A stretch of DNA of 64,000 bases from Terrimonas ginsenosidimutans (GTDB lineage: Bacteria > Bacteroidota > Bacteroidia > Chitinophagales > Chitinophagaceae). Location of the stretch: positions 1-64,000 of the forward strand of contig NZ_JAKLTR010000004.1 in the NCBI RefSeq assembly GCF_022012415.1. Direction: 5' to 3'. This document shows, in pieces, positions 1-64,000 of this stretch (position 1 is its first letter; the number at the start of each line of letters is the position of its first letter). The translations under genes and the position numbers were made by a program. The notes under the pieces were generated by a model. It saw only the letters and a list, made by a program, of their open reading frames with translations, did no database searches and was not told where the DNA came from.

Positions 1-154
1 ACGCCTTGCCCGTCCGGCAAAAAATGTAAACGGACCCTTCAACGCCCGTCGAAAAAAAAGCCCTTGCCCGCCCGGCAACCAGCAGCGCGCAGCGCCTGCA
101 ATGAAAACATCCGGCCAAGCTCAATGACAGCGCTCACCCCAAGCACCGAAACCC

Positions 155-162
155 TATTTTTA
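155..162 (+). promoter_or_regulatory. Possible -7 box for lnt
   Basis: TATTTTTA matches the Bacteroidota -7 consensus TAnnTTTG at 7 of 8 positions and lies 20 nt before the lnt start codon. I see no convincing -33 TTG. The real promoter could also lie further upstream, outside the window. Confidence 0.3.
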
Positions 163-182
163 CAAAATAAAATTACTCTTCA

Positions 183-1808
183 GTGAAGCGTTTCTCTCTT
201 CTCCTTACAGCACTTGCCGGTTCCATATTACTCTGGGCATCATGGCCGGTGTCTCCATTCACGTTGCTCATTTTCATTGGATGGGCTCCCCTGCTCTGGG
301 TCGAGGACCATGCAACACGCAGATGGCAGTTCATCTCAATCGTGCTGCTGCATATGCTTGTGTGGAATGTGCTTACGACCTGGTGGGTTTGGAATGCAAG
401 TCCGGCGGGAGCAATAGGCGCATTCGTTGCGAATGCGATCGTAATGACCATTCCGTGGGTACTCACCAGGAGTGTAAAGAAAAGATGGGGGGCCAAACCG
501 GGCTATATAAGCCTGGTTGCCTTCTGGCTGGCCTTTGAATTTCTTCACCAGAACTGGGAATTAAGCTGGCCATGGCTGACATTGGGCAATGCGTTTGCCA
601 CACATCCGCAATGGGTGCAATGGTATGAATACACCGGAGCATCCGGTGGGACATTATGGATCCTGACCGGCAACATACTCGCGTATACGGCCTTTAAACG
701 CTACCGGGAAGAGGGGCGCACACGGTCTTACTTCATCAGTATTTCTTCATGGATCATTTTGCTGTTGCTGCCGATGATCATCTCCCGGTTCATCATGAGC
801 AGTGAGGCAAAAAGAGCATCCGCGGCGGTTGCGGAAGCTTATAAGAATGTGGTAGTGGTGCAACCTAATGTAGACCCGTATACAGAAAAATTCACGGGTA
901 ATATCGATGCGCAGATCCAAAAGCTGATCGTGCTTTCGGAACAGAAGATCGATAAGCATACCACGCTGGTGGTATGGCCGGAGACTGCCGTTCCCGCACA
1001 GGTCTGGGAAGATCAGATCAAACAGAACTACTTCTACCATCCGATCTGGTCTTTCCTGCAACGCCATCCACAGGTGAACCTGCTGACGGGAATAGACAGT
1101 TATAAAAATTACGGAAGGGACAAAAAGAATGCGACGATCACATCCAGGTTTGAATCAGGCAGCCAGAGCTATTACGACGCTTTCAATACCGCTGCATTTT
1201 TTGATGCGGATACCAGCATCCAGCTTTATCATAAAGCCAAACTGGTACCCGGTGTGGAAACATTGCCCTCTTTCCTGAGTTTTATGGGGGAATGGTTTGA
1301 GGATCTTGGAGGGATCAGCGGCACCCTGGGAAGAGACTCTGAACGAAAAGTTTTTGTCCCCTGGGATGAACATTTCAAAGCCGCTCCGATCATCTGCTAT
1401 GAAAGCATTTACGGTGATTACATCACGGAATACGTTCGCAAGGGCGCAAATATCCTGACCATTATCACCAATGACGGATGGTGGGGCGATACACCGGGGT
1501 ATAAACAACACATGAATTACGGCCGCCTGCGCGCTCTTGAGACCCGGAAATGGGTTGCGCGAAGCGCTAATACCGGCATCAGCTGTTTTATTGATCCGAT
1601 CGGCAACGTGATAAGCCCCCAACCCTGGGATGTACCTGCCGCGATCAAGCTGAATATCCCCGTTGATAACCGTCAAACATTCTTTGTAAAACATGGCGAT
1701 CTTCTTTCCCGCGCAGCGGCCATTATTTCAGGAATAATTTTGGTAGGGTTGATCATAAGCCTGGCAGCCGGAAAACTGAGGAAGAAATCACCGGGTGGCA
1801 AGAAGTAA
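183..1808 (+). CDS. lnt: Apolipoprotein N-acyltransferase Lnt
   Basis: Inner-membrane enzyme that adds the third acyl chain to the N-terminal cysteine of lipoproteins, the last step of lipoprotein maturation. The 541-residue length is normal for the family. The N-terminal ~215 residues are a series of hydrophobic helices. The rest is a nitrilase-like domain with the expected Glu-Lys-Cys triad: E267 in WPET, K351 in YHKAKLVPG and C405 in IICYES. A hydrophobic segment near the C-terminus (about 508-530) is the final membrane helix. The start is a GTG; there is no better ATG upstream, and it sits at a suitable distance from a possible -7 box. The lipoproteins BamD and the DUF4296 protein encoded in this window would be substrates. 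Confidence 0.93.
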   Translation: MKRFSLLLTALAGSILLWASWPVSPFTLLIFIGWAPLLWVEDHATRRWQFISIVLLHMLVWNVLTTWWVWNASPAGAIGAFVANAIVMTIPWVLTRSVKKRWGAKPGYISLVAFWLAFEFLHQNWELSWPWLTLGNAFATHPQWVQWYEYTGASGGTLWILTGNILAYTAFKRYREEGRTRSYFISISSWIILLLLPMIISRFIMSSEAKRASAAVAEAYKNVVVVQPNVDPYTEKFTGNIDAQIQKLIVLSEQKIDKHTTLVVWPETAVPAQVWEDQIKQNYFYHPIWSFLQRHPQVNLLTGIDSYKNYGRDKKNATITSRFESGSQSYYDAFNTAAFFDADTSIQLYHKAKLVPGVETLPSFLSFMGEWFEDLGGISGTLGRDSERKVFVPWDEHFKAAPIICYESIYGDYITEYVRKGANILTIITNDGWWGDTPGYKQHMNYGRLRALETRKWVARSANTGISCFIDPIGNVISPQPWDVPAAIKLNIPVDNRQTFFVKHGDLLSRAAAIISGIILVGLIISLAAGKLRKKSPGGKK

Positions 1809-1908
1809 TTGACCGAAGGCCTCAGAACCGGCTTTGGCGAAGTCTGATGCCAGTACAGGATCTTGCATCGGCGATACCTGATCCATATTATTCATTCAAG
1901 CTGTAAGC

Positions 1909-2712
1909 ATGTCATTTAGTTCAAAAGAAATAAAGTTCGGCGGAAAGAAATTTTTTTATCGCGTTACCGGCTCAGGGAAGCCTGTTATACTGATACATGG
2001 TTTTGGAGAAACAGGTGAAGTATGGAATGAGCAGGCCGCATTTCTTTCCGGATCATACCGGATCATTATCCCTGATCTTCCCGGGAGCGGGCGTTCCGAA
2101 GCTGTGGAGGATATGAGCATGGAGAATCTTGCAGAAGCCGTTCATGCTATCATCCATGAAGAAGACATTCACGCCTGCCCGGTGATCGGGCACAGTATGG
2201 GCGGATACGTAGCGCTTGCACTGGCGGAAAGTTATTACAACCATGTCAGCGCGCTGGGACTGTTCCATTCCACCACGTACGCGGACAGTGAAGAGAAAAA
2301 AGAGACGCGCCGCAAGGGGATCGGTTTTATACGCGACCATGGTGTATTTGAATTCCTTCAGTCAACTTCTCCCAACCTGTTTTCCCGGCACACCAAAGAA
2401 CGTTCGCCTGAACTTGTAAGGGCGTTCATTGAAGGGCTTCGCGGGTTTGAGCCTGCGTCGCTGATCGCCTATTACGAGGGGATGATGGCGCGGCCCGACA
2501 GAACAGCTGTTCTCCGCAACCTTCATGTGCCGATGCTGTTTGTCATTGGAGAATATGATGCAGCCGTGTCCCCGGACGATTCGCTGCAGCAATCTTATAT
2601 TCCGGCGATCTCGTATGTACATATGCTGAAACACTCCGCACATATGGGCATGCTCGAAGAAAAAGACATCAGCAATGCCATCCTCAAAGAGTTCCTGGAC
2701 GGCGTAAAATGA
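1909..2712 (+). CDS. Alpha/beta-hydrolase fold protein
   Basis: 267-residue cytoplasmic alpha/beta hydrolase; the substrate cannot be read from sequence. Visible elements are the oxyanion-loop motif HGFGETG (30-36), the nucleophile elbow GHSMG with S96, the acid D217 in GEYDAAVSP, and the catalytic histidine H245 in KHSAHMGM. No signal peptide. It starts 100 nt after lnt on the same strand, so it could be cotranscribed, but no functional link is evident. Family relatives include esterases, haloperoxidase-like proteins and C-C bond hydrolases. Confidence 0.85.
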   Translation: MSFSSKEIKFGGKKFFYRVTGSGKPVILIHGFGETGEVWNEQAAFLSGSYRIIIPDLPGSGRSEAVEDMSMENLAEAVHAIIHEEDIHACPVIGHSMGGYVALALAESYYNHVSALGLFHSTTYADSEEKKETRRKGIGFIRDHGVFEFLQSTSPNLFSRHTKERSPELVRAFIEGLRGFEPASLIAYYEGMMARPDRTAVLRNLHVPMLFVIGEYDAAVSPDDSLQQSYIPAISYVHMLKHSAHMGMLEEKDISNAILKEFLDGVK

Positions 2713-2932
2713 GATAGCAGCATTGTATTTTAATGCTGAAATAACAGGATGGCCATACGAAAAGGGCGGGAAAAAACGTTAGCCTTAATTCCCATCCATC
2801 AATAAGCCTTTAATGGTGGTAGTGTGTGGCATTGAACCGGCCGGAACGCTAGTAGGGAGTTTGGGAAATAAATACTATTTGCCATCTTAAATAATTGATC
2901 ATCAAATGATAACGCGTTTATAAAAGATATCG

Positions 2933-2958
2933 AAAAAGCTGCCCCGTGGCGGCTTTTT
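2933..2958 (+). terminator. Rho-independent terminator
   Basis: An 11-bp stem (one G-T pair) with loop CCGT, whose 3' arm ends in a T-run. It lies 220 nt after the hydrolase stop and only 37 nt before the next start. It can end lnt/hydrolase readthrough or a short transcript from the gap 2713-2932. Confidence 0.6.
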
Positions 2959-2961
2959 TAA

Positions 2962-2969
2962 TATCTTTA
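2962..2969 (+). promoter_or_regulatory. Possible -7 box for the 2996 gene
   Basis: TATCTTTA matches TAnnTTTG at 7 of 8 positions, directly after the terminator and 26 nt before the ATG at 2996. Since a terminator separates this gene from upstream transcription, some promoter must lie in these few bases. Confidence 0.35.
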
Positions 2970-2995
2970 TACGCTTTTGGCCGGAATATATGCCC

Positions 2996-5626
2996 ATGAA
3001 AAAAATAGTACTCTCCTTCACCTTGCTGATAACTTCTCTCGCCCTGTATGCCGAGCATATCACCGGGGGGGAAATGTATTACACATTTGCGGGTGTTTCC
3101 AATGGTGTATATAAATATAACGTAACGCTGAAATTGTTCCGCAACTGCGGCAATACCGGTGCTGCACTGGATCAGAATGCCGCGATCGGGATTTTTGATA
3201 ATACGACGAACAGTTTGTTGAAAACGGAGAGTGTGCAGAGGTCAAGTATGTCTACCCTCTCTCTTCAGGATCCCGGCCCCTGCATCACCAACGCACCAAG
3301 TGTTTGTTACGAGGTGGGTTTTTATGAATTTACAGTAGAGCTGCCTGCCAGTGCCCGCGGTTATACGATATCCTATCAGCGTTGCTGCCGCATCAATGGG
3401 ATCAGCAATGTGGTAGGTTCCGGCAGTTATGGCGCAACATATACCGCGATTATCCCGGGTACGAATACATTTGCGACGGCACCGGAGAATAACAGTGCGA
3501 AGTTCTCAGGAAGAGATACGGTGATCATTTGCGGAGGATATCCATTCACTTACAGCTTTGCGGCAACGGATGCTGATCCGACTGACCAGCTTCGCTACAG
3601 CTTTTGCAATGCGTATTCAGGTGGTGGCCAGGATGCAGGTCCATCAGGTGGCCAGAACACACCGATACCAAATCCGCCGGCCGCTCCCCCTTATTCTCAA
3701 CCAGCTTACAGTTTTCCTTATAACGGCCCGATACCCCTGGGTACCAATGTCAGTATCAATCCCACGACGGGCCTGATCACCGGCACGGCTCCTCCGGAAG
3801 GGATCTACGTCGTAACGGTTTGTGTGGAAGAGATCCGAAATGGTGTGGTGATCGCTGTGCAGCGGAAAGATCTTCAGATCAAAGCCGGTGGTTGCGATAT
3901 TGCCCGCTCGTTGCTTGACCCGGTTTATACATCCTGTGATGGACTGACACTGGATTTTGCCAATAAGTTTTCCAGCCCGCTGATCAGTACTTATTACTGG
4001 GAATTTGGTGACCCGGCCAGCGGTGCAGGCAACAGTTCCACTTCTGCAACGCCTACACATACATTCTCCACTCCGGGTGATTATACGATCAAACTTGTGA
4101 CGAACCGCAACCAGGAGTGTTCTGATTCCACTACCGCCCTCGTGCGTGTGTGGCCAGGATTTTTCCCTGCATTCAATACCACAGGGATCTGCATCAATAA
4201 TCCTGTATTGTTCACCGATGCATCCACCACCAACTATGGGGTGATCGATAGCTGGTCATGGAGTTTTGGTGATGAAACCACCCTGGCGGATACATCACAT
4301 AAGAAAGATACCAGCTGGAAATACAATACGACCGGACCCAAAGAAGTCATCTTCACTGTAACGAGTGATAAAGGTTGTTTTAAAACGCTGAAAGATACAA
4401 TCACGATCATCGACAAGCCGCCGATCACGCTGGGGTTCAGGGATACGCTGATCTGCGTACCCGATGCTGTTCAGCTTCAGGCCTCAGGTACCGGTAATTT
4501 CAGCTGGTCACCGACGGGCACTATGGTAAATGCGAATACCGGCACTCCTACGGTCAGTCCGCCCAGTACCACGACCTACCAGGTAACGCTGAATGAACAG
4601 GGCTGTATCAACCAGGATACGGTAAGAGTTCGTGTCGTCCAGTTTGTATCAATGAATGCGATGGCAGACTCCGTGATCTGCGAAACAGATCCCGCGCAGC
4701 TGCATGTAACAAGCGATGCGTTGCGGTTTGACTGGTCACCCGCTGCTGCAGTTAGTAACCCGACGATACCCAACCCGATCGCTCTTGCGGGCTCCAGCCT
4801 CGTCTACTCAGTGACGGGCTCGATCGGCTCCTGTAACACAACAAGAAATATCCGGATAACGGCGATCCCTTACCCGGTTGCAAACGCAGGCCCCGATACC
4901 ATTATTTGCTATAACACACCTGCTCCGCTGCACGGCACGCATGATGGCAGTTTGTTCAACTGGTCACCTACCGCATCACTGGTGAACTCGCAGACATTGA
5001 ACCCGGTTGCCTATCCTGCGCGCACCACCGAATATATTCTGCGATCATTTGATACACGCGGCTGCCCTAAACCAGGGATAGACACTGTTCTCGTAACAGT
5101 ACTGCCAAAGATCAGACCGTTCGCAGGCAACGATACCGCTGTGATCGCCGGCCAACCGCTTCAATTCAATGCGGAAGGAGGGGTGAATTATATCTGGACC
5201 CCGTCAACCGGCCTCAGCAATGCAAACATCAAAAACCCAATTGGCGTGTATGGTGCAGAGATCGACAGCATTCGTTACACGGTCGAGGTATTTAATGAAG
5301 CCGGTTGTTCTGATACCGCTTCCATGAAAGTAACTGTATTCAAAACCAATCCCTACGTGTTTGTGCCTTCGGCATTCACTCCGAATGGTGATGGCAAAAA
5401 CGATCTGCTGATCCCCGTAGCGGTTGGTGTAAGAAAGATCAATTACTTCAGGATCTACAACCGTTGGGGCAATCTCTTATTTTCGACCACTACCAATGGC
5501 CATGGCTGGGATGGAAATCTCAGCGGCACCCCACAAACTTCCAACGTGTTTGTATGGATGGTGGAAGCAGAAGATTATACGGGCAAGAAGTTTACATTGA
5601 AGGGAACGACGACGTTGATTCGTTGA
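2996..5626 (+). CDS. Secreted PKD-rich protein with gliding-motility C-terminal (CHU_C, T9SS type B) domain
   Basis: 876-residue exported protein. A signal peptide (MKKIVLSFTLLITSLALYA) is followed by repeated Ig/PKD-like segments with recurring SWSP, DWSP and NWSP motifs. The last ~85 residues carry the gliding-motility-associated C-terminal domain: PSAFTPNGDGKNDLL near residue 793, then IYNRWGNLLF, GWDG and a terminal KGTTTLIR. This domain marks cargo exported by the T9SS through the SprA pore, also encoded in this window. Cell-surface or secreted; a structural or adhesive role is plausible but unproven. I chose the ATG at 2996 because the signal peptide then begins MKKIV; an ATG at 2990 is an alternative. 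The stop codon falls inside the first repeats of the inverted-array element that follows. Confidence 0.85.
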   Translation: MKKIVLSFTLLITSLALYAEHITGGEMYYTFAGVSNGVYKYNVTLKLFRNCGNTGAALDQNAAIGIFDNTTNSLLKTESVQRSSMSTLSLQDPGPCITNAPSVCYEVGFYEFTVELPASARGYTISYQRCCRINGISNVVGSGSYGATYTAIIPGTNTFATAPENNSAKFSGRDTVIICGGYPFTYSFAATDADPTDQLRYSFCNAYSGGGQDAGPSGGQNTPIPNPPAAPPYSQPAYSFPYNGPIPLGTNVSINPTTGLITGTAPPEGIYVVTVCVEEIRNGVVIAVQRKDLQIKAGGCDIARSLLDPVYTSCDGLTLDFANKFSSPLISTYYWEFGDPASGAGNSSTSATPTHTFSTPGDYTIKLVTNRNQECSDSTTALVRVWPGFFPAFNTTGICINNPVLFTDASTTNYGVIDSWSWSFGDETTLADTSHKKDTSWKYNTTGPKEVIFTVTSDKGCFKTLKDTITIIDKPPITLGFRDTLICVPDAVQLQASGTGNFSWSPTGTMVNANTGTPTVSPPSTTTYQVTLNEQGCINQDTVRVRVVQFVSMNAMADSVICETDPAQLHVTSDALRFDWSPAAAVSNPTIPNPIALAGSSLVYSVTGSIGSCNTTRNIRITAIPYPVANAGPDTIICYNTPAPLHGTHDGSLFNWSPTASLVNSQTLNPVAYPARTTEYILRSFDTRGCPKPGIDTVLVTVLPKIRPFAGNDTAVIAGQPLQFNAEGGVNYIWTPSTGLSNANIKNPIGVYGAEIDSIRYTVEVFNEAGCSDTASMKVTVFKTNPYVFVPSAFTPNGDGKNDLLIPVAVGVRKINYFRIYNRWGNLLFSTTTNGHGWDGNLSGTPQTSNVFVWMVEAEDYTGKKFTLKGTTTLIR

Positions 5627-5799
5627 TTCGTTGTCCGTTGACCGTTGACCGTTGTCCGTTGTCCGGAATTCTAGTAAGGTGGAATAAAATTGGATCTTTG
5701 TGTACAAATTAAAAGCGAGGGGCTATCGTTTATCAACGATAGCCCCTCGCTTTTAATTTGTGTCGGTCAACGGTCAACGGTCAACGGTCAACGGACAAC
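5614..5799. repeat. Inverted heptamer-array element with perfect 27-bp hairpin core (copy 1)
   Basis: Left array: two GTTGATTC, then GTTGTCC, two GTTGACC and two GTTGTCC, ending at about 5666. A spacer follows (5667-5703). The core is a perfect 27-bp stem, arms 5704-5730 and 5735-5761, loop TATC. The right array is four GGTCAAC plus one GGACAAC (5765-5799), the reverse complement of the left units. It is the reverse-oriented relative of the element at 19884-20081: both share the inner stem half, the loop and a spacer of the type ATCCAATTTTATTCCAC (read on the minus strand here). No open reading frame. Confidence 0.9.
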
Positions 5800-5813
5800 G
5801 ATCACCGATGCCC

Positions 5814-5821
5814 TATCTTCG
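5814..5821 (+). promoter_or_regulatory. Possible -7 box of the SDR gene
   Basis: TATCTTCG fits TAnnTTTG at 7 of 8 positions, 18 nt before the ATG at 5840. The -33 region would fall in the last GGTCAAC/GGACAAC units, so the repeat element may form part of this promoter. Confidence 0.4.
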
Positions 5822-5839
5822 CACCCACAATTTCCCTTT

Positions 5840-6598
5840 ATGTCAAAAATCGCCTTTATCACCGGAGCGAGCTCCGGTTTTGGAAAAGCCTGTGCTGAGA
5901 AATTTGCGGCAAATGGCTATAATTTGATCCTGAATGCAAGACGTGAAGACCGTCTGAATGAGATCAGCAATGTATTGAAAGAACAGTACGGGATACAGAT
6001 CCTTTTGCGGGTATTTGATGTGCGTGAGCAACAGGCGGTATCGGATGCCGTGACCAGCCTTCACGATGAATGGAAAGCGATCGACGTGTTGGTGAACAAT
6101 GCAGGTCTCGCTCTTGGGCGCGATTATTTTGAGGAAGCAGATCTTGACGACTGGAATATCATGGTCGACACAAATATTAAAGGCTTCGCTTATGTAGCAA
6201 AAGCTGTGTCTCAATTAATGGTGCTCCGCAAGCAGGGGCATATTATCAATATGGGATCCGTTGCCGGGAAACTGGTGTATGAACGGGGTAACATGTATTG
6301 CGCTACAAAGTCTGCCGTGGACGCATTAAGCCATGCCATGCGTGTTGACATGCTCCGGCACAATATTAAAGTTACCGCCATTCATCCGGGTGCCGCGGAA
6401 ACTGAATTTTCCGTTGTCCGTTTCAAGGGAGATGAGACTTCCGCCAGAAATGTATACGCTGGTTTGCAACCGCTTACCGCAGCTGATGTGGCGGATGTCA
6501 TCTTTTACACCACCACATTGCCGCCACATGTCTGCATTAACGACCTTGTGATCACGCCAACCCAACAGGCCGACGGTATTTACATGCACCGTCATTGA
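5840..6598 (+). CDS. Short-chain dehydrogenase/reductase (YdfG-like)
   Basis: 252-residue cytoplasmic NAD(P)-dependent oxidoreductase of the classical SDR family. Visible elements: TGASSGFG (8-15) for the cofactor, NNAG (86-89), and the catalytic S140, Y153 and K157 in the YxxxK arrangement. The overall pattern resembles YdfG-type 3-hydroxy acid (serine/threonine) dehydrogenases, but the substrate is an inference. Reading upstream of 5840 would translate the repeat element, so the ATG at 5840 (MSKIAFITG) is the start. Confidence 0.88.
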   Translation: MSKIAFITGASSGFGKACAEKFAANGYNLILNARREDRLNEISNVLKEQYGIQILLRVFDVREQQAVSDAVTSLHDEWKAIDVLVNNAGLALGRDYFEEADLDDWNIMVDTNIKGFAYVAKAVSQLMVLRKQGHIINMGSVAGKLVYERGNMYCATKSAVDALSHAMRVDMLRHNIKVTAIHPGAAETEFSVVRFKGDETSARNVYAGLQPLTAADVADVIFYTTTLPPHVCINDLVITPTQQADGIYMHRH

Positions 6599-6743
6599 CA
6601 CGGAATTGACATTCGCCTGCATACTTTAATGCCTGGTATGCCGTTAAAACCACAGCTGTCTATCCGTCGGGGAAGGCCAAAACAGGCGGATAAACAGCTG
6701 TTGACCGGTTAGCCGAACGTTTGCATGGCTGATTTATTTACCT

Positions 6744-6751
6744 TAGATTTG
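6744..6751 (+). promoter_or_regulatory. -7 box for the 6778-7774 gene pair
   Basis: TAGATTTG is a full match to the Bacteroidota consensus TAnnTTTG, 26 nt before the ATG at 6778. Confidence 0.5.
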
Positions 6752-6777
6752 TCCATATCCAGATCCTTTAAAAGTTT

Positions 6778-7266
6778 ATGAAGAACTTATTTCCTGCCTT
6801 ATTTACCCTGCTGCTGCTATCCGGCACCAGATCCTTTTCACAGGACGTGATCAGACAAAGATCCTGTGACAACCCGTTCATCATGCAACAGGCGGACAGT
6901 CTGAAAGCACTTTACGCAAAAGATGGATTGGTGTTGGTAAAAGAAGCGTCCATGACAATGGAAAGCGAGTATGAAATGCCCGTTGTCGTTCCTCTCACAC
7001 AAGGCACCTGGTATCAGTTTGTTTTTATCGGCGAATATACCTCCCGCTTATACGAGGTAAGGATGTTCGACTGGAATGAAAAACAAGTGGTTTTTCAGCA
7101 GAAAAAATGGGGCGATATTGATGGCAACATCATTAGTTTCGGATATGTGGCAGCACAATCTGAGTTCCACATGATGAAGCCCTTGCAGATCAACAAGGAT
7201 AAAAAGAAGAAAAAAAACCTTTGCGGTTATGTAATGCTTTTCAAGAAATCAAAGCCAAATCCATAG
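6778..7266 (+). CDS. Secreted protein of unknown function
   Basis: 162 residues with a signal peptide of about 21 residues ending near TRSFSQ. No known domain recognised. The mature part has beta-type alternation and several aromatic residues, including GTWYQFVFIGEYTSRLYEVRM, then a lysine-rich stretch KDKKKKKN near the C-terminus. Expected in the periplasm or outer membrane. It is followed after 10 nt by the next gene on the same strand and has a good -7 box, so the two are probably one transcript. Confidence 0.7.
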   Translation: MKNLFPALFTLLLLSGTRSFSQDVIRQRSCDNPFIMQQADSLKALYAKDGLVLVKEASMTMESEYEMPVVVPLTQGTWYQFVFIGEYTSRLYEVRMFDWNEKQVVFQQKKWGDIDGNIISFGYVAAQSEFHMMKPLQINKDKKKKKNLCGYVMLFKKSKPNP

Positions 7267-7276
7267 TGTTTACAGC

Positions 7277-7774
7277 ATGCGTCTTTTACCTTACAAAAAA
7301 ATCTCACGGAAAACAGATAAGAGCTTCGAAAAAGTCAAATCAATCCTCGATAAGATCTGCATTCTTCCCAAAAAGTTCGACCTGCAAAGCATATTGAACA
7401 ATGTGCTCGATTATAAGATCTCCAATAATTCATTCGCTGTTGTAATGGGTGGCTATGGGTTCTTTTATGGAGCGACAAGTCTGAACCCTGTAATGACGGG
7501 AAGTTATTCCACGGGGAGCGATGGCAAAAATCAATTGACCTTCACCATACGTCCTCAATGGACCGGTCTTGCGATGATCGCATTGCTTTACAGTGTTGCG
7601 ATCTGGGGGCTTACAGTGTCTGTTAAACGAAATCAGCTGGAAGGGATCATTACCACATCGGTATTCATCGTGGTAATTTATTGGGCTTACCTCGTAAAGT
7701 TCAATAAATCGGTAAAGAAGTACCAGGCAGTGATCGATCAGCTAACAGGAGATAAACCAGCACTGATCAAGTAA
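7277..7774 (+). CDS. Membrane protein of unknown function
   Basis: 165 residues, unrecognised. A basic N-terminal cytoplasmic-looking segment of ~50 residues is followed by a glycine/serine-rich stretch and two hydrophobic helices (about 95-113 and 123-142), ending in a charged tail. It probably forms an operon with the secreted protein 10 nt upstream. Downstream it converges with the sugar dehydrogenase gene. Confidence 0.6.
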   Translation: MRLLPYKKISRKTDKSFEKVKSILDKICILPKKFDLQSILNNVLDYKISNNSFAVVMGGYGFFYGATSLNPVMTGSYSTGSDGKNQLTFTIRPQWTGLAMIALLYSVAIWGLTVSVKRNQLEGIITTSVFIVVIYWAYLVKFNKSVKKYQAVIDQLTGDKPALIK

Positions 7775-7785
7775 TCATTGCAATT

Positions 7786-7857
7786 GGCGTAGGAGTATCG
7801 CGAAGTACGCAAGGGAATCGCAATGGATGCAAAGAAAGACCCAGCGCTCTTTGCGTG
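7786..7857. repeat. GCAAAG-type intergenic repeat, degenerate copy
   Basis: Starts GGCGTAGGAGTATCG, nearly identical to GGCGTAGAAGTATCG that opens the element at 63587-63694. It contains further GCAA/GCAAAG steps and the right-arm piece GCTCTTTGCGT. Unlike the 63.6-kb copy it does not fold into one long stem and appears eroded. It fills the 91-bp gap between two convergent genes. Confidence 0.6.
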
Positions 7858-7865
7858 GAAAAATC

Positions 7866-9134
7866 TCAGCGGCCGATACCCGTGTAACTGATCCCCGCGG
7901 ATTCTACTATACGGCGGTCCAGCGCATTTCTTCCATCAACTATGAACCTGACTCCATTTGCCGCCATGGCAGTAAAGTCAAGCTGACGGTACTCCCTGTG
8001 CATCGTAACGAGAAAAACTACTTCCGCATCCGTCTTCGATGGATCAGCAAAAGCAAATCCTTTATGTTCGAGTTCCGGTTGCGAGAACTCTGCATCATGC
8101 ATGAATACGTCAAATCCTTCCTGCTCCAATAATCCATACAACGATGCTCCCACGCTGTTCGCGTCTTCTTTGACGTTTGGCCGAAATGAAAGGCCAAGCA
8201 CCAGCGCTGTTTTATTCCGGACTTTATCTCTGATCAATGAAACGGCAAACGCGGCCATATTATCATTGATCTGGCGGCCCGCTCTGGCTATCGAAAAATC
8301 AAGTCCGGCGTGCCGGAAATTATCGATCAGGAAATAAGGATATACAGGTGTGCAATGCCCCCCTACTCCAATGCCCGGCTGAAGAAGATTCGCTTCACCA
8401 TCTGCATTGATGAGTGGAAGCAGTGAGGGAAGATCTATACCGGATAGCTGCGCAAACATCGCCAACTGGTTTGCCAGGGCAATATTCACATCACGATAGA
8501 TCATGCCGGCCAGCTTCATCATCTCCGCTGTTTCCGTATTCTCAACACGATAAAGCAATTCCGTTGAAAAGAATTGCTGATATAACCGGTAGTTCGCTTC
8601 TGTTGCTTCAGCAGAAATACCGCCGATCACTTTAGGAATCTTTTCCAGTTGTGTGAGCATCGTGCCACTTTTGATCCGCTCCGGACTGTGGGAAAGAAGA
8701 AAGTCAACGCCATGCTTTTTCCCCGAAGATTCAAGTACGGGGAGCAATACTTTTCGGCTGTATCCGACAGGCACGGATGTTTCCACCACGATCAGTAACT
8801 TATTACTGCAATGAGATACCAGTTGTTGAAAACATTGTATGAAAGGAGCATCAATCGTTTTTTTCTCCTGATCGACAGCAAGCGGTATGCAAATAATAAC
8901 CGCATCGGGCGTGTGATCATCAAGGGTTATTTCGATGTGCAGGTTACCCTCATTGCAGGCATCAGTGAGCACAGTCAATACACCGGGCTCATTGGTATGA
9001 AAGGTATTTTCATAAAATCTACCGGCAATGGTTGTATCGGTATCGACCGCCACAACGTGCAGGCCATGAAGCAGCATATTTGCCGCCACCGCCTGACCGA
9101 TCTTTCCAAAACCAATGACTGCAATTGTTTTCAT
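7866..9134 (-). CDS. UDP-sugar 6-dehydrogenase (WbpA/WecC-like)
   Basis: 422-residue UDP-glucose/UDP-GlcNAc dehydrogenase-family enzyme, expected to oxidise C6 of a UDP-hexosamine to the uronic acid with NAD. Visible: Rossmann motif GFGKIGQAVA (8-17), TSVPVGYSRK, SPERIKSG, and the catalytic cysteine C261 in GVGGHCTPVYPYF. The usual GHCxPxDP has Tyr in place of Asp here. It is the third gene after WbpB-like and WbpD-like genes on the same strand, 24 nt after the latter, which points to UDP-GlcNAc-derived diamino-uronate synthesis for a surface polysaccharide. UDP-ManNAc dehydrogenase is the alternative. Confidence 0.82.
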   Translation of the reverse strand: MKTIAVIGFGKIGQAVAANMLLHGLHVVAVDTDTTIAGRFYENTFHTNEPGVLTVLTDACNEGNLHIEITLDDHTPDAVIICIPLAVDQEKKTIDAPFIQCFQQLVSHCSNKLLIVVETSVPVGYSRKVLLPVLESSGKKHGVDFLLSHSPERIKSGTMLTQLEKIPKVIGGISAEATEANYRLYQQFFSTELLYRVENTETAEMMKLAGMIYRDVNIALANQLAMFAQLSGIDLPSLLPLINADGEANLLQPGIGVGGHCTPVYPYFLIDNFRHAGLDFSIARAGRQINDNMAAFAVSLIRDKVRNKTALVLGLSFRPNVKEDANSVGASLYGLLEQEGFDVFMHDAEFSQPELEHKGFAFADPSKTDAEVVFLVTMHREYRQLDFTAMAANGVRFIVDGRNALDRRIVESAGISYTGIGR

Positions 9135-9158
9135 CTGCAGAATAACTGTTTAATCTGT

Positions 9159-9659
9159 TTACTGACCAGTGTGTTTTTGAGGAAGTTCCTTAGCCGGGTT
9201 TCCCGCAACGGTAGTTCCGGGAAGAACATCTTTTGTTACCACGGCTCCTGCTCCGACGATCGCATTCTCTCCGATCGTGATCCCGCAAAGTATGGTTGCA
9301 TTACTGCCCACAGATGCGCCTTTCTTCACCAGTGTTCTGATCAGCTGCCAGTCATCTTCTGTTTGCAGGCTACCGTCTGCACGGGTGGCTTTGGGGTAAA
9401 GATCATTGGTGAACATTACACCATGCCCGATAAAAACGCCGTCTTCCAGTTCAACGCCTGAGCAGATAAATGTATGACTTGATATTTTACAATTCCGTCC
9501 GATCGTAACTTCTTTCTGGATCTCTGTAAATGCACCCACTTTTGTACCATCACCGATGGTACATTCATACGCATTTACGAAATTGAAAATACGCACATCC
9601 CTGCCTACTCTTACATTGCGAAGTTGCTGTGTATTGGTTTGAACGTTTAATATCTCCAT
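9159..9659 (-). CDS. Left-handed beta-helix sugar N-acetyltransferase (WbpD/WlbB-like)
   Basis: 166 residues made almost entirely of hexapeptide repeats (for example IGDGTKVGAFTEI, VTIGRNCKISSHT, ASVGSNATILCGITIGENAIVGAGAVV). This is the trimeric left-handed beta-helix fold that uses acetyl-CoA. The segment GHGVMFTNDLYPKA is characteristic of the WbpD/WlbB group, which acetylates the 3-amino group of UDP-2-acetamido-3-amino-2,3-dideoxyglucuronate. It starts 2 nt after the stop of the WbpB-like gene, so translation is likely coupled. Confidence 0.82.
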   Translation of the reverse strand: MEILNVQTNTQQLRNVRVGRDVRIFNFVNAYECTIGDGTKVGAFTEIQKEVTIGRNCKISSHTFICSGVELEDGVFIGHGVMFTNDLYPKATRADGSLQTEDDWQLIRTLVKKGASVGSNATILCGITIGENAIVGAGAVVTKDVLPGTTVAGNPAKELPQKHTGQ

Positions 9660-9661
9660 GA

Positions 9662-10681
9662 TCAGGTTATTTGAACATCGCGGCCTTTGTTCTTAATGGA
9701 TTGTTGTGAAGCTTCCAGGATCCGTACAACTTTCAATCCGGATGCAGCGCTTGCAAGAGGCTCACTTTTATGAATGATGGATTGAATGAAATCTGCTGCC
9801 ACACCAGACAGGGCTTCGCGGGTAGAGATCTTTGGCACATTCACATCGCCTGTGCGATAGTCAACCAGCATTTGTTTTTTATCTTCTTCTGTTTTGATAT
9901 TGTAACCAGTGTCATATATCTTCACTTTCTCCGTTGGCTCGATATCATTATAGATGATCATTTTTTCATCTCCGCCGATCAGTGTTTGCCGGATCTTCAC
10001 AGGGGAGCTCCATGAGCAATGAAAATGCGCGATAAAATCTTCATTGTAATGCAGTGTCATGTAGGCGATATTTTCGATCCCGTTCTTTGTATGTGAGATC
10101 CCGGTGGCATGAACACTTACCGGCTCTTCCCTGATCAGGTAAACGAGTATGGAAAGATCGTGTGCGGCAAGGTCCCACAATACATTTATATCAGGTTGGA
10201 ATAATCCGAGGTTGATCCGGGTGGAATCAAAATATCTTGCCCGGCCTATCACGTTGGCATCGATCAGCTGCCGGATCTTCTGCACGGCGCCTGTATAGAG
10301 GAATGTATGATCCACCATCAGGGTCAGCTGTTTCTTCGCCGCCAGTTCTATCAGTTCGGCAGCTTCTGCAACAGAAGGCGTCATAGGTTTCTCGACCAGC
10401 ACATGTTTGCCCTGCAGCAATGCTTTTTTTGCCAGTAGATAATGGGTCGAAACCGGAGTGGCAACTACAATCGCATCTATCGAAGGATCATTGATCACGT
10501 CATCCGCATCCCTGACAACAGGAATTGTCGGATATGTTCTTGAAAACAGATCCCGACCCTCCTGCCTTGACTCGGCAACGCAGACCACCACACAATTCTG
10601 TGCATGAAAAAAATTGCGGACAATATTCTGTCCCCAATAACCATAACCTATGATCCCGATATGGACGTTCGATTTCCCCAT
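9662..10681 (-). CDS. Gfo/Idh/MocA sugar oxidoreductase (WbpB/WlbA-like)
   Basis: 339 residues. N-terminal Rossmann motif GYGYWGQNIVRNF, the family EKPM motif (LVEKPMTPSVAEA), and DLAAHDLSILVYL in the catalytic domain. In the WbpB/WlbA group these enzymes oxidise C3 of UDP-GlcNAcA before transamination. First gene of a three-gene minus-strand operon with the acetyltransferase and the 6-dehydrogenase. The aminotransferase (WbpE/WlbC) needed between oxidation and acetylation is not in the window. Upstream lies an AGTTTAA-type repeat. Confidence 0.8.
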   Translation of the reverse strand: MGKSNVHIGIIGYGYWGQNIVRNFFHAQNCVVVCVAESRQEGRDLFSRTYPTIPVVRDADDVINDPSIDAIVVATPVSTHYLLAKKALLQGKHVLVEKPMTPSVAEAAELIELAAKKQLTLMVDHTFLYTGAVQKIRQLIDANVIGRARYFDSTRINLGLFQPDINVLWDLAAHDLSILVYLIREEPVSVHATGISHTKNGIENIAYMTLHYNEDFIAHFHCSWSSPVKIRQTLIGGDEKMIIYNDIEPTEKVKIYDTGYNIKTEEDKKQMLVDYRTGDVNVPKISTREALSGVAADFIQSIIHKSEPLASAASGLKVVRILEASQQSIKNKGRDVQIT

Positions 10682-10720
10682 GCAGATAAGTGCGTTAAGA
10701 TGTTTGACAGAGTAGCAGTC

Positions 10721-10803
10721 AGTTTAATAGTTTAAAAGTTTAACTGTTTAACTGTTTAAAAGTCCGTTGTCAGATGAAGCTATCAACTTTTAAACTATTA
10801 AAC
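10721..10803. repeat. AGTTTAAN octamer array with inverted copy
   Basis: Five octamers in a row (10721-10760: AGTTTAAT, AGTTTAAA, AGTTTAAC, TGTTTAAC, TGTTTAAA). Positions 10722-10740 form a perfect 19-bp inverted repeat with 10785-10803. The layout resembles the GTTGNCC elements but with an unrelated unit. It lies between sprA's end and the upstream end of the wbp-like operon. Confidence 0.75.
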
Positions 10804-10836
10804 CTTCTTCCATCTCCGTTCGCGATACGAAGGTAA

Positions 10837-13800
10837 CTATTGTGCGAGAGATATATTCACCTGCAATCCGGCTCTTGTATTAGTGATCGGGAATGCGTTG
10901 CTGATCTTCGGTATATTTCTGTTCTGCTCGAAGTAGAATTTCAGGCTCACCCGGTTATTAAGGATATAATCGATCGATGGCGCGATCCTGATCACTTTTT
11001 GTCCGGATGTACCGAATGCCGTTCCCTGATCGAGTTTACTGTTAGCAGTGGCATCGTCTCGGATACTGAAGTCAAATTTGAACGTGATATCATTATCCAG
11101 TTTCATTTTGCCAAGCTTCTTGATGAACGGAACGCCTTTCTTGCGCCAGTCGAACCCAAAAGAGAACTCATAAGAGCGGGTATCCGCGAGCTGATAGTCG
11201 ATCAGGCTGAGGCTGAGCGTACGGCTTTTACGATATTCAAAACGCGTTGACAATTGGTTGGTAAAGGTCATTTCCACACCTACCAGCGGATCGAACTGTT
11301 CCTGGATACTGATGTTTGGTACAAGGAAGTATGGGATAAAGTTTCCTGTGAGCGAGTCTCTGAAAGAAGGATAGCTTAACCTGAACGGATCCTGGAACAG
11401 CAGTGCTGTGTTAAAGCTGTTCATGCTTAGGGTGCTGTGATATCCATGACGGATCGTTACATTGGTAAAGATCCGTTGAAGATCACCAACATTTGACAAC
11501 CCGCTATAAGTTACCACCCAGTTTGGTTTGGGAATGAATCCGGAGAAAGGATTGGCGCTGATATTTGGGTTATTGTTCTTTACGCCCTTCACATCTGTCA
11601 CATTCTTTTTCGTATAGGCAGCGAGGAATGATGGGATCACCACATCCTGCGCGTAGCGGCCATAACCCTCCACGTATCCATCTGCGCCCGGAGTTGGGTT
11701 TGCATACGGGTTTTCAAGCCCCAGTTTCTGTGACAATGCCACACGGTTTGCTTCGAATGTTTTAAATGTCTCTGAAACAATGTTCGGATCAAACTTATCA
11801 AACAATGTCTGATAAGAGATATAACTGATAGAGAAGCTACCTGCAGCATAAGGGCTCAATCTGGCAAGCCCGGATGTTCCGGTAATATCTTTATGCAATT
11901 CGGAATATTGCTTACTGAAGGTTTTATCGAGGTTCAGATCGATGTTAAAGTCGCGGAACGGACTCACCTGTGCCGTCAGATTCAACCGCTCATTGTAGCG
12001 TTGCTGGATCATGGCGGTTACACGCGGATCGGTTGACAGCAGACCTTTGGCTCCCATTCTGTTGATCCAGTTCGTATCCGGCTGATATCCGAATATAAAT
12101 CCGAATCCGGGTTCATGGCTTCTCGGGTTATACCCAAGGATGCGGGTGCTGTCCATATAACCGGGAAGTGTGGTACCAAAGTCCTTTGTATATTGAATAA
12201 CCACACGTTTTACTGCCGTAACAACTCCGGTGAGGGTCCTGACCGCGCCGCCAACTTCAGGTGTGCCCGGACGGTTAGCTGCTTTCAGTGCGCGTTTGTA
12301 TTCACGCACCTGCCGGCGATATTCTTTTTTGGCTTTGCGTCTTTCCTTACGCGTCATTTTCGCCAGTACGGAATCGGCGATCGGTTGTGGCATGGGGATC
12401 TGCGGAGCGGCAGTCGTTGGAGCCGCAGGCGTTGCCGGCTTCGGACTGTTTGATGGCGGGGCCATGGCCGCACGCAGGAATTTCGACTTGCTGTACAATT
12501 GTTCGAAATTCAATTCCCCGGTAATAGCGCGCGTTTGGGTGTTCGACAATGTATTGCCAAGGCTCCTTGCAAGCAGTGAAGAAGCCAGCCAGTTATACTG
12601 TGTGGTATAGGTAGCACGAAGATTTGTCCAGTCGAGGAACGGGATCTTCTGCATAGGCACATTATAGGTCGCGATCAGCTGCTGCTGGTACTGCGTATTC
12701 CTTCCGCCTTTCAAAAAGTTATCACGCACAGAATCTTTTTTCGGACCCGTATCAAGTCGTCCGAAAGGTTCGTCAACACGCGCATTATTGGTCGCCGTGA
12801 AATCAATTGAAAGAGATCTTGTCAGGTTCCATTGCATAATATAATACCTGTCGAACGTAAAGTACTTGTCATACGTTTCCGGTATTTTATATGGTCCGCC
12901 ACCAACGTTCCTTGGCCTGGTAGCACCAAACTGCCTGAATATATCCGCACGGAATGAAAGCTGTGTAGGAACGTAGTTAAAGTTGAAGTCACGCACCAGT
13001 GCCAGCCATTTTGACTTCGACTTGATGAACTTGAATGGTTCTACATATTTCGCCTGCGGCGCATAATTATACCCGATCACACCACGCTCCCGCTTCATTT
13101 CATAATTTTCGATCAGCGGATTGTGTTGCTGGGTATGTATATATGAATAGCTGAAATCAAGGTTGGTCAAACTCCAGATCTTTGGGCGTTTGCCATCCAC
13201 TTTCAGCTTCTTTACGTTGGTAAAGTTCAAGGTCTTGATGGTGGTGATATCCTGTGCATCATTCTTGATCGAATCCCTGAATTCTTTGCTCGGCGCAGCG
13301 TCGAGTTTATCCCTTAGTTTAATATCAAGATCATACGGATCATACTCAGGTGTCATTGCAATGCGGCTGATACCCGCGTATACAGGGATCTGGATCCCCA
13401 GTTTCCTGGGAAGCAGTTTACCGGCGTCGATATTCGCAGACACATCAAACGTATACATATCTTCCCTGCTTCGTTCATTCACCCGTTGCTCCAATGTACC
13501 AAAGCCACGGCTTCTGGCCGTACCGGCAAGCGTGATAGAGCCGAGATCAGCCAGTTTCAGATCAACACGACCGGTTGCGGCCCATCCGCCTTTTTCATCA
13601 AGGTTGGAGAACCGCAGTTCATTGAACCATACTTCCGCCGAGATCGGGTTCTTGGTGCTGTTCTCTACAGAAAGCAGCATACTCCGCACTTCACCGAGAT
13701 TCGGGTTACCGATCATTGCATAAACACGACCATTGGCAAGACGTTCGGAATAATAAGCAGAGGGAGCTGCTCCTGATTGGTTTCTGCGCAATTTCATCCG

Positions 13801-16800
13801 GGTAAGTTCCTGGAGATCGAAGTCAAGGTTATTTTCTTCCGGCCATACAGAAAGGCTATCATTCGTGAACCAGGGAGTTTTCTTCAATGGAACACGTACT
13901 TCATAATAGTTGCCCTGAAGATCACTACCAAAACGAACTACCGCGGTAAGTGATCCATCAGTGATCATGTTATCAAACTGTCTTGCTTCAGCATGAATGA
14001 ACATACGCAGTTTACCGTACTGACGCATATCAAGGTTCATGTTCTTGAATACCCCACGGGTTTCAGCAGCCGGCAGGTTATCTACCTGAACGCTCAAAGC
14101 CTGTTCATTCAGGTAAAGCTGAACGTTATTATTACTTAATTGCTGCTGACGTTCGATGCCCGGAGGAATACGGTAGCGGATCGGACTGCGCTGATCATTC
14201 TCTTCCACGTTAACCGCCAGTGTATTGAATATCGCAGGATTGTTGGCAGGCAGGGTTACATAGTTTCCTGTTGTATCGATCTGGTACTGGAATTTTCTCC
14301 ACTGGTTACGGATCAATTCGAGTTTACCAAAACGCATTACAACAGAATCTTCAAATCCTGATACGAACATCCGGATAAAACGGATCGATTTAAAGTCGGG
14401 GATATTCCCCACTTTGCTGGTGAATTCAGAAACAGGGATCCGGAACAGGTACCAGTTTTCAGATCTTGTCTGATCGTTTGGCAGCCTGATGTTTTCCGCC
14501 CGGCGGATATCCGTAATGAAGTTCGATCCCACCTGCATGTTTGGAGTGATGTCGATCTCATACTGGAAATACTCTTCCACCTCGTTGAGTGTATTATCCC
14601 TGTTCATTTCTTCTGCATCGGGATATTGTGTGAATGCGTTTACGAATTGGGTGCTCGCGGTTGCAATGGGCGAGTTGCCGTGTGGGTTATTGATGTCTTT
14701 GTATCGTCTTAAGATCCCGGCGTTGATCGCATCATAGCTCGCATCTCTGTATGGTCGGAAATTGTCTGCTGAAGGGTCATTCACCGCCTGCGCATAGGCT
14801 GAAGGAGAGATTGCCTGAAGGCCGGTGAGGTACGACTGGAATTTTGTTCTTTCTTCATCATCGGTAAGGCCATCCAGACCAACGTCCTGATATTGACGGT
14901 CTGCAGGGTCATTGCTGAATGCATTGGTCACCTGCAGAGGATTGGATGGTACTTTACCCCAAACGGTCGTATTATCAACCTGTGCATTATTGGTTGGTGT
15001 TGGCAAGCCATTTTCATACTGGCGTTTACCATCTTTCAATACATCTTCAGAAATGTTACCGAGGTTAAAGAACAGTTTACCACCGGTACGTGTGGTATTC
15101 AGCACATAAGGGTCCTGCAACCAGAATTCGATATATTCGATATTACCGGTTTCGAAATCGGTCTGGTCAATATTCCGCTGGATACCACCCCAGGCCTGTC
15201 CGGGGTTGGTCAGTAATCCATCCGGGTTGATCCGGCCGGCCCTGTTCTCAAAGTTATACGGACCTCTTTCTTTTGGATAGAACGCAAGGTCGAAGGTGGT
15301 GAGCAATCCCTGGCCAAAATCATTCGTCCGTTGCGGGAAGATCTCTGTCTGGAAAACCTGGCGTGTTTCAGGTTTGGACAACTCATCGCGGTTTCCGGCG
15401 AGCGGGTTATTATTATTATTTCTTTCCTGCAATACAGGTTCGATATTATACCATGCAAGTTTTGCACGGTTATAGCCGCTGGCAAGATCATTGTTCAGCT
15501 GCGACTCGGGGAACTGTTGCGGTACAGATGAAAGCTGCCAGTTGATCAGCGGGAAACGGAGGTCAATGGCAGAACGTGTTCCTTCAAAATCATCGACATA
15601 AGACAAGCCCTCTCCTCCCTTACCGATCTGCGGCGCGTGGCCGGGTTGCAATACCGCTGCTTCCGCATAAGCAGTGATGGATGACATTGCATCACTTTTA
15701 TAGAAAGGAAGCTTATTCAGGAATTTGGTAAGTCTTGGCCAGTCGCTGCGGTAATCTGCATCCAGGCCATACATCGTATTGCGGATAGGATCTTCTCCAT
15801 AAGATTGTTTGACGAAGAACGGACGCTCGCTCAAACGGACCAATGTACCACCGACCGATAATTTTTTATTAACGAGATAGTCAAGCCGCAATCCCAGGAA
15901 GCTTCGCTGTTGTATGCCGAATGCAGCCTGGTTTTCATATTGAATATTGACCGGCACCCCGGAGTTCAGGATCGCCTGGTTGATCACACGGAGTGTTCCG
16001 AGATCATAGTTAATATCATAATCAACGCCTTCCTGTAAGGTTTGACCGCCTGCGGTGACTGTAACGGAGTTCCTTGGAATATTGAAACCAAGTTGATATT
16101 CACCTGCACTTTGAGTAGTCGTCTTCGACCTACCACTTAACCGGAAACGGTTCAGATTAGCATATGTCTGGGCGATCGCTTTGATCGTATCATAAAGCGG
16201 GTAATACAGATATTTTTGTCGTTCGACTGCGCTTGGGTAGACATAATCCAGATCGTGGCCAAAGGGTTCGAGTACCGGGAAGATCACCCGGCTCATAGAG
16301 GAGAGCACGGTAAATCCTTCGATAAAGTCGAACACTCCATCCGGCTGGGGGTCGTTCTGATTATTTAACCGGTCGAGGTTCAACAAAGAGATCAGTGGCT
16401 GACCTTCATAAGCAGGTAATACATCCGCTGGCGGCAGATATCTTTTTTCACCAAGGCTTGGCTCTTCGTATAAAAGATCAAGTTTGAAATCCGCTCTTTC
16501 CAGCTGGCCATAGCCAACGGAGTAAACGTTTTTCATCATCAGGTCCCAGATCGGAAGATTGGTTCTCTGAGAAGTTGCTTTCAGTAATTTGAGGAACAGA
16601 ACTTTTTGGGTTGCGCCGGTTGTGTCTGGCGGCACATCCTGTGAGAATTCACCTACCTGGTAGGTTACTCCATTATATGTATACTGGTAAGCGACGCCAA
16701 GCACTTCGTCTGGCTGCAGCGGCTGGTTAAGCGACAGAAAGCCGATCTGCGGGTTGAAATAGTAGTCGTTTGGCTGAAGCTTGCGGGCAAATGTCTTTTC

Positions 16801-18063
16801 AAAGTCCTGAACAGCAGTCAGGCCGATCGAGGTAAGGGTACTTTGTACGAGTGAAGAGTTCCTGGAATTCGGATTTGAGGCAAGTGTCTGGTAAAGTCCG
16901 TTGACCGTGTTATACGGCAGGGCATCCGGGTTGCCCGGAGGTCCGGTGAAAGGATTGCCTTCACCGAGGTCCATCAGCGCCACGATATCCCTTGTATCTG
17001 TGGTGGCACCGGTCCGGTTGGTCACCCACACTTCCATACGCTGGATCTGCACATTGGAGTTTACGATCGGCAACTCTCTCATGGCATTATTAAAGTTCCG
17101 CCGGAAATACTGTGCTAAAAGAAAGTGGCGGTTCTCTTCGTATTCATCTGCTTTGATCGCAAAGGTCTGTGCGGAAGATCCGCCCTGCGAATTAATGCTC
17201 TGTCGTTGTGCACGCTGGTTGGCGAGTACGCCTGTAACGAACAGCTTCCCAAACTGAGCCTGTGTTTTTACCCCGAATAAGGATTGAGCGCCGGGGATCA
17301 GGGTTCCTTTTGAGGTAAAATTCACGTTACCCAGTTGGAATTGTTTGATGATCTCATCGTCCTTACCCTGGTAATTCAGGTTCAGCTGGTTTTCGAAATC
17401 AAAGTTGGCAAGTGTATTATAGTTGATGGGAAGTCTGAGCTTATCTCCTATCTGTGCATCCACCTGGAGCTGAGCGTTCATGTTGAAATCCAGTCCGCCA
17501 TTTCTTCTTGCCCTTTCCGGCAGGGTAGGATTTTTGATGTTCTGTCCCTGGTATCCCATGAGCAGGCCAACATAACCGGATGGTTTGATATCTACTTTTC
17601 CGAATCCGACGATGCGGTTGAACCAGTTCGGTGAGCTTTGGAATTTCGGTTGGAACAGGCGGCGGTTGAGTTCGCTCATCATATCCGCTCTTTTGCGGAA
17701 ATATTCCGCTTCGTCTTTTCTTCCCTGGAGTTTCAGGAATTCATCCCGTTTGAAAGAAACCGGGGTGCGGTAATTCTTTCCTCCGACTGTTTCTATAATA
17801 TAGTATTCCCCGGTCAGCGGATCGTACTGAACATCTCTTTTAAGAAAGGCGCTGTCTTTAAGGTCAAACGGGTTTTTATTGGGGCTTGAATAGGGATCAC
17901 CGTAGCGGTCCTGGATCGGGTATCGAAGGGGTGAGGTATCCCGCCGGGCGGTAGTGTCCTGGAAGCCTGCCGGGAGAAAACGCGCATTCGCCTGCCCACG
18001 AAGGGCCAGTAAGATGGTAACGCACACCAACGTACGGAATATATGGGCAGTCCAGAATTTCAA
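10837..18063 (-). CDS. sprA: T9SS outer-membrane translocon SprA (Sov)
   Basis: 2408-residue outer-membrane protein; the family (SprA/Sov) forms the very large beta-barrel pore of the type IX secretion system. Evidence: the size, typical for SprA; an N-terminal export signal (about 1-28); and long-range family sequence, with repeated beta-strand segments and TonB-receptor-like stretches such as SVTVTAGGQTLQEGVDYDIN and a C-terminal strand ending LQVNISLAQ. The start appears to be TTG at 18063; no in-frame ATG fits. Residues about 1867-1950 hold an unusual Pro/Ala-rich then strongly basic insert (TRKERRKAKKEYRRQ). It follows ruvA by 37 nt, probably the same transcript. Its expected clients here include the 2996 and 53283 products. 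Confidence 0.95.
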   Translation of the reverse strand: MKFWTAHIFRTLVCVTILLALRGQANARFLPAGFQDTTARRDTSPLRYPIQDRYGDPYSSPNKNPFDLKDSAFLKRDVQYDPLTGEYYIIETVGGKNYRTPVSFKRDEFLKLQGRKDEAEYFRKRADMMSELNRRLFQPKFQSSPNWFNRIVGFGKVDIKPSGYVGLLMGYQGQNIKNPTLPERARRNGGLDFNMNAQLQVDAQIGDKLRLPINYNTLANFDFENQLNLNYQGKDDEIIKQFQLGNVNFTSKGTLIPGAQSLFGVKTQAQFGKLFVTGVLANQRAQRQSINSQGGSSAQTFAIKADEYEENRHFLLAQYFRRNFNNAMRELPIVNSNVQIQRMEVWVTNRTGATTDTRDIVALMDLGEGNPFTGPPGNPDALPYNTVNGLYQTLASNPNSRNSSLVQSTLTSIGLTAVQDFEKTFARKLQPNDYYFNPQIGFLSLNQPLQPDEVLGVAYQYTYNGVTYQVGEFSQDVPPDTTGATQKVLFLKLLKATSQRTNLPIWDLMMKNVYSVGYGQLERADFKLDLLYEEPSLGEKRYLPPADVLPAYEGQPLISLLNLDRLNNQNDPQPDGVFDFIEGFTVLSSMSRVIFPVLEPFGHDLDYVYPSAVERQKYLYYPLYDTIKAIAQTYANLNRFRLSGRSKTTTQSAGEYQLGFNIPRNSVTVTAGGQTLQEGVDYDINYDLGTLRVINQAILNSGVPVNIQYENQAAFGIQQRSFLGLRLDYLVNKKLSVGGTLVRLSERPFFVKQSYGEDPIRNTMYGLDADYRSDWPRLTKFLNKLPFYKSDAMSSITAYAEAAVLQPGHAPQIGKGGEGLSYVDDFEGTRSAIDLRFPLINWQLSSVPQQFPESQLNNDLASGYNRAKLAWYNIEPVLQERNNNNNPLAGNRDELSKPETRQVFQTEIFPQRTNDFGQGLLTTFDLAFYPKERGPYNFENRAGRINPDGLLTNPGQAWGGIQRNIDQTDFETGNIEYIEFWLQDPYVLNTTRTGGKLFFNLGNISEDVLKDGKRQYENGLPTPTNNAQVDNTTVWGKVPSNPLQVTNAFSNDPADRQYQDVGLDGLTDDEERTKFQSYLTGLQAISPSAYAQAVNDPSADNFRPYRDASYDAINAGILRRYKDINNPHGNSPIATASTQFVNAFTQYPDAEEMNRDNTLNEVEEYFQYEIDITPNMQVGSNFITDIRRAENIRLPNDQTRSENWYLFRIPVSEFTSKVGNIPDFKSIRFIRMFVSGFEDSVVMRFGKLELIRNQWRKFQYQIDTTGNYVTLPANNPAIFNTLAVNVEENDQRSPIRYRIPPGIERQQQLSNNNVQLYLNEQALSVQVDNLPAAETRGVFKNMNLDMRQYGKLRMFIHAEARQFDNMITDGSLTAVVRFGSDLQGNYYEVRVPLKKTPWFTNDSLSVWPEENNLDFDLQELTRMKLRRNQSGAAPSAYYSERLANGRVYAMIGNPNLGEVRSMLLSVENSTKNPISAEVWFNELRFSNLDEKGGWAATGRVDLKLADLGSITLAGTARSRGFGTLEQRVNERSREDMYTFDVSANIDAGKLLPRKLGIQIPVYAGISRIAMTPEYDPYDLDIKLRDKLDAAPSKEFRDSIKNDAQDITTIKTLNFTNVKKLKVDGKRPKIWSLTNLDFSYSYIHTQQHNPLIENYEMKRERGVIGYNYAPQAKYVEPFKFIKSKSKWLALVRDFNFNYVPTQLSFRADIFRQFGATRPRNVGGGPYKIPETYDKYFTFDRYYIMQWNLTRSLSIDFTATNNARVDEPFGRLDTGPKKDSVRDNFLKGGRNTQYQQQLIATYNVPMQKIPFLDWTNLRATYTTQYNWLASSLLARSLGNTLSNTQTRAITGELNFEQLYSKSKFLRAAMAPPSNSPKPATPAAPTTAAPQIPMPQPIADSVLAKMTRKERRKAKKEYRRQVREYKRALKAANRPGTPEVGGAVRTLTGVVTAVKRVVIQYTKDFGTTLPGYMDSTRILGYNPRSHEPGFGFIFGYQPDTNWINRMGAKGLLSTDPRVTAMIQQRYNERLNLTAQVSPFRDFNIDLNLDKTFSKQYSELHKDITGTSGLARLSPYAAGSFSISYISYQTLFDKFDPNIVSETFKTFEANRVALSQKLGLENPYANPTPGADGYVEGYGRYAQDVVIPSFLAAYTKKNVTDVKGVKNNNPNISANPFSGFIPKPNWVVTYSGLSNVGDLQRIFTNVTIRHGYHSTLSMNSFNTALLFQDPFRLSYPSFRDSLTGNFIPYFLVPNISIQEQFDPLVGVEMTFTNQLSTRFEYRKSRTLSLSLIDYQLADTRSYEFSFGFDWRKKGVPFIKKLGKMKLDNDITFKFDFSIRDDATANSKLDQGTAFGTSGQKVIRIAPSIDYILNNRVSLKFYFEQNRNIPKISNAFPITNTRAGLQVNISLAQ

Positions 18064-18100
18064 GTTCTCAACATCAATTAGTTCCAGAAATGTTTAGCAA

Positions 18101-18682
18101 TCAGAGGATACGGAGAGATTTTTTGATCAGCTCTTCTACCAGCAGATTTGGTTCTGATAAAAGGGTCTTTTTGATCGCCGTTTCGGCGGCCGTCCGGTTG
18201 ATACCTAAAGCTATCAGAGCATTTAACGCATCTTGTTGCAAGCTATTGTTTTTCAGAGGGGAAATATTTGTCTCCACGGGGTGTTTGGAGAGTTTGTCTT
18301 TCAGCTCGAGGACGAGGCGTTCTGCGCTTTTCTTTCCGATCCCTTTGATCCCTTCGAGGGTTTTGATATCGGAATGCACGATCGCCCTGGCCAGTTCTTC
18401 GGGTTTGAGGTAGGAAAGCATCATGCGGGCGGTGGAAGCCCCGATGCCCGAAACGCTGATCAGTTGCTGGAACATTTCTTTTTCAGACGGCTCAAAGAAG
18501 CCGAATATGATATGTGCATCCTCCCGGATGATCAGGACGGTGTGCAGCAGCCCCTTGTCCAACTCCTGGATCTTTGAATAGGTGTTCAGGCTGATCAACA
18601 CTTCATACCCTACACCATTTACATCCACGTATACAGACGCTGGAGTTTTTTGAACGAAATCACCTTTGAGATATGCTATCAT
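18101..18682 (-). CDS. ruvA: Holliday junction branch migration subunit RuvA
   Basis: 193 residues, the normal length. RuvA forms tetramers that hold Holliday junctions and load the RuvB motor. Visible: the N-terminal OB-fold sequence MIAYLKGDFVQKTP...VDVNGVGYEVLIS, two helix-hairpin-helix motifs (ISVSGIGASTARMML and LEGIKGIGKKSAERL), and the C-terminal RuvB-binding three-helix region. Starts from an ATG 5 nt after a -7 box (TATTTTCG on the minus strand), so the leader is extremely short. Divergent from fabH across a heptamer-array element. Confidence 0.95.
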   Translation of the reverse strand: MIAYLKGDFVQKTPASVYVDVNGVGYEVLISLNTYSKIQELDKGLLHTVLIIREDAHIIFGFFEPSEKEMFQQLISVSGIGASTARMMLSYLKPEELARAIVHSDIKTLEGIKGIGKKSAERLVLELKDKLSKHPVETNISPLKNNSLQQDALNALIALGINRTAAETAIKKTLLSEPNLLVEELIKKSLRIL

Positions 18683-18686
18683 GGCG

Positions 18687-18694
18687 CGAAAATA
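18687..18694 (-). promoter_or_regulatory. -7 box for ruvA-sprA
   Basis: Minus-strand TATTTTCG (7 of 8 to TAnnTTTG), 5 nt before the ruvA ATG. The -33 region coincides with the GTTGNCC array starting at 18708. Transcription would begin at or within a few bases of the ATG. Confidence 0.4.
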
Positions 18695-18707
18695 GGAAAT
18701 CCCGATC

Positions 18708-18841
18708 GTTGTCCGTTGCCCGTTGACCGTTGTCCGGAATTAAAACAGGGTTGAGTATGAATTCACTCTACATATTTTCTTAGAAAGCAGAAGCATCGGT
18801 TGTAGCGATTCGCGGTCAACGGACAACGGGCAACGGACAAC
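18708..18841. repeat. Inverted GTTGNCC heptamer arrays with a different core
   Basis: Left: GTTGTCC, GTTGCCC, GTTGACC, GTTGTCC (18708-18735). Right: GGTCAAC, GGACAAC, GGGCAAC, GGACAAC (18814-18841). Paired outside-in they give a 28-bp imperfect inverted repeat in which the variable fifth base agrees for the outer two units, including the rare C/G unit. The 76-nt core (18738-18813) lacks the 27-bp hairpin of the 5.7- and 20.0-kb copies. It sits exactly between the divergent ruvA and fabH promoters. Confidence 0.85.
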
Positions 18842-18852
18842 AATTTTCCCCT

Positions 18853-18860
18853 TACCTTTG
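18853..18860 (+). promoter_or_regulatory. -7 box for fabH
   Basis: TACCTTTG is a full match to TAnnTTTG, 26 nt before the fabH ATG and 12 nt after the right heptamer array. The array occupies the -33 position. Confidence 0.55.
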
Positions 18861-18886
18861 GCTACTTTTTTAACAAACATTCCAAG

Positions 18887-19879
18887 ATGAGCAATAAAAC
18901 TACAGCAGCGATCACGGCCGTGGGAGGATATGTGCCGGAAGACAAATTGACCAATTTTGATCTGGAGAAAATGGTGGATACTACAGACGAATGGATCCGC
19001 ACAAGAACGGGCATTGAAGAAAGAAGGATACTTAAAGGAGCAGGGAAAGGCACTTCGGATATGGTAGTGCCGGTATTACAGGAGCTTTGCCGCAAGCGCG
19101 GTATCGATCCATCGGAAGTGGAATGCGTAATAGTGGCGACTGTTACGCCGGACATGGTGTTTCCTTCCACCGCAAACATTGCGTGTGATAAAGCCGGTTT
19201 GAAAAACGCTTTCAGCTTTGATATTTCAGCGGCCTGTTCAGGTTTCCTGTACGCCCTGACAATGGGCACTTCCTTTATTGAAAGCGGTCGTTATAAAAAA
19301 GTGATCGTGGTAGGTGCCGATAAAATGAGTGCGATCGTTGATTACACAGACCGCACCACGTGTATCATTTTCGGTGACGGTGCGGGCGGTGTGCTGCTCG
19401 AACCGAACCAGGAAGGATACGGAATCCAGGACAGTTTGCTGAGAAGCGATGGATCCGGATGTCATCACCTTCACTTAAAAGCCGGCGGGTCCGCGATGCC
19501 TGCAAGCAAGGAAACCGTCGAGAATAAATTGCATTATGTATACCAGGAAGGTCAGGCAGTTTACAAATTTGCCGTAAAAGGCATGGCGGATATCAGCGCT
19601 GAACTTCTCGAAAAAAATAACCTGACCGGCGACGACGTAACATGGCTCGTTCCGCACCAGGCAAACCTGCGCATCATCGATGCAACGGCTAACCGTGTAG
19701 GCCTGCCAAAGGAAAAAGTAATGATCAATATCCAGAAATATGGCAACACTACTGCCGGCACTATTCCATTGTGTCTGTGGGATTGGGAAAGCAAACTCAA
19801 AAAAGGCGACAACCTCCTGCTGGCAGCATTTGGCGGTGGATTTACGTGGGGCGCGACGCTGGTGAAATGGGCGTATTAG
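18887..19879 (+). CDS. fabH: Beta-ketoacyl-ACP synthase III
   Basis: 330-residue condensing enzyme that joins acetyl-CoA (or branched primers) with malonyl-ACP to start fatty acid synthesis. The Cys-His-Asn triad is intact: C117 in SAACSGFL, H257 in VPHQANLRI and N287 in [10 protein letters not shown]. The N-terminal part has the usual [14 protein letters not shown] signature. It ends in the normal [13 protein letters not shown]. FabD, which supplies malonyl-ACP, is encoded 4 kb away on the other strand. Transcribed from a clear -7 box; a heptamer-array element begins 4 nt after its stop codon. Confidence 0.96.
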
Positions 19880-19883
19880 AGAG

Positions 19884-20081
19884 GATGACCGTTGACCGTT
19901 GACCGTTGACCGTTGACCGTTGACCGTTGACCGTTGACCGTTGACCGTTGACCGGATATAAATGTAAAGGGAGGGGCTATCGTTGATAACGATAGCCCCT
20001 CCCTTTACATTTATAAACCGAATATCCAATTTATTCCACTTCGCTTGACTCCCGGACAACGGTCAACGGACAACGGTCAAC
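19884..20081. repeat. Inverted heptamer-array element with perfect 27-bp hairpin core (copy 2)
   Basis: GATGACC then nine consecutive GTTGACC (19891-19953). The hairpin has arms 19958-19984 and 19988-20014 (27 bp, no mismatch) and loop GAT. A spacer contains ATATCCAATTTATTCCAC. The right array is GGACAAC, GGTCAAC, GGACAAC, GGTCAAC (20054-20081). Relative to the 5.7-kb copy it is in the opposite orientation. Its stem differs at four positions (2, 7, 8 and 13 of the arm), each with the matching change in the other arm. No protein is encoded. Confidence 0.9.
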
Positions 20082-20083
20082 GA

Positions 20084-20434
20084 TCATCGATTCCTACCCC
20101 CTAAAACGCAAATTGTGCGGGTCGTTAGACACCACACAATTGGGTTTAATGGTAACAGTTTTCTAAGGCAGGCCCCCCACCGGTTTAACCAGAGAAGAGA
20201 ATGGTAGTTTGTGATGACTACACTAAAAGAACACTCCGTTTTTAATTCCTGAACAAATCTCAGGGTTCCGGAGATGGATAAAAACTGCGATTTGATATTG
20301 ATGTGATACAAAATTGAACCCTATGCATGTAGGTTGATCATTGATTACCAATGTATATTTTGAAACAAGAATCTTTCACCGTGATGATTTTTTAAGTGTT
20401 TTCATTTAGTAATTTGTGGACATCAACTTTCATC
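20084..20434. other. Intergenic region, mostly unexplained
   Basis: About 350 nt before the 20435 gene. A 7-bp inverted repeat AATTGTG/CACAATT lies at 20111-20141. A weak -7-like TAATTTGT lies near 20410, just ahead of the next start. I see no convincing gene. Confidence 0.5.
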
Positions 20435-21913
20435 ATGCATAAAAACCCTGCCATACAGATCTGCCACCAGCTGACTGCAAAACATGCGCAAGCGTTGAAA
20501 AAATTGCTGATGCAGGACAAACGTTCCGCATCACTGAAACTATTCAATCTGATCCGTAACCTTCCACCCAAAGAGATCACCAAAGAATACCTGTATAAAA
20601 ATATATACGGGACCAACTACGAACCATCCAAGGACTACCTGCTCCGCAACGAGCTTCGCCTGCTAAGGCAAAAGCTGGATAAATTCCTGCTTCAGAAAAG
20701 CGTTGAAGAACTACTGGATACGGATGATGTATTCCGCCAGCAACTCCAGCTTCGCGCGTATAAGCACTTCCAGTTGTATGACCTGTTTTTTGAATCCTTC
20801 GACAAAACGGCTGCAGCCTCCGAACAGGCATTCCGGTTTGGTGATGTGCTCGATATGCAGAACTGGTATTTCGATCTGGCTTATCAGCACCAGTTCTCAG
20901 CCGTCAGGGATTATGAGGAAAAGGCCAAATTTTTCAATAGCGCCACCCTTAAGGCTGCCGAGATCCTCGAAAAGCAGGTATCCGCCCAGGAGAATATGCA
21001 GGGTTTCTACAAAGCGCTGGAATATTATTATCAAAAATTACTCGGCCAGGCACCAGCGGAACAGCAAGCCCCCGAAAGAAAAGCTACCGGTCCCGCCACC
21101 AATCATACGGGGCATCCGTTAAGTACTTATTACCACCATCGCAGCGCAGGGTTTTATACAGATGGCAAAGGCAGACTTGCTCATTTTCTGAAAGCTTATG
21201 AAGCCCTGGAATCACATGATTACCGCGATCAGTATACCACAGATCTGCTGGTGAACATCCTGCTGGGTATTGGACGGACACTGCAGCAACTGGGCGAATT
21301 TGAACAGGCAGACACGTATCTCAGCAAAGCCATCAATGATTACGCTAAGGAGATCAAGGGTCTTGCTTCAAAAGATAAATTGTATTCCAATTACACTATA
21401 AACCTGCTGAACATAGGTCAGTATGAAAAAGCGATCGAAGTACTCCAACAACTTCAGAAAGGCGCAAATGAAGACGGCTATGCGCAGTACTGGTATACGA
21501 TCTACCGGCTGATCGCGAGCATTGGGTTAAGGAAGACAGCCGATATCAAACAAAACCTTCCGGCAAACTATACCACTATTCCACTTCAGCACAGGGTCTA
21601 TTTCCGGATCATCAGCAGCATCTATTTTTATCTCGCAGGTGATATGGAATGGGCATATAAGGAAGCATATAACCTGCTGCATACGAAACTTGCTGAAGAA
21701 TACGGTCGTGAACAACTGGCAGTGATCGAATTACTGGAAACTTTCTTCCAACTGGGAGACAGGCATGCCAATCTTAAACAGATCCCGGCAAAAGAAAGCA
21801 GGAAACTGGAGCAGAAGATGAATGCCATTGATACAAGCAAGATCAATGACATCAATATATTGCCCGTATTGCTATGGTTGAAGAAGGAGATAGTTGCGTC
21901 GCAGGAGGCATAG
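20435..21913 (+). CDS. Large alpha-helical protein of unknown function
   Basis: 492 residues, no signal peptide and no membrane helix. Almost all helical, with runs typical of TPR-like repeats in the second half (for example LLGIGRTLQQLGEFEQADTY and NIGQYEKAIEVLQQLQK). The N-terminal 120 residues are rich in K/L/R with an apparent helix-rich module (NLPPKEITKEYLYKNIYG). I do not recognise a catalytic motif. TPR-like repeats suggest a protein-interaction scaffold. The ATG at 20435 (MHKNPAIQ) is preferred because the in-frame upstream codons overlap a possible promoter. Confidence 0.75.
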   Translation: MHKNPAIQICHQLTAKHAQALKKLLMQDKRSASLKLFNLIRNLPPKEITKEYLYKNIYGTNYEPSKDYLLRNELRLLRQKLDKFLLQKSVEELLDTDDVFRQQLQLRAYKHFQLYDLFFESFDKTAAASEQAFRFGDVLDMQNWYFDLAYQHQFSAVRDYEEKAKFFNSATLKAAEILEKQVSAQENMQGFYKALEYYYQKLLGQAPAEQQAPERKATGPATNHTGHPLSTYYHHRSAGFYTDGKGRLAHFLKAYEALESHDYRDQYTTDLLVNILLGIGRTLQQLGEFEQADTYLSKAINDYAKEIKGLASKDKLYSNYTINLLNIGQYEKAIEVLQQLQKGANEDGYAQYWYTIYRLIASIGLRKTADIKQNLPANYTTIPLQHRVYFRIISSIYFYLAGDMEWAYKEAYNLLHTKLAEEYGREQLAVIELLETFFQLGDRHANLKQIPAKESRKLEQKMNAIDTSKINDINILPVLLWLKKEIVASQEA

Positions 21914-22036
21914 GAAGAGACCGCGTACGATCCTGTTATACATGATCCGTTAATGGAGTAAGCAGGTCTTTCAAACATCGTAAGCGGTCTGCTGTCCGTT
22001 GCTCGTGGTCCTCAAAATAATCTCATACGAATCGCC

Positions 22037-22044
22037 TACTTTTG
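22037..22044 (+). promoter_or_regulatory. -7 box for the methionine gamma-lyase-like gene
   Basis: TACTTTTG fully matches TAnnTTTG and ends 20 nt before the ATG at 22065. It excludes the longer in-frame start at 21999. Confidence 0.55.
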
Positions 22045-22064
22045 AACCCTCAAAAAGGCTCATC

Positions 22065-23273
22065 ATGGATAACAAATCTTCACTTACAGGCTTCAGTTCA
22101 CTGGCAATTCATGGAGGTCATGAGAAAGATCCTTCTTATGCGCACCTCGTCCCGATATACGCCAGCAGCACCTATGTATATGATACAGCGGAGCAGGGCA
22201 TGCGTCGTTTCAGCGGAAAAGAAGAAGGTTATATCTACAGCCGCTGGGGGAACCCGACAATGAATGAAGCAGAACAGAAAATTGCGGCGCTGGAAACATT
22301 CGGTCTGTCCATGGAAGTAAAAGGAATTCTCCATGCCTCTGGTATGGCAGCGATCTCCACCCTTATGCTAGCTGAGCTAAAGAGTGGTGATAAAGTGCTT
22401 TCTCATTTTTCACTCTATGGAGGAACAGAAGAACTTATTCATCGGATCCTCCCTAATCTTGGGATCGGATCCGTGATCATTGATCTGCGCGATCTGAACA
22501 AAGCGGAAGAAGCCATGAAACAGGATCCTTCCATCCGCATGCTTTATATAGAAACACCCGCAAACCCAACCATCCAGTGCGTGGACATCGAAGAGCTGAC
22601 CAAACTCGCCCGGAAGTATGGATTGATCGTTGCGTGTGATAATACATTTGCCACGCCGTATCTGCAACAGCCATTTAAATACGGAGTTGATTATATAGCG
22701 CATTCAACAACGAAATTCCTCAATGGCCATGGTACAGCAATTGGCGGGATCCTGCTTGGTAAGGACATTGAAAAAATGACATCGAATGTAACAAAGGTCC
22801 ATCGCCTGCTCGGAGGCAACTCCAATTCATTTGATGCTTTTCTCCTGATCAATGGAATGAAGACACTGGAGATCCGGATGGAAAAACATTGCCATAACGC
22901 TGTTGAGGTTGCCAATTATCTGGATCAACATCCTGCCGTAGCAAAAGTGAATTACACAGGTCTTGCGACGCACGCTGACCACTATATTGCATTGAAGCAA
23001 ATGCGTCATCCCGGAGCCATGTTAAGCTTTGAGCTGAAGGAAGGTTTGCAGGGTGGGATAGCCTTCATGAATAAGTTGAAAATGTGTGTACGCACTGTTT
23101 CTCTTGGCACATGCGATACATTGTTGTCACATCCCGCTTCAATGACGCATTACAGCGTACCAAAAGAGCTTCGCGAAAAATATGGGATCACGGATGGCCT
23201 GATCAGGATGAATGTTGGTATCGAAAACATACAGGATATCATTAATGATCTTGAGCAGTCACTTTCAAACTAA
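22065..23273 (+). CDS. Cys/Met-metabolism PLP enzyme (methionine gamma-lyase-like)
   Basis: 402-residue fold-type I PLP enzyme of the trans-sulfuration family. Visible: YSRWGNPT (58-65) contributing to the PLP phosphate site, SGMAA (92-96), YIETPANPT (161-169), DNTFATPYLQQP (192-203) and the Schiff-base lysine K217 in AHSTTKFLNGHG. C-terminal LSHPASMTHYSVP is typical of methionine gamma-lyase and cystathionine gamma-synthase/lyase. The active-site Cys that marks strict methionine gamma-lyases was not located with certainty, so the exact reaction stays open. It begins MDNKSSLTG at 22065 and is followed 6 nt later by a GNAT gene. Confidence 0.88.
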   Translation: MDNKSSLTGFSSLAIHGGHEKDPSYAHLVPIYASSTYVYDTAEQGMRRFSGKEEGYIYSRWGNPTMNEAEQKIAALETFGLSMEVKGILHASGMAAISTLMLAELKSGDKVLSHFSLYGGTEELIHRILPNLGIGSVIIDLRDLNKAEEAMKQDPSIRMLYIETPANPTIQCVDIEELTKLARKYGLIVACDNTFATPYLQQPFKYGVDYIAHSTTKFLNGHGTAIGGILLGKDIEKMTSNVTKVHRLLGGNSNSFDAFLLINGMKTLEIRMEKHCHNAVEVANYLDQHPAVAKVNYTGLATHADHYIALKQMRHPGAMLSFELKEGLQGGIAFMNKLKMCVRTVSLGTCDTLLSHPASMTHYSVPKELREKYGITDGLIRMNVGIENIQDIINDLEQSLSN

Positions 23274-23279
23274 TTTCAA

Positions 23280-23726
23280 ATGGCAATAGAAATAAGAAGA
23301 GCGGTAAAAGAAGATTGTACGAGATTGATGGAACTAGTCACGGAACTGGCGATCTATGAAAAGGCGCCGGAACAGGTAACAGTCAATTATGATCATTTTG
23401 TGGAAAGCGGATTTGGTGATCAGCCTGTATGGTGGGCTTTTGTAGCCGAAGTGGATGGCAAAGTAGAGGGATTCGCGCTTTATTATATCCGTTATTCTAC
23501 ATGGAAAGGTCAGCGGCTTTACCTGGAAGACCTGGTCGTTACAGAAAAGATGAGAGGCAAAGGCCTTGGCAAACTTCTTTTTGACCAGTTGATCAAGGAA
23601 ACAAAAGAGAAAGGGTTTACCGGAATGGTCTGGCAGGTGCTCGACTGGAATGAGCCTGGTATCAATTTCTATAAAAAGTATAATGCAGAGTTTGATGGAG
23701 GGTGGATCAATTGTTCGATAAGCTAA
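23280..23726 (+). CDS. GNAT-family N-acetyltransferase (diamine/thialysine type)
   Basis: 148 residues. GNAT fold with the acetyl-CoA loop MRGKGLGKLL preceded by the beta-strand LYLEDLVV, and the STWKGQRLYLEDLVVTEKMRGKG arrangement seen in spermidine/spermine and thialysine acetyltransferases. C-terminal VLDWNEPGINFYKKYNAEF is also typical. Substrate not determinable. It starts 6 nt after the PLP enzyme, so the two are cotranscribed; acetylation of a sulfur-containing or basic amino acid would fit but is inference. Transcription ends at the hairpin 23791-23824. Confidence 0.85.
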   Translation: MAIEIRRAVKEDCTRLMELVTELAIYEKAPEQVTVNYDHFVESGFGDQPVWWAFVAEVDGKVEGFALYYIRYSTWKGQRLYLEDLVVTEKMRGKGLGKLLFDQLIKETKEKGFTGMVWQVLDWNEPGINFYKKYNAEFDGGWINCSIS

Positions 23727-23790
23727 TAGAGTAAAGGAGGATAAGGAGGGCAGTTTAATGTTGCAAACGTTCTTATCTTTTTGAAAAAAG

Positions 23791-23824
23791 AAACGCGCAA
23801 TAGGGATTAAGCTATTGCGCGTTT
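23791..23824. terminator. Bidirectional terminator between GNAT and fabD
   Basis: Perfect 13-bp stem (arms 23791-23803 and 23812-23824), 8-nt loop. T-rich on the plus strand after the stem and T-rich on the minus strand after the other side, as expected between convergent genes. Confidence 0.85.
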
Positions 23825-23842
23825 TTATTTTGGGCAGGTGAC

Positions 23843-24733
23843 TCAGCTTACGCCTTGTACCTGTGTTTCTTTGTTGATCTTTTGAATGAGCCCCTGAAGT
23901 ACTTTACCTGGGCCGGCTTCTGTGAATATGGATGCACCGTCGGCGATCATTGCCTGAACGCTTTGGGTCCAGCGAACAGGGCCGGTCAGTTGATCGATCA
24001 GGTTTTGCTTGATCTCTTCTTTATCGAAGACAGCTTTAGCCACTACATTCTGATACACGGCACAGGTTGGTGTATGAAAGTTGGTGGATTCGATCGCTGC
24101 TTTCAGTTCTTTTTTAGCAGGCTCCATCAGTGGAGAATGGAATGCGCCGCCCACAGGAAGTACGAGCGCACGCTTTGCGCCAGCAGCCTTCATTCTTTCG
24201 CAGGCAATTTCTACACCTTTGATGGTTCCGCTGATCACAAGCTGACCGGGGCAGTTATAATTTGCAGGTACAACGATCTCACCTGTTTCATCCTGTACTT
24301 CTTTGCAGATCGCTTCCACCTTTTCGTCGGCCAGTGCAAGGACCGCAGCCATGGTGGAAGGGTTAGCTTCGCAAGCCTGTTGCATTGCTTTGGCACGGAT
24401 CGCTACAAGCTGAAGTGCACTGTCAAAGCTGAGGGTTCCATTTGCAACAAGTGCGGAAAACTCTCCAAGGGAATGACCTGCCACCATCTCCGGCCTGGCT
24501 CCATCTATACTGCGAAAGGCGATGATAGAATGAAGGAATACGGCTGGCTGGGTAACGTTGGTTTGTTTCAGGTCTTCTTCAGTACCGCCAAACATTATAT
24601 CTGAGATACGGAAGCCGAGAACTTCATTGGATTGTTCAAATAATTTTTTGGCGAATGCACTGTTATCATAATGCTCCTTTCCCATTCCGGGGAACTGGGA
24701 TCCCTGACCGGGAAAAACATAGGCATGCTTCAT
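23843..24733 (-). CDS. fabD: Malonyl-CoA:ACP transacylase
   Basis: 296 residues. Transfers malonyl from CoA to acyl carrier protein. Visible: PGQGSQFPGMG (8-18), the nucleophile S88 in GHSLGEFSAL, and the catalytic H199 in GGAFHSPLM. Length and C-terminal VLQGLIQKI are normal. Starts 79 nt downstream of folE on the same strand, so it may have its own promoter in that AT-rich gap or be the last gene of the pterin operon. It shares a bidirectional terminator with the GNAT gene. Confidence 0.96.
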   Translation of the reverse strand: MKHAYVFPGQGSQFPGMGKEHYDNSAFAKKLFEQSNEVLGFRISDIMFGGTEEDLKQTNVTQPAVFLHSIIAFRSIDGARPEMVAGHSLGEFSALVANGTLSFDSALQLVAIRAKAMQQACEANPSTMAAVLALADEKVEAICKEVQDETGEIVVPANYNCPGQLVISGTIKGVEIACERMKAAGAKRALVLPVGGAFHSPLMEPAKKELKAAIESTNFHTPTCAVYQNVVAKAVFDKEEIKQNLIDQLTGPVRWTQSVQAMIADGASIFTEAGPGKVLQGLIQKINKETQVQGVS

Positions 24734-24812
24734 TGTAAATGGTAGTTATACAAACAAAAGTGCCACAAAGGTTTTAAGAAAAAAAATCTTTATAACACAA
24801 TATATAAAATAA

Positions 24813-25415
24813 TCAGCGGTGATTAAGGTTCGATCCGATCAGTTTAAGGAACTCACTTCTGGTGGAGTTTTTATGAAACTCTCCGTCAAAAGCCGAGGTA
24901 GTTGTTTCTGAGTTTTGTTTTTGCACGCCTCTCATCATCATGCAAAGGTGTTGTGCTTCAATTACAACTGCCACGCCCACAGGATTCAGTGTTTCTTTGA
25001 TCGCATTCATGATCTCAACGGTCAATCTCTCCTGTACCTGTAAACGGCGGGCATATGCATCCACCACGCGGGCGATCTTCGACAAGCCGGTGATCCACCC
25101 ATTAGGTATGTATGCAATATGCGCCTTGCCAAAGAATGGCAGCATGTGGTGTTCGCACATACTGTATAGTTCGATATCTTTTACAACGATCATCTCACTG
25201 ACCGGTTCATGAAACTTAGCGGAATTGAGTATAGCATGCGCATCTGTCTGGTATCCCTGTGTCAGGAATTGCATGGCCTTGGCAAGACGCTCCGGAGTTT
25301 TCTGCAACCCTTCTCTTTCGGCATCTTCACCAAGCAGGTTCAATACATCTTTATAATTTCCGATCAGGCCATTTGTAACGGCTTCATCATACTCTTCTAT
25401 CTTTTTATATGCCAT
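24813..25415 (-). CDS. folE: GTP cyclohydrolase I
   Basis: 200 residues. Converts GTP to 7,8-dihydroneopterin triphosphate, the entry to folate, pterin and queuosine precursors. Visible: [15 protein letters not shown], the zinc-ligand motif [37 protein letters not shown], and the second cysteine ligand in [11 protein letters not shown]. The chosen ATG at 25415 (MAYKKIEEY) avoids overlap with the preceding gene; an in-frame start at 25484 would overlap it by 41 nt. Third gene after two 6-pyruvoyl-tetrahydropterin synthase homologues, which use its product. Confidence 0.95.
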
Positions 25416-25443
25416 AGCTGTGCTGTTCGACTGTTCAACAAAT

Positions 25444-25857
25444 TTACTCCGCGGGATATTCCACGAAGTTTCTTGGCGTTTCATAAAGCCTGATCTGCAG
25501 GTCTAATTCCTTTGCGATATGAGGACGCAATAAATTATAGATCACAATAGAAATATTCTCAGCGGTAGGATTTAGGTTTTTGAACTCGGTTGTATCCAGA
25601 TTGAGGTTCCGGTGATCAAAACGAGCAAGTATTTCACGCTGCACCAGGCTGCTCAGCTCTTTCATGTCCATCACAAATCCAGTACGTGCATCAGGCTCTC
25701 CTACTACTTTCACATCAAGCTCGTAGTTATGACCATGATAATTTGGTAAAGCGCATTTGCCAAAAACACGGTCATTGGTCGCCTGATCCCAATCGCTGTT
25801 ATACAGGCGATGAGCTGCGTTGAAATGTTCTTTGCGGAAAACAGCTACCTTATTCAT
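25444..25857 (-). CDS. 6-pyruvoyl-tetrahydropterin synthase / QueD family (paralogue 1)
   Basis: 137 residues. T-fold enzyme acting on dihydroneopterin triphosphate. Zinc ligands are H in FNAAHRL and the two in HGHNYEL; the catalytic cysteine is in [19 protein letters not shown] and the terminal glutamate motif [11 protein letters not shown] are present. Either QueD (6-carboxy-tetrahydropterin, queuosine) or a PTPS. The ATG at 25857 gives [12 protein letters not shown]. Tandem with a second paralogue 54 nt upstream, and followed by folE. Confidence 0.88.
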
Positions 25858-25911
25858 TTGATCCAATTACTACCAGTAAAAAATATCAACAAGTTAAAAT
25901 GGCGAATGTTC

Positions 25912-26322
25912 TTATCCTCCAAAATATTCCACGTAGATCCGTGGGGTTTCGTAGAGTTTAACACAATGAAGCTGCACTGCTGACGGAAGATGGACGGTGA
26001 GTTCTTTCCAGATCGCTATGGCAAGATTCTCGGTACTGCACATCTGACCTTTCATAAATTCAACATCAACGTTCAGGTTGCGGTGATCCACTTTTTCAAT
26101 AACATGTTCGCGGATGATATCGCTAAGCCGCTTTACATCAAAAACGAAGCCGGTATCGGGGTTGGGCGTTCCTTTCACCGTTATGTACAACTCGTAGTTG
26201 TGTCCATGCCAGTTCTCATTGGCACATTTACCAAATACCTCTTCATTTTTCTCCAGGCTCCAGGCGGGGTTATAGAGCTTATGAGCCGCATTGAAGTGCT
26301 CTACCCTGGTCAGGTACACCAT
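25912..26322 (-). CDS. 6-pyruvoyl-tetrahydropterin synthase / QueD family (paralogue 2)
   Basis: 136 residues, clearly homologous along its length to the next gene ([50 protein letters not shown]). All zinc ligands, the catalytic cysteine and the substrate-binding glutamate are kept, so both copies look active. Two intact copies beside folE suggest division of labour, for example one for queuosine and one for another pterin, but sequence alone does not say which. First gene of the minus-strand pterin operon. Confidence 0.88.
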   Translation of the reverse strand: MVYLTRVEHFNAAHKLYNPAWSLEKNEEVFGKCANENWHGHNYELYITVKGTPNPDTGFVFDVKRLSDIIREHVIEKVDHRNLNVDVEFMKGQMCSTENLAIAIWKELTVHLPSAVQLHCVKLYETPRIYVEYFGG

Positions 26323-26488
26323 ATATTGATCTGCGTTAAATTAGCCTGCAAAAGTAAGATAAAAAAACAAATCCGGGTAAACCATGGGAAGCCGGGAAAA
26401 CGGGGTTGCTTAAAGGCCTGAAAAGCAGCCTTCGTTACTCTTCAAGACAAAAATCGCCCATCTGGCGCAGGAGTAACCTAAAGAACTC

Positions 26489-26633
26489 GATGACCAATGA
26501 CCGATGGCCGATGGCCGGGTGCCGCATTTGGATGGAAGCTATTGCTGCTAATTGGTATAGGGTATTGACACTAGTAGGTATATGTATTTTCGGCCAACGG
26601 CCATCGGTCATCGGTCATCGGCCATCGGTCATC
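26489..26633. repeat. Inverted GATGRCC heptamer arrays
   Basis: Left: GATGACC, AATGACC, GATGGCC, GATGGCC (26489-26516). Right: GGCCAAC, GGCCATC, two GGTCATC, GGCCATC, GGTCATC (26592-26633). Right units are reverse complements of the left. The core is 73 nt (26519-26591), close to the 76 nt of the 18.7-kb element, with no long internal hairpin. It lies between the divergent pterin operon and mqnB. The unit differs from GTTGNCC only at position 2. Confidence 0.82.
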
Positions 26634-26711
26634 GAATGAACTTTCGGGAAAATCCTTAAACGACATTGGAATTATATCCCCGGAAAAAAAGTAAACTTCA
26701 GCTTCATCGGT

Positions 26712-26719
26712 TATTTTTG
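26712..26719 (+). promoter_or_regulatory. -7 box for mqnB
   Basis: TATTTTTG, a full match to TAnnTTTG, 29 nt before the mqnB ATG. Confidence 0.5.
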
Positions 26720-26748
26720 ATCTCCTTTAAATAACAATATTCCCGCTG

Positions 26749-27405
26749 ATGAACTGTCTGCTCGTTGCCGCCACCGCCTTTGAGATCGCCCCGTTTATTC
26801 AGCACTATCGCAACAGCGATGTCCCGTTCTATGTAGATATCCAGGTTGATGTCGCCATTACCGGAGTCGGCCTAATGGCGACGACCTACAATTTGCAGCG
26901 CCAGATCCAGGTAAAAAAGCCCGACCTGATCATACAGGCAGGTATTGCGGGTTGTTTCGACTTGTCAGTTGCCTTAGGCACTGTATTCGCGGTAAAGAAG
27001 GACACGGTTGCTGATCTCGGGGTAACAGAAAAGAGTACTTTCCATTCACTTTTCGACATGGGTTTCGTAAAGCCCAACCATCCTCCCTATAAAGGCGGAT
27101 GGCTTGTCAATCCGGGATTGCACCTCCTGAAAAAAAACAGTTTGAAAAAAGTAGCCGGCGTTTCTGTTAATCAGATCACCACATCAAAACAAGCTATCAA
27201 TCATTATACAGCGAAGTACAAACCCGTGGTAGAATCGATGGAAGGAGCTGCCCTGCACTACGTTTCCTTAATGGAAAATATTCCATTTATGCAGCTGCGT
27301 GGTGTATCCAATTATGTTGGCGAACGCAATAAAAAGAAATGGAACATCAAAGATTCTGTGGCCAATCTTAACAATGAGTTAATCCGCTTGTTGAACAGCC
27401 TGTAA
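26749..27405 (+). CDS. mqnB: Futalosine hydrolase
   Basis: 218 residues of the nucleoside phosphorylase/hydrolase (MTAN-like) fold. MqnB splits futalosine into dehypoxanthine futalosine and hypoxanthine in the alternative menaquinone pathway. Visible: AATAFEIAPF at the N-terminus, IQAGIAGCFD (purine site region), VVESMEGAALHYV (the family ESMEGAA motif) and MQLRGVSNYVGERN. The placement upstream of mqnD supports this over other MTAN-like roles. Confidence 0.92.
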   Translation: MNCLLVAATAFEIAPFIQHYRNSDVPFYVDIQVDVAITGVGLMATTYNLQRQIQVKKPDLIIQAGIAGCFDLSVALGTVFAVKKDTVADLGVTEKSTFHSLFDMGFVKPNHPPYKGGWLVNPGLHLLKKNSLKKVAGVSVNQITTSKQAINHYTAKYKPVVESMEGAALHYVSLMENIPFMQLRGVSNYVGERNKKKWNIKDSVANLNNELIRLLNSL

Positions 27406-27509
27406 ACATCAAATTAATCCGGATATTTGGCGCGGATTTAAGATTAAGATCATTTATGCCAGGAGAACGGGCTCAGACCAACCCGGATCTCCATCAAACA
27501 ATACAAAAC

Positions 27510-28346
27510 ATGAAGCTAACCCTTGGGTTTTCCCCTTGTCCGAACGATACCTTTATTTTTGACGCACTGGTAAATAAAAAGATAGATACTGAAGGGCTGG
27601 AATTCGAAACTTCCCTGGAAGATGTTGAGACCCTCAATCAATGGGCATTGCAAGGCAAACTGGATATCACCAAACTCAGTTTTCCTGCTTTCTTTCAATC
27701 GCTTGACGAATACATCCTGCTTAACTCAGGTAGTGCGCTTGGAAAGGGAGTCGGCCCGCTCCTGATCACAAACGATGATCCGGCGGTTTACGAAAACGGA
27801 ATTGGAGATGCGTCGATTGCGCTCCCCGGTGTCAACACCACCGCTCACCTGCTGTTCAGCTTCGCTTACCCTGAAGCCACCAATAAAAAGTTCATGATCT
27901 TTTCTGAGATTGAACAGGCTGTTGTGAATAAAGAAAGCGCGCTGGGGGTGATCATTCATGAAAACCGCTTTACTTACCAGGATAAAGGACTGAAAAAAGT
28001 AAAAGATCTCGGTGAATACTGGGAAGAAAAAATGAAAGCGCCGATCCCGCTTGGAGGAATTGCGATCAGCCAGTCAGTAAAAAGAGGAGTAGCCCAGAAA
28101 GTTGATGAGCTGATCCGCAAGAGCCTTGACTATGCATTTGCAAACTATCCTGAAGTGACGGATTATGTGAAAGCGCATTCCCAGGCAATGAGTGAAGATG
28201 TAATGAGACAGCATATTGATCTTTATGTCAACAATTATTCACTGGCGCTTGGGGAAGAAGGGAAGAAAGCGATCGCAACACTGGCTGATGTATTCAATAA
28301 GATCAATCCGGGAAAAATGGAGGAAGAGGCTGAACTCTTTTTGTAG
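27510..28346 (+). CDS. mqnD: 1,4-dihydroxy-6-naphthoate synthase
   Basis: 278 residues. Converts cyclic dehypoxanthine futalosine to 1,4-dihydroxy-6-naphthoate in the futalosine pathway. Family signature FSPCPNDTFIFDALVNKK right at the N-terminus, TKLSFPAF, and GVIIHENRFTYQDKGL. The periplasmic-binding-protein-like fold has no signal peptide here. The ATG at 27510 (MKLTLGFSPCP) matches the family; an in-frame ATG at 27456 would add 18 unusual residues. 104 nt after mqnB on the same strand; ends at a strong bidirectional terminator. Confidence 0.93.
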   Translation: MKLTLGFSPCPNDTFIFDALVNKKIDTEGLEFETSLEDVETLNQWALQGKLDITKLSFPAFFQSLDEYILLNSGSALGKGVGPLLITNDDPAVYENGIGDASIALPGVNTTAHLLFSFAYPEATNKKFMIFSEIEQAVVNKESALGVIIHENRFTYQDKGLKKVKDLGEYWEEKMKAPIPLGGIAISQSVKRGVAQKVDELIRKSLDYAFANYPEVTDYVKAHSQAMSEDVMRQHIDLYVNNYSLALGEEGKKAIATLADVFNKINPGKMEEEAELFL

Positions 28347-28364
28347 TCATCCTGAATCATTTTG

Positions 28365-28410
28365 ATAAAGTCAAATGGCCCCGGAGTGATCCGGGGCCAT
28401 TTGACTTTAT
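28365..28410. terminator. Strong bidirectional terminator, mqnD / photolyase
   Basis: Perfect 21-bp stem (28365-28385 with 28390-28410), loop GTGA, filling most of the gap between convergent genes. The T-rich tracts are modest, so it may act as much by mRNA 3'-end protection as by termination. Confidence 0.8.
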
Positions 28411-28426
28411 ATTCCGACATTTCTTC

Positions 28427-29734
28427 TTACTTATTCAACGCAGCTTTGTATGCCTTAAGGCATCTTTCCCTGGCGAATTCATGTTCAACGATTGGCCGCG
28501 GGTAAGTCAGTTCTTCAAACTCAGGCACCCATTTTTTTACATAAGTAAGATCCGCATCAAACTTTTTCGTTTGTATATACGGATTAAAGATCCTGAAATA
28601 GGGTGCTGCATCGCAGCCCGTTCCGGCGGCCCATTGCCAGTTCCCATTGTTTGCCGAAAGATCATAATCCAGTAATTTTTCTCCAAAATAAGCTTCACCC
28701 CACCTCCAGTCGATCAGCAGGTGCTTTGTAAGAAATGAAGCGGTGATCATGCGGACGCGATTGTGCATAAAACCGGTGTCATTCAATTCACGCATACCGG
28801 CGTCAACAATTGGGTATCCTGTTTCTCCACTACACCAGGCCCGGAACTCTTCTTCGTTATTCCGCCATTTGATCTTATCATATTCAGGTCTGAAAGAATG
28901 CTGTACCACGCGTGGGAAATGCCAGAGAATAGTTTGAAAAAAATCTCTCCAGATCAGCTCTCCAAGAAATGTTTCATTAAGCGCACCTGCTTCACGGGCC
29001 AATTCCCTTACACTGATAGTTCCAAATCTCAGGTGCACGCCGAGATGGGTTGTTCCTCCTTCAATACCGGGAAAGTCCCGCTGGCCCTTGTAATCTTTAA
29101 CTGTTGCCGGTTTCCATTTCACGGACGGGAACGGTTTGCTTACGGCGGTGAAATTCATGTCGGCCAAAGACGGGATATTCTTAGATGCCTGTTGAAAGAG
29201 ATTCCTGTAATACTTTTTACAGGGGTATGATCTCAGGTAAAAGTCGTTCAGAAGCGCTTTCCATTTTCTTGCGTACGGGGTATATACGGTATAGGGTGTG
29301 CCATCGTCCTTTATCACTTCGTTACGTTCGAATATAACCTGATCTTTATAGCTATGGAAAGATGCGCCTGCCTCTTTGAGCAGAACCGCGATCTTTTGAT
29401 CCCGTTCACGTGCATAAGGCTCATAATCGCCATTGGTGAATACTTTTTCTACCTTATACTCTTTCAACAGCTCTTTAAAAACATCTTCCGGGGTGCCGTA
29501 TCGCACATCGAGGGTGGAGCCTTTCTTCTCCAGCTGCCCCTGCATATGCAGCAATGCTTCTCTGATAAATTCAACGCGCCGGTCTGCGCGATCTTCCAGT
29601 CCGTCCAGGATATTCTTATCAAAAATAAATACCGGCACAACAGGGTTGGCATCTTTCAGTGCATGGTAGAGAGCGGCGTTGTCATCCAGCCGCAGATCGC
29701 GTCTGAACCAGCAAATATTTACGGGCGATTTCAT
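28427..29734 (-). CDS. phr: Deoxyribodipyrimidine photolyase (class I)
   Basis: 435 residues. Light-driven FAD enzyme repairing pyrimidine dimers. N-terminal antenna-domain start WFRRDLRLDDNAAL. The C-terminal FAD domain carries the class I signature: TGYPIVDAGMRELNDTGFMHNRVRM, FLTKHLLIDWRWGEAYF, and ANNGNWQWAAGTGCDAAPYFRIFNP. Length is normal. The antenna cofactor type is not readable. 15 nt after the class IV aminotransferase gene, suggesting one transcript; PabC-type activity feeds folate, a common antenna cofactor, which is an attractive but unproven link. Confidence 0.95.
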   Translation of the reverse strand: MKSPVNICWFRRDLRLDDNAALYHALKDANPVVPVFIFDKNILDGLEDRADRRVEFIREALLHMQGQLEKKGSTLDVRYGTPEDVFKELLKEYKVEKVFTNGDYEPYARERDQKIAVLLKEAGASFHSYKDQVIFERNEVIKDDGTPYTVYTPYARKWKALLNDFYLRSYPCKKYYRNLFQQASKNIPSLADMNFTAVSKPFPSVKWKPATVKDYKGQRDFPGIEGGTTHLGVHLRFGTISVRELAREAGALNETFLGELIWRDFFQTILWHFPRVVQHSFRPEYDKIKWRNNEEEFRAWCSGETGYPIVDAGMRELNDTGFMHNRVRMITASFLTKHLLIDWRWGEAYFGEKLLDYDLSANNGNWQWAAGTGCDAAPYFRIFNPYIQTKKFDADLTYVKKWVPEFEELTYPRPIVEHEFARERCLKAYKAALNK

Positions 29735-29749
29735 AAAGCCAATGTAGAA

Positions 29750-30589
29750 TTAGGACCAGAGCGTTTCAATAAACTGATGGTATAAGGAACGCGTCTTGTT
29801 ATTTTTAAGTATTTTATTTTCAAAGCGGCCAACCCATCGTATGCCATTCATTGCGTTTGTAAGAAACATCTCCTCAGCGCCGGCTGCATCATTTACAAAC
29901 ACGGCCCGTTCTTCCACGGCAAAGCCGGATTCCCGCATTTTGTCGATCAGGTATCGCCTCATAACACCTTCGACACCTCCCTGACCGATGGCAGGGGTAA
30001 TGATCTCGTCACCATCTACAAGAAATAAATTGGCAATAGAGGCATCGGCAATAGCACCATCTGTATTTAAAAGCAGGCAGTCGTTCCATTGCTGTTGTTT
30101 GGCAAAACGGGCAGCCATGGTATAGGGCAAATAGTTCGCCGATTTTAGCCTGGAAAAGAGATCCATGCTTTTTCTCGCATGAGGAAAAACCCCTACCACA
30201 AGGCCGTTTTCGTTGAGCTGATTATAGGAGGGATTACCCGGCCATGATTCGATCAGACAGTGAATCCGGTCGCGGTCATATTCGTAAATCCCCCCATTGC
30301 CACGGGAAACTGACAAACGGATTCTTGCTAGATCAGTGCAATTATTCTTATTGCAAACGGATATAATGTCAGTTTTGAGCTTTTCCGGCGTAAACAAGGC
30401 GGGTGGGGAAAACTCCAGCAATTGCATTGAACTAAAAAGGCGGTTCATGTGAAGGTCAAATAGTGGCATTTGGCCTTTCACCATTTTGATGGTCTCAAAA
30501 AGACCGTCGCCGTAGCGATAACTTTTGTCATCTGCAGACAGGACGGGTTCTCCGCTTTTTAGAATCTTTCCATCGAAGCAAATATGCAT
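29750..30589 (-). CDS. Class IV aminotransferase, probable aminodeoxychorismate lyase
   Basis: 279-residue PLP enzyme of fold type IV. SYRYGDGLFETIK near residue 30 and the PLP lysine K149 in RLKSANYLPYTM fit PabC/BCAT-type enzymes. The motif after the lysine reads DGAIADASIANLF, where D182 replaces the usual Glu that contacts the PLP ring nitrogen. Most likely 4-amino-4-deoxychorismate lyase (p-aminobenzoate for folate); a branched-chain or D-amino acid aminotransferase cannot be excluded. Directly upstream of phr. Confidence 0.75.
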   Translation of the reverse strand: MHICFDGKILKSGEPVLSADDKSYRYGDGLFETIKMVKGQMPLFDLHMNRLFSSMQLLEFSPPALFTPEKLKTDIISVCNKNNCTDLARIRLSVSRGNGGIYEYDRDRIHCLIESWPGNPSYNQLNENGLVVGVFPHARKSMDLFSRLKSANYLPYTMAARFAKQQQWNDCLLLNTDGAIADASIANLFLVDGDEIITPAIGQGGVEGVMRRYLIDKMRESGFAVEERAVFVNDAAGAEEMFLTNAMNGIRWVGRFENKILKNNKTRSLYHQFIETLWS

Positions 30590-30750
30590 AATGTTGATAA
30601 TGATCGTAAAGTACGGAAAATTTGATGGCGGATGGCGGGCCTGATCCGAAATGGGCTGCAGGCGGCTCCAGCCCCAACCAGGTGGTCTGGTGACCTTATT
30701 CTATCCGGCTAAACCCGGCCATCGAATATGGGTACCCTGGCTAACGAAAA

Positions 30751-30771
30751 AGCCGCTCCGGGGGAGCGGCT
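30751..30771 (-). terminator. Terminator of the RR1 gene
   Basis: 9-bp GC-rich stem (AGCCGCTCC/GGAGCGGCT) followed on the minus strand by TTTTTCGTT. It lies 23 nt past the stop of the 30794 response regulator. Confidence 0.75.
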
Positions 30772-30793
30772 GGAACCTAAGCAAGTAGTTTTT

Positions 30794-31468
30794 TTAGTTT
30801 TGCTCAACCAAACCGGCTTTCACGGCGTACATGACGAGTCCCGCCATCGACTTTGTGCCAGTTTTGGTTTTGAGCTTATCGCGAATAGCCTCCACAGTAC
30901 GGGGGCTGAGATCTACAATATCCGCGATTTCTTTTGTGCTTTTTTCATCGCACATCAGTTTAAGGATTGTAATTTCTTTATCAGTCAGCTGAACATCCTG
31001 GGGCATAGACGATTCTGCAGTACGCTTGGTCCGCAGGCCACTCAGCAATGCTTTGTTAGTCAGGTCATTAAAGAAGAAATCCTGTTCAAAAACAGTCTTG
31101 ATAGCATCATAGATCATTTCAGAACCAGACTCTTTGGTCAGGTAGGAGTTTGCTCCGATCTCCATCATGCGTGAGATCACTGAGTGATCATTGTGCATGG
31201 AGAGCATAATTACTTTCACACCCGGATAGAGTTTTTTGATCTCAGGGAGCGTGGTCAGGCCGTCCATGATCGGCATTTGTATATCCAGCAAAACAACATC
31301 GGGCTGGATATGTCGGAGAAGGTTGAGCAGTTGCATCCCATTTTCTGCTTCCGCTACCATTTGTATATCCTTACGGCTGGACAGTGAAGTCTTGACACCG
31401 GTACGGAATAGCGCGTGGTCATCTGCAATGGCAACTTTAATAACAGAGTTAGTCTCGTGATTTTTCAT
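30794..31468 (-). CDS. NarL/FixJ-type response regulator (RR1)
   Basis: 224 residues. Receiver domain with acidic pair D16-D17, phospho-acceptor D62 in VLLDIQMP, and the conserved Lys in YLTKES; then a LuxR-type helix-turn-helix (LTDKEITILKLMCDEKSTKEIAD...SPRTVEAIRDKL). Transcription factor controlled by phosphorylation. No kinase is adjacent. Closest match in the window is the regulator at 38065-38721 (same FFFNDL/FYFNEL..NKA.L linker), with homologous upstream noncoding DNA. Monocistronic: terminator directly downstream. Confidence 0.92.
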   Translation of the reverse strand: MKNHETNSVIKVAIADDHALFRTGVKTSLSSRKDIQMVAEAENGMQLLNLLRHIQPDVVLLDIQMPIMDGLTTLPEIKKLYPGVKVIMLSMHNDHSVISRMMEIGANSYLTKESGSEMIYDAIKTVFEQDFFFNDLTNKALLSGLRTKRTAESSMPQDVQLTDKEITILKLMCDEKSTKEIADIVDLSPRTVEAIRDKLKTKTGTKSMAGLVMYAVKAGLVEQN

Positions 31469-31695
31469 GGGTTTGATATTGGTATTAAAAAGTCGGACTT
31501 ATGTATTAATTCCGATGCAAGATGAAAAATTCCGGTTACATATACCATAGTAAAACTACTTGATTTGGTATTTGTGGAAAGTACCGCTACTACTTGAGTG
31601 TGAATTTATACGATAGGTGGATCGTTTATTTACGATAGATGGCAATAGAGCTTTTTCTACCCGTACCGTATTTACCATAATTTTTAAATCAGGGG

Positions 31696-31860
31696 ATAGT
31701 GCTCTTGTTAACATTGCGTTGTGGATATATTTTTGTTTCAGAAAGTTGATCGCTAAGGATGACTCGTTTATCCTTCTCTATCCAATGTCCAAACCGTCCA
31801 GAAAGTTATTTCCAATCCTTTGATAAAACCAGACGACACTCTCCCGGCCATCAACTTTCT
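31696..31860. repeat. Noncoding block shared with 39008-39190
   Basis: Shares TGCTCTTGTT, GTGGATATA, AAGTTGAT, TATCCAAT, AAACCGTCCA, ATTTCCA and ATCAACTT, in the same order, with the block upstream of RR2. The other copy has about 20 extra bases between TATCCAAT and AAACCGTCCA. Orientation relative to the downstream regulator is the same. It could be a shared operator region, a 5' leader or an RNA gene. Confidence 0.7.
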
Positions 31861-31995
31861 ATTTTTTTTGATACAGTCCCGTTTTGGATCCGTTCAAAAT
31901 GAAAAACATGGCTTGATCAAAAACCATTGAACATTAAACTTGATTCCTGGTTCGACCCTATTTATTAAACGCTTTTTCTTTCATAACAGTAACGT

Positions 31996-32026
31996 AAGGG
32001 ACCTCTCCGAAAGGAGGGGTTTCCTT
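31996..32026 (+). terminator. Plus-strand terminator-like hairpin without a plus-strand gene
   Basis: Stem ACCTCTCC/GGAGGGGT with GAAA loop, extended by AAGGG/CCTT pairing across a two-base bulge, then CCTTTTTG on the plus strand. On the minus strand there is no T-run, so it does not look like the end of the 32079 gene. It would fit the 3' end of a plus-strand transcript from the 31469-31995 region. Confidence 0.45.
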
Positions 32027-32078
32027 TTTGTACTCGGAAGAACACGAATGCCCCGAAGGAACTTAAAGCGCCGCATTC

Positions 32079-34496
32079 CTACTCTACCACCCGGATAAGT
32101 TGACGCCCGCTAACAACTCCTTTGCTATTTATCCCTTCAAGAACTAAAGTAAACACTCCCGTAAGGTCGTTGGTGTAAAATGAAATGGTTGCTTCGCCAT
32201 TTTCATCGGTAATAGTTTGCGGGGACCAATAGATCGTACTGAGCTTTTCAGGATCCGGAGGATTGAATTCGGCATAATCTGCTATATAGAACTCTTTCGC
32301 ATAATAGCGACCTTTCAATTTATGCAGTAACTCCGCTGCGCCGCCATACGCGTTTCTGCCAGGGCAATGGTACACAACGGTGTTCCCCCGATAATGGTAC
32401 AAACCTCCTTCAACAGCCGGCGTTCCATTTCTATGGTTGCCACAGTTCAGAATATTGTTCATGCATACATAATCAGAACAAGTCTTACTGGTAAACGTCC
32501 CCTGATCTCCCCACCGATCCTGATTTTTGACCGATGATTTTACAACAACGGCTGTTAAGGTCTGCACTTTATTCAGCGTTTCCTCATCCGCAGGCATTAC
32601 GGCTTTCGCTCCTTCGGAAGCGGGATAGAATAAACCAGCCAACTCCTTGTTCAATGAATCTTTTTCATGATTGAACTCGATCGTAAAGTCCTCTTTATTC
32701 TTTTCATTGATGATCACATTAAGATGCTGGTCAGGTAAAAGTGCCGTCATTTCCGGAGCAAATGCAAAATATCCGGACGAATCTGTTGTCATAATGGGTA
32801 GCCCGGTACCTCCAAAAGCAGTGACAGCTACAGGCTTTTTTAGTTTCTTATTATTCAGATTTTTAACCCGTCCGGAAATACTCAGGTCCCTTTCCCAGTT
32901 CACTGCATTTACAGTGTTATGCTGCAAAGGTTGATTATAGCGGGTCCAGCAGCGGGTGAGCAGTAGCATTTCGAGATCTTCCTTCGAGCCGATGCTGTAT
33001 CCGGCAATCCGGGGAATTAACCCCATTGTTTCATATTCCCGGAAATAGAAGTACGGTACAATATCCTGGAAGCGCGTCGTGTCAACTCTTCTCGTGAGAG
33101 CTGTGCTTATGGAGAAACTGCCTGGCAGTGGCATACCACTACCATCCTCCATTTTTATCTTAAGCTGTACTTTTGATCTGCGGTGATAGACCTGTGAATC
33201 TGTTTTGATCCGGGCAGCACTGATCGAGTCATATCCTTTAAAAAATGTTCTTTCGGCCAATGGCTGCAATTCAGAATCGAATACGGTAAAAGTGGCAAGT
33301 CCTGCAGGCAAACTATCGAGTGGAACGCGCAACAATGCTGTTGACCCGTTCAACTGTAAAGGAGAAAAATTATACCCCTGGCGATAGTCATGAACCAGTA
33401 AAAAAAATTTGTTACCAACATTTTTGCTTTGAAGCTTTACGACGAGCGTGTCATTGGTTACTGCCCTGTCTATATTAAGCACGACCCCTTTGCTTTTCAC
33501 AGGAGGAATTCCAGCGGAAATCAACTTTTTATTGCTCCCTTCCAGCGATATTGAATAAATGCCTTTTGAATCCGGCGTGATCTGTATCAACCCCAAGCCT
33601 GCGGCTGCGGATAACTGCGCGACAGGGACGCCGTTCTTCAGCAACTGTCCTTTTACAGCAACAGCTTTCCCAGAGCGATCGATCACTTCAAAGGAGGTCC
33701 GGGTGGGTAAACCATCAATCCAGTCGCCGCTCTCAGGATACCATCTGAAAGATATCTGACTATCTAAAAATGATAAGGGAATACTGGATGCCAGCAATGC
33801 TTTTTCCTTTTTTACGGTCACTTTCATATCCATCTTACGGACAAGGGAATCAGATTGCACTGACACCGGCACTTCTCCGAAAGGGGTTACGATCATCTGT
33901 CCGGCCTTCATCAGCCTGTCATCTCCAAACACTTCGTAGTTAAAAGAGGCACCTGTTGCATTGAACATCTGTTTATTGGTTACCTGCGCCAAAAACCTGA
34001 TGGAATCAGTAAACTTATAATCTTTCAGTTCAACGCGAAATGGATCACCACCTGCGTATCTGATGGAGATCTGCTGCTGAAAAACCTGAGGATTTCTTTC
34101 TTTGTTAACAGCATTTGTATAGGCAACCAGGTTATAGTCGCCAGCAGGGAAACTATCCGGAATAAAAATATTTCCAGCGGCCAGTCCCTGCATCATCACA
34201 AAATCTCCTGTGCCTACCACTTCATGCGTAATACGGTGGCTGAGTAAAACATGCAGTGTATGATATTCACTTAGTGCGAGGTTAGCGCGTAATAAATAAG
34301 CAGTGAACCAAATATTTTCGTTGGAGGTGTATACCGACTTATCAGTATGAAGATATAGTTGCGAGGAAGATGCGAACAGGGAGTCACGAACGATAAACTG
34401 CCTGATAATCACTTCATCCTCGCCTCCTTGTTGTGCCTGAGATGAAATAGAGAATGAGAGTAAGAACAATGCAATACTAAAAATGCTACGAGCCAT
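32079..34496 (-). CDS. Secreted MG2-domain protein with cysteine-rich insert
   Basis: 805 residues from the ATG at 34496 (MARSIFSIALFLLSFSISSQAQ, a signal peptide). N-terminal MG2/macroglobulin-like segment: LYLHTDKSVYTSNENIWFTAYLL. More Ig-like strands follow, and near the C-terminus an alpha-2-macroglobulin-like strand (ENGEATISFYTNDLTGVFTLVLEGI). Similar Bacteroidota proteins often carry a TonB-plug-like domain late in the chain; here that stretch has four cysteines (TCSDYVCMNNILNCGNH and YHCPGR). Periplasmic or outer-membrane associated; exact function unknown. Confidence 0.75.
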   Translation of the reverse strand: MARSIFSIALFLLSFSISSQAQQGGEDEVIIRQFIVRDSLFASSSQLYLHTDKSVYTSNENIWFTAYLLRANLALSEYHTLHVLLSHRITHEVVGTGDFVMMQGLAAGNIFIPDSFPAGDYNLVAYTNAVNKERNPQVFQQQISIRYAGGDPFRVELKDYKFTDSIRFLAQVTNKQMFNATGASFNYEVFGDDRLMKAGQMIVTPFGEVPVSVQSDSLVRKMDMKVTVKKEKALLASSIPLSFLDSQISFRWYPESGDWIDGLPTRTSFEVIDRSGKAVAVKGQLLKNGVPVAQLSAAAGLGLIQITPDSKGIYSISLEGSNKKLISAGIPPVKSKGVVLNIDRAVTNDTLVVKLQSKNVGNKFFLLVHDYRQGYNFSPLQLNGSTALLRVPLDSLPAGLATFTVFDSELQPLAERTFFKGYDSISAARIKTDSQVYHRRSKVQLKIKMEDGSGMPLPGSFSISTALTRRVDTTRFQDIVPYFYFREYETMGLIPRIAGYSIGSKEDLEMLLLTRCWTRYNQPLQHNTVNAVNWERDLSISGRVKNLNNKKLKKPVAVTAFGGTGLPIMTTDSSGYFAFAPEMTALLPDQHLNVIINEKNKEDFTIEFNHEKDSLNKELAGLFYPASEGAKAVMPADEETLNKVQTLTAVVVKSSVKNQDRWGDQGTFTSKTCSDYVCMNNILNCGNHRNGTPAVEGGLYHYRGNTVVYHCPGRNAYGGAAELLHKLKGRYYAKEFYIADYAEFNPPDPEKLSTIYWSPQTITDENGEATISFYTNDLTGVFTLVLEGINSKGVVSGRQLIRVVE

Positions 34497-34663
34497 TTGC
34501 GAATATATAGATAACAAAGCAAATCTGTCTGCCGGTTTCTGGCTGGGCGGGGTCGGTCATCTAACAGGGCGGCAGGATCCCAACCTGGCATTTCCATTCC
34601 TTTTATCCGCAAACAGGCGGAGGTATGATTAAGATAAATGGAGAAATACATTTGTTTATGTTT

Positions 34664-34849
34664 TTAATAATCGCGCTGTCTTCTTTTCCAGGAAAATTTT
34701 AGAAACAGATAAATAAGCATACAGATAATAAATATTGCCAACCCGCAGATCATGGCTGCGTTCAGGTCGGGATATTTAAGGTAAACAATTATTGCAGCGA
34801 GGCTGGCAGTGTTTAACATCACGAGCAGGTCTTTCAATCTAAGTCTCAT
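34664..34849 (-). CDS. Small membrane protein, unknown
   Basis: 61 residues: a basic start (MRLRLKDLLVML), two hydrophobic helices (about 7-24 and 30-50) with a short turn, and a basic tail KFSWKRRQRDY. Positive-inside pattern and codon use suggest a real gene, but it is short and unrecognised. Alone between the MG2 gene and the signalling cassette. Confidence 0.45.
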   Translation of the reverse strand: MRLRLKDLLVMLNTASLAAIIVYLKYPDLNAAMICGLAIFIICMLIYLFLKFSWKRRQRDY

Positions 34850-35145
34850 AAGTACTGTTTTTTAGTAATGACGGCTTGTAAGCTATGTAAGATGAAAGCT
34901 GAACCATTGGGAAATAAAACAGAAGAAAATGTTTTTTCCTGCTTGTGCTTCATAAATAATCTTAAAGGATCATTCCTAATTTCTCTCATTCTTCTTCTAA
35001 AATCAGAATTAAGTGTTTTCAATTATCCATAACAAAGGGTAACATTTAAAATCAAAAATTATCCGGTAATCCTCGGGAAAAAAACGTTTTCTTTTTGTTT
35101 TTTTCCCGACTTAAAAAGTCAAATCAATACTATTTTAGAGATGTT

Positions 35146-35859
35146 ATGGAGAAAATATACTTACACTGGAAGGTTTGCTTTTTTACAGAAGCGATATTGG
35201 TCATGCTGCTTTTAGTAGCGTTGTGGGTTTCTTTTAAGAACAGGAAGACTCATGAGGAGTTGAAGTTTTTCCCGGTTTATATCGCATTTCTGCTGATAGT
35301 ATTTATATCTCTTTATGCAAACATCTACTCAGAAAAGGTTTGGAACTATTCTATTAACACCTTTAATTTTCACCATTACATAGACTACACCTCAACGATT
35401 ATAGAGCTTTTTGTATTTGCTCATTTCTTTATACACGTCATATCGAGTAAAAAAATGCGCCAGTTCATTATTTTAATATCGATCATTTTCACGATTTACT
35501 ATTTGATAGAACTGATTCATGACAAAAGGTTCGTCAGGAGTATTTCAAAAACAACTCAATCGAGAGTATACACTATAGAGTCGATAATATTGTTAGTCCC
35601 TTGTATCGGATACTTTTATGAATTATTCAAGAAACCTCCAATACTAAATCTTAAACAAGAACCTAGTTTCTGGATAGTTTCGGGATTATCTTTTTTCATT
35701 ACAAGTACTCTCCCTTATTCTCTGATAGAGAATTACCTTAGAAAAAGTCATCTATACCTTATGACTACTCTTTATTCTGTTTTCTATATTTTTTACATCA
35801 TACTGCTTTTAATGATAATCAGAGCATACATATGTCTTCCGAAAAAATCAATATCATAA
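35146..35859 (+). CDS. Seven-helix membrane protein, putative sensor (cassette 1)
   Basis: 237 residues; about seven hydrophobic helices (roughly 9-28, 40-60, 80-98, 104-121, 140-158, 172-190, 205-227) with short loops. No family recognised. The ATG at 35146 (MEKIYLHWKV) is preferred over an in-frame TTG at 35095. It overlaps the following histidine kinase gene by 28 nt, so translation is coupled. The DNA is visibly more AT-rich than housekeeping genes nearby. A similarly built protein precedes the second kinase at 39615. Inference: it is the sensing subunit for the adjacent kinase, which has no sensor domain of its own. Confidence 0.75.
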   Translation: MEKIYLHWKVCFFTEAILVMLLLVALWVSFKNRKTHEELKFFPVYIAFLLIVFISLYANIYSEKVWNYSINTFNFHHYIDYTSTIIELFVFAHFFIHVISSKKMRQFIILISIIFTIYYLIELIHDKRFVRSISKTTQSRVYTIESIILLVPCIGYFYELFKKPPILNLKQEPSFWIVSGLSFFITSTLPYSLIENYLRKSHLYLMTTLYSVFYIFYIILLLMIIRAYICLPKKSIS

Positions 35860-36623
35860 TATTTGTTACCATAACGACAGTACTAATCCTTCTTTTGGGG
35901 TTCATTTTAATCCTGGTAATCTATTTATACCAACAAAGAAAGCTTATTCATACCCAATCTATAACTGAGTTAGAGCTAAGTCACGAAAAAAGTCTCACCA
36001 CTACTCAATTAGAAATTCAAGAAAATTTATTCAGACATATATCTCAAGAAATTCACGATAACGTTGGGCTTACATTGTCTTTGGTCAAGCTTCGCTTAAA
36101 TACTTTGGACTTCTCTCAGATGAGTGTTATGAAAGAACAAGTCTTCTCTTCCGTTAATCTACTTGGAGAGTCAATCGAGAATTTGCGTGATATCTCACGA
36201 AGTCTGAACGCTGACATAATAAATAATTACGGTTTAATACAGGCTATTCATAAAGAAATTACACGCATAGAAGAATTGAGTAATATTAATATAACCCTTG
36301 CGATTGACGGTGAACCTATATATATGGATTCCCAAAAAGAACTAATAATATTTAGAATTATTCAAGAGTCTTGTAACAATATCCTAAAGCACTCTGGCGC
36401 TAAATCAGCTTCCGTCAATCTTAAATATACGAAGCAAGAATTAGTATTATCAATCCAAGATGGAGGTAAAGGTTTTTCGATGAGTGATTTCTCAGAAAAA
36501 AACTATTCGTCAGGAGCTGGTATCAGAAACATGACTGCTCGGAGTAAAATGATCAGAGCAACAATGCTAGTTTCAAGCGCGCCTTCTAAAGGAACAACAT
36601 TAAAATTCACTATTCCGATTTAA
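35832..36623 (+). CDS. HisKA_3-type sensor histidine kinase (cassette 1)
   Basis: 263 residues. One N-terminal membrane helix (about 7-33), a short coiled linker, a HisKA_3 dimerisation domain with phospho-acceptor H75 in ISQEIHDNVG, and an ATPase domain with N-box QESCNNILKHSG and G-box DGGKGF. Lacks any extracytoplasmic or PAS sensor domain, so it needs a partner; the overlapping 7TM gene is the obvious one. AT-rich. The response regulator starts 1 nt after its stop. Confidence 0.93.
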   Translation: MSSEKINIIIFVTITTVLILLLGFILILVIYLYQQRKLIHTQSITELELSHEKSLTTTQLEIQENLFRHISQEIHDNVGLTLSLVKLRLNTLDFSQMSVMKEQVFSSVNLLGESIENLRDISRSLNADIINNYGLIQAIHKEITRIEELSNINITLAIDGEPIYMDSQKELIIFRIIQESCNNILKHSGAKSASVNLKYTKQELVLSIQDGGKGFSMSDFSEKNYSSGAGIRNMTARSKMIRATMLVSSAPSKGTTLKFTIPI

Positions 36624-36624
36624 C

Positions 36625-37290
36625 ATGGAGCCACAGGAAAGAATAATCAGAGTCGCACTCGTAGACGATCATGTTCTGCTACGTAATGCATTAACAATAT
36701 TGATCAATAGTTTTGAAAATTGTCGCGTAGTAAATGAATCCTCTAATGGAAAAGAAATTAAAGAAGCAATAGAAAGCGGCATCGTCCCGGATCTGATCAT
36801 CATGGATCTGAACATGCCGGTAATGGACGGCTTTGAAGCGGCTGAATATCTTCATACGGCGCACCCGCAGCTGCCAATCCTGATGTTGACAATGTATGAT
36901 TCAGAATTATCGCTGATAAGGCTGCTGCAAACCGGAGTCAAAGGCTTTCTGAAAAAAGATATTCATCCTGCGGAACTTAAATTCGCCATCCGGTCTGTCG
37001 TCAATTCAGGATTTTACTACTCAAACCATACAACGGGTAAGCTTATTAATCTCTTCAGAAGCAATACCGAAGGGCAGATCCCTCTGGAGAAATCTCTGCT
37101 GACCACGCAGGAGCTCCAGTTCATGCAAATGATCTGCTCAGATCTGACCTATAAAGAGGTTGCGCAAAAAATGGGGCTTAACCCGAGATCGGTGGACACC
37201 CTTCGCGATCAGCTGTTTATTAAACTGGATGTAAAAAGTCGCGTAGGACTGGCAATGCTCGCTATTCGTCATGGCATTGTGACCTTTTAG
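36625..37290 (+). CDS. NarL-type response regulator (RR3, cassette 1)
   Basis: 221 residues. Receiver with D14-D15, phospho-acceptor D61 in IIMDLNMP, Lys in FLKKDIHP; C-terminal LuxR helix-turn-helix (LTTQELQFMQMICSDLTYKEVAQKM...RSVDTLRDQL). Partner of the kinase directly upstream. The first ~150 nt use AT-rich codons like the kinase gene, while the rest has the GC-richer codon use of neighbouring genes; the change falls near position 36780. Converges with the methyltransferase gene, 1 nt between stops. Confidence 0.93.
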   Translation: MEPQERIIRVALVDDHVLLRNALTILINSFENCRVVNESSNGKEIKEAIESGIVPDLIIMDLNMPVMDGFEAAEYLHTAHPQLPILMLTMYDSELSLIRLLQTGVKGFLKKDIHPAELKFAIRSVVNSGFYYSNHTTGKLINLFRSNTEGQIPLEKSLLTTQELQFMQMICSDLTYKEVAQKMGLNPRSVDTLRDQLFIKLDVKSRVGLAMLAIRHGIVTF

Positions 37291-37291
37291 C

Positions 37292-38041
37292 TCATTCCTG
37301 CGCAAGTCTGGCAATAATATATGCGCGGGGGGATCCAAGCGCATATTTCTTTTTACCCGGAATATCATAAATCTCCTCCAGCTGAAAGCCTGAATTGTTC
37401 AACAATATCCCTATCTCGTTCACAGAGTATATGTAATCGATCGCAAGCTTATTTTCAGAAGAAGCGCCTGCTCCTGTCATTCGTGTTTCTGTTTCTATGC
37501 GCGTCGGATGAAACAGGAAACTCGATGTGGAGACTATATCGATGCCTCCATGAGTTGCTTCTGATCTCTCAGTAAAATTGGGGATAACGGTCTCGGCCAG
37601 AGACCAGCTATTGATCAAAATATGTCCGCCGTCCTCAAGGGCTCCCGCCCAGTTATTCAGAAGCTTCTGGGTTTCTTCAGCATTAAAAAAATTAAGGCTG
37701 TTCCCCATGCAAATGATCAATTTGTATTTTCCCGCGGGGCGATAATCAAGAACGCTCTGCTGAAATGCCTGCAGGGGCAAGCTGCTTTCTTCCACTTTTG
37801 CGCGTATCTCGTTTATGTAGTCCGGTAGATTATCTACAGCGGTAACTTCCACTCCTCTTTCAGCGAGTGCAAGGGAATGCCGGCCATAGCCGCACATCAT
37901 GTCCAATACCCGGTCACCCGGTATCAACTGAAAATGATCTATGAGAAACTGGACTTCTTTCAAAGTCAATTGCTCGGGAATGATCGCTTTCCAGATATCC
38001 TTGTAATATCCGTCAAAAAAAAAGTCATTGATATTGTCCAT
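37292..38041 (-). CDS. Class I SAM-dependent methyltransferase
   Basis: 249 residues. SAM-binding motif I VLDMMCGYGRHSLALAERG, acidic motif II VTAVDNLPDYI, and motif IV LIICMGNSLNFF. Substrate unknown; the type resembles small-molecule methyltransferases. It starts 23 nt after the RR2 stop, so it is probably cotranscribed with that regulator and may be part of its output. Confidence 0.85.
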   Translation of the reverse strand: MDNINDFFFDGYYKDIWKAIIPEQLTLKEVQFLIDHFQLIPGDRVLDMMCGYGRHSLALAERGVEVTAVDNLPDYINEIRAKVEESSLPLQAFQQSVLDYRPAGKYKLIICMGNSLNFFNAEETQKLLNNWAGALEDGGHILINSWSLAETVIPNFTERSEATHGGIDIVSTSSFLFHPTRIETETRMTGAGASSENKLAIDYIYSVNEIGILLNNSGFQLEEIYDIPGKKKYALGSPRAYIIARLAQE

Positions 38042-38064
38042 ATCGAACCAACAGAGCGTAATAT

Positions 38065-38721
38065 CTATTCGAGTAATTTGTTGCGCATGGCGTACATGAC
38101 CAGGCCGGCGATCGTTTTTGCACCTACTTTCTGCTTCATGTTCTGCCTGATCGTCTCAATTGTTCGTGGGCTTAAAAAGACCTCTTTTGAAATCTCTTCG
38201 GTGGTTTTATCCTCTGCTATCAATTTTAGTATCCTGATCTCCTTTTCAGAAAGCTTTACCGGGTTCGGATAAAATTGCCTCACTGTTTTCTTATGCTGAA
38301 GTTTCAGAAGCACTGCCTTATTAACCAGCTCGTTGAAATAGAAATCATCGTTCATGCACGTAAGGATCGCCTGATATATCTCTTCAGGGTCAGTCGTTTT
38401 TGTGAGATATGCATTTGCGCCCATTTCCATCATTCTGGTGATCATCTCCTGATCGTCATACATCGTCAGCACGATGATCTTTACACCTTCGTACTCTTTG
38501 CGGATCATGTTGATAGCATTAATACCGTCAACTTCCGGCATTCGGATATCCATTAAAATGATATCCGGAAGCTTCAGTTGAAGTTTATGCATCAGATCCT
38601 TTCCGTCTTCGGCTTCCCAGATTATTTTGAGATACTCTTTGTCTTTAAGCGACATACGTATCCCATCCCGGAAAATCTTGTGATCGTCAGCGATGGCGAC
38701 TTTAATCTGCTGAGTTGTCAT
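38065..38721 (-). CDS. NarL-type response regulator (RR2)
   Basis: 218 residues. D12-D13, phospho-acceptor D58 in ILMDIRMP, Lys in YLTKTT, LuxR helix-turn-helix (LSEKEIRILKLIAEDKTTEEISKEV...SPRTIETIRQNM). No kinase in its own transcript. Most similar in the window to RR1 (30794-31468), including the linker FYFNELVNKAVL. Divergent from the second 7TM/kinase cassette across an 893-nt gap. Upstream of the methyltransferase. Confidence 0.92.
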   Translation of the reverse strand: MTTQQIKVAIADDHKIFRDGIRMSLKDKEYLKIIWEAEDGKDLMHKLQLKLPDIILMDIRMPEVDGINAINMIRKEYEGVKIIVLTMYDDQEMITRMMEMGANAYLTKTTDPEEIYQAILTCMNDDFYFNELVNKAVLLKLQHKKTVRQFYPNPVKLSEKEIRILKLIAEDKTTEEISKEVFLSPRTIETIRQNMKQKVGAKTIAGLVMYAMRNKLLE

Positions 38722-39007
38722 AGTAGCTTTGGTTTATGCGATCAACTGAATGGCAGCCTGTCATCAGCAATCTGCACAAAAACAACAACAGACAGGTGGG
38801 TGTATTTTTCCGATGCCAAAAGTAGTTGTTTTTATTTTCCCTATCTTTTTCAGTTTCAAAAAATTGCCCACCGCTTGCCGGCCATCCCTGCAACCCCAGG
38901 CTGGCCCTTTTTGGCACCAACCTACCCGTTGCAAGCGTAAACTTCACATCGTTCGGGTAGCAAGCTTACGATTTTGCGCGTATTTGCTGATAAAAGGAAA
39001 CCAAGCA

Positions 39008-39190
39008 ATACTGCTCTTGTTCACGCAAATATGTGGATATACTTTTGATATAAGTTGATTGGCGAAGGCTATCCGTCAAATTTATCCAATATCCCGAATC
39101 CCGCTAACCACGGGCTAAACCGTCCATAACATGATTTCCATTATCCGTTGAAATACCAGCGAGATCCAATGTCAATCAACTTCTTTCCTG
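39008..39190. repeat. Noncoding block shared with 31696-31860
   Basis: Same ordered words as the copy upstream of RR1 (TGCTCTTGTT, GTGGATATA, AAGTTGAT, TATCCAAT, AAACCGTCCA, ATTTCCA, ATCAACTT). Between TATCCAAT and AAACCGTCCA it carries about 20 extra bases including CCCG...CGGG, a small hairpin. Evidence for a segmental duplication of regulator plus upstream DNA. Confidence 0.7.
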
Positions 39191-39265
39191 CTTGCTAACG
39201 GGGCGAAATATGCCCAAACAAATATGCTTTTTTATTCACATGGGTGGATAATTCCTCTGAAACTG

Positions 39266-39331
39266 AAATTTCCTAAGAAAATTTCCTATTTAGGTCATGG
39301 TAAAATTACTATTTTAGCCTGGTAAAATCAC
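39266..39331. promoter_or_regulatory. Operator-like direct repeats
   Basis: AAATTTCCTA occurs at 39266 and 39279. GGTAAAATTAC (39299-39309) and GGTAAAATCAC (39321-39331) are spaced 22 bp, two helical turns. TAAAAT/ATTTTA (39301-39316) is also a 6-4-6 palindrome. Placed between divergent signalling genes, these are candidate sites for the local LuxR-type regulators. Confidence 0.4.
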
Positions 39332-39503
39332 TTTATTTCAGGCGGCTAAATACGAAGTATTTTTCCATGAAACCCTTTACCAGCATGCATTTCACGGCTT
39401 TATAAGGGTTTTATAGTAACAAAATATCTGTAGATATACCCGCCTTTCGACGCAATTTTTACACTCGGAATCGATTCAAGCACCTAAAAAAAGCGTTACT
39501 GTT

Positions 39504-39575
39504 ATGAAAAAATTCACCGTTTCAAGGGCTGTTATCAGAATTGACGACCTTTCTGGCCTGGCTTGGGAAGAATAA
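39504..39575 (+). CDS. Candidate 23-residue peptide
   Basis: ATG-started frame (MKKFTVSRAVIRIDDLSGL then AWEE) ending 34 nt before the -7 box of cassette 2. The sequence around its start, CGTTACTGTTATGAAA, recurs exactly on the minus strand at about 31979-31994, where it opens an 8-codon frame. No ribosome-binding evidence beyond this, so it may be a chance frame. Confidence 0.2.
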   Translation: MKKFTVSRAVIRIDDLSGLAWEE

Positions 39576-39609
39576 GTCGATTAAAGTTTTAAACCTTTAA
39601 AAGTTTTTC

Positions 39610-39617
39610 TATTTTTG
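39610..39617 (+). promoter_or_regulatory. -7 box overlapping the apparent start of the cassette 2 membrane gene
   Basis: TATTTTTG is a full match to TAnnTTTG. Transcription from it would start near 39624, after the TTG at 39615 that would otherwise be the start codon. Confidence 0.45.
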
Positions 39618-40334
39618 GTTAAAATCCAAACAATAGAAAAACTTTTTTACTATATAAACGCCATCTCCTACTTAACTTTTCCCGCTTTTTACTTCTTTTC
39701 AAAAGAAAAAGGGAGACTTCCAAAAATCTTGGGTATATACGGGATAATTGTATGCTTTTTCCTCTGCGTTTTTGATTATTTACTAGAGGAAAAGTCTTAC
39801 AATATACTTTTGATTTTGCAAAACTTGTTTACACCGTTCGAGTATCTGGTGTTTACAATGATATTTTTTCTTACGGCTGGCAAGAGAAAACGAAAATTTT
39901 TAATCGCTATCTCGATCATTTTTATAGCATTTCTAATTACCTTATTTATAGTTAAACCGGCTACGATTGATTCTAACTTGGTTCTGGATACTTATGGTGT
40001 TGGTATAGAAACGATTATAATTTTTTTATACATATTTTCTTTTCTTTATGAACAATCTAAAATAGATGACTCAGAAAGTATTTTTAGCAAATACCTTTTC
40101 TGGATTTCTATGGGGCTATTAATTTATTTAGGCGGATCATTTTTTTTCAATATTCTGGTTACAGAAATGTCCTTAGCTGAATTCGACAATTATTACCATT
40201 ACACTTACATTGCAGAATTGATAAAGAATGTTTTATTCCTAGTTGCGCTATCTAAAGCCTCAGACTTATCTGTCAAAAAAAAAGAGGCAGTCACTCAGAT
40301 CCAAATGCCATATCTGGACATTGATATGAACTAA
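39615..40334 (+). CDS. Seven-helix membrane protein, putative sensor (cassette 2)
   Basis: Up to 239 residues with about seven hydrophobic helices (roughly 10-28, 38-54, 62-86, 92-112, 126-145, 157-178, 196-214), then a short polar tail. The start is uncertain: the frame opens with TTG at 39615, which overlaps a perfect -7 box, and no in-frame ATG follows early, so initiation may be leaderless or at a rare codon. AT-rich, unlike the kinase that follows 18 nt later. Same gene order as cassette 1 (7TM, kinase, regulator). Inference: sensing subunit for the adjacent kinase. Confidence 0.7.
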   Translation: MVKIQTIEKLFYYINAISYLTFPAFYFFSKEKGRLPKILGIYGIIVCFFLCVFDYLLEEKSYNILLILQNLFTPFEYLVFTMIFFLTAGKRKRKFLIAISIIFIAFLITLFIVKPATIDSNLVLDTYGVGIETIIIFLYIFSFLYEQSKIDDSESIFSKYLFWISMGLLIYLGGSFFFNILVTEMSLAEFDNYYHYTYIAELIKNVLFLVALSKASDLSVKKKEAVTQIQMPYLDIDMN

Positions 40335-40352
40335 TTCCCTATTTTACATTTT

Positions 40353-41183
40353 ATGTTCTTCTTGCAAGCCACCAACCCATCTTCAGGAGTTTCCTCAGTG
40401 CTCTTTATTGGCACTATGGGCATGCTTGTTCTTACTGTTGGCCTTGTACTGTTCATCATATTCCACCAGCGCAAAGTGTCCCGATATCAGCGTACGCTGC
40501 AAAAAATGGAAGAAGAACAACAGAAGATCCTGCTTAATGCCTCCATCAAACTCCAGGAAGAAGAACGTCAGCGCCTTGCAGCAGACCTGCATGATGATGC
40601 CGGACCATTACTTGCCACTGCCCGGCTTTACCTGAATGAAAATCTCGTCAACCAGGACAAAGCCACCCAGCTCCAATCCATTTTTCAGGCCCGGCAGATC
40701 ATCGATGACACCATTCAGCTGGTACGCAATATCAGTCATAGCCTGATGCCGCCGACACTCAAAAACTTCGGCCTTGAGTCTGCGGTGAATGACCTCTTCC
40801 AAAAGATCAGCGGTTCCGGCAGCATGAACGCCAGCAGCAGGTTCCACGACTATAAAGATCGCCTCAAACCGGAAAAAGAACTGATCGTATTCCGTATAGT
40901 CCAGGAGCTCGTAAATAATATCTTAAAGCACAGCAGCTCCAGCTTTATTCACCTCACTCAAAATGTGCATGGCGACAAATTCTACCTTCGCATTCATCAT
41001 GATGGAAGAGGAATTATTCAAACCGATTTTGATAAACTGAACAAAAGCAATATCGGCCTCGGCCTGAAGAATATCAGCAGCCGTTTACGGGTGGTACAGG
41101 GAAGCATTTATTTTGAAAAAGACATCTCGCAGACCTATTATAAAGTAACGATAGAATTACCTAAGGACGAACCCTATCAATAG
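40353..41183 (+). CDS. HisKA_3-type sensor histidine kinase (cassette 2)
   Basis: 276 residues. One membrane helix (about 14-37), a charged coiled-coil linker, phospho-acceptor H80 in AADLHDDAGPLLATARL, N-box QELVNNILKHS and G-box HDGRGI. No sensor domain. GC content and codon use are like the bulk of the window, in contrast to the AT-rich membrane gene just before it. The regulator follows after 39 nt, a gap that holds -7-like TAATTTTA and TACCTTTT, so the regulator may also be transcribed alone. Confidence 0.93.
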   Translation: MFFLQATNPSSGVSSVLFIGTMGMLVLTVGLVLFIIFHQRKVSRYQRTLQKMEEEQQKILLNASIKLQEEERQRLAADLHDDAGPLLATARLYLNENLVNQDKATQLQSIFQARQIIDDTIQLVRNISHSLMPPTLKNFGLESAVNDLFQKISGSGSMNASSRFHDYKDRLKPEKELIVFRIVQELVNNILKHSSSSFIHLTQNVHGDKFYLRIHHDGRGIIQTDFDKLNKSNIGLGLKNISSRLRVVQGSIYFEKDISQTYYKVTIELPKDEPYQ

Positions 41184-41222
41184 TGCTGTTTATTTGCTAA
41201 TTTTACCTTTTATCTGATACTT

Positions 41223-41873
41223 ATGGGAATCATCAAGGTAGCTATTGCAGACGATCATAAAATCTTTCGAAAAGGCGTAATCCTTTCCCTGAGGCCGTTC
41301 ACTAATATAAAATTCGTTCAGGAAGCAGAGAACGGCGATGAACTTCTTAATGGCATCACCCAGTCAGACCCCGACGTCGTTTTGATGGATCTTCGTATGC
41401 CCGGCAAAGACGGTATCGAAACCACCAAGATCATCAGCAAGCAACATCCCGGCATCAAAGTACTCGTGCTTAGCATGTATGAAGATGAACGATTTGTTTA
41501 CCACCTGATGGAGAACGGTGCGAACGGATATATGCTGAAGAATGCTGAACCCCAGGAGATCAGAAGGGCCATCATGGAAGTATCTGAAAAAGGATATTAC
41601 CTGAACAATTTTGTAAACCGGATCCTCCTCAAAAAATCACACTCGCGTCAAAAAGTGGTTCCTTCCCTGAACAACGAGATCACGCTCAGCGATAAGGAAA
41701 GAGATGTACTCCGGTTTATCTGCATGGAGTTTACCGCACAGGAGATAGCACAGAAAATGGACATCAGCCCCCGTACTGTCGAAGCGATCAAAGACAGGCT
41801 GATGGAACGCTTTGGCAGTAAAAACACCGCGGGTCTTGTTTTCTTTGCCGTAAAGAATAACCTGATCGACTAA
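41223..41873 (+). CDS. NarL-type response regulator (RR4, cassette 2)
   Basis: 216 residues. D10-D11, phospho-acceptor D56 in VLMDLRMP, Lys in YMLKNAEP, LuxR helix-turn-helix (LSDKERDVLRFICMEFTAQEIAQKM...SPRTVEAIKDRL). Output protein of cassette 2. Its stop is 4 nt from the convergent scoB stop, with no visible terminator between. Confidence 0.93.
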   Translation: MGIIKVAIADDHKIFRKGVILSLRPFTNIKFVQEAENGDELLNGITQSDPDVVLMDLRMPGKDGIETTKIISKQHPGIKVLVLSMYEDERFVYHLMENGANGYMLKNAEPQEIRRAIMEVSEKGYYLNNFVNRILLKKSHSRQKVVPSLNNEITLSDKERDVLRFICMEFTAQEIAQKMDISPRTVEAIKDRLMERFGSKNTAGLVFFAVKNNLID

Positions 41874-41877
41874 CCGA

Positions 41878-42534
41878 TCAGCACTGCATCTCCGGAATAT
41901 CTCCCTTTATAACCAGTCTTCCCGCAGTCTTTGCCCTTATCTCATCAACACTGACGCCCGGAGCCCGTTCATTCAGCTCGAAACCTTCATGTGTAACCGA
42001 TATTACGGCGAGATCCGACACGATCTTCTTCACGCACCTAACTCCCGTCAGCGGCAGAGAACATGCCGGTAATAGCTTTGATTCCCCTTTAGGATTAGTA
42101 TGCATCATCGCTACGATAATATTCCTGGCACTGGCCACAAGATCCATCGCTCCACCCATCCCCTTGACCATCTTACCCGGGATCTTCCAGTTGGCGATAT
42201 CTCCGGTATCACTCACTTCCATCGCCCCCAGCACTGTGAGATCAACCTTACCCGCACGGATCATCCCAAAACTCATTGCTGAATCAAAGAATGCCGAACC
42301 GGGAATAGTGGTGATGGTCTGTTTACCCGCATTGATCAGATCCGGATCTTCCTCTCCTTCCCAGGGGAAAGGCCCCATACCCAATAAACCGTTTTCACTT
42401 TGCAACACAACATTCACACCCGCCGGAATATAATTGGCCACCAGCGTGGGAATTCCAATACCAAGATTCACATAATATCCATCCTGCAACTCCTGCGCAA
42501 TGCGGGAAGCAATCTGTTCTTTTGATAATGCCAT
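41878..42534 (-). CDS. scoB: 3-oxoacid CoA-transferase subunit B
   Basis: 218 residues. Beta subunit of the succinyl-CoA:3-ketoacid (or acetoacetyl-CoA) transferase, which activates acetoacetate. [15 protein letters not shown] and the catalytic glutamate E47 in [13 protein letters not shown] are present, as is the [19 protein letters not shown] segment typical of SCOT-B. Follows scoA by 27 nt; the two subunits form one enzyme. Confidence 0.92.
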
Positions 42535-42561
42535 GATGTAAAAATTAAAACTGCCTGATGA

Positions 42562-43266
42562 TTAAACCACACTTCTCGGACGCACGGTCCTTTGCTCGAT
42601 CCGCTTTTCATACCCGCTTCCCTGGAAGATCCGGTGTACATAGATGCCCGGAGTTTGTATATTATTTGCATCCAACTGGCCGGCCGGCACCAGTTCCTCC
42701 ACCTCTGCAATAGTGATCTTTCCCGCCATCGCCATCAGCGGATTGAAATTCCGCGCAGTGTCTTTATATACCAGGTTGCCCTGGGTATCGCCTTTCCAGG
42801 CCTTCACGATTGCAAAATCCGCTTCAAACGCATACTCGAGAAGATAATCTTTACCGTTAAAATTCCGTACTTCCTTGCCTTCCGCCACCTCTGTTCCAAC
42901 ACCGGCTGGCGTATAAATCGCAGGCATCCCATAACCTGAAGCCATGCACCGCGTAGCCAGCGTTCCCTGTGGTATCAGTTCAACCTCCAGCTCTCCACTC
43001 AGCAACTGACGTTCGAATTCCGCATTTTCCCCCACATACGAAGAGATCATTTTTTTCACCTGCTTTTGCTTCAGCAAAAGACCAATTCCGAAATCGTCAA
43101 CGCCCGCATTGTTGGAAATGCAGGTAAGCCCCGTAACGCCTTTTCTGACCAGTGCAGCGATACAATTTTCAGGAATACCGCACAAACCAAACCCGCCGAG
43201 CATCAACACATTTCCATTGCTGATATCCTGGATAGCCTCTTCCGCTGATTGAACCTGTTTATTCAT
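42562..43266 (-). CDS. scoA: 3-oxoacid CoA-transferase subunit A
   Basis: 234 residues. Alpha subunit with the GGFGLCGIPENCI motif (CoA-transferase family 1 signature), SNNAGVDDFGIGLLL and ELEVELIPQGTLATR. Encoded directly upstream of scoB. Together they interconvert 3-oxoacid and CoA esters, in ketone-body or branched-chain/fatty acid catabolism. Confidence 0.92.
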   Translation of the reverse strand: MNKQVQSAEEAIQDISNGNVLMLGGFGLCGIPENCIAALVRKGVTGLTCISNNAGVDDFGIGLLLKQKQVKKMISSYVGENAEFERQLLSGELEVELIPQGTLATRCMASGYGMPAIYTPAGVGTEVAEGKEVRNFNGKDYLLEYAFEADFAIVKAWKGDTQGNLVYKDTARNFNPLMAMAGKITIAEVEELVPAGQLDANNIQTPGIYVHRIFQGSGYEKRIEQRTVRPRSVV

Positions 43267-43295
43267 ATAGATCGTTAGTGTAGCTGAGTCTGTTG

Positions 43296-43784
43296 CTATT
43301 GAACAGAAGATTTTTTAAACGCTGCTTTTCGCATCCTGTCGAGTCTACGGTTCAGCTTTACCGTATCAACCACTGCTTTCTTCACTGTATCAGCAACTTT
43401 TACTGATGAATCCTTTTTCAGAGAATCCATTGTTGCCGGCTTTTGAGCTTCCGGTTCTGCTTTTATTTTTCCGATAGAATCCATCATAGCCTTCATCTTC
43501 TGGGGATGCTGCTGGTAATACGCGTAACTTTTCACGAACTGCTCACGCGTGATCTTATGGATCTTAAACACCTTTTCATTCCATTTCAGACTTTCCGCGG
43601 CTTTATCCGTACTGGCATCTTTGTAAAAAACATAGTTATTTAAAAAGTCCGCCGCCCGGATCATATCCCACATGACAGCCTGCATTTTGGGCTGATCCAA
43701 AACACCTTCGGGCAGTTTGTTCTTATCTGTACAGGAAAACACTATCCCAATCAGCAAAAGAAAAATAAACCAGGTACTCTTCAT
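43296..43784 (-). CDS. DUF4296-type lipoprotein
   Basis: 162 residues with a lipoprotein signal: hydrophobic start, then VFSC with the acylated cysteine at about residue 18. The following 90 residues (LPEGVLDQPKMQAVMWDMIRAADFL...) match what I know of DUF4296, found in Bacteroidota. The tail is Lys/Asp-rich and low-complexity. Overlaps the DUF4835 gene by 4 nt. Function unknown; last gene of the bamD-omega-coaBC operon. Confidence 0.75.
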   Translation of the reverse strand: MKSTWFIFLLLIGIVFSCTDKNKLPEGVLDQPKMQAVMWDMIRAADFLNNYVFYKDASTDKAAESLKWNEKVFKIHKITREQFVKSYAYYQQHPQKMKAMMDSIGKIKAEPEAQKPATMDSLKKDSSVKVADTVKKAVVDTVKLNRRLDRMRKAAFKKSSVQ

Positions 43785-44698
43785 CTTAATTCTTTGTAGG
43801 CATTGCCATTGGTGATATCAATTTTTGACAGAATATCGGCGGCTCTTGTTTTTTTATCCTTTTCTGCCTTGGAAAATACCTTGATCAATTCTACGCTCTT
43901 CCCCTGTAAAAAGAACTGCAGTATCATTGAATTCGGATTCTCCGTGTTCAATGTATTCAGAAAATTGAGACTGGTGAGCACCCCGTTCCTTCCTTCATCC
44001 TCATTCTCATAAAAAAGATCCATCCCCGATCTGTAGTAGGAATACAACGCGTCATGTATCAGCGCAAAACGATTATTGTTCAGGTTTTCCGAAAGCCAGT
44101 ACCGGTTACGCTGACTTTCATAAGAGCGCCATCCTGTGATATCACGGCTTTCAGGAGCATTATTTACAATATTCCATGCTTTTTGAAAGTATACATCGCC
44201 GCCGCGAAGCGCAAAAGAACCGTAGTCAAGGCCCAGAATAATATTAACATAATAAGCGATCACTGCAGGAAGATTTGCCACAGAAGGATCACTTCCCTGC
44301 ACCCTGTTCTCATTGAACTCAACAGGTTGAAACTCCTGGTAACGGAACACTACATTATCATCGATAAAATTGATCAATGGAGAATCATACGTGCTGTTAT
44401 AAACCGGCCGGGCTGCCTGAACAGTCAGCGAAGCTTTATACATATTGTTGCCCATCTCCTGCTCAATATTCAGCAAAAAATTGCATTGGATCTTTTCATT
44501 TGCCTGAAAGGCATCTTTTGTCCACTTCCGGTTGTTTATGAAGTTGGTCAGTGTCGTCTGCAGGGTCTGAAAGATCTTTTTATCTACATTGGTACTTACA
44601 CGGGAAGCCAGCACAGTCAGCCTGGCCTGGATCTCCTGGGCATGCAAATGCCGTACGAACACCGATACCAACACAAACAACACAATTCTTTTAAGCAT
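43781..44698 (-). CDS. DUF4835-type periplasmic protein
   Basis: 305 residues with an N-terminal signal sequence ending near HLHAQ. The rest (LTVLASRVSTNVDKKIFQTLQTTLTNFINNRKWT...) is the DUF4835 type, typically encoded next to coaBC in Bacteroidota. Function unknown. Overlaps the coaBC gene by 8 nt and the DUF4296 gene by 4 nt, so the three are tightly cotranslated. Confidence 0.8.
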   Translation of the reverse strand: MLKRIVLFVLVSVFVRHLHAQEIQARLTVLASRVSTNVDKKIFQTLQTTLTNFINNRKWTKDAFQANEKIQCNFLLNIEQEMGNNMYKASLTVQAARPVYNSTYDSPLINFIDDNVVFRYQEFQPVEFNENRVQGSDPSVANLPAVIAYYVNIILGLDYGSFALRGGDVYFQKAWNIVNNAPESRDITGWRSYESQRNRYWLSENLNNNRFALIHDALYSYYRSGMDLFYENEDEGRNGVLTSLNFLNTLNTENPNSMILQFFLQGKSVELIKVFSKAEKDKKTRAADILSKIDITNGNAYKELR

Positions 44699-45887
44699 AG
44701 TATGATGAAATTATTGTATCAACAATATCCCTGGCCACTTCTTCTTTTGTTTTTGTATCAAACCGCAGTTCTTTTCCTCCGCGTTGAAATATGGTGACCT
44801 TATTTGTATCGCCACCAAATCCCGCACCTGCATCGTTAAGCGAATTCAATACGATCATATCAGCATTCTTTGCCTCCAGTTTACCTAAGGCATAATTTCT
44901 CTCATCTGTCGTTTCAAGAGCAAAGCCAACAACTATCTGGCCCGCTTTCTTTTTTTCACCAAGACTTTTCAGAATATCCTTTGTCCTTGTAAGCTCAAGG
45001 TTGAAATGATCTTCTTTCTTTTTGATCTTTTCCTGTGCTTTTACGACAGGTGTGTAATCTGCTACTGCTGCAGACATAACTGCCAGGTCAGCAGATCCGA
45101 AAGCCTGCTGACAGGCTTCATACATTTCAGCTGCAGAGGTTACACTAACGAGCCGGATCCCATCGGCCCTGAAATTCGTACGCAATGGTCCAGCTACCAG
45201 TGTCACTTCCGCTCCCTGCCGGTACAGTTCCTTTGCAATCGCGATCCCCATTTTGCCGGAAGAATGATTACCAATAAAACGCACCGGATCAATAGCTTCG
45301 TATGTGGGCCCCGCAGTAACTAAAGCTTTGCGCCCGGACAGAGGCTTCGTTGATGAAAGTTTCTCTTCCAGGAACCTGACCAACTGCTCAGGTTCGGCCA
45401 TTCGGCCATCGCCAAACAACCCGCTGGCCAGTTCACCTTTTGCGACAGGGATCACAATATTTCCAAAGGATTCCAGCAAACGGAGATTATTTGCGGTAGA
45501 AGGATGATGCCACATGTCCTCATCCATTGCCGGCGCAACCATCACAGGGCATGTCGCCGAAAGGTAAGTTGCCAACAGAAGGTTATCACACTGTCCATGG
45601 GCCATTTTCGCGAGTGTATTACAGCTAAGCGGAGCGATCAGCATGATATCAGCCCAGCGGCCAAGCATTACGTGGTTGGACCAGCTTTGCTCATCAAACA
45701 GATCTCTCAGCACAGGATTCTTACTTAGCGTGGAGAGTGTGAGCGGAGTAACGAAATCCTGGGCAGATGGCGTCATCATCACACGCACTTCTGCGCCCCC
45801 TTTGACCAGCAGGCGCACTAAATGGACAGATTTATAGGCAGCTATACTGCCAGTGATGCCAAGCAATATTTTTTTTCCTTCAAGCAT
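44691..45887 (-). CDS. coaBC: Phosphopantothenoylcysteine decarboxylase/synthetase
   Basis: 398 residues. Bifunctional coenzyme A enzyme: the N-terminal CoaC flavoprotein half (GITGSIAAYKSVHLVRLL; APAMDEDMWHHP with the catalytic His; LASGLFGDGRM) and the C-terminal CoaB half (VTAGPTYEAIDPVRFIGNHSSGKMGIAIA; MSAAVADYTP). CoaB joins 4'-phosphopantothenate and cysteine; CoaC decarboxylates the product. Lies between the omega subunit gene and DUF4835; a hairpin sits in the 83-nt gap upstream. Confidence 0.95.
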   Translation of the reverse strand: MLEGKKILLGITGSIAAYKSVHLVRLLVKGGAEVRVMMTPSAQDFVTPLTLSTLSKNPVLRDLFDEQSWSNHVMLGRWADIMLIAPLSCNTLAKMAHGQCDNLLLATYLSATCPVMVAPAMDEDMWHHPSTANNLRLLESFGNIVIPVAKGELASGLFGDGRMAEPEQLVRFLEEKLSSTKPLSGRKALVTAGPTYEAIDPVRFIGNHSSGKMGIAIAKELYRQGAEVTLVAGPLRTNFRADGIRLVSVTSAAEMYEACQQAFGSADLAVMSAAVADYTPVVKAQEKIKKKEDHFNLELTRTKDILKSLGEKKKAGQIVVGFALETTDERNYALGKLEAKNADMIVLNSLNDAGAGFGGDTNKVTIFQRGGKELRFDTKTKEEVARDIVDTIISSYYA

Positions 45888-45915
45888 AGGTATTCAAAAA
45901 TACCATATAAAAACA

Positions 45916-45942
45916 AACGATCCAGCAGCTCGCTGGATCGTT
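45916..45942 (-). terminator. Terminator or attenuator between omega and coaBC
   Basis: Perfect 11-bp stem AACGATCCAGC/GCTGGATCGTT, 5-nt loop, followed on the minus strand by TTTGTTTTTATATGG. Inside an otherwise gene-dense cluster it may reduce rather than block coaBC transcription. Confidence 0.7.
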
Positions 45943-45970
45943 CAGATATTTAACATCCGTGAAAGGGAGA

Positions 45971-46312
45971 TTAATCAAACAATTGATCTTCTCCTTTGCG
46001 GAAATAGACCTTGCTATCCAGGAATTCCTGGGTGGCCAGTAACGCCGGGTTCGGCATTCTTTCATATGCCCTGGAGATCTCGATCTGCTCTTTGTTCTCG
46101 TGGATCTCTTCCAGGCTGTCTGTATGGCTGGCGAATTCGTCCAGTTTGTTATGCAATTCCTCTTTCAGGGAAATATTGATCTGGTTTGCCCTTTTAGCAA
46201 TTATGGCAATAGATTCATATAAATTGCCGGTTCTGTTTTTCAGATCATCCAGGCTTTTTGTTTCCACATTGTTAGCGATACCAGCGCTAAGCTGGCGTCT
46301 CAACTTACTCAT
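45971..46312 (-). CDS. RNA polymerase omega-like subunit (Bacteroidota type)
   Basis: 113 residues. Matches the Bacteroidota omega/Rpb6-like family: NLYESIAIIAKRANQIN near the middle corresponds to the conserved omega core, with flanking helices and the C-terminal FRKGEDQLFD. Helps assemble and stabilise RNA polymerase. Starts within the stop region of bamD (4-nt overlap). Confidence 0.85.
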   Translation of the reverse strand: MSKLRRQLSAGIANNVETKSLDDLKNRTGNLYESIAIIAKRANQINISLKEELHNKLDEFASHTDSLEEIHENKEQIEISRAYERMPNPALLATQEFLDSKVYFRKGEDQLFD

Positions 46313-47109
46313 ATATTGCTATTTAAGTTTTTAAGATTTGTTTGCGATAATCCGATATAACTTTCTACTTCCTTGCGGTACTTGCTCTCAGGAAAACGAT
46401 CAACAAATTCGTTACAAGCTTCGATAACATCTTCAAAACGCTCTGCTTTCTTCTCCTCCACGCTCAGTTCCGCAAAGCGATAATACGACTTTATTGCCAT
46501 AAACTTGTATTCATCCAGTCTGGCAGACTCTGGATACGCGTTGATCAGCGTGGTAAAGGCGACACCTGCAGCCCGGAACTGACCCATATGAAAGTAAAGG
46601 AAAGCGCCTTTATAGTCCTTGGTTTCCAGTTTGGTACGGCAGGTTTCTATGATCGCCGCCGCCTCCTTGTTCTTTTCAGAACCCGGGTGAGTATTAATAA
46701 ATACCTGCATCATGCCCATGGCCTTGATAGTATTGGTCTGATCGAGCTCAGGTTTTGGCGACTGCTTATAATAACTATATGCCCGCATATAAGCCATCTC
46801 CTCGGCCTTGGTGCTGTTCGGGAAGATCTCCAGGAAGGTCTTGAACAGGTTTTCGGCATTCAGATAATCAAGCTGATAGTACGCGCAATAGGCATATTTG
46901 TAATAAATATCCTGGAATTCCGGGCGAGTCTTGTAATAAGGCATCACATCTTCAAACAACACCTGGGCTTTGTTGTATTTCTTCTGAACGTAATACTTCT
47001 CCGCCACCCTCAACTTATACTCAGGATCTGGATTCTTCAGGATCTTCGTAATGCTCTTGCTGCAGCTAGAAAACAAGAACAGGGCTATAATTACTGGTAT
47101 AAAACGCAT
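46309..47109 (-). CDS. bamD: Outer membrane assembly lipoprotein BamD
   Basis: 266 residues from the ATG at 47109 (MRFIPVIIALFLFSSCSK); the lipobox FSSC gives the acylated Cys at residue 16. TPR repeats follow: LRVAEKYYVQKKYNKAQVLFEDVMPYY, LNAENLFKTFLEIFPNS and AFTTLINAYPES. BamD works with BamA in inserting beta-barrels, here including SprA and OmpA-type proteins. First gene of the operon continuing to omega and coaBC. An in-frame start at 47151 would hide the signal peptide. Confidence 0.93.
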   Translation of the reverse strand: MRFIPVIIALFLFSSCSKSITKILKNPDPEYKLRVAEKYYVQKKYNKAQVLFEDVMPYYKTRPEFQDIYYKYAYCAYYQLDYLNAENLFKTFLEIFPNSTKAEEMAYMRAYSYYKQSPKPELDQTNTIKAMGMMQVFINTHPGSEKNKEAAAIIETCRTKLETKDYKGAFLYFHMGQFRAAGVAFTTLINAYPESARLDEYKFMAIKSYYRFAELSVEEKKAERFEDVIEACNEFVDRFPESKYRKEVESYIGLSQTNLKNLNSNI

Positions 47110-47860
47110 AAAGGTGTGCAAAGTTAATAGATACCGGCAAAACTTAAGCAAAAAAGATATATCGCCAAAAGGGCTCCGTTAAGGTTTTGATAAAGAGACT
47201 CTTGGCTGCAGCGACGAAGTACTGCAGATGGACAGCTGGCCGATGGCAGCTGGTCTGCCGTAGACTCATGTGCCGGATCCGTCGATATTTCCCGAAATTC
47301 CTCTAAAACGACGAAAATTATCTTAACAAACTGCTTTCTTACAGTTATTCAGGATAAAGCGTAAAAGTTGTGGGATGGTTGTCTAAGTGTTTAATGGTTT
47401 AAAAGTTTAAGGTTTTTGCATTATCACCTGTCCACTTACAAGTTTTTAAGCGATAGCTATCTGATCGGGCACAAAAAACGTGAGCACGCCTTGAAGCAAT
47501 ATATGCTCCTTTGGATACGACATTCTGGCACGCGAAGCCAGCTGATGTGTCGACTGATGATAATCATTCAGGGTCAAACTTCGCGTGTTTTTGAAATGCT
47601 TGTTAGTCGTCGTTAGTTCGTCTCTTGGTCGTCCTTTGGCCGTCCAAAGTTTGACGGGATCTTAAGCAGTGAAAAATGGTGACAAGCTGACACGCTGAGG
47701 GCGATAAATCTTTTGAGCGACTCGCCTGGGTCCCATCCTCCGCTTCGCTACGGTGGAAGGGCCGCCAGAAGTTTATGCGAGCGATGCTCATCCGGAACAT
47801 TTTAACCCAGGCCATTTTGTAGACCATCCCCCAACTTTTCAACATGATCCGTTATTCAAC
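47110..47860. other. Repeat-rich intergenic region upstream of bamD
   Basis: About 750 nt without a gene. Traces seen: a GTTTAA-rich tract at 47388-47412 like the 10.7-kb array; a 9-bp inverted repeat GTCAAACTT/AAGTTTGAC (47573-47581 and 47647-47655) enclosing CGTC/GGTCGTCC-like steps; AGCTGG words near 47232-47252. It looks like accumulated, eroded intergenic repeats. Confidence 0.5.
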
Positions 47861-47940
47861 AATCCATTCGCGGCCATTCGTGTTCATTCGCGGCCATTCG
47901 CGGCCATTCGCGTTCATTCGTGTTCATTCGTGTTCATTCG
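47861..47940. repeat. Eight in-phase CATTCG decamers
   Basis: Eight consecutive 10-bp units, each ending in CATTCG with variable first four bases (AATC, CGGC, TGTT, CGGC, CGGC, CGTT, TGTT, TGTT). The period is exactly 10 bp, about one DNA helical turn. Lies beyond the terminator of the OmpA gene. Confidence 0.85.
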
Positions 47941-47952
47941 CATTAATAAAAA

Positions 47953-47980
47953 AAACCCCTCCGCAGACGCGGAAGGGTTT
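47953..47980 (-). terminator. Terminator of the OmpA-family gene
   Basis: 12-bp stem with one mismatch, loop AGAC, followed on the minus strand by a run of at least eight T. Begins 27 nt after the stop codon. Confidence 0.85.
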
Positions 47981-48007
47981 ATATCTATCAGCAAAAAGTA
48001 ACCTAGT

Positions 48008-49639
48008 TTATTTTTTACGCAGGTTCGGGTGTGGAGGAGCAACAGTTGCTGGTCCATCTTCACCGGTTGTAGCACCGCGCAGATCAACTGTATTGCAATC
48101 GCCACCTTCCTGGCCGTAGTTGAATACGAAACGGTCAGAGCTGATACCTTCAGACTCTACGAGGTGAGTGATTACTTTGTTTACGTGATCCCAGCTCAGC
48201 TGCTGTTCTTTTTTGCTTGAAGAGCAATAGCCTACTACTACTACTTTGCACTGAGGACTGTTACGCAGTCTTGCAGCAACTGTAGCGAGAACTGCTTTTG
48301 CATCAGCATCGAGGTTGTTAGAACCAGATTTGAAGCTTACGCTTGGCAGAGCACCAAGAGCTGTAGCACAATCATCTTGTCTAACCATATACTTATCGAA
48401 GCAGGTTGAATCAGGGCATGGGCATTTACCTACACCGTCAGCGTCAACAGGCTGGCAATAAGTTGGAGTAACGAGTTCTTTGTCTTTGTAGTCAGGAACA
48501 CCGTCACCGTCAGTATCCAGGGCAACACCATGAGAGTTAACCGGAGCACCTGCAGGAGTTTGTTCCTGGTCGAACTGGTCAGTGATACCGTCGCCATCGC
48601 TATCAGGAAGAACTGGTTTAGGCAGTCTCATCAGGCGTGGGTTGCGGATCTCGCTGTAAGCGTAGTCCAGTGGGTTCAGCCAGTAAAGAGGCTCAACAGA
48701 TTTTTTACCGAGGTTGTAATTCAGACCCAGGGAAAGGAAATGGAACGCGTCATAGTCGCGAGTCAGGTCACCCTGCTCAGCCCAACGCTGTCCGTCCAGC
48801 AGATCGTCTTTCACGAATGTCCAGCGATCTTCCAGCGCAAGATTCCATTTGTTGCTCAGTTTGAATGCGATACCACCACCGAGTGTAAAGCTTGGGCGGA
48901 AAGTGTCATCAAACAAAGTTGGCAGAACGTCTTTATCGTTCTCAGCGCGTGTCTCATAAGAATCATCCAATGCGTCTTTCAGCGCTTTACGAGTGTCCTT
49001 ACGGTTCTCATAAACGTTACCGGAGATTGAACCAAACTCAGCTGTGTAGATCGTTCCCGTTGCATCATTTGCAGCGTTGTGTCTTGCATCATAGATCATA
49101 CCGCCGATACCAGCCAACAGGTAGAAGTTCATGCCTGTTTTAGCTTTGTGGAAACGGATGTTGTTCAGGGTGATAACACCTTGCAATGACAGGTCCTGAA
49201 CACGGGTTTTGTAGTTGTTGTAGATCAACTGACCAGGAGCGTATCCAACAGTCGCCCACGCACTTTGTGCATTAACACCGGTTTGTTTCCAGTTCAAACC
49301 TCTTGGTTCTCCATATACATACTCCAAACGTGCAGAGAATACATAACCGAAAGACTTACGGATATGCACACCGAAGTTGGGTGCAGTGAAGAATACAGAC
49401 GGGATGTCTCCGGAAATGTGAGCGAGACCATATTTCACACCTAACTCCCACTGATTGCGGGGTTTAGCTGGAAAATTGTAGGTGCCGTTCAAGAATTCCG
49501 TATGCTGAGGCATCCTTTTCGACGGAACAAGTGAAGAATCAGAAGGGTCATAACTTCCACCAGTTTTTACCTGGGCAAAGCCGTATGACGCCAGTAGGCA
49601 GAGTGATGCTGCCAACAGTGTGTACTTTTTGCTTACCAT
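48008..49639 (-). CDS. OmpA-family outer membrane protein with calcium-type repeats
   Basis: 543 residues from the ATG at 49639 (signal peptide MVSKKYTLLAASLCLLASYGFA). N-terminal outer-membrane beta-barrel-like part (~25-350), then thrombospondin type 3/calcium-binding motifs (DSDGDGITDQFD, DTDGDGVPDYKD), then an OmpA-like C-terminal domain (VSFKSGSNNLDADAKAVLATVAARL). That domain reads VVVVGYCSSSKKEQQLSWDHVNKV, where the canonical Asp and Arg for peptidoglycan binding are Cys and His. Strong promoter and terminator suggest an abundant protein. Confidence 0.88.
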   Translation of the reverse strand: MVSKKYTLLAASLCLLASYGFAQVKTGGSYDPSDSSLVPSKRMPQHTEFLNGTYNFPAKPRNQWELGVKYGLAHISGDIPSVFFTAPNFGVHIRKSFGYVFSARLEYVYGEPRGLNWKQTGVNAQSAWATVGYAPGQLIYNNYKTRVQDLSLQGVITLNNIRFHKAKTGMNFYLLAGIGGMIYDARHNAANDATGTIYTAEFGSISGNVYENRKDTRKALKDALDDSYETRAENDKDVLPTLFDDTFRPSFTLGGGIAFKLSNKWNLALEDRWTFVKDDLLDGQRWAEQGDLTRDYDAFHFLSLGLNYNLGKKSVEPLYWLNPLDYAYSEIRNPRLMRLPKPVLPDSDGDGITDQFDQEQTPAGAPVNSHGVALDTDGDGVPDYKDKELVTPTYCQPVDADGVGKCPCPDSTCFDKYMVRQDDCATALGALPSVSFKSGSNNLDADAKAVLATVAARLRNSPQCKVVVVGYCSSSKKEQQLSWDHVNKVITHLVESEGISSDRFVFNYGQEGGDCNTVDLRGATTGEDGPATVAPPHPNLRKK

Positions 49640-49685
49640 AACTTGAGGATTAAGATTTACGAAAAAACAATGTCCTAACAAAAAG

Positions 49686-49716
49686 CAAAATTATGCCTTG
49701 AGGACTAATTACCAAA
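49686..49716 (-). promoter_or_regulatory. Canonical Bacteroidota promoter of the OmpA-family gene
   Basis: Minus strand: TTTG (49713-49716), 19-nt spacer, TAATTTTG (49686-49693), a textbook -33/-7 pair. Transcription should start near 49680, giving a leader of about 40 nt. Confidence 0.75.
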
Positions 49717-49837
49717 TTTTTGTGAAAATTATTTCAGGCTTTTCCTGTTATATCTCAATTACTTAGTCAAAAAAAAGGATCAGATTGATGCATTGGCCTC
49801 TATTTATTTTTTGCGACGTAAATTGCCGTTTTATATT

Positions 49838-50800
49838 ATGAGCCTTCCAATCGGACTAATTGAAAACGAACTGAAAGAGTTTGAATCCCGTTTCAGAGAC
49901 GCAGTAAAAAGCCAGACACCGCTGCTTGACAGGATCATGCGTTATATCGTCAAGCGAAAAGGTAAACAGTTGAGACCCATGTTCGTATTGCTGTCTGCCA
50001 AGCTCTGTGGAGAGGTGTCAGACTCCGCCTACCGGGCGGCTTCACTCGTCGAAGTACTGCACACGGCAACCCTTGTTCACGACGATGTTGTCGACGATTC
50101 GGAAGAACGCCGCGGCTTCTTTTCCGTCTACGCACTTTGGAAAAATAAGGTCTCCGTCCTCGTCGGCGACTACCTTTTGGCCAAAGGATTATTATTGTCT
50201 TTAGATAATAATGATCACCGGATCCTGCATATTTTATCCGATGCAGTACGCAAAATGAGCGAAGGAGAGCTCCTCCAGCTGGAAAAATCACGCTCTTTGA
50301 ACCTCCGGGAAGACATTTATTTTGAGATAATCCGCAATAAAACCGCCTCTCTCCTCGCCTCAGCCTGCTCTGCAGGCGCCTGGTCGACCAGTAATGACGA
50401 CGAAATCACAGAAAAAATGCGGCTTTTCGGGGAAAAAACCGGTATCGCTTTCCAGATAAAAGACGACCTTTTCGATTATTCCAGTGAAAATGTTGGAAAG
50501 CCGACCGGTAACGATATAAAAGAAAAAAAACTGACCCTGCCATTGATCTATACCCTGAATAATACGGACTCGAAAACCAGGAGAGAGATCATTTATATCA
50601 TAAAAAACAAAAACACCGACAGGGAAAAAGTCAACTGGGTGATCAATAAGGTGAACGAAGCCGGAGGTATTCAATATGCCACTGATAAAATGAACGAATA
50701 CAAAAAAGCAGCGTTGGACATATTGCATCAGTTCCCCGAATCTCCTATCCGCAAAGGCCTGGAAGATCTCGTCCTTTACGTAACCGACCGCAAATACTAA
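49838..50800 (+). CDS. Polyprenyl (probably octaprenyl) diphosphate synthase
   Basis: 320 residues. Trans-isoprenyl diphosphate synthase making the side chain of menaquinone, consistent with mqnB/mqnD in this window. First Asp-rich motif DDVVDDSEERRG and second motif IKDDLFDY; KGKQLRPMFVLL near the N-terminus. Chain length is an inference. The ATG at 49838 (MSLPIGLIENEL) is preferred; the in-frame upstream codons cover promoter-like TATTTTTTG around 49803. Confidence 0.93.
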   Translation: MSLPIGLIENELKEFESRFRDAVKSQTPLLDRIMRYIVKRKGKQLRPMFVLLSAKLCGEVSDSAYRAASLVEVLHTATLVHDDVVDDSEERRGFFSVYALWKNKVSVLVGDYLLAKGLLLSLDNNDHRILHILSDAVRKMSEGELLQLEKSRSLNLREDIYFEIIRNKTASLLASACSAGAWSTSNDDEITEKMRLFGEKTGIAFQIKDDLFDYSSENVGKPTGNDIKEKKLTLPLIYTLNNTDSKTRREIIYIIKNKNTDREKVNWVINKVNEAGGIQYATDKMNEYKKAALDILHQFPESPIRKGLEDLVLYVTDRKY

Positions 50801-50813
50801 CGCCGCAGGAAAA

Positions 50814-50924
50814 GTTCAAAAGTTTGCTGTTTAACAACTTAAAAGTTATCTGTTGATATTTTTAAGCGTTTTGTCCTGCAACCAACTTTTTCAGGCAGGC
50901 TTTACTACTTCAAAACTTTTGAAC
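50814..50924. repeat. GTTCAAAAGTTT inverted repeat, eroded AGTTTAA-type element
   Basis: GTTCAAAAGTTT at 50814-50825 pairs with AAACTTTTGAAC at 50913-50924 (12 bp). Between them are further TTTAACAACTTAAAAGTT-like steps. Composition and layout recall the 10.7-kb octamer array. Lies between two same-strand genes. Confidence 0.55.
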
Positions 50925-50954
50925 GACCGGACTTAAAAACTTTACTATCCGACG

Positions 50955-52658
50955 ATGACGATGCAGAAACGATGGACGATAAAAAAGGCAGAGCCTGTTG
51001 CTGAAGATGAATTGCGCCAGGCATTAAAGATACATCCCATTCTTTGCCGGTTGCTTGTACAACGCGGGATCAGAACTTTTGATACCGCAAGGGAATTTTT
51101 CCGCCCGGACATTAATCATCTACACGATCCATGGCTGATGAAGGACATGGACAAAGCAGTTGACCGCATCATACAGGCTATCGCCAACGAAGAAAAAATA
51201 CTGGTATTCGGCGATTATGATGTAGATGGAACTACTGCCGTTGCCACCACTTATTCCTTTCTGAAGAAAATACATTCCGCCCTTGATTTTTATATCCCTC
51301 ACCGCTACAGGGAAGGATATGGAGTAAGCAAAGCCGGAATAGATTTCGCTAAGGAAAACGGCTTTTCGCTGATCATTTCGCTTGACTGCGGGATAAAGTC
51401 CATTGACCTGATCAGGTATGCAGCAGAACTTTCGATCGACTTTGTGGTATGCGACCATCATCTTCCCGACGATGAATTACCACCTGCCGTGGCGATCCTG
51501 AATCCGAAACAAAAAGATTGTAACTACCCATATAAGGACCTCTGCGGTTGTGGCGTGGGATTTAAACTGATCACTGCCCTCGCCGAGAAACTTAACCTCC
51601 CTGGTTCCTGGACATTTGAATATCTCGACCTCCTTGCAACGGCTATCGCTGCAGACATTGTTCCGATGACCGGGGAAAACAGGCTGATGGCTTTTCACGG
51701 TTTGAAAAAAGCCAACGAAAAGCCCAACAACGGCATTAAGGCTTTGTGCCAGCTAAGCAATCTTCGCCTTCCCCTTCACATCGATGGTCTCGTTTTTATG
51801 ATCGCGCCGAGAGTAAATGCCGCAGGACGAATGGATGATGCAAAAAAGGCAGTGCAACTTTTCGTTACAGAAGAATATGACGAAGCAATGAAGTTTGCCG
51901 AAATGCTGCATAGTGACAATTCCGACCGGAAAGAAGCCGATAGCAATACGACCCAGGAAGCACTTGCACTGATCAATGAAAACGCAGAGTGGGCCTCTCA
52001 CAAATCCACCGTTGTTTACCAATCACACTGGCATAAAGGCGTGGTAGGGATCGTTGCATCAAGACTGATCGAAAGCTATTACCGCCCCACCATTGTATTA
52101 ACACAGTCGGGGGAATACGTCGCAGGCAGCGCACGCAGCGTGCCCGGTTTCAATCTTTACGAAGCCATTCACGCCTGCAGGGAACACCTGATCGGATATG
52201 GCGGACATTTCGCCGCCGCAGGCATGACCCTCGAAATTCACCAGGTTGAACTATTCAGGAAAAAATTTGAAGAAGTAGTTGCCGCAACGATCGATCCCGA
52301 ATTACTCATCCCCGAACTGATCATCGACACGGAAATAAATTTCAAAGACATTACTCCCAATTTTTTCAGCATTATATCACAGATGGAACCGTTCGGGCCA
52401 GAAAACCTCCGGCCTGTCTTTATCGCGCGCAGCGTGAATGACACAGGGTTCTCAAAAGTTGTCAAAGACCTTCATCTGAAATTCTCCCTTCAGCAGGATG
52501 GCTGTATCTTTTCCGGCATCGGTTTTAATATGGCCGGAAAAATGCCATTACTGGAAAATAAAAAACCGGTTGATGTTGTATTCAAACTTGACGAGAACGA
52601 ATGGAACGGACAAACCACTTTGCAACTGCGTGTGATTGATGTGCGGGCAGCTGTTTAA
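50955..52658 (+). CDS. recJ: Single-stranded-DNA-specific exonuclease RecJ
   Basis: 567 residues. 5'-3' exonuclease of the DHH family used in recombination and mismatch repair. Visible: motif I FGDYDVDGTTA, ISLDCGIKS, the DHH motif VVCDHHLPDDELP, and the DHHA1 region GVVGIVASRLIESY plus SARSVPGFNLYEAI and GYGGHFAAAGMTL. Two nearby ATGs (50955, 50961) are possible starts. Confidence 0.95.
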   Translation: MTMQKRWTIKKAEPVAEDELRQALKIHPILCRLLVQRGIRTFDTAREFFRPDINHLHDPWLMKDMDKAVDRIIQAIANEEKILVFGDYDVDGTTAVATTYSFLKKIHSALDFYIPHRYREGYGVSKAGIDFAKENGFSLIISLDCGIKSIDLIRYAAELSIDFVVCDHHLPDDELPPAVAILNPKQKDCNYPYKDLCGCGVGFKLITALAEKLNLPGSWTFEYLDLLATAIAADIVPMTGENRLMAFHGLKKANEKPNNGIKALCQLSNLRLPLHIDGLVFMIAPRVNAAGRMDDAKKAVQLFVTEEYDEAMKFAEMLHSDNSDRKEADSNTTQEALALINENAEWASHKSTVVYQSHWHKGVVGIVASRLIESYYRPTIVLTQSGEYVAGSARSVPGFNLYEAIHACREHLIGYGGHFAAAGMTLEIHQVELFRKKFEEVVAATIDPELLIPELIIDTEINFKDITPNFFSIISQMEPFGPENLRPVFIARSVNDTGFSKVVKDLHLKFSLQQDGCIFSGIGFNMAGKMPLLENKKPVDVVFKLDENEWNGQTTLQLRVIDVRAAV

Positions 52659-53282
52659 CTTCAATGAAGCCATATTTCATCAACTTCGACTAATGGAAAA
52701 ATGGGACGGGCTCCCCGAAAACCCGGGGCGACCTGCTCCAAAAGCCTGGGCGACCGTCTGTTTCTCCCCGGATCCTCCTCATTGCCTCCTCATTGCCTTC
52801 CCGAAACCTCCTCTGTTTCTCCCCGGGCGTGGGAAATGAACAGAGGTTCCAAAGCAATAGCAGAAACCGGCAAAAACTAAAATACAGGATCCATATACAG
52901 GCTTATCGTACCCAAAAACATCCCCCCCTGCCAGCCTTACCGCCCCGGTTCATCTATAACCAGTGAAACACGAAAACGGTTAGAGAAGCTTCATAATGAA
53001 TCGATCCGGACCGTTTGCCAGTCACTTTCAAAAACGCCCGGTTACCAGGGTGTGTCACGCGCAAAGTGGTAAGAATTATTTCATACCAGCACCCTTCTTC
53101 CTATTCGTTTATTACTTAGCTTAGTTACCCAATCCTCGAAGAACTCTCTGACCTGTAGTTCAAGCCATCACAAAATCCACTCTTTACTCCGTACCATCCA
53201 TCCAAAGCAGTCCGCTATTGGAGTTTTTGTTATTTATTATCTGTTAAACATAACATGTTCCTTATCCAACAAACAATCTATT
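52659..53282. other. 624-nt intergenic region before the nuclease gene
   Basis: Includes the direct repeat CCTCATTGC (near 52779 and 52788), two TGTTTCTCCCCGG words (about 52759 and 52814) and an 8-bp stem CCTCTGTT/AACAGAGG (52810-52817 and 52839-52846). No gene or promoter stands out. Confidence 0.5.
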
Positions 53283-56200
53283 ATGAGAAAAATCTACCTA
53301 CGATTGCTGGGCAGCTGCCTCGCTATGTTAATGGCATTCCAGGGCCATTCACAGGTTGTGATCAGCCAGGTGTATGGAGGCGGAGGCAATGGCGGCTCCG
53401 TTTATCAGAATGATTTCATCGAGTTATTTAATCCCACCAATGCCACGATCAGCCTCGCCGGCTGGTCTGTACAGTATGCCAGTGCGGCCGGTACCGCATG
53501 GGCGGTAACACCCCTGTCAGGATCAATTGCTCCCGGTCGTTATTACCTTGTACAGCAAGCGTCCGGTGCAGGTGGCACAACAGGCCTGCCCACACCGGAT
53601 GCAACGGGTTCGATCGCTATGTCTGCCACTGCCGGCAAAGTCGCCGTAGTCAGCAGTACGACCCCCATAAGCGGCGCATGTCCTGCAGGGCTGATCGATC
53701 TTGTCGGCTACGGAACCGCCAACTGTTTTGAAGGTTCCGGAGCAACACCCGCTCCTTCAAATACAAATGCGGTACAGCGTATCAGTAATGGTTGTACCGA
53801 CAATAACAATAACGCCACTGATTTTGTAACCGGCGTTCCGAACCCGCGCAACACCAGTTCGCCTGCTAACTCTTGCGTTGGCTGCACCGCACCCACCAAT
53901 CAGCCTACGGCTCTTTCTTTTACACCTGCTGTTACGTCAGTAAGCGGGTCATTCACTGCAGCCGCAGCGGGAACAATTGCCGCAGATAACTATCTCATTG
54001 TGTTCAGCACGTCTTCAACATTATCGCAGCAGCCCATATCCGGCAATGCATACAATACAGGAGATAATATCGGCAATGGCACGGTAGCCGCATTCCCGGA
54101 TGCAACTTCCTTTACTATCAACGGACTTACTGCATCGACAACCTATTATGTGTTCATCTTCGCCCTCAGCAGCACAGGTAATTGTTATAACACGAACTCT
54201 CCGCTGACAGGAAGTTTTACTACAGAAGCCAACCCGGCTCCTACAGCATCCGTTTCCGCAGGAATAAATGCAGCTGAACCTTCTACAAATGGAAGTTTTG
54301 TTGTAACGCTTTCAAGTCCCGCTCCCGCAGGTGGGGTAAGCATTGGATATACACTTGCGGGCAATGCGGTTTCCGGCACAGACTATACCGATCCGCAGAA
54401 TGGCACACTGTTGATCGCACAAGGCGAAACAACAGGAACGATCCAGATCAATGTAGTGGATGATGCGATCCCGGAACCTTCCAAAACAATTTCTGTTACG
54501 CTGAACACCGCCAGCAATGGTTATATCATCGGAACGCCAACAGCAAGCATTACACTTACTGACAATGATATCGCCGCGGCTATTCCACTGACCACCTCAT
54601 ATTCCCAGGATTTTAACTCGCTGGCAACTACCGGCACGGCAATCACATGGGCAGATAATACAACCATTCCGGGATGGTATGCCAGCCGTGTTGTTTATAA
54701 CACCGGAAACGGAAGCAGCAACGCCGGAGCCTTGTATAGTTTTGGAACGACAGGTTCCACTGACCGTGCGATCGGAAGTATTGGCTCGGGAAGTACCGGA
54801 ACCGTTCTTTATGGGGCAAGATTCGTCAATAATACCGGTGGCGCCATCACTTCATTGAAGATCGCATATAAAGGAGAACAATGGAGAAACGGAGGAGTGG
54901 CAGCTGTTCAGACAGTCAACTTTGCCTATCAGACCGGAACGGCCATTTCCTCTTTAACAGAGGGAAGCTGGACTGGCGTAACAGACCTGAACTTCAATAG
55001 TCCTGTTACAGGAACCACTGCTGCCGCGCTGGACGGGAATCTTCCGGCGAATTCCGGCGTAGTTATATATACTATTCACGGATTGAACATTCCGGCAGGC
55101 AATGAGCTCTTTGTCCGTTGGGAAGATATCGATCATAGCGGAGCAGATCATGGTCTCGCAGTAGACAGTTTCAGCATAGAAGCCAATCCGCAGGATCTTG
55201 TGGCCCCTGTGATCACCGGCAGATTCCCGGCGGTAAGCGCAACGGAAGTTTCCACTAATACAGCATTATCGGTCGTGTTCGATGAACCCGTCCAGAAAGC
55301 GACAGGCAACATCGTTATCCGCAAAGTGTCCGATAATAGTGTTTTCCAGACGATCAGTATCACGGATAATACCGTTATCGTTTCAGGCAACGCTTTATCA
55401 ATATCATTATCTGCCCTCTCGCCGAACACTGCTTATTCTGTTGAGATCAACTCCGGCGCGGTAAAAGATCTTGCAGGCAATGATTTTGCAGGTGTAGCAC
55501 CCGCAGACTGGACATTCACAACGGGTATTACGTTCTTCACGGCAAACTTCAATAGCTGCACAACAGCGCTCACAGATGGTTTCACACAGTACAGCAGCAC
55601 AGGCGATATAACATGGGCCTGCACTGCATTCGGCCGTGATCCTAACGCACCGGCCGGCACAGCTGCATTCCCGAATGCCGTGCAGATAAATGGTTTTGCA
55701 GGAGGCACTAACGTGCCGAATACAGACTGGCTAATCTCACCGGCCTTTAATCTTCAGAATACAACCTATCCATTGCTGAGCTTCTGGAGCAGAACAGCTT
55801 TCAACGGACCACCATTGGAATTGAGAGTGTCTACCAACTATACGGGAGGTGATCCCGCATTGGCAACATGGACAACCATTAATGGCAAATTCCCTTCGCA
55901 GACGTCGAATGTGTGGGCATTGTCATCCAATATCAACCTGTCTTCATTCAAAGCGGCCAATGTCCGATTTGCATTTGTTTATACCTCTTCGGAAGACGAT
56001 GGCGCCCGTTGGACGGTGGATGACGTCAGCATTGCTGATTCCCCCGTTCCGCCTCCACCGAGCCTGACCATCAGCACCACTGATCTCCGGTTCAACTATG
56101 TTGCCAATGGAGCTACTGCTGATAAGAACTTCTCCTTCGTTGGGAATGACCTTACTTCCGGCGTTTCATTATCCGTGGCGGGTAACTTCCTCTTGTCAAA

Positions 56201-58190
56201 AGACGGAAATTCGTTCAGCCCTTCACTTGTGTATACGCAGGAAGAAGCTAACAATATCGAAAAAACGGTGCATGTAAGATTTGCGCCAAATCAACAGGGA
56301 CAGAACTTTACCGGCAGCATCAGTTTCAGCATGCAGGATACGACGGCTGCTGTAACACTTGCCGGCACAAGTATCGATCCGCTGACAACACTGGAAGTAG
56401 TGAACTGGAATATCGAATGGTTCGGTAGTCCTCTTGAAGCACCAGCCAATGATGATCTGCAACAACAGAATGTAAAAACGATCCTCGAAAATATCGGTGC
56501 GGATGTTTATGCCTTGACAGAGATCGTCAACGAAGAAAGACTGGCAGGTCTTGTGAGCCAGATGCCGGGTTATACTTATGTGATCAGTAATTACGGATCA
56601 CATACAAACACAAGTGTCAACCCTCCTTCTTCACTGGGCACCGCACAGAAACTTGCATTCATTTACAAAACAGATGTATTGAGCAATGTAACAACGACTC
56701 CGTTGCTTACACAGGGTATCAATGCATCTTCAGATATCAGCAATCCTGCTTATAATTACTGGGCTAGCGGAAGATTCCCATTCATGATGAGTGCGGATGT
56801 TACCCTGAACTGCGTCACCAAAAACGTGAAGTTCATTCTGGTGCACGCAAAAGCCAATACGTCTCCGACGGCCACATCCTATGACAGAAGAAAACGTGGC
56901 GCTGACTCGTTATACTATCTGCTGAACCAGCAATTTCCAAATGATAATGTGATCATACTTGGCGACTTTAATGACGATCTGGATCAATCGATCACTGCCG
57001 GTTTCACGACAACATCATGGAACACGTTTGTTGCAGACCAGGCAAACTTCAGTCCGCTGACGCTGCCATTAAGCCTGGCAGGTAAAAAGTCAACCGTTAG
57101 CTACAATGACATCATCGATCATGTGATCGTATCAAACGAAATGGCCGGCTATTACATGGATTCAACGGCGAGTATCCTGAACGATGTAACAGGTCTTGTA
57201 AGCAACTACGGTTCTACGACCAGTGACCATTATCCAGTATTTACCCGTTACCGCTTTACGAACACCACGGCACCCGTGATCACGACCTGCCCTCACCCAG
57301 CGCCATTCTGTGCAAAGGCGGATGGGAACTATACCATACCAGCCATTGAAGCAGCGGATGATTGCGGTGCGGTGATTGTTTCCTATACGATCACCGGGGC
57401 AACTGAACGCAGCGGCACCGGATCAAATGCCAGCGGTTCATTCAATGAAGGTGTAAGCTCCATCAACTGGACCGTAAAGGATGCGCAAGGCAATACAAGC
57501 ACCTGCCAGTCGACAGTAACCGTCAATGAAGCTCCCGAAGTGATCATTCCCGATGCCTTTGCATTGCCTTCCGGCACTGATGCAAATACCGTTTATAAAG
57601 GATATGCACCTGCTTCAACCATTACATTAACGGCAGCCACGACCGGTACAGGATATTCCTATAACTGGTCAAACGGAGCAACCGCTTCAAGCATCACGGT
57701 CAGCCCTGCTGCGAATACGACCTATACAGTTACGGTAACTGATGCAAATGGCTGCCAGGCGACAGCTGCCAAACCGATCACCTTCAAAGATGTTCGTGGG
57801 GGTAAAAAGCTGGACAAAGTGATCATCTGTCACAAACCAGGAAATATTAACAGCACACTGGAAGTTGATCAGAATGCGGTTTCTGCGCATTTGGCTCACG
57901 GGGATAAGTTAGGAGGCTGCGGACCGGTTCAACAATATCCGCCGCTTAATGTTGCTGCAAGTCCTAATCCAACGGTGAGTACATTCCTGATCACGATCAA
58001 AGGAGGCAACCCGATGGAAACTGTCAACATGAAAGTGTACAATGTCCTCGGGCGTCTGGTAGAACAGAAACAGAATCTGCAAACCGGGCAATCATTCAGG
58101 ATCGGGCAGGATTATAAACTCGGACTTTACCTGGTCGAGTTCAGCCAGGGTAGAGACAAGGAGATCCTGTTGCTATTGAAATTAAGATAA
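53283..58190 (+). CDS. Secreted multidomain endonuclease/exonuclease/phosphatase-family protein with T9SS type A sorting domain
   Basis: 1635 residues. Signal peptide (1-23, ending GHSQ). Domains in order: lamin-tail-like (~25-190), Ig/FnIII-like, Calx-beta-like (~320-430), two lectin-like or choice-of-anchor beta domains (~440-640 and ~755-910), an Ig-like domain between them, and the nuclease (~1035-1330) with NWNIEW (1041-1046), GDFND (1227-1231) and SDHYPV (1314-1319). Then HYR/PKD-like domains and a C-terminal sorting domain (ASPNPTVSTF... VYNVLGRLV...GLYLVEFS). Probably a cell-surface or released DNase/phosphatase; the catalytic set looks complete. Exported via the T9SS. Confidence 0.88.
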   Translation: MRKIYLRLLGSCLAMLMAFQGHSQVVISQVYGGGGNGGSVYQNDFIELFNPTNATISLAGWSVQYASAAGTAWAVTPLSGSIAPGRYYLVQQASGAGGTTGLPTPDATGSIAMSATAGKVAVVSSTTPISGACPAGLIDLVGYGTANCFEGSGATPAPSNTNAVQRISNGCTDNNNNATDFVTGVPNPRNTSSPANSCVGCTAPTNQPTALSFTPAVTSVSGSFTAAAAGTIAADNYLIVFSTSSTLSQQPISGNAYNTGDNIGNGTVAAFPDATSFTINGLTASTTYYVFIFALSSTGNCYNTNSPLTGSFTTEANPAPTASVSAGINAAEPSTNGSFVVTLSSPAPAGGVSIGYTLAGNAVSGTDYTDPQNGTLLIAQGETTGTIQINVVDDAIPEPSKTISVTLNTASNGYIIGTPTASITLTDNDIAAAIPLTTSYSQDFNSLATTGTAITWADNTTIPGWYASRVVYNTGNGSSNAGALYSFGTTGSTDRAIGSIGSGSTGTVLYGARFVNNTGGAITSLKIAYKGEQWRNGGVAAVQTVNFAYQTGTAISSLTEGSWTGVTDLNFNSPVTGTTAAALDGNLPANSGVVIYTIHGLNIPAGNELFVRWEDIDHSGADHGLAVDSFSIEANPQDLVAPVITGRFPAVSATEVSTNTALSVVFDEPVQKATGNIVIRKVSDNSVFQTISITDNTVIVSGNALSISLSALSPNTAYSVEINSGAVKDLAGNDFAGVAPADWTFTTGITFFTANFNSCTTALTDGFTQYSSTGDITWACTAFGRDPNAPAGTAAFPNAVQINGFAGGTNVPNTDWLISPAFNLQNTTYPLLSFWSRTAFNGPPLELRVSTNYTGGDPALATWTTINGKFPSQTSNVWALSSNINLSSFKAANVRFAFVYTSSEDDGARWTVDDVSIADSPVPPPPSLTISTTDLRFNYVANGATADKNFSFVGNDLTSGVSLSVAGNFLLSKDGNSFSPSLVYTQEEANNIEKTVHVRFAPNQQGQNFTGSISFSMQDTTAAVTLAGTSIDPLTTLEVVNWNIEWFGSPLEAPANDDLQQQNVKTILENIGADVYALTEIVNEERLAGLVSQMPGYTYVISNYGSHTNTSVNPPSSLGTAQKLAFIYKTDVLSNVTTTPLLTQGINASSDISNPAYNYWASGRFPFMMSADVTLNCVTKNVKFILVHAKANTSPTATSYDRRKRGADSLYYLLNQQFPNDNVIILGDFNDDLDQSITAGFTTTSWNTFVADQANFSPLTLPLSLAGKKSTVSYNDIIDHVIVSNEMAGYYMDSTASILNDVTGLVSNYGSTTSDHYPVFTRYRFTNTTAPVITTCPHPAPFCAKADGNYTIPAIEAADDCGAVIVSYTITGATERSGTGSNASGSFNEGVSSINWTVKDAQGNTSTCQSTVTVNEAPEVIIPDAFALPSGTDANTVYKGYAPASTITLTAATTGTGYSYNWSNGATASSITVSPAANTTYTVTVTDANGCQATAAKPITFKDVRGGKKLDKVIICHKPGNINSTLEVDQNAVSAHLAHGDKLGGCGPVQQYPPLNVAASPNPTVSTFLITIKGGNPMETVNMKVYNVLGRLVEQKQNLQTGQSFRIGQDYKLGLYLVEFSQGRDKEILLLLKLR

Positions 58191-58211
58191 CTAATTTAAT
58201 ATCAAAACCTT

Positions 58212-58246
58212 AAACCTCATCCGCTGATCCCCGGCGGATGAGGTTT
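58212..58246 (+). terminator. Terminator of the nuclease gene
   Basis: Perfect 13-bp stem (58212-58224 with 58234-58246), 9-nt loop, then a T-run. It starts 21 nt after the stop. Confidence 0.88.
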
Positions 58247-58293
58247 TTTTATTGGGCTCAACGTTACTGAGCGTTTTTTTACTTTTTAATTTT

Positions 58294-58301
58294 TACTTTT
58301 G
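58294..58301 (+). promoter_or_regulatory. Candidate upstream promoter of rpsF
   Basis: TACTTTTG fully matches TAnnTTTG. No clear -33 element. Confidence 0.35.
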
Positions 58302-58320
58302 ACTTCCTTCCGGCCCGGAC

Positions 58321-58351
58321 TTGGCCCCTACCAGATTTTTCCCTACTTTTG
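58321..58351 (+). promoter_or_regulatory. Main promoter of the rpsF operon
   Basis: TTG (58321-58323), 20-nt spacer, TACTTTTG (58344-58351). Predicts a leader of about 110 nt before the rpsF ATG. Confidence 0.65.
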
Positions 58352-58468
58352 CAGCCCCAAATCTGTATTCGCAGATTTCCCGTTTGCCGGTAGCAAAAGG
58401 GATCCAATGGTTAAATCGAATTTTTAACAGATCCCGGATCGATGTCCGGGATGACAAAAAGAGGTAAA
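58352..58468 (+). promoter_or_regulatory. Structured rpsF leader
   Basis: Three hairpins can be drawn. AAATCTG/CAGATTT has a 6-nt loop. CCCGTTTGC/GCAAAAGGG has one mismatch and loop CGGTA. TCCCGGA/TCCGGGA with loop TCGATG ends just before the ribosome-binding-like AGAGGTAAA. Ribosomal-protein autoregulation by an S6:S18-type RNA is known upstream of rpsF in many bacteria; whether this is that motif is inference. Confidence 0.4.
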
Positions 58469-58825
58469 ATGAACAATTACGAATTGATGGTGATTTTTAC
58501 CCCGGTTTTAAGCGATGACGAGTTCAAGGCAGCACAGAAAAAGTATACTGCCCTGGTTACCGAAAACGGTGGCTCTGTTGTAGCAGAAAACCCCTGGGGT
58601 TTGAAATCACTTGCCTACCCGATCCAGAAAAAAACAACTGGTTTGTATTGGGTACTTGAGTACAGCGCTCCTGCTGAATTCAACGAGAAGTTGAAAATCC
58701 AAATGCTGCGCGACGAAAGCGTTCTGCGTCAGCTTTGCACTAAACTCGATAAATACGCCGTCGAGTACAATGCTAAGAAAAGAAGTGGTGTTAAAACTGG
58801 AACTGAAAAAGCAGTGGAGGCTTAA
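58469..58825 (+). CDS. rpsF: 30S ribosomal protein S6
   Basis: 118 residues. [23 protein letters not shown] at the start, and [27 protein letters not shown] in the middle, are typical S6. The ATG at 58469 (MNNYELMV) follows AGAGG; an upstream in-frame ATG would add residues encoded by the leader hairpin. First gene of rpsF-rpsR-rplI; S6 pairs with S18 in the small subunit platform. Confidence 0.96.
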
Positions 58826-58830
58826 TCATC

Positions 58831-59094
58831 ATGGCAAAGAACGAAATTAAATATCTGACCGCTATTAAGACTGACAAACGTGTTAAGAAGTTTTGTCGTT
58901 TTAAAAAATACGGTATCCGTTACATCGATTACAAAGATGTAGAGTTCCTCAAAAAATTTCTGAATGAGCAGGGTAAATTACTCCCTCGCCGTTTGAGTGG
59001 AAACAGCCTGAAGTATCAGCGCAAAGTTTCTGACGCGGTTAAAAAAGCTCGTCAGATGGCATTGTTACCGTACGTAACAGATCTTTTAAAATAG
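58831..59094 (+). CDS. rpsR: 30S ribosomal protein S18
   Basis: 87 residues, normal length. [37 protein letters not shown] and the basic C-terminal half match S18. Begins 5 nt after rpsF. Confidence 0.96.
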
Positions 59095-59201
59095 GCTAAA
59101 TATCTCTAATCCCGGATCAGGTCCGGACGAGCCCTGGCTTGTCTCACTGGTTCAGGTGAAAGTGAAGCCTTTTAATTCACTGAGATAAAAAACAAAAAGA
59201 A

Positions 59202-59648
59202 ATGGAAATCATCTTAATTCAGGATGTTGACAACCTGGGCGCTGCTAACGAAGTAGTAAGTGTGAAAAGCGGTTATGCTCGTAACTTTTTACTTCCCCGT
59301 AAGCTTGCTGTGGAAAACAATCCAAGCAATGCAAAGCAACTTCAGGAAAGACTGAAGCAAGTGCGCAAGAAAGAAGAGAAAATGCTGGCTGAAATCAACA
59401 GCGTTATCGCTAAACTGAAAGAAGCTCCGTTGAAACTCGGTGCTAAAACAGGTACAAGCGGTAAGATCTTCGGTAGCGTTACGTCTCTTCAGATCAGCCG
59501 TGCGATCCGCGAACAACGTGGTTACGAGATCGACCGCCGCAAGATCAGCATCGCTGATGAAGTGAAAGAATTGGGTAGCTACAAAGCAAATATCGACTTC
59601 GGAAGTGGTCACTCTACCGAGGTTGAATTTGAAGTAGTTGCTGAGTAA
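59202..59648 (+). CDS. rplI: 50S ribosomal protein L9
   Basis: 148 residues. N-terminal domain MEIILIQDVDNLGAANEVVSVKSGYARNFLLP is the L9 signature; a long central helix and a C-terminal domain ending STEVEFEVVAE follow. 107 nt after rpsR, a gap with some potential structure but no gene. Ends at the terminator 59668-59695. Confidence 0.96.
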   Translation: MEIILIQDVDNLGAANEVVSVKSGYARNFLLPRKLAVENNPSNAKQLQERLKQVRKKEEKMLAEINSVIAKLKEAPLKLGAKTGTSGKIFGSVTSLQISRAIREQRGYEIDRRKISIADEVKELGSYKANIDFGSGHSTEVEFEVVAE

Positions 59649-59667
59649 TTTCTTCGAAAATACCCCA

Positions 59668-59695
59668 AAAAGCTCCTCCCAAAAGAGGGGCTTTT
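59668..59695 (+). terminator. Terminator of the rpsF-rpsR-rplI operon
   Basis: 11-bp stem with one G-T pair, 6-nt loop, ending in TTTTTTG. 20 nt after the rplI stop. Confidence 0.85.
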
Positions 59696-59916
59696 TTGTT
59701 TCCCGGGCTAAAAATCAGCTTTTTAACCCCAAAACCCGCTACCCGCAAGGACTACAGCCAAATATTTTCCTATATGTCAAAAAAAAATCTCTACATTCGT
59801 AGTGATTTGGTGTTCTTTACAGTTTCACAAGTCCTGAACGTTTCGAAAAAAACAGCAAATGTTCATTGGTTACTGTCAGCTGTTGACACTTTTAGTTTTT
59901 TTAAAAATTTCTCAAA

Positions 59917-60324
59917 ATGAACATTTACGTTGGAAACCTCAGTTGGAACCTGAAAGACCAGGATCTGTTGAACCTTTTCGCTTCACATGGTGAAGTTGGT
60001 ACTGCCAAAATCGTTCTCGACAAATTTACTAACCGTAGCAAAGGTTTTGGATTTGTTGAAATGCCAAACGATGACCAGGCTCAAGCTGCTATCAATGCCC
60101 TCAACGGCACTGAAGTAGACGGCCGCAACATCGTTGTTAACGAAAGTCGTCCTAAGCCTGAAGGCGGTGGTAGCGGCGGCGGCGGCGGCTTCAAGAAAAG
60201 AAGCTTTGGCGGCGGCGGCGGCGGTGGCGGCTTCAAAAAAGGCGGCTCCGGTGGCGGCGGCGGTTATAACAAAGGCGGCGGCGGTGGATATCGCGACCGC
60301 GGTGGATACGGCAACGATTATTAA
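59917..60324 (+). CDS. RRM-domain glycine-rich RNA-binding protein
   Basis: 135 residues. One RRM: RNP2 IYVGNL (3-8) and RNP1 KGFGFVEM (43-50). Then a Gly-rich tail (about 84-135) with GGGG runs broken by FKK, YNK and YRDR. Similar to cyanobacterial and Bacteroidota cold-inducible Rbp proteins; expected to bind single-stranded RNA. Long, AU-rich 5' region upstream (59775-59916). Own terminator downstream, so monocistronic. Confidence 0.92.
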   Translation: MNIYVGNLSWNLKDQDLLNLFASHGEVGTAKIVLDKFTNRSKGFGFVEMPNDDQAQAAINALNGTEVDGRNIVVNESRPKPEGGGSGGGGGFKKRSFGGGGGGGGFKKGGSGGGGGYNKGGGGGYRDRGGYGNDY

Positions 60325-60347
60325 TCTTACTTTATTCCATACAAGTG

Positions 60348-60373
60348 AAAGTCCTGCAGTAATGCAGGACTTT
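60348..60373 (+). terminator. Terminator of the RRM gene
   Basis: Perfect 11-bp stem AAAGTCCTGCA/TGCAGGACTTT with loop GTAA, followed by TTTATTT. 24 nt after the stop. Confidence 0.9.
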
Positions 60374-61322
60374 TTTATTTATAGCAATACGCATAATTTC
60401 TAACAGATAAACACAACATTCAGCTGACAAGGCTGAAGCCCGGATATAAAAATTGCCTTTATTGTTACCCGTTTATTTACTGCCAAGGCAGGAAGCGGAA
60501 CCTGGAAGAGATCAGTCATAATAAGATTTTATCCTGCTCAACTTTTCTCTATTATTTCTTGTAAGATGAGACCATCACTCAGGTTGAATAATGCAATCGG
60601 CCAGGGAATGAGAAGATCATTACAGCAGAGGTACCATTACAATGTCTATGAGCCCTTTCAGCAACCAAACATTAATAACTATCCGCATTGCTATTTTTTA
60701 TAAGAAGATAAAATACTCAAGCGATCAAATTAAGATCATCCATGGATCGCATATCCATAGTGAGACGTTAACTTACTGCGATGCTATTGTCTTTTGCTTG
60801 CTTCATTCTCTTCACAGTTTTCAGAATGATAGTGCGCTTTTACGCACATAAATCGCATACGTCTTTCAAGTTTCTTGTCATATCATTTAAACAGTCCCTA
60901 ATTGTTTCTCCTTACGGATTAGTGCGGCTTCGGTGTTGATTTATTGCTACATTTTTATGATAAAAACACCAGGCGATCTTCCAACAATTTATCTGAACAA
61001 AATGAGTTTTCCGGTGTGATGTTTTATCATTTACCTGATGTGTTTGTTAACTATAAAATATTATCGGCTAAGCCACTTATTTGCAGGAAAATACATTGAG
61101 GTTAACACATTTACAGTAGTTATTAAAGCATTTCTAATGCTCTTGCTCTTCGAAACCAACATATAAATACTACCTTTCAAATATCCGCCTTTCGTCCTTT
61201 CGGAAAGGGCCGGCGGGGGCCGATTTCAGGCCCGATGTTTGACAACAAAGGCATGTGTAGAATATGCCACAGGCATACAGCATACGGGCGCCATTATTAA
61301 TCTAAACCAAGAGGAGAAACAC
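60374..61322. other. Intergenic region before the GpgS-HAD gene
   Basis: About 950 nt, AT-rich on average. Near its right end are CCTTTCGGAAAGG (61197-61209) and a GGGCC/GGCCC hairpin (about 61217-61233) in what would be the leader. Open frames here are short and lack support. A gap this long in a dense genome may hide regulatory DNA or an RNA gene. Confidence 0.5.
61171..61178 (+). promoter_or_regulatory. Possible -7 box for the GpgS-HAD gene
   Basis: TACCTTTC matches TAnnTTTG at 7 of 8 positions. It predicts a leader of about 140 nt with a GC-rich hairpin. Confidence 0.35.
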
Positions 61323-62699
61323 ATGCTCACAGTGATTATTCCCGCACTGAATGAAGAAAAAACTATTGCTCAGGTGGTCAGGTTTTGTTTTACAGATAAG
61401 CTCGTTTCAGAAGTAATAGTTGTTGATGACACATCGGAAGATAACACGGTTCATGTAGCGCGCGAAGCAGGCGCAAAAGTGCTGATCAGCGCAACGCGCG
61501 GAAAAGGAATTTCCATGAAAGAAGGAATTGACGCTTCTACCAACGACTATGTCATTTTCCTCGACGCAGACATTGACCCATACCCCGATCATTCAATCAG
61601 CAAACTCGCTACTCCTTTGCTGGAAGAGCGTGCAGATTTTGTAAAAGGCGCTTTTGCGCGCAATGCCGGCCGCGTAACCGAACTTGTAGCAAAGCCTTTA
61701 CTGACTATTTTGTTTCCCGGGCTTGCTCATTTCTCCCAGCCTCTTAGCGGAATGATCGCAGGTAAGAAAAGCTTTTTCCAGAAGATCGAATTTTTCAACG
61801 ACTATGGCGTTGATATCGGTATACTGGTAGATATGTACCTGATGAAAGCCCGTGTGGAAGAAGTAAATATCGGCTACATCGAAAATAAAAGCAAGCCATG
61901 GGAAGCCCTTGGTAAAATGAGCCGCGAAGTATCACGCGCAATACTTAGCAAAGCGCAACGTCAGCACAACAATGAATTGTCCCTGGAAAGCGTAAACTCC
62001 CTTGAAGCCATCCAACGGGAAATGAATAATTCCATAAGAGAGAATCTTTCTACGTATCATAAAATGCTGATCCTTGATATGGATGACACCATATTAACAA
62101 AAAGATTCATCAACGAATGTGCAGACGCATTTGGCTTCAGACAAAAGTTAGACGACCTGAGAGCTAATGAAAAAGATTCGATCATTCTTACAAAAAGGAT
62201 CGGTCTGTTGTTAAAAAACCGGACCATGGATGAATTGCTCCATGTGATCAGCAGTATGCAAATGGCTGACAACATCAAGGAGATGGTTTTGTATTATAAA
62301 CAACGTGGATACCTGGTTGGGATCATCAGCCACAGCTACACATTGATCACTAATTATGTGAAACAACAGATCGGCGCTGATTTCTCTATGGCACACCAGT
62401 TGGAGTTCTTTGAAGGAAAAGCTACAGGAGAAGTGAGCCTTCCCTCTTATTTCTTTGGTTCACCGGAAAGCATTTGCGGGCATTCATTCTGCAAAACGAA
62501 CGTAATGCAGCATGTTTGCGAGAAGTATAATGTAAAGATGAAAAACTGCATCGCAGTGGGTGACAGTAAAGATGATCGGTGTATTATTACTTATGCAGGA
62601 AAAGGCGTGGCCTTCTGCACAACCGATGAGATGCTGGAAAAGATCGCAGATAAGAATATCCGGGAAAGAGATTTCCAGCCTTTGCTGGAAATGGCCTGA
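61323..62699 (+). CDS. GpgS-like glycosyltransferase fused to a HAD phosphatase
   Basis: 458 residues. Residues 1-~215 are a GT-A glycosyltransferase: VIIPALNEEKTIAQVV, metal-binding D81-A-D83, ADFVKGAFARNAGRVTELVAKPLL (104-127), QPLSGMIAGKK (139-149), YGVDIGILVD (161-170) and LGKMSREVSRAIL. This matches glucosyl-3-phosphoglycerate synthase (GpgS) as I know it. From ~245 on it is a HAD phosphatase: nucleophile D252 and D254 in ILDMDDTIL, S336 in ISHS, K391, and GDSKDD (413-418), SerB-like. Together this suggests synthesis and dephosphorylation of a glycosyl-3-phosphoglycerate to a glycosylglycerate solute in one protein. The ATG at 61323 follows GAGGAG. Next to a universal stress protein gene. 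Confidence 0.85.
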   Translation: MLTVIIPALNEEKTIAQVVRFCFTDKLVSEVIVVDDTSEDNTVHVAREAGAKVLISATRGKGISMKEGIDASTNDYVIFLDADIDPYPDHSISKLATPLLEERADFVKGAFARNAGRVTELVAKPLLTILFPGLAHFSQPLSGMIAGKKSFFQKIEFFNDYGVDIGILVDMYLMKARVEEVNIGYIENKSKPWEALGKMSREVSRAILSKAQRQHNNELSLESVNSLEAIQREMNNSIRENLSTYHKMLILDMDDTILTKRFINECADAFGFRQKLDDLRANEKDSIILTKRIGLLLKNRTMDELLHVISSMQMADNIKEMVLYYKQRGYLVGIISHSYTLITNYVKQQIGADFSMAHQLEFFEGKATGEVSLPSYFFGSPESICGHSFCKTNVMQHVCEKYNVKMKNCIAVGDSKDDRCIITYAGKGVAFCTTDEMLEKIADKNIRERDFQPLLEMA

Positions 62700-62747
62700 T
62701 AAAGCAATTTTGAAACCGTCTTGTATCACAACTAAAAACTAGCGCCT

Positions 62748-63581
62748 ATGCCAAACAAATTGTATAACATCCTTGTACCGGTTGATTTCACCGCAAGAAA
62801 TAAGTGGGCGATTGCAAAAGCACTGGAACTGTCGAACACATTCAACTGTAACGTCCATCTCGTTTACACAAACGGTAGTACAAAAAATTCAACCAGCGCA
62901 ACAAGAAGCCAGGAAACGATCCTTCGCAAACTGGAACAACTTAAATCTCTTTACAGCCAGCAGATCTGTGGAGAAGGCAAGCTGGAGATCAGCTTACTGA
63001 ACGGCAACCGGCAGAAAGAGCTTTCAAATTATATTGAACAGTATGAAATGGATATTGTGGTAGTCGGACTGTCTAAGTTCAACCTGCTCCACCGCATCGC
63101 TTCATCGATCTCTATCAGCAGAATGGCAAAAAAAATGCAGATCCCGGTTTTAGGCGTTCGCTCAAGCGGCCTTGTATGCCACTATAAAAAGATCGTTCTG
63201 CCTGTATCCGGGGAATTGCCGATGCGACAGATCAGGCTTGCAGCATTGCTGGGAAGAGCCTTCAAATCGACGGTATATTTCGTTTCCCTGCGAAAGCACG
63301 CAGAAGAACAGAAAGACAATGTGGTGGATATGGCACTGGAATTTGTGCAGAGCATTTCAACAATACCTGTTCAGTGTTTTCTTCTTGAGGGCCAGAACCT
63401 GGCGAAAAGTACGCTGGAGTTTTCCAAAAAGATCAATGCAGATCTGATCGTGGTAAATCCGGTCAAAGACCTTCGTTTGCCCGGCTTGTGGAACAGAATG
63501 ACGAATAAGTTGCTTTCATACGGATCGAAGATCCCGGTGATGACAGTAGCTGCTCCCTCCGGAAAACAACATTCTAAGTAA
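62748..63581 (+). CDS. Tandem universal stress protein
   Basis: 277 residues made of two UspA-type domains: one starting NILVPVDFTARNKWAIAKALEL (residues ~7-140) with VVVGLSKFNLLHRIASS, and one starting KIVLPVSGELPMRQIRLAALLGRAF (~147-275) ending IPVMTVAAP. The ATP-binding G-2x-G-9x-G(S/T) motif is not clearly preserved in either half, so it may be of the non-nucleotide type. 48 nt after the GpgS-HAD gene, likely the same stress-related transcript. Confidence 0.88.
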   Translation: MPNKLYNILVPVDFTARNKWAIAKALELSNTFNCNVHLVYTNGSTKNSTSATRSQETILRKLEQLKSLYSQQICGEGKLEISLLNGNRQKELSNYIEQYEMDIVVVGLSKFNLLHRIASSISISRMAKKMQIPVLGVRSSGLVCHYKKIVLPVSGELPMRQIRLAALLGRAFKSTVYFVSLRKHAEEQKDNVVDMALEFVQSISTIPVQCFLLEGQNLAKSTLEFSKKINADLIVVNPVKDLRLPGLWNRMTNKLLSYGSKIPVMTVAAPSGKQHSK

Positions 63582-63586
63582 TTAAT

Positions 63587-63694
63587 GGCGTAGAAGTATC
63601 GCAAAGGACGCTAAGTAAACGCAAAGAGCGCAAAGAATAAAACCTTTCCGCTCTTTGCGTTTACTTAGCGTCCTTTGTGATACAGAACTACGCC
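63587..63694. repeat. GCAAAG-type long hairpin between convergent genes
   Basis: Left arm 63587-63630 and right arm 63649-63694 form a nearly perfect stem. The inner 30 bp (63601-63630 with 63649-63678) pairs fully with one G-T. The outer part, GGCGTAG with CTACGCC, carries a small mismatch. Loop of 18 nt. The left arm contains GCAAAG three times. A degenerate relative is at 7786-7857. Confidence 0.85.
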
Positions 63695-63701
63695 AGCCGG
63701 T

Positions 63702-64000
63702 CTATTGAACGATCCTGATCACACCAGCACCATTGTAAGAATGGTACTCCCCGTTATACATCGCGTCTGCACTCACCGGCCCCATTTTGTACTGACCAGG
63801 CGAAACCGCTCTTACCGCATAATAATATGTCTGTTTATTATTATAGGCGTCCACGAACAAATGCAACCTATCATCTCTCACATCGATCGACGTTGGCGTT
63901 GACGCATCCTTGATCCAGTCCATTCCCGGAATCTCTTTTGTTCTTGGATTCTCGATCTCAAACCCTGCAGGCAGCAGATCTGTGATCACGATATTCTCCA
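63702..64000 (-). CDS. Alpha-2-macroglobulin family protein, C-terminal end (partial)
   Basis: The last ~99 codons of a gene that enters from beyond the right edge. ENIVITDLLPAGFEIENPR, YYYAVRAVSPGQYKMGPVSADAMYNGEYHSYNG and the final GVIRIVQ match the C-terminal region of bacterial alpha-2-macroglobulins (YfaS type), envelope proteins thought to trap proteases. The GTG at 63987-63989 is internal, not a start. Confidence 0.85.
   Translation of the reverse strand, partial: ENIVITDLLPAGFEIENPRTKEIPGMDWIKDASTPTSIDVRDDRLHLFVDAYNNKQTYYYAVRAVSPGQYKMGPVSADAMYNGEYHSYNGAGVIRIVQ

Follow-up and report, generated by a model that had tools for sequence, protein, structure and literature searches.

MgsD of Dehalococcoides mccartyi consists of a GT55 synthase and a HAD-IIB phosphatase of the MpgP type and uses GDP-mannose. 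Both the sugar transfer to 3-phosphoglycerate and the dephosphorylation are done by this single protein (PMC8490865), the kind of mannosylglycerate fusion that the original prediction had cited as analogous. A second enzyme of this kind, GgpPS, is a fused glucosylglycerol-phosphate phosphatase/synthase that makes a compatible solute (PMC10873239). The protein described here is encoded in a 64,000-nt stretch of DNA from Terrimonas ginsenosidimutans (the window). Unlike MgsD, it joins a GT81-like glycosyltransferase to a HAD-IB phosphatase, and its C-terminal half has no match to the HAD-IIB MpgP family; in GgpPS, by contrast, the phosphatase is N-terminal, the synthase is GT20-like, and the acceptor is glycerol-3-phosphate. 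The fusion resembles MgsD and GgpPS in principle and is built from different families. Searches of the open-licence literature brought up no fusion of GpgS with a HAD-IB domain, and the combination of a GT81-like and a HAD-IB domain in one protein appears to be undescribed. In the T. ginsenosidimutans genome, a frame of 771 aa (G000:C63:117218-119107, minus strand) contains both a GT20 domain and a HAD-IIB-like part and is likely a fused trehalose-phosphate synthase/phosphatase.

The fusion gene is a single intact open reading frame at 61323..62699 on the plus strand, as are all features of the protein given below, with an ATG start, a TGA stop, and a product of 458 aa (P0001). An in-frame TTG at 61239 is a possible longer start, and conservation in the family begins only at the ATG at 61323. 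Residues 1-214 (61323..61964) form the GT81-like glycosyltransferase domain (NF010496, E 7.9e-54; Foldseek and VIA match to GpgS), residues 215-245 (61965..62057) a helical linker of low model confidence (pLDDT 56-73 in blocks 211-250), and residues 246-458 (62058..62696) the SerB-like HAD-IB phosphatase domain (TIGR00338, E 3.1e-28; supported by VIA Z). Pfam assigns a GT2-type domain and a HAD domain. In an NCBIfam profile search, of the kind that the original prediction had proposed, the halves gave GpgS (residues 3-225) and SerB (residues 241-456) as their best matches, both below the curated equivalog cut-offs. The closest solved structures by sequence are mycobacterial GpgS (1e-28) and the phosphoserine phosphatase (PSP) of Methanocaldococcus jannaschii (Mj; 8.5e-17). 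An AlphaFold2 model was built from 38 relatives; because its mean pLDDT is 89.5 and its pTM 0.53, the individual domains as modeled can be relied on, but not how they are placed relative to each other. The sequence motifs first reported for the N-terminal half are all present (DAD at 81-83, GRVTELVAKPLL at 116-127, PLSGMIAGKK at 140-149, and YGVDIGILVD at 161-170), as is the complete HAD set of the C-terminal half (D252/D254/T256, S336, K391, and D414/D418). An Rfam scan of 56000-64000 gave no match above gathering scores and no regulatory RNA upstream of the gene, and the promoter and terminator scan gave counts not in excess of shuffles. The approximately 0.9 kb upstream of the gene (60405-61322) contain no annotated-like ORF; its final 20 nt, which cover the ribosome-binding region, show 80% complementarity with 60903-60922, possibly by chance.

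The transferase half matches the GpgS model NF010496 with 182.8 bits (187.1 bits in the genome search), below the curated cut-off of 262, and scores 85 bits against AglJ and 44 bits against the dolichyl-phosphate hexose transferase model. The structural comparison proposed earlier matched the fold: the modeled domain superimposes on Mycobacterium hassiacum GpgS with a VIA Z of 29.3, an rmsd of 1.6 A, and 38% identity, followed by MpgS of Rubrobacter xylanophilus (Z 28.5, 31% identity) and mannosylglycerate synthase (MgS; Z 21.6). In a FastTree phylogeny of 119 sequences, the fusion proteins form a clade (support 0.971) that branches as sister group (0.939) to GpgS+MpgS (0.998); the transferase half thus lies outside GpgS+MpgS, and it is separate from every other GT2 sequence in the sample. 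Grouping with dolichyl-phosphate or the other GT2 enzymes sampled, the outcome that the original prediction had named as contrary to it, was rejected on the scores and the tree; the domain groups with GpgS and MpgS.

Residues named in the structure paper of Mycobacterium tuberculosis GpgS (PMC2581804) were mapped onto the fusion protein, and conservation was read from 66 aligned family members. P50, A51, L52, E54 (ribose), K114, L209, S210, Y229, and M269 of GpgS correspond to the unchanged P7, A8, L9, E11, K61, L141, S142, Y161, and M199, nearly all of which are invariant among the 66 relatives. The metal/nucleotide motif D81-A82-D83 (61563..61571) equals D134-S135-D136 of GpgS, with both Asp residues in 66/66. 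GRVTEL (61668..61685), also found in R. xylanophilus MpgS, places R117, V118, and T119 at R185, V186, and T187, the last two of which bind the acceptor carboxylate in GpgS (PMC2581804); G116, R117, and V118 are present in 66/66 members and T119 in 65/66. QPLSG (61737..61751) supplies the sugar-pocket residues L141 and S142 at L209/S210 (PMC2581804), and YGVD (61803..61814) supplies Y161 and D164 at Y229/E232. The DxD, Lys, Glu, GRVTE, and PLxG residues, together with the fold, are those of GT81. The domain differs from GpgS in lacking about 40 residues at the N-terminus, in an acceptor loop shorter by about 12 residues, in Asp for E232 (MgS likewise has Asp there, D192), in D36 at nucleobase position S81, and in R261->K191, E212->M144, and Y213->I145. 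The metal-binding His of the beta8-alpha9 loop (H258) is replaced by N188 (61884..61886; Asn in 63/66, His in 3/66), and R. xylanophilus MpgS also has Asn in this column; this stand-alone enzyme differs in its nucleobase segment. The carboxylate motif argues for a glycerate-type acceptor, and a variant substrate would be compatible with the changed loop. Given the sister position, the changes at H258, S81, and E232, and the deleted acceptor loop, donor sugar and acceptor can be proposed only provisionally, with glucose as the likeliest sugar.

The phosphatase half has a C1-cap HAD fold with the DxDx(T), Ser, Lys, and D...D motifs of HAD-IB. It scores 98.9 bits against TIGR00338, short of the curated 144.15, and superimposes on SerB/PSP structures with Z 24-28 (28.0 to Helicobacter pylori SerB, 3m1y; 27.4 to Mj PSP). 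Motif I, DMDDT (62076..62090), contains the nucleophile D252 and the acid/base D254 (both 66/66), motif II is S336 (62328..62330; 65/66), the catalytic K391 is present in 66/66, and motif IV is D414...D418 (62562..62576; 62/66 and 66/66). In Mj PSP, E20 recognizes the amino group of serine (PMC6321591) and R56 binds the carboxylate. In the fusion, the place of E20 is taken by R261 (62103..62105; Arg in 53/66, Ser in 13/66), only 40/66 members retain R56, neither Met43 nor Phe49 is present, and the SGG of SerB has become S-x-S. Because E20 is Arg or Ser and F49 is absent, the substrate is probably not phosphoserine; the swaps would fit a substrate with a sugar in place of the amino group at C2. 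Fold, residue swaps, and the logic of the fusion together suggest that this SerB-type HAD domain hydrolyzes a sugar-phosphoglycerate. MpgP (TIGR01486) gave no match to this half even at E 0.01, and the genome contains no MpgP-type phosphatase, the best match having 26 bits and lying beside a GT20 domain. In the stretch C385-x-H387-x-x-C390-K391 (62475..62495; 65-66/66), the Cys and His residues of an extra loop before the catalytic Lys, together with C420 (62580-62582), two residues after D418, are near-invariant (65/66 each), are absent from SerB, and may form a metal or redox site. Stand-alone relatives of this half were seen in two genomes. One, at L171:5345-6052 (plus strand) in G128, has its catalytic Asp replaced (FGMDNT, GATEKNH) and adjoins universal stress, two-component, and Na+/H+ exchanger/DUF389 genes, as a putative dead phosphatase retained in a stress locus. 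The other, at L172:4994-5743 (minus strand) in G108, has its catalytic residues intact, and the full fusion is also present in that genome.

Of the 296 Chitinophagaceae genomes sampled, about 85 by row count carry the full-length fusion (38-90% identity), some of them in two or three copies. Terrimonas and Pseudobacter are among the close relatives, and Terrimonas ferruginea DSM 30193 has a fusion of 79% identity (L043). The fusion also occurs elsewhere in Bacteroidota (G772, G794, and G718) and among Planctomycetota, one of them a Brocadiaceae bin; it was not found at full length in the plasmid collection searched. Given this distribution and the invariant catalytic residues, the fusion is a real family and its joint architecture is not due to chance. 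Chance adjacency or an assembly artifact was ruled out by the full-length conservation in many independent assemblies. The main catalytic residues of both halves are conserved across the 66 members, so selection acts on the two jointly. A second, divergent full-length copy (approximately 39-41% identity) occurs in G009, G180, G232, G240, G280, and others and possibly serves a different solute or specificity. In G202:C25 and G087:C109, the frame is broken near residue 370-379, as a remnant or an assembly error.

On this evidence, the fusion is probably a bifunctional sugar-glycerate synthase whose product is a compatible solute. The GT81-like domain would transfer a sugar from an NDP-sugar, most likely UDP-glucose, to the 2-OH of 3-phosphoglycerate with retention of configuration, giving a glycosyl-3-phosphoglycerate and NDP. 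The HAD-IB domain would then remove the 3-phosphate via a phospho-aspartate on D252, possibly with channeling between the domains, and the end product would be free glucosylglycerate or another glycosylglycerate, made as a compatible solute under salt, ion, or osmotic stress. One-protein synthesis of a glycosylglycerate had been predicted; the two-domain part of that claim gains support from the tree and the intact HAD residues, and the transferase is sister to, and outside, GpgS+MpgS. The pathway could also run with another sugar, such as GDP-mannose (giving mannosylglycerate) or another hexose, a reading we regard as unlikely. R. xylanophilus MpgS shares the Asn at the H258 column and matches the model nearly as well as GpgS, and the Asp at the place of S81 could shift the base preference, but score and identity favor GpgS (38% versus 31%). 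The Ser210 of PLSG, proposed to disfavor mannose (PMC2581804), is also kept, but it is a weak donor marker because M. avium GpgS itself has PLGG. A different acceptor with the same logic, such as glycerol-3-phosphate, phosphoserine, or 2-phosphoglycerate, with the HAD half dephosphorylating the product to, for example, glycosylglycerol, is distinctly unlikely: the outlying clade, the shortened loop, the altered 256-261 segment, and HAD pocket residues unlike those of PSP would allow it, but the carboxylate-binding pair of GpgS and MgS (V186/T187, here V118/T119), kept in at least 65/66, favors a carboxylate acceptor.

Two further readings are each very improbable. The HAD half might be a genuine phosphoserine phosphatase of serine synthesis, fused by chance to a GpgS-like enzyme, since SerB/PSP is its best fold and profile match and no other SerB match in the genome exceeds 29 bits. 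E20 and F49 are gone, however, and in about two thirds of the 296 Chitinophagaceae genomes both the fusion and a TIGR00338 match at 1e-12 are missing, so that serine synthesis must run otherwise there. TIGR00338 is matched above its cut-off in only 3 of the 296 genomes, and the phosphoserine phosphatase of Chitinophagaceae is therefore of another kind. As most genomes lack both, the fusion is not the general phosphoserine phosphatase of this family, and with E20 lost, this activity was ruled out as its main function. Alternatively, the transferase might act on a lipid carrier or polysaccharide like other GT2 enzymes, with a regulatory or unrelated HAD half. GT2 enzymes are diverse and there is the weaker AglJ match, but there is no transmembrane partner, the tree position is beside GpgS/MpgS, the acceptor motif is conserved, and the catalytic HAD residues are invariant. 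For the sugar-glycerate synthase reading in its fullest form, we see about an even chance: an undescribed one-protein family with a SerB-derived sugar-phosphoglycerate phosphatase and a possible Cys/His metal site, that supplies many Chitinophagaceae and some Planctomycetota with an unrecognized osmolyte. If true, this would be a single-gene route to glucosylglycerate, the third case in which a synthase and a phosphatase for a glycosidic compatible solute became fused independently, and the recruitment of a SerB-type HAD enzyme to a new substrate through a swap of its amino-group-reading residue. A function would be assigned to a family that over a quarter of the sampled Chitinophagaceae (soil, wastewater, and groundwater bacteria) carry and that also occurs in anammox-group planctomycetes, and an osmolyte open to direct detection would be predicted.

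The gene 48 bp downstream of the fusion gene (62748..63581, plus strand) encodes a universal stress protein (PF00582, 5.3e-12), as had been stated. In the closest relatives, the fusion gene lies between ribosomal-protein/RNA-binding genes and this gene; the neighbor is limited to the Terrimonas-like part of the family and a few other members. It is weak evidence for a solute role when taken alone and was demoted as the main support in favor of wider contexts. More distant relatives have other neighbors with a common theme of ion and osmotic stress: Na+/H+ exchangers (L190, L167, L194, and L047), CitMHS/NhaD-like transporters (L191 and L197), a Na+/Ca2+ exchanger (L191), ClC chloride channels (L197, L202, L203, L208, and L049), MscS (L047), DUF389 proteins (L190, L197, and L203), two-component systems (L048, L191, L200, L203, and L208), and again universal stress proteins. 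At a planctomycete locus (L159), a sugar ABC transporter lies 19 bp downstream of the fusion gene, followed by an OtsA-like GT20 (trehalose-phosphate-synthase-like) gene. Across 33 fusion loci and 40 control stretches from the same genomes, ion transporters were found at 9/33 versus 0/40, or 6/33 versus 0/40 without self-probes (p 0.0065), and universal stress proteins at 11/33 versus 0/40; loci within clades are partly related and non-independent, so these values are optimistic. Of the 33 fusion loci, 12 had none of the scanned stress genes. These neighbors fit osmotic or ion stress, and the compatible-solute role first suggested by the universal stress protein gains support from the family neighborhoods. 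A 40-nt inverted repeat (63596-63683; 95% complementary, 8-nt loop) lies in the gap that separates the universal stress protein gene from a convergent minus-strand ORF at 63702.
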